From Nostoc sp. GT001 (lineage in GTDB: Bacteria > Cyanobacteriota > Cyanobacteriia > Cyanobacteriales > Nostocaceae), in assembly GCF_030382115.1 (NCBI RefSeq), contig NZ_JAUDRJ010000003.1:1494671-1525607 (forward strand): a DNA stretch of 30,937 bases, read 5' to 3'. Each line of letters begins with the position of its first letter. Position 1 is the stretch's first letter. The notes beneath the pieces are model-generated. The model was not told the DNA's origin and did no database searches. It saw nothing but the letters and a program-made list of their open reading frames with translations. Positions 1-30,937 of the stretch are shown here, piece by piece. The position numbers were made by a program, and so were the translations under genes.

Positions 1-176
1 TCATCCCAAGAATCGACTGTCCGCAATCGCGCCATCCAACCTGAGGCCTTTTGCCTCTCGGTCAAATTATTCTGAAATGAATCATGACAATCTTTGGCTT
101 GAGATTCATTACAAGTGGCAATACAGGCATGAATCATCCCAGACGGATCGATTTGCTCATTTACCCAAATAGTCAT
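1..176 (-). CDS. small conserved cyanobacterial protein, 3' end cut off by window edge
   Basis: An open frame runs leftward from an ATG at 176 for 58 codons and leaves the window without a stop. It starts MTIWVNEQIDPSG and includes two cysteines in IATCNESQAKDC and the stretch WMARLRTVDSWD. It resembles a family of roughly 65-70 residue hypothetical proteins that I associate with Nostocales genomes, some of which carry an unhelpful glycogen-debranching label. I see no catalytic motif, signal peptide or membrane segment, and no function should be assigned. The gene stands alone, with 145 bases between it and the channel gene upstream. A short palindrome at about 203-218 lies in its 5' region. 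Confidence 0.6.
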   Translation of the reverse strand, partial: MTIWVNEQIDPSGMIHACIATCNESQAKDCHDSFQNNLTERQKASGWMARLRTVDSWD

Positions 177-321
177 GGAATATTTCCTCAATAACTGTAG
201 CGAACAAAGCTGTTCGTTATTTTAGAATACTATTAGAGTCAAAAGTTTTAGAGCAAAATCGGTAACAAATAATGAACTAATCGCAATTACCGATTACTAA
301 TTTACAATTACCAGTTCCGCT

Positions 322-975
322 TCATTTATTCGGCAGATATGATTTATCTCCTCTTTCGTAGCGACGGCGGTAGAGTAATTCTAACTGTCCACCATATTCT
401 TGAATCCAGGCGATCTGCCGCTGGTAGAGTCCTCGGAAGGTATTGGCAAATAATAGTGTAAAGATTGCCACTACCAACCCTGATGCTGTAGATACTAAAG
501 CTTCACTAATTCCAGCTGTCACACCTGTTGTTTTACTACCTCCCACATCTCCGATATTCAGAGAGGCAAAGGAGTTAATTAATCCTAATACAGTTCCTAA
601 AAGTCCTAATAGGGGCGCAAGACCAATAATTGTCTCAAAAATATTTTGGGAGCGCTTGAGTAAGGGGATTTCGGCTTGTGCTTCACTTTCTAATGCCAAA
701 CGAAATTCCTCTGGTGTCGGCTCCTCCAATTCTAAAGCTGCTAAAAAAATTCGAGCCAGGGGTAAATCAGTATTTTTCTGCAATTTATCTAAAGCACCAA
801 CCACATTATCAAGACGATAAAGGTGTAGCACTTCTCGCACCACCTTGTTTTGCCGATTATTTATCTTTACCCAAAAGATGATGCGTTCGATAATTAGCGC
901 TACCCCTAACAAAGAAAATGCCAGCAGAGGCCACATGACCACGCCACCTGCTGTAAACAGATTACTAATGTCCAT
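322..975 (-). CDS. MotA/TolQ/ExbB proton channel family protein
   Basis: The 217-residue product is an inner-membrane ion-channel subunit of the ExbB/TolQ/MotA family, which couples the proton gradient to work on periplasmic or outer-membrane partners. A first membrane segment lies at about residues 12-32 (GGVVMWPLLAFSLLGVALII). The conserved family core, IIGLAPLLGLLGTVLGLI, lies at about 115-132, and a third membrane segment at about 155-180 contains the TAGISEALVSTASGL motif typical of ExbB. Length fits the family. An ExbD/TolR partner usually follows in the same operon, but none is found here: downstream is a spacer and then the small partial gene. It may therefore work with a partner encoded elsewhere. 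Family assignment is firm; the exact system it energises is unknown. Confidence 0.9.
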   Translation of the reverse strand: MDISNLFTAGGVVMWPLLAFSLLGVALIIERIIFWVKINNRQNKVVREVLHLYRLDNVVGALDKLQKNTDLPLARIFLAALELEEPTPEEFRLALESEAQAEIPLLKRSQNIFETIIGLAPLLGLLGTVLGLINSFASLNIGDVGGSKTTGVTAGISEALVSTASGLVVAIFTLLFANTFRGLYQRQIAWIQEYGGQLELLYRRRYERGDKSYLPNK

Positions 976-1050
976 CTATTATTTTTTCACTCTTCAACAA
1001 CGCTAGATTAGCAGATCGTTGAGATGGAGGTGTTTAACGCTGCGTTGTAG

Positions 1051-1935
1051 TTACAGCAGCTTTTGGGCTATTCTCAGTTTGGCCGATCGCGATCGCGGAT
1101 TCTGACTAATTTCCTCTTCTTGGGCAATAATCGGCTTTTTTGTCAATACTTTTAATAAAGGTGAATTTCTTAAACCATGCTTCACCGGACGGTCTTCCAA
1201 ACTGTGGAAACTGATAATTGCAATTCTGCCGCCAGGGACAAGGGCATTTGGGGCTTTATCCAAAAAGGTTTCTAAGGATTTTAACTCATCGTTGACGACA
1301 ATTCGCAGAGCTTGAAAAACACGGGTAGCGGGGTGAATTCTTCCATAACGGTATTTGGGAGGAACAGAAGAAGCGATCGCTTCAGCCAATTCTGTAGTCG
1401 TGTGCAATGGTCGCCGTTCTATAATACGTCTGGCAATGCGCCGCGATAATCTCTCTTCACCGTACTTAAAGAAAATATCTGCTAATTCTGCTTCATCCCA
1501 ATTATTAATTACATCGGCAGCAGTTAGCGATCGCCCCCGATCCATTCGCATATCCAAATTTGCAGCTTGGCGAAAGCTGAAACCCCTTTCTGCTTGATCT
1601 AAATGGTAAGAACTTACCCCCAAATCGGCTAAGATACCATCGAAAGTGTTGGGGGGAAATTCGTAGTCAGCAAAATTGCGATGAATAAATTGTACGCGAT
1701 CGCCAAACTCTGCTAATTCTTTCCTCGCTGCTGCTAAAGCATCCTCATCTTGGTCAATTGCCGTTACCCGCACATCCGCCGCCGCTTCTAAGATTAGGCG
1801 ACTATGACCACCACCGCCTACAGTCGTATCAAGATAATGACCTCCTGGAGATACCGCTAGACCTGCAATCACTTCTTGCGGTAATACTGGTAGATGAGAA
1901 AATATCGGTTCTTCAAGAGCTAGCTGACGATTCAT
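1051..1935 (-). CDS. rsmH: 16S rRNA (cytosine1402-N4)-methyltransferase RsmH
   Basis: RsmH (MraW) methylates N4 of cytosine 1402 in the decoding centre of 16S rRNA, using S-adenosylmethionine. The 294-residue product has the family opening [15 protein letters not shown], the SAM-binding loop [15 protein letters not shown] (about 35-49), the acidic [12 protein letters not shown] strand, [16 protein letters not shown] (about 99-114) and the family block [20 protein letters not shown] (about 199-218). The C-terminal [14 protein letters not shown] is also diagnostic. Length is normal. In many bacteria rsmH heads the division and cell-wall cluster; here it stands apart from such genes, as is usual in cyanobacteria. 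It lies 75 bases downstream of nothing obviously related, so operon membership is not indicated. Confidence 0.97.
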
Positions 1936-2105
1936 GAGACTTAGGGCAAAAAACCACAGATGAACTTTAATTATGTATTCTTTTGTTTGTGTCTTTGTGG
2001 TTCCTAGCTAAAAAATAGTTTTAAACCACTAAGATACAAAAGAAAATATCATCAGATCAACACTCAGCGTCAGCTTTAATTGTTGAGCTTTAAGCATCTG
2101 TAGTG

Positions 2106-4016
2106 CTATTTTTTACCTTTTTTTTGGTAAATCATGGAATTTGGTATCCGTTTTAGTTTTTTCTCCATATTTAAATAGTCATTTAAAATAAAAATGAATA
2201 CATTACCGAGAAATTCGTTTTCCTGTAACAAGCTGTTCACAAGTTTAGAGTGATCTGTTTCATGAATACCTTCTAAAAAGCTCACTTCTCGCTTCAAAGC
2301 TAGAACGTAAAATGGTTTTTCAGGAAAAAATTGCATATTTTTTTGCACCAAGTAAGCAGTTTTTATATCAGGATGATGAGAAAACTGCTGACGAAGCTTA
2401 TTTACCTCTATATCTGAAACAGTATGAGATTCAAGTTTATCCTTTTCTCTGACACTGGAACGTTCTTCCTGTGCTTTTAAAATTAATTCATGATAATTTA
2501 CGGCACGTTCTTGATAAGATTTTGCTTCCTTAATTTTTCCTTGTTGTTGAAGAAAATAGCAAATTGTCTGACAACCTTCTATAACTATACTTGAGTCTTG
2601 TTCTATTGCTCTCTCAATGTATTCTATTCCGGTTTTATCCTGTTTATTTAGTAATATTTGACCTAGTAAATAATTAGCTGAGGCGTGGTGAGCATCACGA
2701 TGAATAATTTCTTGTAATAGTGGTATAACCGCTTCTTCACCCTCAAACTCAAATGTCAAAAATGCCCGTTGAGTAGCTTCATCTAAAGTTAGCTGTTGTG
2801 TTTTTGCTTTTTGATTTAAATCTTTTAAAGTAGCTATTGATTGTTGAAGATCAGCATATTTTTGTCGCCAAGGTGTTGCTATTTCTTCTCGCCAAGTTTG
2901 ACTAAAATGTGCGATAAATTTTTCTAACCTATTTCCCAATAGTTTCTGAGCAGCACTGATTTCAATTGGTGCAAATATAGCTAATTCCTGCTGAGGATTG
3001 AAGATGTATCCCAAGGCTTTTAGTCTATCTGTTAGGCAAGGATGAGTATCAGCATTATTAGTTTCTTTTGTTAAAGCTTCCATTAAATAACTACTTGTTA
3101 TTTCCTGATGAAGTCTCTGACTTAAAGCCTGTTGCATAGCCATATAAGTCATTTTTGGTGGTTCGATTTCTGTTTCAACTTGTTTATAGATGCTAGACCA
3201 AAAATATCTTTCTAGAAATCTAGCTTTGACCTCCACATTTATCAAAGCTTCAGCAGCATTTTGTTCTCCCGTTAGCTCAAGGGCACATCTATCTGCTTCA
3301 TATTCATCCATCCGTGCCAACACAAAAGAATAGGCATTAAAAAAGGGGCTGTACCATGTCAAAAATCGTTCAAAGATTAACGACGATACTTCATTTCCAC
3401 CTTGTCCTAGCCCTTTAATAATGCGATACCATGTTTCGCGTTGGCGATAAATCCAACCACTAAAACGGCTGTGATTTCCTGATAAATGTCCTAGTTCATG
3501 AGCTAATACGGCACGAAATTGTTCGGGTGGTAGTGCTAGCATGAGCGGTAGACCCACAATTAAGTAATTTTGCTGCCATCCCAGCAAACCTAAGCGTGGT
3601 CTTTGGACAACTGCTGCATTAAAATCGTTGGTCAGCAGAATGTGATGAAACCGTGGAGCTTTCAGTTTTGATGAGATTTCGTTGGTTAAAGAATAGAGAT
3701 TGGGTACATCTTTGGGTTGCAGTGGTAAACCTGTAGGCGGGGGAAAAGAAACCCAAAGCGATCGCACTAACACTAATGCAAACACCAGCAAAAATATAAC
3801 ACCTTTCAAAGATGACGCATTAACTGACTGAGCGTTCAGCATCAAAAAGATAATACTTACCAGCAGAGTCAAGGTTACAGCTAGAACCAAAAATATATAT
3901 GCGTAGCCCAAGGTAGCCAAAAAAGCAACGTGCAATTTATAAAGATGCGGTTGTTTGTTAGCAAAAACTTCTAACTTCTGAATTAGCCGATCAAAACGCT
4001 CTTGATTGAAAGCCAT
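2106..4016 (-). CDS. membrane-anchored M48 family zinc metallopeptidase with C-terminal TPR-like region
   Basis: The 636-residue product is a membrane-bound zinc protease of the M48 (HtpX/Ste24-like) type. Two hydrophobic segments at about residues 31-61 and 72-90 place it in a membrane. The zinc site is HELGH at 173-177, and the third ligand is in DEYEADRCA (Glu238, with Asp242 in the ExxxD pattern). A region at about 410-500 (the LLQEIIHRDAHHASANYLLGQ area) looks like TPR helices, which could recruit substrates. The last 100 residues are not recognised. It is longer than HtpX (about 290 residues), so it is a peptidase with extra C-terminal domains, probably for membrane protein quality control, which is inference. 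A 9-bp inverted repeat sits 6-42 bases before the ATG. Confidence 0.88.
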   Translation of the reverse strand: MAFNQERFDRLIQKLEVFANKQPHLYKLHVAFLATLGYAYIFLVLAVTLTLLVSIIFLMLNAQSVNASSLKGVIFLLVFALVLVRSLWVSFPPPTGLPLQPKDVPNLYSLTNEISSKLKAPRFHHILLTNDFNAAVVQRPRLGLLGWQQNYLIVGLPLMLALPPEQFRAVLAHELGHLSGNHSRFSGWIYRQRETWYRIIKGLGQGGNEVSSLIFERFLTWYSPFFNAYSFVLARMDEYEADRCALELTGEQNAAEALINVEVKARFLERYFWSSIYKQVETEIEPPKMTYMAMQQALSQRLHQEITSSYLMEALTKETNNADTHPCLTDRLKALGYIFNPQQELAIFAPIEISAAQKLLGNRLEKFIAHFSQTWREEIATPWRQKYADLQQSIATLKDLNQKAKTQQLTLDEATQRAFLTFEFEGEEAVIPLLQEIIHRDAHHASANYLLGQILLNKQDKTGIEYIERAIEQDSSIVIEGCQTICYFLQQQGKIKEAKSYQERAVNYHELILKAQEERSSVREKDKLESHTVSDIEVNKLRQQFSHHPDIKTAYLVQKNMQFFPEKPFYVLALKREVSFLEGIHETDHSKLVNSLLQENEFLGNVFIFILNDYLNMEKKLKRIPNSMIYQKKGKK

Positions 4017-4346
4017 AAATATGTGTCAGCCTTATAAAACTGTAATATAGCTGACACAATATCTCTATAGCTTACGTAGAAACTCAGAAGTCAATAGTTA
4101 TCATTGAGAAAACGCATCTTCTTTTACCCCGTTCTCCCAGCACCATGAGATAAAAAAATTCGATGCCTTAATTAAGTGGATATCGAGCTTCCATATAATA
4201 GTTGAAGAAGTGCAACAAAATTAAACATCAAATCAAATCTCTCTTCCCACAACCCTTACTTTGGCTTGACAAACAAGATAAATTGGGTCTAGTTGGCATC
4301 TGCGCGGTTGAATTCAATATTTTCACGAACGGAGAACACGAAATCT
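4017..4346. other. divergent intergenic region, M48 peptidase gene / ndhH
   Basis: This 330-base spacer must carry the promoters of both divergent genes. It holds the inverted repeat at 4022-4058 on the peptidase side. On the ndhH side there is a TTGACA hexamer at about 4266-4271 without a convincing -10 box at normal spacing. GGAGA about 12 bases before the ndhH ATG is the likely ribosome binding site. Nothing else could be recognised. Confidence 0.5.
4022..4058. promoter_or_regulatory. 9-bp perfect inverted repeat upstream of the M48 peptidase gene
   Basis: TGTGTCAGC at 4022-4030 is repeated in inverse as GCTGACACA at 4050-4058, separated by 19 AT-rich bases containing TATAAAAC and TAATATAG. 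It ends 6 bases before the peptidase start codon. It could be an operator for a dimeric regulator overlapping the promoter, or a 5'-UTR hairpin. The regulator is unknown. Confidence 0.45.
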
Positions 4347-5531
4347 ATGACCAGACTAGAAACCCGCACTGAACCAATGGTGCTAAACATGGGGCCACAC
4401 CACCCCTCGATGCACGGGGTTCTGCGGCTAATCATGACTCTGGATGGCGAGGATGTTGTTGACTGTGAACCGGTCATCGGCTATTTGCACCGAGGAATGG
4501 AAAAAATTGCTGAGAACCGCACTAATGTAATGTACGTCCCTTACGTTAGTCGCTGGGACTACGCGGCGGGAATGTTCAACGAAGCTGTCACTGTTAACGC
4601 CCCAGAAAAGCTTGCAGGTATCGCTGTCCCCAAACGCGCTAGCTACATCCGCGTCATCATGCTGGAGTTGAACCGCATTGCTAACCACTTGCTATGGTTT
4701 GGCCCCTTCCTCGCTGACGTAGGCGCACAAACTCCCTTCTTCTACCAGTTCCGGGAACGGGAGATGATTTATGATTTGTGGGAAGCTGCCACAGGTTATC
4801 GGATGGTGAATAATAACTACTTCCGTGTTGGTGGAGTAGCAGCCGATTTACCTTACGGTTGGGTAGATAAGTGTCTGGAATTCTGCGACTATTTATTGCC
4901 AAAAGTTGATGAGTACGAACGCTTGGTAACAGATAACCCCATCTTCCGGCGGCGTGTTGAGGGTATTGGTACTATCACGCGAGAAGAAGCAATTAACTGG
5001 GGACTTTCTGGCCCAATGTTACGCGCATCTGGCGTGCAATGGGATTTGCGGAAAGTTGACCATTACGAATGTTACGACGATTTCGACTGGGATGTGCAGT
5101 GGGAAACTGCTGGTGATTGCTTTGCCCGTTACGTAGTGCGGATGCGGGAAATGCGCGAATCTGTGAAGATTATTCGCCAAGCAATTAAAGGACTTCCTGG
5201 CGGCCCTTACGAAAATCTGGAAGCGAAGCGTTTAGCCGCAGGTAAAAAATCTGAGTGGGACGCATTTGATTACCAATTCATCGGTAAAAAAGTTTCCCCC
5301 ACTTTTAAGATTCCCAAGGGTGAAATCTACGCCCGTGTAGAAAGTGGCAAAGGTGAATTGGGAATTTATTTGGTTGGCGATGATAACGTCTTCCCTGCAC
5401 GTTGGAAGATTCGCGCCGCAGATTTCAACAATCTCCAAATTGTTCCACATTTACTGCGCGGGATGAAGGTTGCAGATATTGTGGTGATTCTCGGCAGTGT
5501 TGACGTAATTATGGGGTCTGTGGATAGGTAG
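4347..5531 (+). CDS. ndhH: NAD(P)H-quinone oxidoreductase subunit H
   Basis: NdhH is the 49-kDa-type hydrophilic subunit of the thylakoid NDH-1 complex, which passes electrons from ferredoxin to plastoquinone in cyclic electron flow and respiration. With NdhK it forms the quinone pocket. The start at 4347 gives [20 protein letters not shown], the canonical cyanobacterial N terminus, and 394 residues, the usual length. An earlier in-frame ATG at 4293 would add 18 residues that do not belong to the family, and it lacks the ribosome binding site seen before 4347. [26 protein letters not shown] and the C-terminal DVIMGSVDR are all intact. It is monocistronic and followed by a strong terminator, typical of cyanobacterial ndhH. 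Confidence 0.98.
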
Positions 5532-5557
5532 AGTAAATATCTATCTCAGTAATTTTT

Positions 5558-5596
5558 AGAGCAGTTGTATTACAATGCAACTGCTCTATTTTTTTT
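5558..5596 (+). terminator. Rho-independent terminator of ndhH
   Basis: AGAGCAGTTG (5558-5567) pairs perfectly with CAACTGCTCT (5578-5587) around a 10-base loop, followed by a run of eight T. It begins 26 bases after the ndhH stop. The catalase-related gene converges on it from the right. Confidence 0.88.
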
Positions 5597-5821
5597 GATT
5601 TTTTAGTAGTTATACCAATTTGAAAAATGATTGCGACAGATGGAAAACTGAAACACTTATCCAATGGATGTTTCAAAATCTAAAATCTAATACCAATTCA
5701 ATTAATGATTGCAACACATCCTTGGGTGAAGACGCGATGAATCGCGTCTCTACAAATGGTCTATTTGTCGCATTCTTTTTTTAAACTGGTATAAAATCTA
5801 AAATCCAAAATGGTATTAACT
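5597..5821. repeat. intergenic repeat patch between ndhH and the oxylipin cassette
   Basis: This stretch consists of dispersed-repeat material typical of Nostoc spacers. AAAATCTAAAATCTAATACC-like strings occur around 5678-5697 and again around 5793-5810. A palindrome of the form GACGCGAT-GAATCGCGTC lies near 5730-5748, followed by TCTACAAATGG. No open frame is convincing. It abuts the mtnA scrap at 5822. Confidence 0.5.
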
Positions 5822-5887
5822 GTGTCACTAATCGATCAAACGCGCTTAACAAACGAATATACATTGCTGAAGATTTGCAAACCTGTC
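5822..5887 (+). pseudogene. internally deleted 5' fragment of mtnA
   Basis: Bases 5822-5865 match 10348-10391 of the intact mtnA in this window at 41 of 44 positions (by eye). They encode [14 protein letters not shown], where intact mtnA has [14 protein letters not shown]. The next segment, 5868-5887, matches mtnA 10698-10717 at 20 of 20. The two are colinear and in the same orientation, with about 306 bases of mtnA missing between them. So this is a decayed duplicate of the mtnA 5' half, on the far side of the catalase/dioxygenase/DUF2235 cassette from the working gene. No start codon remains and it cannot make an enzyme. Confidence 0.85.
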
Positions 5888-5905
5888 GTTTTAGTCTATT
5901 GAAAG

Positions 5906-7102
5906 TCAGACAGTTGGTTCCTGGTATTTGACTCCTCGTTTTTGATGACGGTCATTAGCAACGATAGGATAAACAATGCTGCGTAACCGATTGATTGCAC
6001 CGACTGGACGATGCACTGCTAGACCATTTCCAGGCGAAAAACTGAGATTTTCTCCAAAGTCATTATCTTTAGCAGAATTAACTTTCTGATGCTTAACTGT
6101 TAGGCGACCAACTGTAATGAAGGGTGATTCCTTTTCACTCCAAACAATGGTGGTATCATCAATAGACATTTCTGGGCTAGTTTGAAATTGAATTTGAAAG
6201 TCCCAACAATATTCAGCATCAGGCTTTGCTAAAGCTTGAATGATATCATCTCGGTAATAGTTGTCCTCTGAATCTGAAGCTTTGGCACGCTGAAGCTCAC
6301 TTTCTGGTCTAGATTCGAGAGGAAGTTGTTGATGAGGTAGTTGACTGGAAACTGGAGTAAATGCATATTTAATCACAACCGGATATTCTACAGGAACTCG
6401 ACCTGGTTGGGATGGAGCAAAATCAGATTTGAGTCCTAAAGAATACGCTGAAGCACTCCAATAGCGTTCTGTGAGCAAACTCTTGGGAAAACGTTTGAAA
6501 CTAGTTTGCAAAAGAGTGGATTCGTAGGGATGCAACTTTAGCCAAAAAAGCACCAACAGCTTAAAAAGCGGAAACAGCCCTGCTCGATAAACCGCCATAA
6601 AAAAGCTGTGGAAGTCTTTAATGGTTCTAACAAAAAAGAATTCAGTATTGTGGACAATAATATCTTGGGTTTTTAACTCGTGACTTTGCGGTAGTCTTTC
6701 TCCTTCTACCCCTATCACTTTTACGGACATGGAGCGCGTATCCCCTTCATAATCATTCTTGACTGAAAACGCACCATTTGCAAATCGTAGCCAAACCGGA
6801 TATTGCTTGGGTTGGGCAAATAAACCTTGTTTTAGAGAAATGGCTTGAAGTTGAGCTTCAGTTAATGAGGTGCGTTTGCTTAATTCCTGCTTAATTGTGG
6901 CTTCATCAAAGTCAAAGATTTCTAGAGTTCCTTGTACAGCAGCGTTAGTTTTAGAGTGGGTATCTCTCTTTGCAGTTTTTTTCTTCTCACCTCCGTAAAG
7001 ATTTTCCATGTTCTTTTTGACTAGCTCACTCATGAGAGCACAATATTTGGCTTCGTCTTTTTCTGGGTATTCGGTAAATAGTTTCATTTCTTTTGAAAGC
7101 AA
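5906..7102 (-). CDS. catalase-related hemoprotein, probable fatty-acid hydroperoxide lyase
   Basis: The 398-residue protein belongs to the catalase-related heme family that acts on fatty-acid hydroperoxides rather than H2O2. The distal side shows RDTHSKTNAAVQG with His49, and DIIVHNTEFFF with Asn152, matching the catalase His/Asn pair. The proximal ligand is Tyr378 in RLRSIVYP, preceded by Arg374 (RxxxY). A hydrophobic stretch at about 167-190 may touch membranes. In Nostoc punctiforme a neighbouring catalase-related protein and heme dioxygenase were shown (Brash group) to act in tandem, the former as a lyase specific for linoleate 10S-hydroperoxide. The same gene order here supports that role by inference. 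It is the last gene of the cassette, 110 bases after the dioxygenase gene. Allene oxide synthase activity is the main alternative. Confidence 0.85.
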   Translation of the reverse strand: MLSKEMKLFTEYPEKDEAKYCALMSELVKKNMENLYGGEKKKTAKRDTHSKTNAAVQGTLEIFDFDEATIKQELSKRTSLTEAQLQAISLKQGLFAQPKQYPVWLRFANGAFSVKNDYEGDTRSMSVKVIGVEGERLPQSHELKTQDIIVHNTEFFFVRTIKDFHSFFMAVYRAGLFPLFKLLVLFWLKLHPYESTLLQTSFKRFPKSLLTERYWSASAYSLGLKSDFAPSQPGRVPVEYPVVIKYAFTPVSSQLPHQQLPLESRPESELQRAKASDSEDNYYRDDIIQALAKPDAEYCWDFQIQFQTSPEMSIDDTTIVWSEKESPFITVGRLTVKHQKVNSAKDNDFGENLSFSPGNGLAVHRPVGAINRLRSIVYPIVANDRHQKRGVKYQEPTV

Positions 7103-7212
7103 GATTAATTAATAAATTGAGTTTGTTCCAAGCTGCGATCGCTAGCTTGTTTGCAGTATTGTCCAGTCAGCTTCGAGTGACACCAATGAGCGATCGCACT
7201 AAAAACCAATGT

Positions 7213-8844
7213 TTATTGAAGGTCAAAAGTAACTTTGTACTTTTTACCTGATGGCGGAACGTTGCGATTAACTAAATCTGAGACTGTGTTGGTATTTTGA
7301 ATTATTTTCCAACCCACAGGAGAAAAAGTCTTTTCATTGAAGATATTGGGTGATAGTAAAGGATTAGTTAGCGCTTGAGAAAAGGCATCAATCCCTATTA
7401 AGCGTGCTACTAGGGAAGGAATAGTTGAATTTTTCCGCCCATCCTCGGCGTAAAGTCCCACAAAGAACTCAATATTATCAACATGACCATATAATTCTTT
7501 GAGTTTCTCTTGAACAAATTTATCGCCGCTAATTTGCTCAAATCTCGTCACTCTGGGGAAACCACACAATTGGCGATAATCGTTGTAGCTTGCTAATTGC
7601 AGTTGCCGTCCTAATTTAATCGCGGGTAACTCGGTTAATTCAACCAATATATCAGGCGTGTTGAATAAACCAATTTTTGTACCTGCTTGGGAACAAGTTT
7701 CCTCCATTAATGCTCCCAAACCTTGATCGATGAACATCTTGTTGTTCCACAGAGATGCAGCAATATGGGTTGGTTTCCCGTTATATTTAAAAGTTTCTGG
7801 AATCGCACTATGCCAGCGATAAACAAAGTCAAACTCAATTGCCATGTAATTAGGACGATGCCAACTTTCCTTAGTGAAAGCTTCAGGATCGGCAAACAAC
7901 TTAAAGTGATAAGGAGTTATGTGGTTAATGTACTCCTCCATAATGATTTTGAGAATAATCGCCATGAGAATATTTCTCGCGGTTTGAAAGAGGCGTTCAT
8001 CATCCCAATCTGGATAATTGTTTGCTAATTCATCGCAAAGACGATTATGCTCCCGAAAACATAGAGTATTGAGCATGACATAGCCGATTTGCACATTTGC
8101 TCGTTCTACTCCCATCGCAAACAGATATTGTTTTTTTTCTACGGGCTGTCTTTTTTCATCATTGACAGGTTCATAAAGACCCTCAAATTGAGCGTCAACT
8201 TTACCCTGCGCTGGATCGGCATAATAAAATAAGGGATATTCTTCTTCTACACCATCTTGGCGCTGAAGCTTTTGAGATTTGAGTTTACCTCCTTTAAAGC
8301 TTCTTAAAAGGTGTGTTTGTTTTCTGGTTAAACCATAAACATTACACAAATCAATTTCATGGTTGGAAGTATTTTTGAATTTATTGTAGTGATCGAGGCG
8401 GAGAAAACTATCAGTAAACCACTGCACCCAATAGGGAAACAGCATAGTTGATTTGGTAGAATAAATGGTTTTACCATCTCTTTTACGGAATAAGATAGCT
8501 AAGTCTTCAACTTTGGGTAAGTTGCCCTCAGCGTTTAACTTGGGATCGGGTGGTAGATGTCGTCCGGTATAAGTGCGATCGTTGAGTGATTCCCAGGAAG
8601 TATAAGCATCAGTTTTCTTAGGAATTTTAGTATCAGGAATATACTCATCTAGAGTCATCATACTGTAGGCATTAGGACGAGTCGGAATTTTGTAGATGAG
8701 ACTATTGAGTAGAGTTTTGTTAACTTTACGCTTTATAGATTCGTTACTTTGTAGAAGTTTCCAAATCGGTTTAAAGTTTGTTAAAACTAATGTTTGAATT
8801 TTGTTACCTAAGCCATCTTTAGATGTATCTCTTTTTCCACTCAT
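7213..8844 (-). CDS. cyclooxygenase-like heme dioxygenase, probable linoleate 10S-dioxygenase
   Basis: The 543-residue protein belongs to the animal-type heme peroxidase/cyclooxygenase superfamily, but lacks the EGF and membrane-binding modules of true COX. The proximal region reads FVYRWHSAIPETF. His345 is the heme ligand, and Tyr342 sits where COX has its radical-forming Tyr385 (YxWH). FREHNRLC at 263-270 is the superfamily helix. On the distal side LFPYWVQWFTDSFLR keeps Gln141, but has Asp145 where COX and myeloperoxidase have the distal His. A Nostoc punctiforme relative next to a catalase-related gene is a linoleate/oleate 10S-dioxygenase, and the same reaction is inferred here. Automated labels such as cyclooxygenase-2 or peroxidase would mislead. 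It lies 80 bases after the DUF2235 gene and 110 before the lyase gene, so co-transcription is likely. Confidence 0.87.
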   Translation of the reverse strand: MSGKRDTSKDGLGNKIQTLVLTNFKPIWKLLQSNESIKRKVNKTLLNSLIYKIPTRPNAYSMMTLDEYIPDTKIPKKTDAYTSWESLNDRTYTGRHLPPDPKLNAEGNLPKVEDLAILFRKRDGKTIYSTKSTMLFPYWVQWFTDSFLRLDHYNKFKNTSNHEIDLCNVYGLTRKQTHLLRSFKGGKLKSQKLQRQDGVEEEYPLFYYADPAQGKVDAQFEGLYEPVNDEKRQPVEKKQYLFAMGVERANVQIGYVMLNTLCFREHNRLCDELANNYPDWDDERLFQTARNILMAIILKIIMEEYINHITPYHFKLFADPEAFTKESWHRPNYMAIEFDFVYRWHSAIPETFKYNGKPTHIAASLWNNKMFIDQGLGALMEETCSQAGTKIGLFNTPDILVELTELPAIKLGRQLQLASYNDYRQLCGFPRVTRFEQISGDKFVQEKLKELYGHVDNIEFFVGLYAEDGRKNSTIPSLVARLIGIDAFSQALTNPLLSPNIFNEKTFSPVGWKIIQNTNTVSDLVNRNVPPSGKKYKVTFDLQ

Positions 8845-8924
8845 AATTTTTTACCTTATTTTTTGCAATTATGTATTCAACGCATCCTAAATTTATCTGC
8901 TGCAATTACCCAAATTAATTCAAG

Positions 8925-9932
8925 TTATTTCAGTTTGGAAATAATCTTTTGTAGATTTTTTGGTCGATAGTCCTTGCGGCTTTTCAAACGGTAGATCGCA
9001 CTTTCATGAAGGTCTTCAATGACATCGCTGACCTCACGAAACTTAATTCCTGCTAATTTAAAGAATCCAGCATCGTTCTTAAAATCACATTCATAATTAG
9101 GGTTGATGCCTGTCGGAATCACATTTGGATCTAAGTCAAGCCCTAATCCTAGTTCACCGATGGAATCAATCATCCACTGTAAGGCAGCATCTGATAACCC
9201 ACTATTTTCTTCGGTTCCACCGCCAACGCAACCGTGTACGCCTGGAAACCACTTTTGAATCACCCGCTGTTTTTCAGCATCAGGATGCTTTTTCATGGGA
9301 GTGACATCAAAGATTTCACGGATTTCGTCAATCGCCATCGCGTGCAATGCATTCTGAACACATTTGTTTAAAGTAGTGTCATGGAATCTGTAGCGCATAT
9401 TAAGCTGTTTACTTAACCTACTAAAGGCTGGTATCCCAGGAATACCAAGGGCACCAACGGTGTCAAAACAACCGAGTAAGGTGATAGGGACGCGATCGCC
9501 ATAAGCTTGACGGTATTCTACTGCTACATTATCTTTGGGTTTAATATTTCGGTTACGGTAAAGCTCGTAGGCTTCATGTGCTTTAGTAACATGGGGGCGA
9601 TCTAGAAGACCAGAGCAATAGATCATGCTAGCTAAACTTCTAACTGTGTAAGCACCACGACTGAAGCCGAATAAATAGATTTCGTCACCAGAAACATAAT
9701 TGAGACTAAGAAATCGGTAGCAATCTTCTATATTTCTATCGATTCCTAGTCCGGTAGCTCCGCCTAAAACCTTTTGACCCTCGGTTCCAATGCCCTCATC
9801 ATAAAAGACGATTTGTGTAACGCCGTCACTAGCAATCGATTTCACGGATTGAGCTAACTTAACAACATTACTTGGGTAAAGACTTGTTAATTGTTGCCAA
9901 GTTCCATCACAGCAAATGACAAGACGTTTCAT
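8925..9932 (-). CDS. DUF2235 alpha/beta-hydrolase (phospholipase-like)
   Basis: The 335-residue product opens with MKRLVICCDGTWQQ, the DUF2235 signature, and has the nucleophile elbow GFSRGAYTVRSLA with Ser91 at the centre of GFSRG. The acidic YDEGIGT (44-50) and WFPGVHGCVGGG later in the chain (probable catalytic-His region) complete the fold. The same domain forms the catalytic core of Tle1-type phospholipase effectors of type VI secretion. No signal peptide or secretion partner is seen here. It is the first gene of the minus-strand cassette, 80 bases before the heme dioxygenase gene. A role as acyl hydrolase supplying free linoleate or oleate from membrane lipid is attractive, but is inference from family and position only. 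Confidence 0.82.
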   Translation of the reverse strand: MKRLVICCDGTWQQLTSLYPSNVVKLAQSVKSIASDGVTQIVFYDEGIGTEGQKVLGGATGLGIDRNIEDCYRFLSLNYVSGDEIYLFGFSRGAYTVRSLASMIYCSGLLDRPHVTKAHEAYELYRNRNIKPKDNVAVEYRQAYGDRVPITLLGCFDTVGALGIPGIPAFSRLSKQLNMRYRFHDTTLNKCVQNALHAMAIDEIREIFDVTPMKKHPDAEKQRVIQKWFPGVHGCVGGGTEENSGLSDAALQWMIDSIGELGLGLDLDPNVIPTGINPNYECDFKNDAGFFKLAGIKFREVSDVIEDLHESAIYRLKSRKDYRPKNLQKIISKLK

Positions 9933-10296
9933 AGTTTTTTTTCAAAGTATTTGAGTAATTAAATCAACTTTTTATCCAATGTAGATTCGGCATGGAGTTA
10001 GGGCAAATAGGACAAAAGCATTTATATATAAATCCTTTAGCGAAATATCCTCCCACTTTTTTAATAAGAATGCAAGGACAGTTAAGACAGTTAAGCAGGA
10101 AATTAAATAAATAAATATTAAGTAATCATTCACCACATATTTGGGTCTGTTCGCGAAGCGTCTCGTAGAGAAGCCCCGTGCTTCACGCAATGCTTTAAAG
10201 TAATGAGTAATGAGTAATGAGTGGATGAAAAATGGGTATTTACTCATTACTTATTACTTATTACTTATACTGATCCTTTACTAACGACCTTTTTCT
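9933..10296. other. spacer between DUF2235 gene and mtnA, half of it repeat copy A
   Basis: The left half is AT-rich without clear signals; the right half is a dispersed repeat (10124-10266). An open frame at 9972-10247 on the minus strand (91 codons) begins inside the repeat arm and ends in a part with two hydrophobic stretches (DYLIFIYLISCLTVLTVLAF and INAFVLFALTP). That part could be the remains of a small membrane protein, but the first 40 codons are repeat sequence and I do not call it a gene. The cassette promoter should lie near 9933-9990. Confidence 0.45.
10124..10266. repeat. dispersed ~145-bp repeat, copy A, with TAATGAG heptamer hairpin
   Basis: It shares with copy B (15810-15955) a nearly identical core beginning CACATATTTGGGTCTG and running through TTCGCGAAGCGTCTCG. 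The core is followed by TAATGAG heptamers (three here, four in copy B) and an inverted arm of CTCATTA/CTTATTA units. The arms can fold into a long hairpin. This looks like a non-autonomous, heptamer-rich element. It lies immediately before mtnA. Confidence 0.85.
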
Positions 10297-11364
10297 ATGA
10301 CACCTTCCACAAACCAGGTTTATCCCGTTATTTGGCACAATGACTCAGTGTCACTAATTGATCAAACCCGCTTACCAAACGAATATACATTTGTGGAAAT
10401 TCACCGCAGTGAAGATATGGCACGGGCGATTAAAACTATGATTGTGCGAGGTGCGCCAGCAATTGGAGTGGCTGCGGCTTATGGAATGTATCTTGGTGCT
10501 AGAGAAATTGAGACTAGCGATCGCCACGAATTTCTGCAAAACTTAGATAAAGTAGCCCAGTTGTTGCGTTCTACTCGTCCCACGGCGGTAAATTTATTTT
10601 GGGCAATTAGCCGGATGCTGAAAGCCGCCTACGAAACGCTGGGAACAGTAGAAGACATCAAGCAAACCCTTTTCCAAACAGCCCAAGCAATCAATAGTGA
10701 AGATTTGCAAACCTGTCAGGCGATTGGTGACAATGGTTTGGCAGTCTTACCCAATACTCCAGAAAAGCTGACTTTGCTTACTCACTGCAACGCTGGGGCA
10801 TTAGCTACTGCTGGTTATGGCACTGCTTTGGGTGTTGTGCGTTCCGCTTGGAGAGAAGGACGTTTAGAACGTTTATTTGCCGACGAAACCCGTCCCCGCT
10901 TGCAAGGTGCAAAACTCACCACTTGGGAATGTGTGCAAGAAGGTATTCCAGTTACATTAATTACTGATAATATGGCAGCCCATTGCATGAAACAGGGTTT
11001 GATTCATGCTGTAGTTGTGGGTGCCGATCGCATTGCTGCTAATGGCGACACTGCTAATAAAATTGGTACATATAGTGTTGCGATCGCAGCTAAAGCACAT
11101 AATATCCCTTTCTTTGTCGCTGCACCTCTTTCCACCGTTGATTTTGAATTAGCTGATGGTAGCCAAATTCCCATTGAAGAACGCGAACCAACAGAAATCT
11201 ATCAAGTTGGCGATACTATTCTCACACCTGCTGGTGTAGATTTTTACAACCCAGCTTTTGATGTCACCCCAGCTGAGTTGATTACAGCCATCATTACAGA
11301 AAATGGAGCGATCGCACCTGATAAATTAGCAAAATCACAGTTAAAGAAATTACCGATTGGGTGA
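10297..11364 (+). CDS. mtnA: S-methyl-5-thioribose-1-phosphate isomerase
   Basis: MtnA converts 5-methylthioribose-1-phosphate to 5-methylthioribulose-1-phosphate in the cytosolic methionine salvage pathway, recycling the by-product of polyamine synthesis and other SAM-using reactions. The 355-residue chain has the substrate loop [16 protein letters not shown] (48-63), the catalytic cysteine in [15 protein letters not shown] (Cys164) and the catalytic aspartate in [19 protein letters not shown] (Asp244). Length is normal. Repeat copy A ends about 30 bases before the ATG, so its promoter may lie within or just after the repeat. A decayed partial copy of this gene lies at 5822-5887, at the far end of the oxylipin cassette. 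No other salvage gene is nearby. Confidence 0.97.
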
Positions 11365-11376
11365 AATCCGAATTAA

Positions 11377-11401
11377 TCGAGAACTTGCGCCGAGTTCTCG
11401 A
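11377..11401. terminator. 9-bp palindrome just after mtnA
   Basis: TCGAGAACT (11377-11385) and AGTTCTCGA (11393-11401) pair perfectly around a 7-base loop, 12 bases after the mtnA stop. There is no T-run, so it is a 3'-end stabilising hairpin or part of a two-hairpin terminator with the next one. Confidence 0.5.
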
Positions 11402-11453
11402 TAACTCTAAATCCGAATAACGGAAACTTTATAGGGCAATGCCCCAAAAAAAT

Positions 11454-11490
11454 CTCCGACTTTTTAGAAAAGCCGGAGACTTTGTTTTTT
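11454..11490 (+). terminator. probable Rho-independent terminator of mtnA
   Basis: CTCCGACTTTT at 11454 pairs with AAAAGCCGGAG ending at 11478 with one A-C mismatch and a tiny loop. It is followed by ACTTTGTTTTTT. It lies about 90 bases after the mtnA stop. Confidence 0.75.
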
Positions 11491-11568
11491 GACTAATTTT
11501 TTCAATAATTTTATCTAAACTTCATATTCGGACTAAATTCAATAAGCAAAATCCGCAATTACTTTCTC

Positions 11569-11870
11569 AAAAGAAGCTTTGACTTTCTCAAACCCCAGTT
11601 TACTTTCTCATTTTGGTGTTTTCCGTAAGTAAAAGAAGCTTTGACTTTCTCAAACCCCAGTTTGCTTTCTCATTTTGGTGTTTTCCGCAAGTAAAAGAAG
11701 CTTTGACTTTCTCAAACCCCAGTTTGCTTTCTCATTTTGATGTTTTCTGTAAGTAAAAGAAGCTTTTGCTTTCTCAAAATGCCATTTGACTTACTCAAAC
11801 CCCAGTTTGCTTTCTCATTTTGGTGTTTTTTGCAAATAAAAGAAGCTTTTGCTTTTTTAAAATGGTTGAT
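11569..11870. repeat. 62-bp direct tandem repeat, four full units and a degenerate fifth
   Basis: Units begin with AAAAGAAGCTTTGACTTTCT at 11569, 11631, 11693 and 11755, exactly 62 bases apart, with one to a few substitutions between copies. The fourth unit is 83 bases long because about 21 bases carrying one extra CTTTCTCA motif were inserted. A partial fifth starts at 11838 and fades by about 11870. Within each unit the motif (A/G)CTTTCTCA recurs about every 20 bases. The copies abut with no unique spacers, so this is not CRISPR. No frame is open across it, and it lies between convergent mtnA and icd. Confidence 0.9.
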
Positions 11871-11915
11871 TTAGTAAAAATACTGACCTAGCAAATAGAA
11901 ATTGTTAAAGCTTTC

Positions 11916-12050
11916 TCAAAGTCCCCCTTTTTAAGGGGGATTTAGGGGGATCAATACACATATTTCGTGAAAAGTTAGATCCCCGATTTCTTTGAGAAAT
12001 CGGGGATCTGGACATCGCGGATTTTTACAACTCAGATAGGATTGCTATAG
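11916..12050. repeat. dispersed palindromic repeats, including a truncated copy of the TATAGCAATCCT element
   Basis: Bases 11920-11951 carry a GTCCCCCTTTTTAAGGGGGA palindrome followed by TTTAGGGGGATC, a common Nostoc spacer repeat. From about 11964 the sequence follows the intact element at 17876-17979. It has TTCGTGAAAAGTTAGATCCC, a long AGATCCCCGATTTC/GAAATCGGGGATCT hairpin, and the right terminal repeat AGGATTGCTATA at 12038-12049. The left terminal repeat is missing, replaced by the first repeat. The icd stop codon follows within 3 bases, so this hairpin may also serve as the icd 3' end. Confidence 0.8.
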
Positions 12051-12052
12051 AC

Positions 12053-13474
12053 TTAACCAAAATGCTGAATAATTGCGTCGGCAAATTCAGAACATTTTAA
12101 GGGTTCAACTGGCGGTTCTAGCAACCGGGCTAAATCGTAGGTGACTTGACTATTTGCGATCGCATCGCTTAAACCTTTCTTAATTAGGTCTGCGGCTTCT
12201 TGCCAACCCAAAAATTCCAGCATCATCACACCAGACAAAATCACTGAACCAGGATTAATCCGATCTAAGCTCAGCGTGTTTGGGTGCAGTGCCGTGGGTA
12301 GCTTCAAATATGGCACTAGAATCACCAATATTTGCTCCTGGCCCCATTCCCAATCCCCCAACAATGGCAGCAGCAGCATCAGACAAATAATCGCCGTTCA
12401 AGTTCATCGTCGCCAAAATCGAATACTCATCCGGTCTGGTTTGGATTTGTTGAAAAATACTGTCAGCAATTCGGTCATTCACCAAAACTTTCTCTTTCCA
12501 TTTGCCATCGCCGTGGGTTGCCCAAATTGTGTTAAGAACAGTTTCGACTTCCTTGACAACTTGCGCTTTCTTATCTGGGGTAAGATTATCAAATCCAGGC
12601 TCAATCTGGCGGGCGTTTTCTTCCAAGGAAATATTGGGATTTTTTTCCTTGTTACTCAAAATCCAAGATTCTTGTTCAGTGACAGTTTCTTGGCGAAATT
12701 CGCTGGTTGCTAATTCATAACCCCAGTCGCGGAAAGCGCCTTCGGTGTACTTCATGATGTTGCCCTTATGCACCAAAGTCACTTGTTGTTTGTTTTTGGG
12801 CAATAGCAAGGCGTGTTTGATGGCACGTCTGACTAGGCGCTGAGAACCAGTTTTGCTGATGGGTTTGATGCCAATACCAGAATCAAGAGGGATGCGTTTT
12901 TTCCCATGTTCTGGGGTGGCGGGGATTAATTCTTCATTGAGAATTTTAATTAAGCGATCGCCGATTTCGCTACCTTGTCGCCACTCAATGCCTAAATAAA
13001 TATCTTCCGTATTTTCCCGATAAACAATTACATCCAGCTTTTCGGGATTTTTGTGGGGTGAGGGCGTACCTGCATAGTAACGGCAAGGACGCACGCAAGC
13101 ATACAAGTCAAAAATTTGTCGCAGCGCCACATTTAAAGAACGAATTCCCCCGCCAATGGGAGTAGTCAAAGGCCCTTTAATAGCTACACCATATTCTTCA
13201 ATTGCTGTGAGAGTGTCTTGAGGTAAATACTGATAAGTACCGTATAAATCACAAGCTTCGTCTCCAGCGTAAACCTTAAACCAGCTAATTTGACGCTGAC
13301 CCTTATATGCTTTAGCTACCGCAGCATCGAGAACTTTTTGGGTAGCAGGCCAGATGTCTATACCTGTGCCGTCGCCGCGAATAAAGGGGATAATTGGATT
13401 GTCCGGTACGATTGGTTCACCATTTTTGAAGGTGATTTTTGCTCCGGCTGCGGGGGGGTAATCTTTTCGTACAT
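12053..13474 (-). CDS. icd: NADP-dependent isocitrate dehydrogenase, two single-base frameshifts in this sequence
   Basis: Icd oxidises isocitrate to 2-oxoglutarate, the carbon skeleton for ammonium assimilation and the nitrogen-status signal in cyanobacteria. [56 protein letters not shown] and [20 protein letters not shown] are all intact. The correct start is the ATG at 13474, giving MYEKITPP. One C is missing from the C-run at about 13450-13456 (seven seen, eight needed), so the main frame instead appears to open from a GTG at 13481. Near the C terminus an extra A at 12267/12268 breaks the frame after GTAPKHAEL; restoring it gives [11 protein letters not shown]. The two indels cancel and the repaired protein has 473 residues, the normal length. 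Sequencing error is likeliest. It is divergent from gun4. Confidence 0.95.
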
Positions 13475-13481
13475 CGTTCAC

Positions 13482-13749
13482 ACACTCCTAATCGATACGC
13501 TGCTATTCAAAAAATCTTATGTGGCAGGCTTGTATATTTTGCTATGTCTTTTGTTCACCAAGCCAGAAGGCACAGATTTTCCCCCTATTCCCCTTGTACA
13601 TTATTTGGGGATTAAGTGTGAGATTTCAGTGAAGCGATCGCAATTTTGTACGATCAAAAATAGTAAACTACTTTTCGCTATCAGTGCTTCACTTTAGAGA
13701 ATGCCCGATAGCTTACCGCTCTTTCACTGACCGTTAACACAAGAATGGC
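13482..13749. promoter_or_regulatory. divergent icd/gun4 promoter region with a weak NtcA-like site
   Basis: Cyanobacterial icd is reported to be NtcA-regulated. The NtcA consensus is GTAN8TAC. At 13532-13545 the plus strand reads GTA-N8-TAT, which is ATA-N8-TAC in the icd direction, so one half-site base is off. I found no better match and no -10 box at ideal spacing. A HIP1 octamer lies near 13635-13642. The gun4 ATG is preceded by no strong Shine-Dalgarno. Confidence 0.25.
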
Positions 13750-14469
13750 ATGACAGACCCAATGATTTTATCAGGCCCTGCAAATGACATCGACTCCCTC
13801 CGACAACCGTTAATCGCTGGGTCTGAAAAAGTCCAACAGCAGATAATCCCACAGTTAGCTGAGTTGGGTAATGAGGGATTAGACGTGTTGATGGAATTTT
13901 TACTGGAACGACGTGAGAACCCAGCGACTTGGATTGATGGCAAAGCTTACCAAGTCCTTTACAGTTCTGATGCACCTCAAGTCAAAGAATTTTTGCGCTC
14001 CTGTTTTCCTGAAGGAATTGTACCTCTAAAATCAGAGTGCGGGATTAACTACAATTCTTTGCAACAGCTATTGGCTGCTCAAGACTTCCAAGCAGCCGAT
14101 CGCGTCACCATCGAAAAAATGTGCGAATTATCAGGGCCAACGGCTGTACAACGAAAATGGTTGTACTTTACTGAGGTAGAAAATACCTCGGCTGTTGACT
14201 TGCAAACCATTAACAATCTCTGGTTAGTTCACTCCGAAGGTAAATTTGGTTTTTCAGTGCAGCGAGAAATCTGGTTAAGTTTGGGTAAAAATTGGGAGAA
14301 TTTCTGGCCGAAAATTGGCTGGAAAGCAGGTAATAACTGGACGCGATACCCTAACGAGTTTACCTGGGATTTGAGTGCGCCTAAAGGTCACTTACCCCTT
14401 TCTAATCAACTTCGGGGAGTACGAGTTTTTGCTTCTTTACTTTCTCACCCAGCTTGGACGCAGTTATGA
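13750..14469 (+). CDS. gun4: Gun4, tetrapyrrole-binding activator of Mg-chelatase
   Basis: Gun4 binds protoporphyrin IX and Mg-protoporphyrin and stimulates the ChlH subunit of magnesium chelatase, the first committed step of chlorophyll synthesis. The 239-residue product has the cyanobacterial two-domain layout. An all-helical N-terminal domain spans about 1-85 (QQQIIPQLAELGNEGLDVLM), and the GUN4 core about 90-225 (YNSLQQLLAAQDFQAADRVT, LWLVHSEGKFGFSVQREIW, WTRYPNEFTWDLSAPKGHLP). Length matches the Synechocystis-type protein rather than the many kinase-fused GUN4-domain proteins. The stop codon and what follows are made of GAGTTA-type heptamer repeats. The gene is divergent from icd and is followed after 107 bases by an unrelated ABC ATPase gene. 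Confidence 0.95.
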   Translation: MTDPMILSGPANDIDSLRQPLIAGSEKVQQQIIPQLAELGNEGLDVLMEFLLERRENPATWIDGKAYQVLYSSDAPQVKEFLRSCFPEGIVPLKSECGINYNSLQQLLAAQDFQAADRVTIEKMCELSGPTAVQRKWLYFTEVENTSAVDLQTINNLWLVHSEGKFGFSVQREIWLSLGKNWENFWPKIGWKAGNNWTRYPNEFTWDLSAPKGHLPLSNQLRGVRVFASLLSHPAWTQL

Positions 14470-14565
14470 GTTAAAAATTATTAGTTATGAGTTAAAGAGG
14501 TTTTTAATTTAAAACTCAAAACTCAAAACTTAAAATTCCTAACTCCTAACTCCTAACTATTAACT
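14466..14565. repeat. heptamer-type repeats after gun4
   Basis: The spacer is built of short repeats: GTTATGAGTTAAA twice (about 14464 and 14493), CTCAAAA-type units from 14515, and CTCCTAA-type units at 14539-14558. This is the short-tandem heptamer DNA characteristic of heterocystous cyanobacteria. The repeats reach the gun4 stop codon. No terminator hairpin with a T-run is evident. Confidence 0.7.
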
Positions 14566-14576
14566 TTCATCAGATA

Positions 14577-15699
14577 ATGGCAAACGTTCGTCTAGAAGAT
14601 ATTAAACGTAGATTCAATAATGTCACTGCTATTGAGGATATTACCTTTGAAATCCCTGATGGCGAGTTTTGGGTTTTAGTTGGGCCATCGGGTTGTGGTA
14701 AATCTACAATTTTGCGAACGATCGCTAGGTTTAGAAACCGCTACATCTGGCAAACTCTTTATTGGCGATCGCTTGGTAAATAATATCCCAGCCAGACAAC
14801 GAGATGTGGCGATGGTGTTCCAAAACTATGCTCTCTATCCTCACATGAGTGTGGCGGAAAACATCGGCTTTGGCTTGCAAATGCGTAAGGTTGACCGAAA
14901 AATCATTCAAGAACGAGTGATGAATGTGGCGCGATCGCTTTCTCTGGATCACTTGCTAGATCGTAAACCGAAACAACTTTCCGGGGGACAGCAACAAAGA
15001 GTAGCATTAGGGAGAGCGATCGCTCGTGAACCCCAAGTATTTTTACTTGATGAACCTTTATCTAATTTAGATGCCCAATTGCGCGATGATACCAGGGCAG
15101 AATTGAAACAGTTACATCAAGAATTAGGAATTACAACTATTTACGTTACCCACGACCAAGTTGAAGCGATGACTTTGGCTGATAAAATTGTCGTACTCAA
15201 TCGCGGACGAATTCAACAAATCGGCGATCCCCAAAGTATTTATGCAAGTCCTGCTAATCAGATGGTGGCAAGTTTTTTAGGCAGTCCGCCAATGAATATT
15301 TTGCCTGCAATTTATCAAAATAATAGTTTTGATGTGAGTGGACAGTTATTAGCAATTCCAGCAGTTGTAAATGAAAAATTACAGTTGCGTCAAGGACACA
15401 GTTATGATTTAGGGATTCGTCCAGAACATATAAAAATAAACACTGGCTCAGAACAGGTTGAAGGCCCCGCTACCGATAACAGCACTCAAAATTCAGAATT
15501 ATTATTAGTTGAAGTGAAAGTTGTAGAACCTTTGGGTAGAGAAACTTTGATTCGTGCTGGTTTACCTGGTTCGGCGGTGATGTTGAATATTCAGGTAGGC
15601 GGTGATGTGCGTCTTCGTCCAGGCGATCGCCTTTCTCTACAGATCGATTTAGATTACTTGTTTGTATTCGATCCCAAAACTGGGGACAGAATATTATAA
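14577..15699 (+). CDS. MalK/UgpC-type sugar ABC transporter ATP-binding protein, one single-base frameshift
   Basis: This is the cytoplasmic ATPase subunit of a CUT1-type carbohydrate importer. Walker A is GPSGCGKST, the Q-loop lies in [20 protein letters not shown], the signature is [14 protein letters not shown], Walker B is [12 protein letters not shown] and the switch is VTHD. A C-terminal TOBE/MalK-like regulatory domain follows ([10 protein letters not shown] onward). An extra A at 14727 (GATCGCTAGGTTTAG instead of GATCGCTGGTTTAG) shifts the frame right after Walker A. Removing it restores [18 protein letters not shown] and a 373-residue protein of normal size. As written, the gene yields only a 68-residue stub. 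No permease or binding-protein gene is adjacent, consistent with ATPases shared between sugar importers in cyanobacteria. Confidence 0.92.
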
Positions 15700-15809
15700 G
15701 CGCTTCGGAGTGTAAAATATAATTGTTTTGTGTGCGATCGCTGTAACGGGGTGTAGGGTCAATCGCTGTAATTGGTGGCGAGGGATAGGTTAGCGATCGC
15801 ATCCAGAAT

Positions 15810-15955
15810 GAATCATCACATATTTGGGTCTGTTCGCGAAGCGTCTCGTAGAGAAGCCCCGTGCTTCACGCAATGCTTTAAAGTAATGAGTAAGGAGTAA
15901 TGAGTAATGAGTGGATGAAAAATGGGTATTTACTCATTACTTATTACTCATTACT
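15810..15955. mobile_element. dispersed ~145-bp repeat, copy B, with a 7-bp target-site duplication
   Basis: The core is nearly identical to copy A (10124-10266), with one extra TAATGAG-type heptamer. Copy B is flanked by CCAGAAT at 15803-15809 and CCAGAAT at 15956-15962, which fits a target duplication from transposition. It has a heptamer-built hairpin and no coding capacity, so any movement would need a transposase from elsewhere. Confidence 0.7.
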
Positions 15956-15972
15956 CCAGAATCACCGCGCCT

Positions 15973-16155
15973 TTAGTTCGGTGAAGATGTCAACACACCG
16001 CCGTTAATCCAATGTTTGACTGTAACTCTGACCTTGCGTTTGCGATCGCGGTCATTTGTTAATTAAATAGCGAAAATTTGCTGTATCTATTGCTGAGTAA
16101 GAACCTTGGCGCGTCCATGCCGATTTATTTTCACCTTTGGCCGCTACACCCCGTT
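15973..16155 (-). pseudogene. possible decayed gene fragment, unidentified
   Basis: On the minus strand one frame reads GVAAKGENKSAWTRQGSY through SAIDTANFRYLINK and stops. The overlapping next frame continues TNDRDRKRKVRVTVKHWI to GGVLTSSPN and a TAA at 15973. The amino-acid composition looks protein-like, and a single-base shift near 16055 would join them into about 60 residues. There is no start codon or ribosome binding site. I do not recognise the family. It could be the end of a gene disrupted by repeat copy B, whose insertion point is 11 bases away. Confidence 0.3.
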
Positions 16156-16217
16156 AACTCTTAATTTTCAGGTTACAGCAGTGAGAAGTAGTTTATATCC
16201 ATAATCAGGATGAAATA

Positions 16218-16841
16218 ATGATTCAATCACTACAAAAACTATTTACCTTTGATGAATATTTAGAGTTTTTAGAAACACAACCGGAAAACATTCGTTATGA
16301 ATTACACGATGGAGATATTATTCAAATGCCGCCACCATCAGGGAAACACGAGCAAATAGTAGCATTTTTAACAATGATATTAGGGTATGAGTGTCTTCGT
16401 CTTAAACTTAATTACGGTATACCTAAAACCGTTACAGTGAAGCCAGAAAAGAAAATGTCAGGATACTATCCTGATGTTTTATTAATTAATTTTTCTAACT
16501 TGGGTAATGAACCATTATGGGAGAAACAATCTATCCTTAGTAAACCAGCTTCAATTCCATTAGTGATTGAAGTTGTCAGTACTAACTGGAGAGATGATTA
16601 TCATAAAAAGTTTGCCGATTATGAAGAAATGGGTATTCAAGAATATTGGATTGTGGATTATGCTGCTTTGGGTAGCAAGGAATTGATAGGCGACCCCAAA
16701 CAGCCAACAATCACAATTTACTCTTTAAGTGATGAGGGTGAATATCGTGGTAAACAGTTTAGAAGAGACGACCGTATAGAGTCCCCAACATTTCCAGATT
16801 TAAATCTAACTGTTGAACAAATTTTTTCAGTGCGTTATTGA
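16218..16841 (+). CDS. Uma2 family (DUF820) PD-(D/E)xK nuclease-like protein
   Basis: The 207-residue protein belongs to the Uma2/DUF820 family, which is greatly expanded in cyanobacteria and has the restriction-endonuclease fold. The family start FTFDEYLEFLE, RYELHDGDIIQM (Glu28) and the catalytic triad are visible. Asp86 is in YYPDVLLI, Glu118 in LVIEVVS, with Lys130/131 in DYHKKFADYEEMGIQEYWIVD. All expected acidic residues are kept, so it may be active. The biological role of these genes is not established; they occur as scattered single genes, as here, without partners. GGATGA a few bases before the ATG can serve as the ribosome binding site. Confidence 0.92.
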   Translation: MIQSLQKLFTFDEYLEFLETQPENIRYELHDGDIIQMPPPSGKHEQIVAFLTMILGYECLRLKLNYGIPKTVTVKPEKKMSGYYPDVLLINFSNLGNEPLWEKQSILSKPASIPLVIEVVSTNWRDDYHKKFADYEEMGIQEYWIVDYAALGSKELIGDPKQPTITIYSLSDEGEYRGKQFRRDDRIESPTFPDLNLTVEQIFSVRY

Positions 16842-17083
16842 TAAAAATCTATGTGGCGACGGAGTTTATTTTTTGGTGGTTGGGTGCGAACCTATGATTA
16901 GTTGTAAAAAGATAGTTTAAATAAAAATACATAACGTTTTGAATGTTAGTACTTAATATTATAAGTATTGTAAATAGTTTCTTAAACTGCCAGAAATAAT
17001 CACAATTAACAATTTTTCTTAGCCAAAATCTAAGAAAATAAAAACTGCAATAGAGATTTAATGGATTAGCTGCAAAAACTTAT

Positions 17084-17851
17084 ATGACTATTAATCGACG
17101 CCATTTCTTGTTTTTACTCACAGCAGGTGCGGGTGCTTTTGCATTAGATGCTTGTGCATTGGCAGAGAAATCTCCTAATGAAAATACTGCAACACCAAAT
17201 ACAACACCAAATATAACAGCAAATACAACAGGGGCTATCCAACTACCGCCTTTACCTTATGCCTACGAAGCCCTAGAACCACACATCGATGCCAAAACGA
17301 TGCAATTTCACCACGACAAACACCACGCAACTTATGTAAAAAACCTGAATGCAGCCTTAGAAAAACATCCAGAACTCAAAGGTAAAACTGTTGAAGAACT
17401 ATTGCAGAAACTTGACAAAGTACCACAAGATATCCGTCGAACAGTACGCAATAATGGCGGTGGTCATGTCAACCACTCAATGTTCTGGCAAATTATGAAG
17501 CCAAAAGGCGGGGGAGAACCCACAGGAAATATAGCCTCTGCAATTAATCAAAGTTTTGGCTCTTTTGCAGCTTTCAAAAAACAGTTTAACGAAGCTGGTG
17601 CTGGTCGTTTCGGTAGTGGTTGGGTTTGGCTAGTACGTAACAAAGATGGTAAGTTAGAAGTGACAACTACAGCTAATCAAGATACTCCCCTAAGTGCAGG
17701 TAAATATCCCATCCTGGGTAATGATGTATGGGAACATGCATATTATCTCAATTACCAGAATCGGCGTGCTGATTATTTAGATGCTTGGTGGAACGTGGTT
17801 AATTGGGATGAGATTAACAAGCGGTTTGCAGCAGCAAGTAAATTTGCCTGA
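17084..17851 (+). CDS. sodA: exported or membrane-anchored manganese superoxide dismutase
   Basis: The enzyme dismutates superoxide to O2 and H2O2. Metal ligands are His76 (QFHHDKHH), His131 (HVNHSMFW), Asp214 and His218 (NDVWEHAYY). Gly127 and Gln199 (TANQDTPL) occupy the positions that separate Mn from Fe enzymes, so it is Mn-type. The first 24 residues are [21 protein letters not shown]: a twin-arginine motif (RRHFL), a hydrophobic core and a possible lipobox cysteine (Cys24, with an unusual Asp at -2). A Thr/Asn-rich linker follows to about residue 52. Membrane-targeted MnSOD with an N-terminal anchor is known from Anabaena. It is a single gene, followed 25 bases later by a TIR element. 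Confidence 0.95.
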
Positions 17852-17875
17852 ACACCAGACAACAATTTAGGATTA

Positions 17876-17979
17876 TATAGCAATCCTAAATCATTCGTGA
17901 AAAGTTAGATCCCCGACTTCTTAAAGAAGTCGGGGATCTGGATACTGAGAATTTTCACAAATCAGATAGGATTGCTATA
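17876..17979. mobile_element. 104-bp miniature element with 12-bp terminal inverted repeats
   Basis: TATAGCAATCCT (17876-17887) and AGGATTGCTATA (17968-17979) are perfect inverted ends. The centre is a 16-bp perfect hairpin, AGATCCCCGACTTCTT with its complement at 17924-17939. There is no coding capacity. A second copy, lacking its left end, lies next to icd (about 11964-12049). Such miniature elements are common in Nostoc spacers. Confidence 0.82.
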
Positions 17980-18092
17980 GGCGCTTAAAAATTGGCGACA
18001 GAATATTGTTTCTGTTGCCAGTTTTTTGATTTTGATAATCCAACAGCCTCTACCCACGTTTTTGTGAGAGTGAAACTGTTACACTCACTGAC

Positions 18093-18185
18093 ATCCCGCC
18101 CAGAACTGAAGTTCAGGGCTGATAGCGAAAGTCCACTTTCAGCGGACTTGGGCTATGAGACTCGGAATTGATTCCGAGGCGGGAT
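18093..18185. repeat. cloverleaf-like nested palindrome, about 93 bp
   Basis: Outer arms ATCCCGC (18093-18099) and GCGGGAT (18179-18185) enclose three hairpins. The first is GAAC-TGAA-GTTC at 18103-18114. The second is ATAGC/GCTAT enclosing AGTCC/GGACT at about 18122-18156. The third is CTCGGAAT/ATTCCGAG at 18161-18178. It could be an end or remnant of an IS200/IS605-type element, or a non-coding RNA. It is not a tRNA: no anticodon-loop or T-loop consensus is present. Confidence 0.5.
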
Positions 18186-18272
18186 AGAACACACAGCGAG
18201 ATTCATTGGTTGCGGCAAGACTTGTGTGTACACCGTAGCCAATATATTGGGGGGATTAAGGAGGATCAAGAT

Positions 18273-18419
18273 ATGTGCAACTTCACATTAAATTGGTATT
18301 ACGCATTTAATTTGTACATTTACCTGATGACTTCAGTGAACGACCATCAAGAGTGTTTATATACTTTAGACGCGCATCAGCTTATTCATCTTTTTAAAAT
18401 TATTGCTTTTAATAATTAG
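18273..18419 (+). CDS. doubtful 48-residue ORF with strong Shine-Dalgarno
   Basis: AAGGAGG at 18258-18264 stands 8 bases before the ATG at 18273, the same spacing as for the real gene at 18664. The product, starting MCNFTLNWYYAFNLYIYLM, is rich in aromatic and hydrophobic residues and is unlike any family I know. The Shine-Dalgarno may be an accident of a GGGGGATTAAGGAGGATC-type spacer repeat. Kept only because translation signals are good. Confidence 0.22.
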   Translation: MCNFTLNWYYAFNLYIYLMTSVNDHQECLYTLDAHQLIHLFKIIAFNN

Positions 18420-18648
18420 TTTTCTTCAATTATTGCAGGTATTTTTTTTATTTTTTGAGATTTAATATAGCTTGATTTTACGTTAAAAATAAGAATATAT
18501 CTCAATAAATCTTGTAATTAATCTTACCTGTATAGTGCTAAATTATTTATATTGACAAAATTTATATAAAATTGCAATTTCGGATTTAATCATCACAATA
18601 CATGAAATTTAAAATCTTTCTTTAAATGTCGAATTTAAATTTGATTAT

Positions 18649-18655
18649 AAGGAGG
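18649..18655 (+). promoter_or_regulatory. strong ribosome binding site of the FG-GAP repeat gene
   Basis: AAGGAGG ends 8 bases before the ATG at 18664, an unusually complete Shine-Dalgarno for this window. It fixes the start codon and suggests high translation. Confidence 0.8.
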
Positions 18656-18663
18656 ATGTTCTC

Positions 18664-19545
18664 ATGAAGATTAGTTGCAAATTATTAACGGTTGCTTTAA
18701 CTGTTCCATTGCTTCTTGGAATTGTAAATTTTAAAGCACAAGCTCAAGTTACTAGACAATGGGGTGTAGGTGGCGATATTCCCGTTCCTGGCGATTATGA
18801 TAATGATGGTAGAACTGATTATGCAGTCTGGCGACCAAGTGATGGTATTTGGTATGTAATTAACAGTTCTACAGGTGTAGCAGTTACTAGACAATGGGGC
18901 GTTGGTGGCGATATTCCTGTTCCCGGCGATTATGATAGCGATCGCAAAACTGATTATGCAGTCTGGCGACCGAGTAATGGGACTTGGTATGTAATTAACA
19001 GTTCTACAGGTGTAGCAGTTACTAGACAATGGGGCGTTGGTGGTGATGTTCCTGCACCTGGCAGATACGATAATGACGGTAGAACTGATTATGCAGTTTG
19101 GCGACCGAGTAATGGGACTTGGTATGTAATTAACAGTTCTACAGGTGTAGCAGTTACTAGGCAATGGGGCGTCGGTGGCGATATTCCTGTTCTCGGCGAT
19201 TATGATAATGATGGTAGAACTGATTATGCAGTCTGGCGACCGAGTAATGGGACTTGGTATGTAATTAACAGTTCTACAGGTGTAGCAGTTACCAGACAAT
19301 GGGGCGTCGGTGGTGATGTTCCCGCCCCTGGCAAATACGATAATGATGGTAGAACTGATTATGCAGTCTGGCGACCAAGTGATGGGACTTGGTATGTAAT
19401 TAACAGTTCTACAGGTGTAGCAGTTACTAGACAATGGGGCGTTGGTGGTGATATTCCTGCCCCTGGCAATTATGATTTCTCTATTAGGAATGACTTCGCA
19501 GTTTGGCGACCGAGTAATGGCACTTGGTATATTTTTGGGAATTAG
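18664..19545 (+). CDS. secreted protein of six 45-residue FG-GAP/VCBS-like repeats
   Basis: The 293-residue protein has a signal peptide (MKISCKLLTVALTVPLLLGI, cut near AQA at 25-27), followed from residue 30 by five full 45-residue repeats and a shorter sixth. Each repeat reads TRQWGVGGDIPVPGDYDNDG onward to VWRPSNGTWYVINSSTGVAV. The DYDNDGRTD segment has the DxDxDG calcium-binding pattern of FG-GAP/VCBS repeats, which build beta-propellers. Six blades could form one closed propeller, which is inference. The DNA units are 135 bp and almost identical, indicating recent amplification or homogenisation. Repeats 3 and 5 share DVPAPG, the others DIP. Repeat 2 has a HIP1 octamer that changes NDGR to SDRK and weakens its calcium loop. 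Function is unknown; an extracellular or surface role is likely. Confidence 0.85.
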   Translation: MKISCKLLTVALTVPLLLGIVNFKAQAQVTRQWGVGGDIPVPGDYDNDGRTDYAVWRPSDGIWYVINSSTGVAVTRQWGVGGDIPVPGDYDSDRKTDYAVWRPSNGTWYVINSSTGVAVTRQWGVGGDVPAPGRYDNDGRTDYAVWRPSNGTWYVINSSTGVAVTRQWGVGGDIPVLGDYDNDGRTDYAVWRPSNGTWYVINSSTGVAVTRQWGVGGDVPAPGKYDNDGRTDYAVWRPSDGTWYVINSSTGVAVTRQWGVGGDIPAPGNYDFSIRNDFAVWRPSNGTWYIFGN

Positions 19546-19580
19546 GGCTAATACTTAGTCTTTTTTCTCGCACTTACCCC

Positions 19581-20318
19581 TCAAAGAGGCTTTTGAGTCG
19601 GTACACCTACAGCACGAGGAAAATTAGCTGGAGTGGTAGCTACCTTACGCAAATACACACAGTGGCGGATGCTGTGACTCAGGGGTGTCGTAAATTGTTT
19701 GATTGATTCAATAACGCCACCCAACTGGTTCACAGCATTCTTTAAAGCAGCTGTTTCATCCTTTGTCCAATTACCGCGATAAATTATAGCTAAACCTCCC
19801 TGTTTGAGCAGTGGTAGGGTATATTCTGCACAGACAGAGGCTGCTCCTACAGCACGGATCAATGCAATATCATAACCTAGTCGATGTTGGGGGTGCTGAC
19901 CGATTTCTTCCGCTCTACCAACAAGAGTTTTGGCATTGGTAAGGGCAATTTCACTTAATATATTGTCGATAAAAGTAATTTTTTTCCGAGTGGAATCGAG
20001 AAGAGTAATTGGGCAATTAGTTACAGTAATTGCTACGGGAATACCTGGAAAACCTGCACCTGTACCAATATCGATGATAGTAGGGGAAGCAGGGGAGAAA
20101 TTTCCTGATAACAGGGGTACAATTCCTCGCAAAGAATCCCAAAGATGTTTTTCCCAAAACTCTTGGGGATCAACGATCCGAGTTAAATTGAGTTGGCGAT
20201 TACCTTCTAGGATTAACTCATAAAGCTTTTGGAATTGCGCTTGTTGTTGAAGAGTTGGTTGCCAATTGAGAGTTTGCTGCCAGATTTCTGCCATTTCAGG
20301 CAATTTTTCATTTGTCAT
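19581..20318 (-). CDS. rsmG: 16S rRNA (guanine527-N7)-methyltransferase RsmG
   Basis: RsmG (GidB) methylates N7 of G527 in the 530 loop of 16S rRNA; loss gives low-level streptomycin resistance in other bacteria. The 245-residue chain has RQLNLTRIVDPQEFWEKHLW, the SAM-binding PTIIDIGTGAGFPGIPVAI (about 79-97), LLDSTRKKITFIDNI and the RAVGAAS loop. Length is normal. The ATG at 20318 lies inside an ACAAATG heptamer array, where four ATGs stand 7 bases apart and only this one is in frame. A second in-frame start at 20294 (MAEIWQQ) would shorten the protein by 8 residues. It is followed after 72 bases, upstream, by an ABC ATPase gene in the same direction, so the two may be co-transcribed. Confidence 0.96.
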   Translation of the reverse strand: MTNEKLPEMAEIWQQTLNWQPTLQQQAQFQKLYELILEGNRQLNLTRIVDPQEFWEKHLWDSLRGIVPLLSGNFSPASPTIIDIGTGAGFPGIPVAITVTNCPITLLDSTRKKITFIDNILSEIALTNAKTLVGRAEEIGQHPQHRLGYDIALIRAVGAASVCAEYTLPLLKQGGLAIIYRGNWTKDETAALKNAVNQLGGVIESIKQFTTPLSHSIRHCVYLRKVATTPANFPRAVGVPTQKPL

Positions 20319-20334
20319 TTGTCATTTGTCATTT
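20309..20334. repeat. CATTTGT heptamer array across the rsmG start
   Basis: CATTTGT repeats from 20309 to 20334 (last copy CATTTGG), read as ACAAATG on the coding strand. Each unit supplies an ATG, at 20311, 20318, 20325 and 20332 on the minus strand, in rotating frames. A change of copy number would change which ATG is nearest to the ribosome binding site. Confidence 0.85.
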
Positions 20335-20390
20335 GGTATGAGACATGGGGCATAGTTTTTCTCTGTGTCCCCTTGTCCCCCTGCTCTTTC

Positions 20391-21065
20391 TCACACCGTT
20401 GGTAGAGGTTCTTTAACTTTAGATTCTAGTGACTTTGGGTCTACTGATTCTAGTTCGCCGTGGTTGAGTGTCCAGCAACGGTCTGCGATCGCTAACAGAT
20501 CCCCAGCGTCGTGTGTCACTATTAACAATGTCCAATCTTGTTTCAGTTTCGCTAATAAATTTACCAGTTGCCGACGCATTGACCAATCTAAACCAGCTGT
20601 GGGTTCATCCAATAACAGCAAATTTGGCTGGCGAATTAATTGCACTGCCAAAGCTAAACGTCGTTGCTGACCACCACTCAAAGCATGAGGGGCAGCGGAA
20701 AGCGATAAATGCTCTAATCCCACCTCACTTAGGGCCTGTCTGACTCGTTCTGACCCTAACTCAGGATGTCCTAAACGTAATTCTTCTAAAATTGAACCAC
20801 CGCAAAAGTGCCGCTCTGGAAACTGAAATACCAACCCGGCTAATTGTTGTAGCTGTTCGGCTATAAGTTCTTGTTCCCGCCAGAAGAGAGCGCCAGTAGT
20901 GGGTTCGGCTAGTCCCGACAAAATTTCTAGTAAGGTACTTTTACCGGAACCACTTGGGCCAATAATTAGACCTAGCTGCTGGGGTGCTAATTCTAAATTG
21001 ATCGATTTGAGAATCGCTGTTGGGCACGCTGTAGGATGATAATTTACATTTCGGAGATAAAGCAT
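20391..21065 (-). CDS. ABC transporter ATP-binding protein, ECF/CbiO-like
   Basis: The 224-residue protein is a stand-alone nucleotide-binding domain. Walker A is GPSGSGKST (36-44), the Q-loop is in AGLVFQFPERHFCGG, the signature is LSGGQQRRLALA, Walker B is LLLLDEPTAGLD and the switch is VTHD. The VFQFPE pattern is typical of energy-coupling-factor ATPases for vitamins and metals, and of the related chloroplast ABCI11-type proteins. No EcfT or substrate-binding subunit is adjacent, so the substrate cannot be told. It is upstream of and co-directional with rsmG. Confidence 0.88.
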   Translation of the reverse strand: MLYLRNVNYHPTACPTAILKSINLELAPQQLGLIIGPSGSGKSTLLEILSGLAEPTTGALFWREQELIAEQLQQLAGLVFQFPERHFCGGSILEELRLGHPELGSERVRQALSEVGLEHLSLSAAPHALSGGQQRRLALAVQLIRQPNLLLLDEPTAGLDWSMRRQLVNLLAKLKQDWTLLIVTHDAGDLLAIADRCWTLNHGELESVDPKSLESKVKEPLPTV

Positions 21066-21397
21066 TTGTTAAGATTACCAAAAAGTCAGCAAATTACTGA
21101 TTAGTTACACTGAGAATGTCTGGAAAATTCTGGAAAAACAATTTATAGCGCCTTACCTGGATTAACACCTTAATTTAGCAGCAAGAATTATCCACTTTTT
21201 CTCCATTGTGGCAGACTAAGCCTGAAATAATGGCTAGAGCAAGCCTGGAAACATGAAAGATTACCAATATATAAGAAAATTTTGGTTGAAGCAAAGGCAA
21301 GTTAACACTTCGACTTCGCTCAGTGTAAAAATTAACCATCTTTGCATTCTAAGTAACACATATAACTATTTCAACCGCAATTATTCTGAGGGTTAAA
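21066..21397. other. 332-base divergent spacer before the TPR gene
   Basis: This region separates the divergent ABC ATPase and TPR genes. It holds one dispersed repeat at about 21300-21335, ACACTTCGACTTCGCTCAGTGT, a short palindrome ending in ACACT/AGTGT that occurs in many cyanobacterial spacers. GAGGG lies 6 bases before the TPR ATG as ribosome binding site. Nothing else is recognised. Confidence 0.5.
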
Positions 21398-22354
21398 ATG
21401 ACTAAAAGGTTTTCTTTGCCTCGATTAGTAGCGTCTGCTAAATTCACTACCTTTGCTCAGACTGCTTTTGCAACTGCGATCGCCTTTGGCGTTGCCCCTT
21501 GGGCAATCGCACTTAATCTGTCGGTAAATCCCTCCTTGGGTGGCGATCCGTTTCGCAATAGCGAACCTCATCAAATTGGCGACCAAACAGAAGCAGCTTT
21601 TAAAGCGATTTTCCAACAGGGCAACTATCCAGCAGCAGATCGTTATTTGGAACAAGCAATATCCAAAGAGCCAAATGAACCTCTAGCTTATGCGATGAAG
21701 GCATCTTTGGCATACGGAAATAAGGATTGGGCTAAACTCGACACATACAGTCAGAAAACTCTAGAAACAGGACAAAAACTGATTCCTAGCGATCCATTGC
21801 GTGGAAATTTATACACTGCTGTTGGTCATTTTTTAGAAGGTGCAGTAGTTATTACGCGTGAGGGTACTGTCAACGGTGTAGCCCAAGCCTTGGGTAGGCT
21901 GCGACAAGTTTATGAATATTTAGACAAAGCCGAAGCAATTTCTGCCAACGATCCAGAACTGAATTTAATCAAGGGTTATATGGATTTATTATTGGCGGTT
22001 AATTTGCCTTTTGCTAGCCCAGATCAGGCAATTGGACGCTTAGAGCAAAATGCTGCTCCTCAGTATCTAGTGGATCGGGGTATTGCTCTTGCTTACCGGG
22101 ATTTAAAACGGTATCCACAGGCGCTAGAGTATGTCAACCGAGCGATCAAAACGACATCTGATAATCCAGAAATTTATTATCTTAAAGCCCAAATACTGAA
22201 GCGACTGGGGCAAAGAGAAAAAAGCCAGCAGATAATCCAGGAAGCGATCGCTAATTTTGATAAAGCATTGACTAAAAAATCCCAACTCCCAGGCGATTTA
22301 GTCAAACAAATTGAGCGTGAACGCAGAAGTGCTGTTAGCTTGAAGAATCCTTAA
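21398..22354 (+). CDS. exported tetratricopeptide-repeat protein
   Basis: The 318-residue product has an N-terminal hydrophobic export signal (about 15-39, FTTFAQTAFATAIAFGVAPW) followed by TPR helices. The first pair lies at about 66-100 (IFQQGNYPAADRYLEQAISK), a middle part at about 145-205 covers YEYLDKAEAISANDPELNLIKG, and a clear final TPR at about 225-265 reads ALAYRDLKRYPQALEYVNRA. It resembles conserved cyanobacterial periplasmic TPR proteins of the Sll0314 kind, whose role is unknown. TPRs imply protein-protein contacts, probably in the periplasm or lumen. It is the first of three co-directional genes, but about 98 bases of repeat-containing spacer separate it from the next. Confidence 0.85.
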   Translation: MTKRFSLPRLVASAKFTTFAQTAFATAIAFGVAPWAIALNLSVNPSLGGDPFRNSEPHQIGDQTEAAFKAIFQQGNYPAADRYLEQAISKEPNEPLAYAMKASLAYGNKDWAKLDTYSQKTLETGQKLIPSDPLRGNLYTAVGHFLEGAVVITREGTVNGVAQALGRLRQVYEYLDKAEAISANDPELNLIKGYMDLLLAVNLPFASPDQAIGRLEQNAAPQYLVDRGIALAYRDLKRYPQALEYVNRAIKTTSDNPEIYYLKAQILKRLGQREKSQQIIQEAIANFDKALTKKSQLPGDLVKQIERERRSAVSLKNP

Positions 22355-22452
22355 CCCCCATTCCCCACTCCCGTTCGGCTACGCTCACGACAAGCCCACT
22401 CCCTACTTTGATATGCTTATTTGCAGAAGAGTACTTGAGATATTAGACCAAA

Positions 22453-22905
22453 ATGGAGATTCAGTTCCGCGAAATTAATCCTTTTGATATGTGGATTTGG
22501 CTTAAATTCAGCACAAATCCTTCTGCGCGTGAAAAGCAGTATGTAGAAGAAGTTTTCAATTCCTGGTTTTATTTAGGTAAATTGGGTGCATTTAATGCAG
22601 AAAATCTCCAGGTGCAGGATACTGGACTCGATATCAGCTACATGAATTATGATGAACAAGGCTATGACAAAAGCCTATTAGCACTGATGCACAACATTGG
22701 TGAGTTTGAATATGAGGGACAGTGGGCGCGTTGTTGGTTTGACTTAGGAACCAGTGATGCGATCGCATTGGATATTTTAATCAACGCTCTCACCCAGCTA
22801 AGTCAGGAATATGTCAGCATTGAGGAATTGTACATCGGTGGTGAAAATCCAGATTGGCCTATTGAGGATAGTGAAAGTCGTCCTCAGTCTATCTATGATA
22901 ATTAG
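22453..22905 (+). CDS. DUF3531 family protein
   Basis: The 150-residue product, MEIQFREINPFDMWIWLKF onward, matches the DUF3531 family, which is found across cyanobacteria and plastid-bearing plants. The W-rich start (MWIWLKFS, SWFYLGKLG) and WARCWFDLGTSDAIALDILI are the recognisable blocks. There is no signal peptide or membrane segment, so it is probably cytosolic. The molecular function is not known. It ends 8 bases before the Nudix gene and the two are likely co-transcribed. Confidence 0.88.
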   Translation: MEIQFREINPFDMWIWLKFSTNPSAREKQYVEEVFNSWFYLGKLGAFNAENLQVQDTGLDISYMNYDEQGYDKSLLALMHNIGEFEYEGQWARCWFDLGTSDAIALDILINALTQLSQEYVSIEELYIGGENPDWPIEDSESRPQSIYDN

Positions 22906-22913
22906 TTATAAAA

Positions 22914-23345
22914 ATGAGTAAAGCAGGTGAAATTCGGGTAATAGCCTTGGGGCTAATTCGGAATGGCGATCGCATATTTCTTTCTGAAGGCTACGATCCC
23001 GTAAAACAAGAAACATTTTATCGTGCTTTAGGCGGTGGTGTTGAATTTGGCGAAACCAGCCGCGCCGCCTTAGAACGGGAGTTTCAAGAGGAAATTCAAG
23101 CAGACTTAACGAATATTAAATATCTCGGTTGTATAGAGAACCTGTTTATATTTAATGGCAGGCAAGGTCATGAAATTATTCAGCTTTATCAATGTGACTT
23201 TGCTGATTCCAAATTTTATCAACTGGAAAGTTTAATTTTTTCCGAATCACCACATCATAAACATAGAGCATTCTGGATAGATATCTCTCGCTTGAAATCT
23301 GGAGAATTTCGATTAGTACCTGAAGTATTTTTTGAATATTTATAA
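22914..23345 (+). CDS. Nudix hydrolase
   Basis: The 143-residue protein has the Nudix box GGVEFGETSRAALEREFQEE starting at Gly41, with Glu47, Arg55, Glu56, Glu59 and Glu60 in the metal-binding positions. The final Gly of the consensus is replaced by Gln62, a mild departure. The family hydrolyses nucleoside diphosphates linked to another moiety; the substrate cannot be predicted from this sequence. A start at 22914 follows the DUF3531 stop by 8 bases, which suggests translational coupling. Confidence 0.93.
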   Translation: MSKAGEIRVIALGLIRNGDRIFLSEGYDPVKQETFYRALGGGVEFGETSRAALEREFQEEIQADLTNIKYLGCIENLFIFNGRQGHEIIQLYQCDFADSKFYQLESLIFSESPHHKHRAFWIDISRLKSGEFRLVPEVFFEYL

Positions 23346-23393
23346 AACATCTGGAAATTGACTAAGATTGCTTTGCTGTTAATTATTTGGATC

Positions 23394-23492
23394 TTATTTG
23401 AAGACGCGGTATGCCTCACAGGTTTGCTCTTGAACTTGCTCAGGTAAATCGGCAAACCCTTGACGAAACTGAGCGGTGATACGTGACTTCAC
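23394..23492 (-). pseudogene. truncated RelE/ParE-type toxin gene
   Basis: From a GTG at 23492 the minus strand encodes VKSRITAQFRQGFADLPEQV, then QEQTCEAYRVFK and a TAA at 23394. This is the N-terminal third of the roughly 85-residue RelE-like toxins common in Nostoc, where the next residues are usually Q-(D/N)-P-x-H-P-S-L-R-F-K. After the TAA the frame continues DPN, so the stop is most simply a CAA-to-TAA change, followed by loss of the rest. The GTG overlaps the antitoxin stop (GTGA), the normal arrangement for such pairs. No active toxin can be made. Confidence 0.75.
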
Positions 23493-23733
23493 AATGTATC
23501 TGGATCTAATATCATGTCCGCTTGATTGCTTATTAAACCCGAAGAACCCCACCCCGCCAAAGCTGTGCTTTGTCTCCCCTCCCCGCAGGCGGGGAGGGGG
23601 GTGGGGTTATTTTATTATGGGTAATTTGACGGACATGATATAACTCTTGGGTTTTACCTGCACGGTATTGAGCCATTGCCTCGGTTGCAAGTTTGGCGAT
23701 CGCTTGTTCAAATAGCTCTATTATAGGTGTCAA
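23489..23733 (-). pseudogene. antitoxin gene remnant split by a miniature element
   Basis: From a TTG at 23733 the minus strand encodes TPIIELFEQAIAKLATEAMA, then QYRAGKTQEL. It then runs into the element at 23510-23640, which adds a nonsense tail. Joining across the element and one copy of the TAA duplication restores GATCCAGATACATTGTGA, i.e. KTQEL-DPDTL-stop. The stop overlaps the toxin GTG exactly. The rebuilt product would still be only about 36 residues, shorter than usual antitoxins, so an earlier internal deletion is likely. Confidence 0.7.
23510..23640. mobile_element. 131-bp miniature element with 11-bp TIRs and TAA target duplication
   Basis: TATCATGTCCG at 23510-23520 and CGGACATGATA at 23630-23640 are perfect inverted ends. 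TAA at 23507-23509 and 23641-23643 flanks the element as a direct duplication. The interior has a strong C/G palindrome (AACCCCACCCC ... GGGGTGGGGTT, with CCCCTCCCCGC/GCGGGGAGGGG inside). There is no coding capacity. Insertion is confirmed by the intact antitoxin end obtained when it is removed. Confidence 0.88.
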
Positions 23734-24524
23734 TTGTTACGAAAATCATACTATAAATTATCTCTGCTTGCACTCTATTGGTGTTGTTAGGGTGCGATCG
23801 CTCTCAATAGTACAACTAGTAGAGTTTGAGACAATGACTTCTACCGTGGTGAACCAAGCAAGTTGGTAGATGAATCAGAGCAGGAAATTGATGCTGAACA
23901 CTGACAGATAACCTGTATCGTCCTTACCTACTCTCTGAAATAGCTTTTTGTAAACTTTCATTTCTGCGATTGAGTTAGGTATCTAATGGCTAGCATAAGT
24001 AAGTCAGTACAATAAAACTCATGTATGTTTAGTTTTATAAAAACTCTGTAATGACGAAATTCTATGCTGTTTCCTGATTTTATATTTCGTTAAATAGGTT
24101 TATTTTTTAAAACTGACTTTCTTAGCAGTAGATAGACGAGTTTATCTAATTTAAATTTGCAAATTAGATGTGGAACAGCTTAGTGGCAAAGATATCTTTA
24201 CAGGTGAGTACTATGTGGCGTTGGCGTAGCCCACTGTAATCCTTTGGGGAAGCAAGCTACGCGTAGCGTCTTGTTTACGACACGCTACGCGAACGCAGAG
24301 AAAGTATCGCTTTGTTTTCAATACATACACAATCAAAATTTTGAAAAGTGATAAATAGTTGACTCGCATCTTAATATGCTGTAAGTTGATGTCTTGTAAG
24401 CTAATTCGTGAAGTAAAGCAAGAAATCAACAAGCAAGACTCTCGATATTGCTAGAGTTTTGATGAGGTTTTCTTGTAATTCCAGCATTGACGATAAATAA
24501 AATATTTAAATTTGGAGAGTTGCG

Positions 24525-26288
24525 TTGACTACAGCATCTAAGTTTGCGTTAGGTACTTGTTTGCTCCCCCTCACACTCAGTGCTACCCTCTTGCCAGCTA
24601 TCATAGGCAAAGCCCAAAACCCTCCTCCACCGGAGGCTGGGAGTGGTCGAGTTGAGCGTGAAGCTGTTCGCACAAATAAGTATGTGGTAGTAGCTGCAAA
24701 TCCACTAGCATCAGCAGCCGGACGCGATGTTCTACGTCGCGGAGGTAGTGCTATAGATGCTGCTATTGCAGTCCAAATGGTATTGACGTTGGTAGAGCCA
24801 CAATCTTCAGGTATTGGTGGTGGTGCTTTCCTTGTTTACTACGATGCCAAAACGAAGAAGTTACTCACTTATGATGGTCGAGAAACTGCATCAGCTGCGG
24901 CTAAACCAGATCGCTTTCTTGATGCCAATGGCAAACCCTTACAGTTTTATGAGGCTGTTGTCGGAGGTAAATCTGTAGGTGTGCCTGGGGTGGTACGAAT
25001 GCTAGAGTTGGCACACAAAAAATATGGCAAGTTACCTTGGTCTCAACTGTTTCAAGGAGCTATCCAACTTTCTGAACAAGGTTTTCCACTTTCACCACGT
25101 TTGTACACGCTGCTAAGTAAGGATCAATATCTATCTCGCAACGAGCCAGCTAAGAGCTATTTCTATCAACCCGATGGTACACCCAAGCCAATTGGTACAA
25201 GATTAGTCAATCAGCCTTTGGCAGAGGTATTGCGTCAGATTGCTAAAGGAGGTGCTAATGCTTTTTATCAAGGAAATATTGCTAAAGACATAGTAGCTAA
25301 GGTGAGGCAAGCTGCTGTACCAGGTGACTTAACCACCACTGATCTAGTGCAATATCAAGCTAAACTGCGAGAGCCAGTTTGTGGCGCTTATCGAATTTAC
25401 AAAGTTTGCGGCATGGGGCCTCCAAGTTCTGGTGGTTTAACCGTACTGCAAATTCTAGGTATTCTTCAACAATTTAATCTGGCGGCTTTAAAGCCAGCTT
25501 CTTTAGAAGCAGTCCATTTATTTTCGGAAGCTGGGCGTTTAGCCTATGCTGACAGAAATTTATATATAGCTGACACAGATTTTGTCCCAGTACCAGTCAA
25601 AGAATTAATTAACCCTAACTACCTAAAGTTAAGGGCAGCAATAATCGATCCTGAACGTTCAATCGGTCAAGCCCAAGCAGGCAATCCATTGTTACAGCAA
25701 GCACGTAGCTGGGGTAAAGATCAATCTAAGGATTTGCCATCTACTAGTCATGTTTCAATTGTCGATGCGGCAGGTAACGCTATTTCAATGACTACTAGCA
25801 TTGAAGATGCCTTTGGCTCAAGATTGATGGTACGAGGCTTCTTACTTAACAACCAACTGACAGATTTCTCTTTTTCACCTATATCAGAAGGAAAGCCCGT
25901 TGCTAATCGTATAGAAGCCAAGAAACGCCCTAGAAGCTCAATGGCTCCCATGATGGTCTTTGATCGCAATGGCAAGCTAGTAATGGTAATTGGTTCGGCT
26001 GGTGGGCCGCAAATTATTAATTATGTCGCTAAGGCAATAGTAGGCCATCTGGACTGGGGATTGGACATTCAGCAAGCACTAGCTTTGCCAAATTTTGGTA
26101 GTCGTAATGGGCCAACTGAACTAGAAGCAGATACAGATGTTGCCAACCTGAAACCTGCTTTAGAAGCCAAGGGTCATACAGTTAGCGTTATCCAATTAAC
26201 TAGTGGTTCCACCGGAATTGTGCTGACTAATCAGGGGCTAGTTAGTGGTGCAGACCCACGTCGTGAAGGAGCGCCTTTGGGTGAATAA
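24525..26288 (+). CDS. ggt: gamma-glutamyltransferase (glutathione hydrolase) precursor
   Basis: The enzyme cleaves gamma-glutamyl bonds, mainly in glutathione, outside the cytoplasmic membrane. The 587-residue precursor opens from a TTG at 24525 with a GGAG ribosome binding site, and has an export signal (about 1-30, FALGTCLLPLTLSATLLPA). It would self-cleave before Thr407 in STSHVSIVD to give large and small subunits. Arg119 (YDGRETA) is the substrate carboxylate ligand, SSGIGGGAF (94-102) is a family block, and GSAGGPQI (490-497) forms the oxyanion loop. SSMAPMMVF and LNNQLTDFS are also conserved. Length is normal. It stands alone, downstream of the large repeat-filled spacer. Confidence 0.95.
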   Translation: MTTASKFALGTCLLPLTLSATLLPAIIGKAQNPPPPEAGSGRVEREAVRTNKYVVVAANPLASAAGRDVLRRGGSAIDAAIAVQMVLTLVEPQSSGIGGGAFLVYYDAKTKKLLTYDGRETASAAAKPDRFLDANGKPLQFYEAVVGGKSVGVPGVVRMLELAHKKYGKLPWSQLFQGAIQLSEQGFPLSPRLYTLLSKDQYLSRNEPAKSYFYQPDGTPKPIGTRLVNQPLAEVLRQIAKGGANAFYQGNIAKDIVAKVRQAAVPGDLTTTDLVQYQAKLREPVCGAYRIYKVCGMGPPSSGGLTVLQILGILQQFNLAALKPASLEAVHLFSEAGRLAYADRNLYIADTDFVPVPVKELINPNYLKLRAAIIDPERSIGQAQAGNPLLQQARSWGKDQSKDLPSTSHVSIVDAAGNAISMTTSIEDAFGSRLMVRGFLLNNQLTDFSFSPISEGKPVANRIEAKKRPRSSMAPMMVFDRNGKLVMVIGSAGGPQIINYVAKAIVGHLDWGLDIQQALALPNFGSRNGPTELEADTDVANLKPALEAKGHTVSVIQLTSGSTGIVLTNQGLVSGADPRREGAPLGE

Positions 26289-26429
26289 CAGCTAGTTTTA
26301 ATGATGTTCTTAGCTCAAAATTGGCATTAATTTTTGGACACTTAGGTTGATGGCATGAAATAATTAGCTACCTAGATTAGAAAAAGTAGCATAGCTAGTT
26401 TTGAGCAAGGAACTTCTCTTTATTCAATT

Positions 26430-26521
26430 AGGACTTACGCAAAAAACCTCTCTAACTCTTATTCCTCTGTGTTCTCTGCGTTCTCTGTGGTTTGATTTTC
26501 CGTGACCTGTGCGTAAGTCCT
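26430..26521. mobile_element. 92-bp repeat with 12-bp inverted ends
   Basis: AGGACTTACGCA (26430-26441) and TGCGTAAGTCCT (26510-26521) are perfect inverted repeats around CTCTGTGTTCTCTGCGTTCT-type sequence, a common cyanobacterial spacer element. I see no convincing target duplication. It lies 42 bases before the start of the PEP-CTERM protein gene and supplies a false upstream ATG at 26492. Confidence 0.75.
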
Positions 26522-26563
26522 GTCAATATCAAAAATTACTCAACATTTCTCTGGGATAAAACT

Positions 26564-27088
26564 ATGAGATGGTTTCCAAAAATAGTATTTGCAACTACTA
26601 TCAGTATTTTCAGCTTGATAGGAAGCTCAGTTAACAAAGTACAAGCTGTATCTCTGGACTATGCCTTTACACAATCAGGTTGGGAAGGTGGAGGTATCTT
26701 GTCTGGTTCATTTTCTAGTGTGGATAAAAATAATGATGGGTTAATTTACACAACTGAGTTAAATACCTTTGATTTAATATTTTCTGGGAACTCCAAAGTT
26801 CCGCAACAGAAATGGTTGGGTGTATCTACTTTAAGTTCGTTTGGATTTAACTCTAGTAATTCTAGATTAGCTTTCTCAACTTATGAAAATTTAGATAAGT
26901 ATACTGCTAATATTGTTGGCTTACCTTATCTTAATTATATTGGCAAGCCTTTTCTCTCCAACTATATTACCTCTTCTGAAATTCAACCGCTTGTAATTGC
27001 AAAATCGATTCCCGAACCTACATTTGGATTTGCTAGTTTAGCTGTATTGAGTGTTGGACTATTACTTAAATTGAAAAACTCCCGATGA
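26564..27088 (+). CDS. PEP-CTERM sorting-domain protein, exported
   Basis: The start at 26564 gives MRWFPKIVFATTISIFSLIG, a proper signal peptide ending near VQA, and a 174-residue protein. An earlier in-frame ATG at 26492 lies inside a repeat element and adds 24 residues before the signal, so it is rejected. The C terminus, SIPEPTFGFASLAVLSVGLL followed by KLKNSR, is a PEP-CTERM signal: a PEP motif, a hydrophobic helix and basic residues, processed by an exosortase at the cell envelope. The middle contains SSVDKNNDGLIYTTELNTF, resembling a calcium loop, and is otherwise unrecognised. Such proteins are linked to extracellular polymer or surface matrix; the specific role is unknown. Confidence 0.85.
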   Translation: MRWFPKIVFATTISIFSLIGSSVNKVQAVSLDYAFTQSGWEGGGILSGSFSSVDKNNDGLIYTTELNTFDLIFSGNSKVPQQKWLGVSTLSSFGFNSSNSRLAFSTYENLDKYTANIVGLPYLNYIGKPFLSNYITSSEIQPLVIAKSIPEPTFGFASLAVLSVGLLLKLKNSR

Positions 27089-27165
27089 TGGTCAATTGAT
27101 TTTGGATTTTAGATTTGCAATTTTGGATTGACCCTATCCACAAGGCGACAGGGCAATCCAATTTA

Positions 27166-30100
27166 TCAAACAACGGCTGCCTCTGGAATCGCACCCTGCA
27201 TTCTCCCAAAAGCATCAATCAAATTTTGCAATTGTTGATCTGCTTTAAAAACTCCTAATCCGCGCACTGTCACTTTACCTGGAGAATATACAAAGCGCGT
27301 CTTGAGATTATCTGGTAAATTCGCCGCTAATAAATTCCAAGCGGGTTCCTCCATTGGTGTTTCTAAAACGACATGCTGTTTTTGTTCTGGCTTAATGCGG
27401 CTAAATCCGAGTTTTTTCGCTAGCTGTTTGAGTTCCATGACTCGCAAAAGTTGATTTGCAGAGACTGGTAAAGTACCATAGCGATCGCTCCACTCGGCTG
27501 CAATTTGTTTTAATTCTGATTTAGATTTCGCTGTGGCTACCGCTCGGTATGCACTCATCTTTTGATCCAAATCGGTAATGTAATCAGCTGGGATAAATGC
27601 TGTGAGATTAAGATCAATCTGCGTATCTTCCACTTTCGGAATTTCTTGTCCGCGGATTTCTCGAATTGCTTCTTCTAGCATTTCCATGTATAAATCAAAA
27701 CCGATGGCATCCATTTGACCGGATTGTTCTGCACCTAGTAAGTTACCCACGCCTCTGATTTCCATGTCGCGCATTGCTAGCTGATATCCAGAACCTAACT
27801 GAGTAAATTCCTGAATCGCTCGTAAACGTTGCCGGGCTGCATCAGATAATGCCCGTTGCTTCGGATAAAATAACCAAGCATGAGCTTGGATACCTGCACG
27901 TCCTACACGACCGCGTAATTGATACAACTGTGCCAATCCAAAACGGTGAGCATCTTCAATTAAAATCGTGTTGACTCGTGGAATATCTAAGCCAGATTCA
28001 ATAATTGTCGTACAAACTAGGATGTCTGCATCGCCATTGCTGAAAGTGAGCATAGTTGATTCTAACTCGCTTTCATCCATTTGACCGTGAGCGATCGCAA
28101 ACCTAGCTCCCGGTATTACTTCTCGTAAATTGGCTGTTGTCTCTTCAATTCCATCTACTCGTGGAACTACATAAAATACTTGTCCACCTCTGTCTAATTC
28201 TTGACGAATTGCAGTGCGGATACTTTCGGAATTTATTGGTGATAGATGGGTTTTAATCGGTCGTCTGGTTGGGGGTGGTGTGGTAATCAAACTCATTTCC
28301 CGAATTCCCGACAAGGACATGTACAAAGTCCGGGGAATAGGTGTGGCGGAGAGGGTAAGCACGTCCACTTGAGTTTTCAGGCTTTTAATTTTTTCTTTCT
28401 GATTTACCCCAAAGCGCTGTTCTTCATCCACTACTAATAGTCCTAAATCTTTGAATGCCACACCTTTACCTAAAATTTGATGTGTACCAACTACTACATC
28501 TAATTCACCCGTTGCCAATCGCTTTTGAATATCGCGGCGTTCTTCAGCGGAACGAAAACGGTTGAGCAAACCAACATTTACGGGATAAGGTGCAAAACGT
28601 TCTTTGAGTGTATGGTAATGCTGCTGTGTTAAAATAGTCGTTGGCGCAAGGAGTGCCACTTGTTTACCGGCGGTGACTGCTTTAAAAACAGCACGAATCG
28701 CCACTTCCGTCTTCCCGAAACCGACATCGCCACAAACTAAGCGATCCATTGGGCGATCGCTTTCCATGTCGCGTTTTACATCTTGAACAGCTTTGAGTTG
28801 ATCCGTTGTGGGTTGGTAGGGGAAAGAATCTTCTAATTCCTCTTGCCAAGGCATATCGCTTGGAAAACTAAAACCTTGTTGTTTTGATCGCGCTGCATAC
28901 AGTTTCAACAAGTCCACCGCCAATTTTTTAATCGCTTTGCGGACTTTATTCTTGGTATTTTCCCAAGCTTTACCGGTCATCCTGTTGAGTTCTGGTGCTT
29001 TATCACCTCCGGCGCGGAACCGGGATAAAGCACCTACTTGATCGGCTGCGACTCTGAGTAACCCATCAGCATACTGCACCACCAAATAGTCACGGGTTTC
29101 GTTATTAATTGTCAAACTTTCCAGCTTGACAAATTTACCAACACCATGATTTCTGTGAACCACATAATCGCCTGGACGCAGCTTATTGGGATCGACTTGT
29201 TTAGAAGTAGCTTTGTGGCGCTTGCGGATATAGCCGGGAGTCGCCAAGGAATGCTGCCCAAAAAATTCCCGATCTGTAACGATTACTATTCGGTACGTAG
29301 GCAGGATAAAACCTTCTAGTTCCGCAAGCCCAGAATATTTTAGAGCTATAGGAATATGGTTGATTTGCAGCTTATCTATTGCTTGGTAGTCGCGGGGATT
29401 GGGGATAAACTGAGCTGGACAATCATGTTCTTGCAACAGTGAGACAGAACGTGAAGGTTGAGCAGAAAGCAGCCAGATCGAGAAATTGCGATCGCGTTCT
29501 TGGCGGATGGTTTCAGCTAGTTTAGCAAACTGGTGTGGCGTGACTGGAACCGGACGGCTGGCAAGATTGATCCCATCATTTTCCTCTGAGAGTTCCGATA
29601 AATATAATGTTTTAAATCTGGCAACATCAGCCAAACACTCATCAAACGAACGGTGAATTTTTGGCAATGTTAGGGGAGTTGATCCTTCTTCATGCGCCAT
29701 TACCCATTGTTCTTGGGCATTTTCTACCCAGCGATCGCTATGAGCATGACACTGTTCTGGCTCATCAATGGCAATCAAGGTATTTTCTGCTAAGTAGTTT
29801 AGCAGAGATGCTGGTTGCTCGAATGCTAACCCCAAAAAGCGACGGCTACCCTCCAACATTGATGAGTTCGCAGTGCTAAGTTCTGAGTCAGAATTTAACT
29901 CATAACCCTTCGACAGGCTCAGGGCATCGCTCATAACTCCTAACTCAGAACTCTTTTTCAGTGCAGCCATCACCACAGGAGTGAAACTAGTGGGGGTAAG
30001 AATTAACTGATCAACTTTGTCGAGGGCGGAACGTTGGGTTGCTGGGTCAAATTCTCGCATTTGCTCAATTTCATCACCAAACCATTCCAACCTGACTGGA

Positions 30101-30819
30101 AATTCCGAGGAAACCGGGAACACATCAACAATATCGCCCCGCCGACTCCATTGCCCTTCCATTTCCACCAAAGGAACTCTTTCGTACCCCAAAATAGTTA
30201 TTTTCTCACTGAAGCTATTCAGGTCTAATTCCATCCCTTTTTTCAGGGTAAGACAGAATTGCCCAAAAGCTTCTGGTGGTGGTAAATGAGGTTGCAACGC
30301 CCCTTGAGTAGCCACAATTGCTAAATTTGTTCTTTGTCCTACCCTGCGGGAAGCCGCAGAAGCGTTTATGTCACTTGTCCTTTGTTCTTGGTTTGTTTCT
30401 AATGACAACTGACTAATACTTCGGCTTACCTCGGCTTCGCTCGGCACAAGTCGCTCAGTATAAGTGACTAATGACTCTTGATTTTTGAGTAAATCTGCCA
30501 ATACCTGCATTTGCCCCCAACTCATTTCAGTTTCCGGGTCAAAAGGTTCGTAGGGAGAAGCCTCGGAGGTAGGGTAAAAATGTACTGTTTGCCATCCCAT
30601 TGCCTCCAGTTGTGCGTAAACGCGTCCAGCTTCTTCCAGAGTGGCGCAAACCACGAACAAATCCTTGCCCTGAGACTGCGCTAATGCCGAAGCCACTAGA
30701 GTCTTGGGCAGCCTGGGAATGCCATTTAACCGCAATTCTTGTTGTCGATTCAGCTTAGAAATAAATTCAGTGGTGAGCGGCGATCGGCCTAAGGCACGCA
30801 CAATAGAAGAAAATGACAT
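27166..30819 (-). CDS. mfd: transcription-repair coupling factor Mfd, with two in-frame repeat insertions
   Basis: Mfd removes RNA polymerase stalled at DNA lesions and recruits UvrA for nucleotide excision repair. The 1217-residue chain has a UvrB-like N-terminal region (1-350), an RNA-polymerase-interacting domain at about 545-605 ([18 protein letters not shown]) and a RecG-like translocase. Walker A is [11 protein letters not shown] (about 697-707), the DEEQ box is at 798-801, SATPIPRT follows, and QLRGRVGR is motif VI. A C-terminal TRCF domain ends at about 1200. Two segments, about residues 117-163 and 289-319, are absent from related Mfd as I know them, and are encoded by palindromic spacer-type repeats kept in frame. 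The motor is intact, so the protein should work. The start at 30819 gives [16 protein letters not shown], normal for cyanobacteria. Confidence 0.97.
29863..29955. repeat. repeat insertion inside mfd (second, residues ~289-319)
   Basis: AGTTCTGAGT (29879-29888) and ACTCAGAACT (29943-29952) are a perfect 10-bp inverted repeat enclosing CCCTTCGACAGGCTCAGGG, a well-known dispersed cyanobacterial repeat, and CATAACTCCTAACTC heptamer-like DNA. It encodes [20 protein letters not shown] onward, in frame within mfd. Confidence 0.75.
30331..30471. repeat. repeat insertion inside mfd (first, residues ~117-163)
   Basis: This stretch contains CTGCGG-GAAG-CCGCAG (30344-30359), TCGGCTTACCTCGGCTTCGC and CACAAGTCGCTCAGTATAAG, all typical of spacer repeats rather than coding DNA. 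It encodes [20 protein letters not shown] through [10 protein letters not shown] within the N-terminal region of Mfd without breaking the frame. Confidence 0.7.
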
Positions 30820-30937
30820 AAGTACTACTAGCGATGGGAGTCTTTGTGGGTCAGCAAATCTTGAGGCAGTTTATGTCAACTATTTTAAAAGTGTTAACAG
30901 CTTTCTTATTCTTTCGGTGGAAGAATAATGCACAGGA

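Follow-up and report, generated by a model that had tools for sequence, protein, structure and literature searches.

A hydrolase gene heads the dioxygenase and catalase-related gene pair of a probable three-step oxylipin cassette in cyanobacteria

Why should the gene of a putative phospholipase stand directly before a gene pair for a cyclooxygenase (COX)-like dioxygenase and a catalase-related protein? The question is raised by the window, meaning the whole stretch of 30,937 nucleotides analysed here, which lies on contig C3 of a 7.9-Mb genome (G000) whose nearest named relatives, judged by the dioxygenase gene, are Nostoc strains. Three successive open reading frames on the minus strand encode a Tle1-like alpha/beta hydrolase of family DUF2235/PF09994 (8925..9932; 335 aa; triad Ser91-Asp157-His233), a COX-like haem fatty acid dioxygenase apparently of the 10S-DOX type (DOX; 7213..8844; 543 aa), and a catalase-related haem protein (CAT; 5906..7087; 393 aa from ATG) that would serve as hydroperoxide lyase. 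DUF2235 is the older name of PF09994. An earlier sequence-only reading had described three minus-strand genes with gaps of 80 and 110 bases. The genes and the first gap stand (8845..8924, 80 nt, minus strand), and the second gap has to be corrected. The CAT frame reaches upstream to a TTG at 7102, where the original call began. Because its relatives start on codon 6 of the TTG frame or on a neighbouring codon, with the same K-L-F-T-E-Y-P sequence, the likely start is the ATG at 7087, and the DOX-CAT gap (7088..7212, minus strand) is therefore 125 nt. A sequence scan found no terminator-like site on the minus strand in either gap. As promoter and terminator sites were no commoner than in shuffled sequence, these scans neither prove nor exclude an operon. 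NCBIfam gave nothing for the three proteins at E 0.01. The mtnA gene lies directly upstream of the cassette in the window and in several Nostoc. At one locus (L063), two 5' fragment matches to mtnA flank the cassette (3523-3753 and 11936-12358) and may be a mark of how it moves. A 91-aa frame at 9972-10247 was weighed as a possible fourth gene and set aside as probably not one. It has no Pfam or NCBIfam match, lies in repeat-rich sequence and overlaps a 25-nt inverted repeat at 10198-10266, and its matches beyond the window are only fragments of 32-34 residues at four loci (L002, L016, L020 and L021, of which L002 and L016 are the same place).

DOX matches the animal haem peroxidase family (PF03098, E 3.8e-52, Pfam), and residues 20-529 of its 543 align with cyclooxygenase-2 (E 1e-63). 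The COX-type YRWH proximal motif noticed earlier, with Tyr342 and His345, is kept in 87 of 87 aligned rows, which include the window itself and the duplicate records L002 and L123. Because the COX distal His207 is replaced by Asp145, which is conserved in the DOX alignment, and COX Ser530 by Ala487, the window's DOX is, judged by its residues, not a prostaglandin synthase. All compared residues cited for the Nostoc punctiforme 10S-DOX in the accessible part of a 2026 review (PMC13049297) are found in it: Ile306, Thr310, Phe143-tds-Phe147, Trp84-Asn88, Gly469, Ile483 and Asp486-Ala487. The same part of that review has 10S-DOX converting oleic and linoleic acid, as such, to 10S-hydroperoxides. 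The proposal that DOX and CAT are of the known N. punctiforme 10S-dioxygenase/hydroperoxide-lyase kind is thus supported at the level of residues. Relatives of DOX in two Planctomycetales contigs (L090, L093) are part of 770-aa frames whose N-terminal stretch resembles a membrane-spanning one and, in L090, matches nothing in Pfam; the DOX relatives in L089 and L095 also lie in long frames, which may be open by chance in DNA rich in G+C.

CAT matches the catalase family (PF00199, E 3.6e-7, Pfam). With residues counted from the TTG (from the ATG, subtract 5), the distal His49 and the proximal Arg374 and Tyr378 are kept in all 61 aligned rows and Asn152 in 59, the window and the duplicates L002 and L123 included. 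The catalase-type His49/Asn152 and RxxxY (Tyr378) reported from the single sequence therefore hold in its relatives, and CAT combines the catalase fold with the distal His/Asn and the proximal R-x3-Y. A PDB search with the single sequence gave no match at E 0.001; a profile search matches the small catalase-related protein 3E4W and the coral allene oxide synthase 1U5U, and the catalase fold is also what the predicted model matches, at a middling pLDDT of 71.5. Brash and co-workers in 2014 reportedly found a C10 oxo-acid to be the second product of the N. punctiforme lyase, and the order of the DOX and CAT genes in that organism is likewise said to be the one seen here. In the accessible part of another paper (PMC9579011), the N. 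punctiforme catalase-like haem protein cleaves 10S-HPODE to 1-octen-3-ol. At six loci (L044, L056, L060, L083, L086 and L005), a distant catalase-related protein of about 350 aa, with 26-30% identity to CAT, directly follows DOX, and in L056 and L060 Asp replaces its distal Asn.

The DUF2235 protein matches the Tle1-like phospholipase catalytic domain PF09994 over residues 2-256 of 335 (E 2.9e-79, Pfam) and lacks the large C-terminal domain of the type VI secretion system (T6SS) effector Tle1. Its Ser91-Asp157-His233 triad is kept in 48 of 48 rows, with Ser-Asp-His also in all 24 rows of a second alignment (A2), and aligns with Ser240-Asp280-His347 of TleB. A single-sequence PDB search gave no match at E 0.001, so that a profile search was needed; the AlphaFold model (pLDDT 87.8) has Tle1-type phospholipases as its best PDB matches, and the predicted fold also resembles thioesterases and esterases. 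In the accessible part of the TleB study, that enzyme releases C18H32O2 and C16H32O2 from lecithin (PMC12421835). By analogy, the DUF2235 protein may be a lipase that frees C18 acid.

We therefore consider it probable that the three genes form a three-step oxylipin cassette, probably an operon, in which the hydrolase frees the acid, DOX oxygenates it and CAT cleaves the product; the lipase activity, the products and the co-transcription are what we infer. Membrane lipids would be the source from which the hydrolase releases C18 acids, to be processed by DOX and CAT. By homology to the characterised enzymes, DOX would then use a Tyr342 radical to turn the free acid into a 10S-hydroperoxide, and CAT would cleave linoleate 10S-hydroperoxide into a C8 alcohol (1-octen-3-ol) and a C10 oxo-acid. 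Such a cascade would resemble that from phospholipase to cyclooxygenase, packed into one gene cluster. A further point in favour of this reading is the 11 matches to fatty acid desaturases in the window genome.

The same gene set, and the DUF2235-DOX fusions described below, would also be expected if the hydrolase acted after oxygenation, with DOX oxidising lipid-bound acyl chains and the DUF2235 protein releasing the oxidised acyl group or cleaving an oxylipin ester, and a gene that comes first in the cassette need not act first. We regard this order as unlikely: free oleic and linoleic acid are the substrates given for the published 10S-DOX (PMC13049297), and ordinary lecithin is a substrate of TleB, whose fold is the same (PMC12421835). 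Still less probable is an acyl-ACP or acyl-CoA thioesterase that would supply free acid from the biosynthetic pool; thioesterases do appear in the Foldseek search with the DUF2235 model, in the rows just below the Tle1 group.

How firmly is the hydrolase gene tied to the pair? Among 192 genomes of the same family (thresholds E 1e-50 for DOX, 1e-60 for DUF2235 and 1e-40 for CAT), DOX was found at 50 places in 46 genomes, 39 of them with DUF2235 as the next gene upstream in the same orientation and 63-418 nt between the matches. All three genes were present at 38 places, hydrolase and DOX only at one, DOX and CAT only at four, and neither partner in the expected place at seven. DUF2235 thus lies directly upstream in 38 of the 42 DOX-CAT pairs, versus one of the eight DOX genes without CAT directly downstream. 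The sequence-only reading had counted the hydrolase gene as part of the unit and had named its absence beside all other pairs as the refuting outcome; the neighbourhoods bear the claim out. CAT directly follows DOX at 42 of 45 CAT places and occurs without DOX in none of the 192 genomes. Co-occurrence of DOX and DUF2235 over these genomes gives a Fisher p of 5.5e-23, the genomes being related and the draws not independent. The cassette neighbourhood is far beyond chance, and the linkage of DUF2235 to DOX-CAT is strongly supported.

DOX-CAT pairs with neither DUF2235 nor a known replacement occur in G175, G203 and G230, where the neighbours were not compared with Pfam. Among the seven places with neither partner, G247:C132 has CAT upstream rather than downstream of DOX (L201), and G146:C53 (L083) and G196 (L086) have a distant, below-threshold catalase-related gene downstream. 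Because of these seven of 50 places, and of the three among four pairs without a known replacement, DOX may work without DUF2235. A scan of named records found DUF2235 directly upstream in 42 of the best 80 of 215 DOX loci, several of the others being cut by contig ends or not cyanobacterial. The distribution is patchy: among 23 genomes of the same genus, four have full-length DOX at no less than 91% identity and one a truncated DOX. One same-genus genome (L006) carries a decayed cassette, in which the DUF2235 match starts at residue 53, DOX runs to 207 and CAT starts at 264. At L124 (4265-9788), a DDE transposase gene interrupts DOX, and the DUF2235 and CAT frames are open.

In some lineages the hydrolase and DOX are one protein. 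At least seven loci hold both in one open frame (L070, L074, L075, L076, L078, L079 and L098), with linkers of 117-144 nt, every one a multiple of three; the L098 linker equals that of L078, and the two are probably the same record. A protein search found six fused DUF2235-DOX clusters with 112 member sequences and both Pfam domains in each. The fusions occur in Microcoleus-type cyanobacteria, and the six distinct fused rows sit at two places on the DOX tree, a single clade being rejected (AU p 1.0e-6), which points to two fusions or to one fusion and later splitting. Fusion hints at direct passage of the acid from one enzyme to the other. In Nostocales cyanobacterium HT-58-2 (G188, L024), a class-3 lipase (PF01764, Lipase_3, E 1.7e-28) stands in the DUF2235 place directly upstream of DOX-CAT, with no relative in the other loci compared. 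A short Eremiobacterota contig (L042) has an alpha/beta hydrolase of DUF900 after DOX, by a weak match (E 3.2e-5).

Across 42 three-gene loci, DOX is of two types, with 73-100% (DOX1) or 55-58% (DOX2) identity to the window's DOX. Ile306, Thr310, Ile483 and Asp486-Ala487 are the same in nearly all DOX of both types, and neighbouring sites differ, for example Ala347, which is Met in most of DOX2. Trees were built from loci with all three genes at 80% length or more, those cut by contig ends being left out; the first CAT and DUF2235 trees lacked the duplicates L002 and L123, and the AU-test set also L128, a long branch. On both trees the two DOX types are intermixed. Nostoc sp. LPT (L063), for instance, has CAT at 91%, DUF2235 at 89% and DOX at 58%, and in Microcoleus loci L040, L041 and L081 CAT and DUF2235 belong to the other clade and DOX is of the first type. 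A constraint that keeps the DOX2 rows in one group is rejected over all rows (AU p 1.6e-65 for CAT, 4.9e-49 for DUF2235), for the Microcoleus case alone (2.5e-9 and 8.6e-6), and only at p 0.04 and 0.051 for the Nostoc/Hassallia case with the Microcoleus DOX1 rows set aside; because the groups were named after the first tree was seen, these values flatter the case for exchange. From the trees, one DOX type seems to have replaced the other while the rest of the cassette was conserved; if both types were ancient and one or the other was later lost, the pattern would be the same. In Hassallia byssoidea (L061, L030), DUF2235, the two DOX types and several copies of CAT lie on contigs of which two ends overlap by 63 nt. 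These are possibly one enlarged cluster, an adjacency that stays unproven because a further CAT place (G247:C57) could also join.

Where a DUF2235 copy of this clade lies away from DOX, it usually leads a second cassette, which contains a lipoxygenase-like gene and in most cases a P450 as well. This cassette was found in six genomes, four of them with P450: DUF2235, an NTF2-like gene (so assigned by Pfam in L190), P450 and lipoxygenase-like gene at L190 (3435-8810) and L192 (3230-8602); the same without the small gene at L125 (1967-6713) and L195 (3323-8788); DUF2235 and lipoxygenase-like gene at L194 (4876-8419); and an interrupted DUF2235 with a lipoxygenase-like gene at L196. Pfam lipoxygenase matches of the cassette proteins are partial (E 2e-9 to 4e-11). 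The five lipoxygenase-like proteins inspected keep H-x4-H, H-x3-N and a C-terminal Ile/Val, which fit the canonical lipoxygenase ligand pattern. The protein occurs in 10 of 192 genomes, six of them with the DUF2235 cassette; G236 and G310 each have a close relative of the lipoxygenase-like protein and no DUF2235 match, and in G163 and G235 the relative is no closer than 41%. Among 47 DUF2235 places with at least 64% identity to the L125 copy, 38 are beside DOX and six beside the lipoxygenase-like gene. The other three are G182:C80 (a lipoxygenase remnant match only), G284:C59 (a contig-end fragment) and G204 (L191), whose DUF2235, 88% identical to the window's, has none of these oxygenases beside it. 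Twelve further places have lower identity, one of them beside DOX (G284:C63, a contig-end fragment). In the 12-kb surroundings of the eight examined of these 12 paralogues (43-54% identity to the window's DUF2235), neither DOX nor a lipoxygenase-type oxygenase was found. Because the five lipoxygenase-cassette DUF2235 as one clade gave AU p 0.31, the argument for partner switching between the cassette types comes only from the placement of L192 (99/94). At L039 (4659-11983), a locus without DUF2235, DOX-CAT is directly preceded, in the same orientation, by P450 and lipoxygenase-like genes, so that two oxygenase modules adjoin. The window genome has a lipoxygenase match split across two overlapping places (G000:C3:4893313-4894651; L132, L133), a frameshift or an assembly error.

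On balance we lean, by a little, towards a wider reading, in which the DUF2235 clade would be a dedicated cyanobacterial oxylipin lipase, a common first step that interchangeable oxygenase modules (CAT with either of two DOX types, or lipoxygenase mostly with P450) would follow. In Microcoleus relatives, on the same reading, lipase and dioxygenase would form a single polypeptide producing the hydroperoxide from a fatty acid of membrane lipid, so that one prokaryotic protein would match the phospholipase-cyclooxygenase cascade. The relatedness of the family genomes and the 11 of 50 DOX places without an adjacent DUF2235 could suit an unrelated neighbour carried along in related lineages; however, this is very improbable and largely refuted by the fused DOX on two tree branches, the replacement by another lipase, the DUF2235 shared with the lipoxygenase cassette and the lack of such oxygenases in the 12-kb surroundings of eight of the 12 lower-identity paralogues. 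Hardly credible at all is an antibacterial T6SS-type effector rather than a metabolic enzyme, as the Pfam name and the best PDB matches (T6SS phospholipases) might suggest: the protein has only 335 aa with the catalytic match at residues 2-256, its relatives have oxygenase partners, and Pfam found VgrG or a T6SS part among none of the eight window proteins scanned.

Among the matches listed for open-licence PMC full text, no paper had the three-gene unit, none tied DUF2235 to a cyanobacterial cyclooxygenase, catalase or oxylipin, and the DUF2235 literature is by title mostly on type VI secretion. The DOX/CAT pair has been described before. No account of the hydrolase as its third partner, of the DUF2235-DOX fusion or of the use of the same hydrolase clade in a lipoxygenase cassette seems to exist within the reach of that text, in keeping with the earlier surmise about the three-gene form. 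The code AP in one published table presumably stands for Arthrospira. That table gives 1-octen-3-ol for the cyanobacterium so coded, and the accessible part of the paper is silent on DUF2235, DOX and CAT genes (PMC8901680). If the dedicated-lipase reading is true, bacterial 1-octen-3-ol formation would gain its substrate-release step, a domain family seen in the papers found chiefly as one of secreted phospholipases would acquire a role in metabolism, and the lipase, COX-fold oxygenase and haem-lyase logic of animal eicosanoids would be placed in a bacterial cluster, even in a fusion enzyme. With the fusion proteins, direct transfer of fatty acid from one active site to the other becomes testable, and cassettes with different DOX types beside near-identical CAT are natural pairs for comparing specificity.

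The closest known system, the N. punctiforme 10S-DOX and catalase-related lyase, has the same two enzyme kinds and the same cited DOX active-site residues. In the accessible parts of its descriptions it is a pair (PMC13049297, PMC9579011), whereas here a hydrolase heads the unit and is sometimes fused to DOX. The mushroom route to 1-octen-3-ol, whose cleavage enzyme is not known according to the part accessible of one paper (PMC9579011), has a 10S-hydroperoxide intermediate and a C8 alcohol alike. Its dioxygenase, CcDOX1 of Coprinopsis, is fused to a P450-like domain, unlike the window's DOX. The T6SS phospholipases Tle1 and TleB (PF09994; PDB 4O5P, 6SJL, 9J3F) have the fold, the Ser-Asp-His triad and the motif context in common with the window's DUF2235 protein, which lacks their C-terminal domain and secretion context and stands beside fatty acid oxygenases. 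The animal cascade runs from phospholipase A2 through cyclooxygenase to a terminal haem synthase. Its logic is the same, with acyl release, COX-fold dioxygenation and rearrangement by a haem enzyme, but the animal enzymes are separate in the cell, whereas the cyanobacterial ones form a gene cluster or a fusion, with no prostaglandin synthase.
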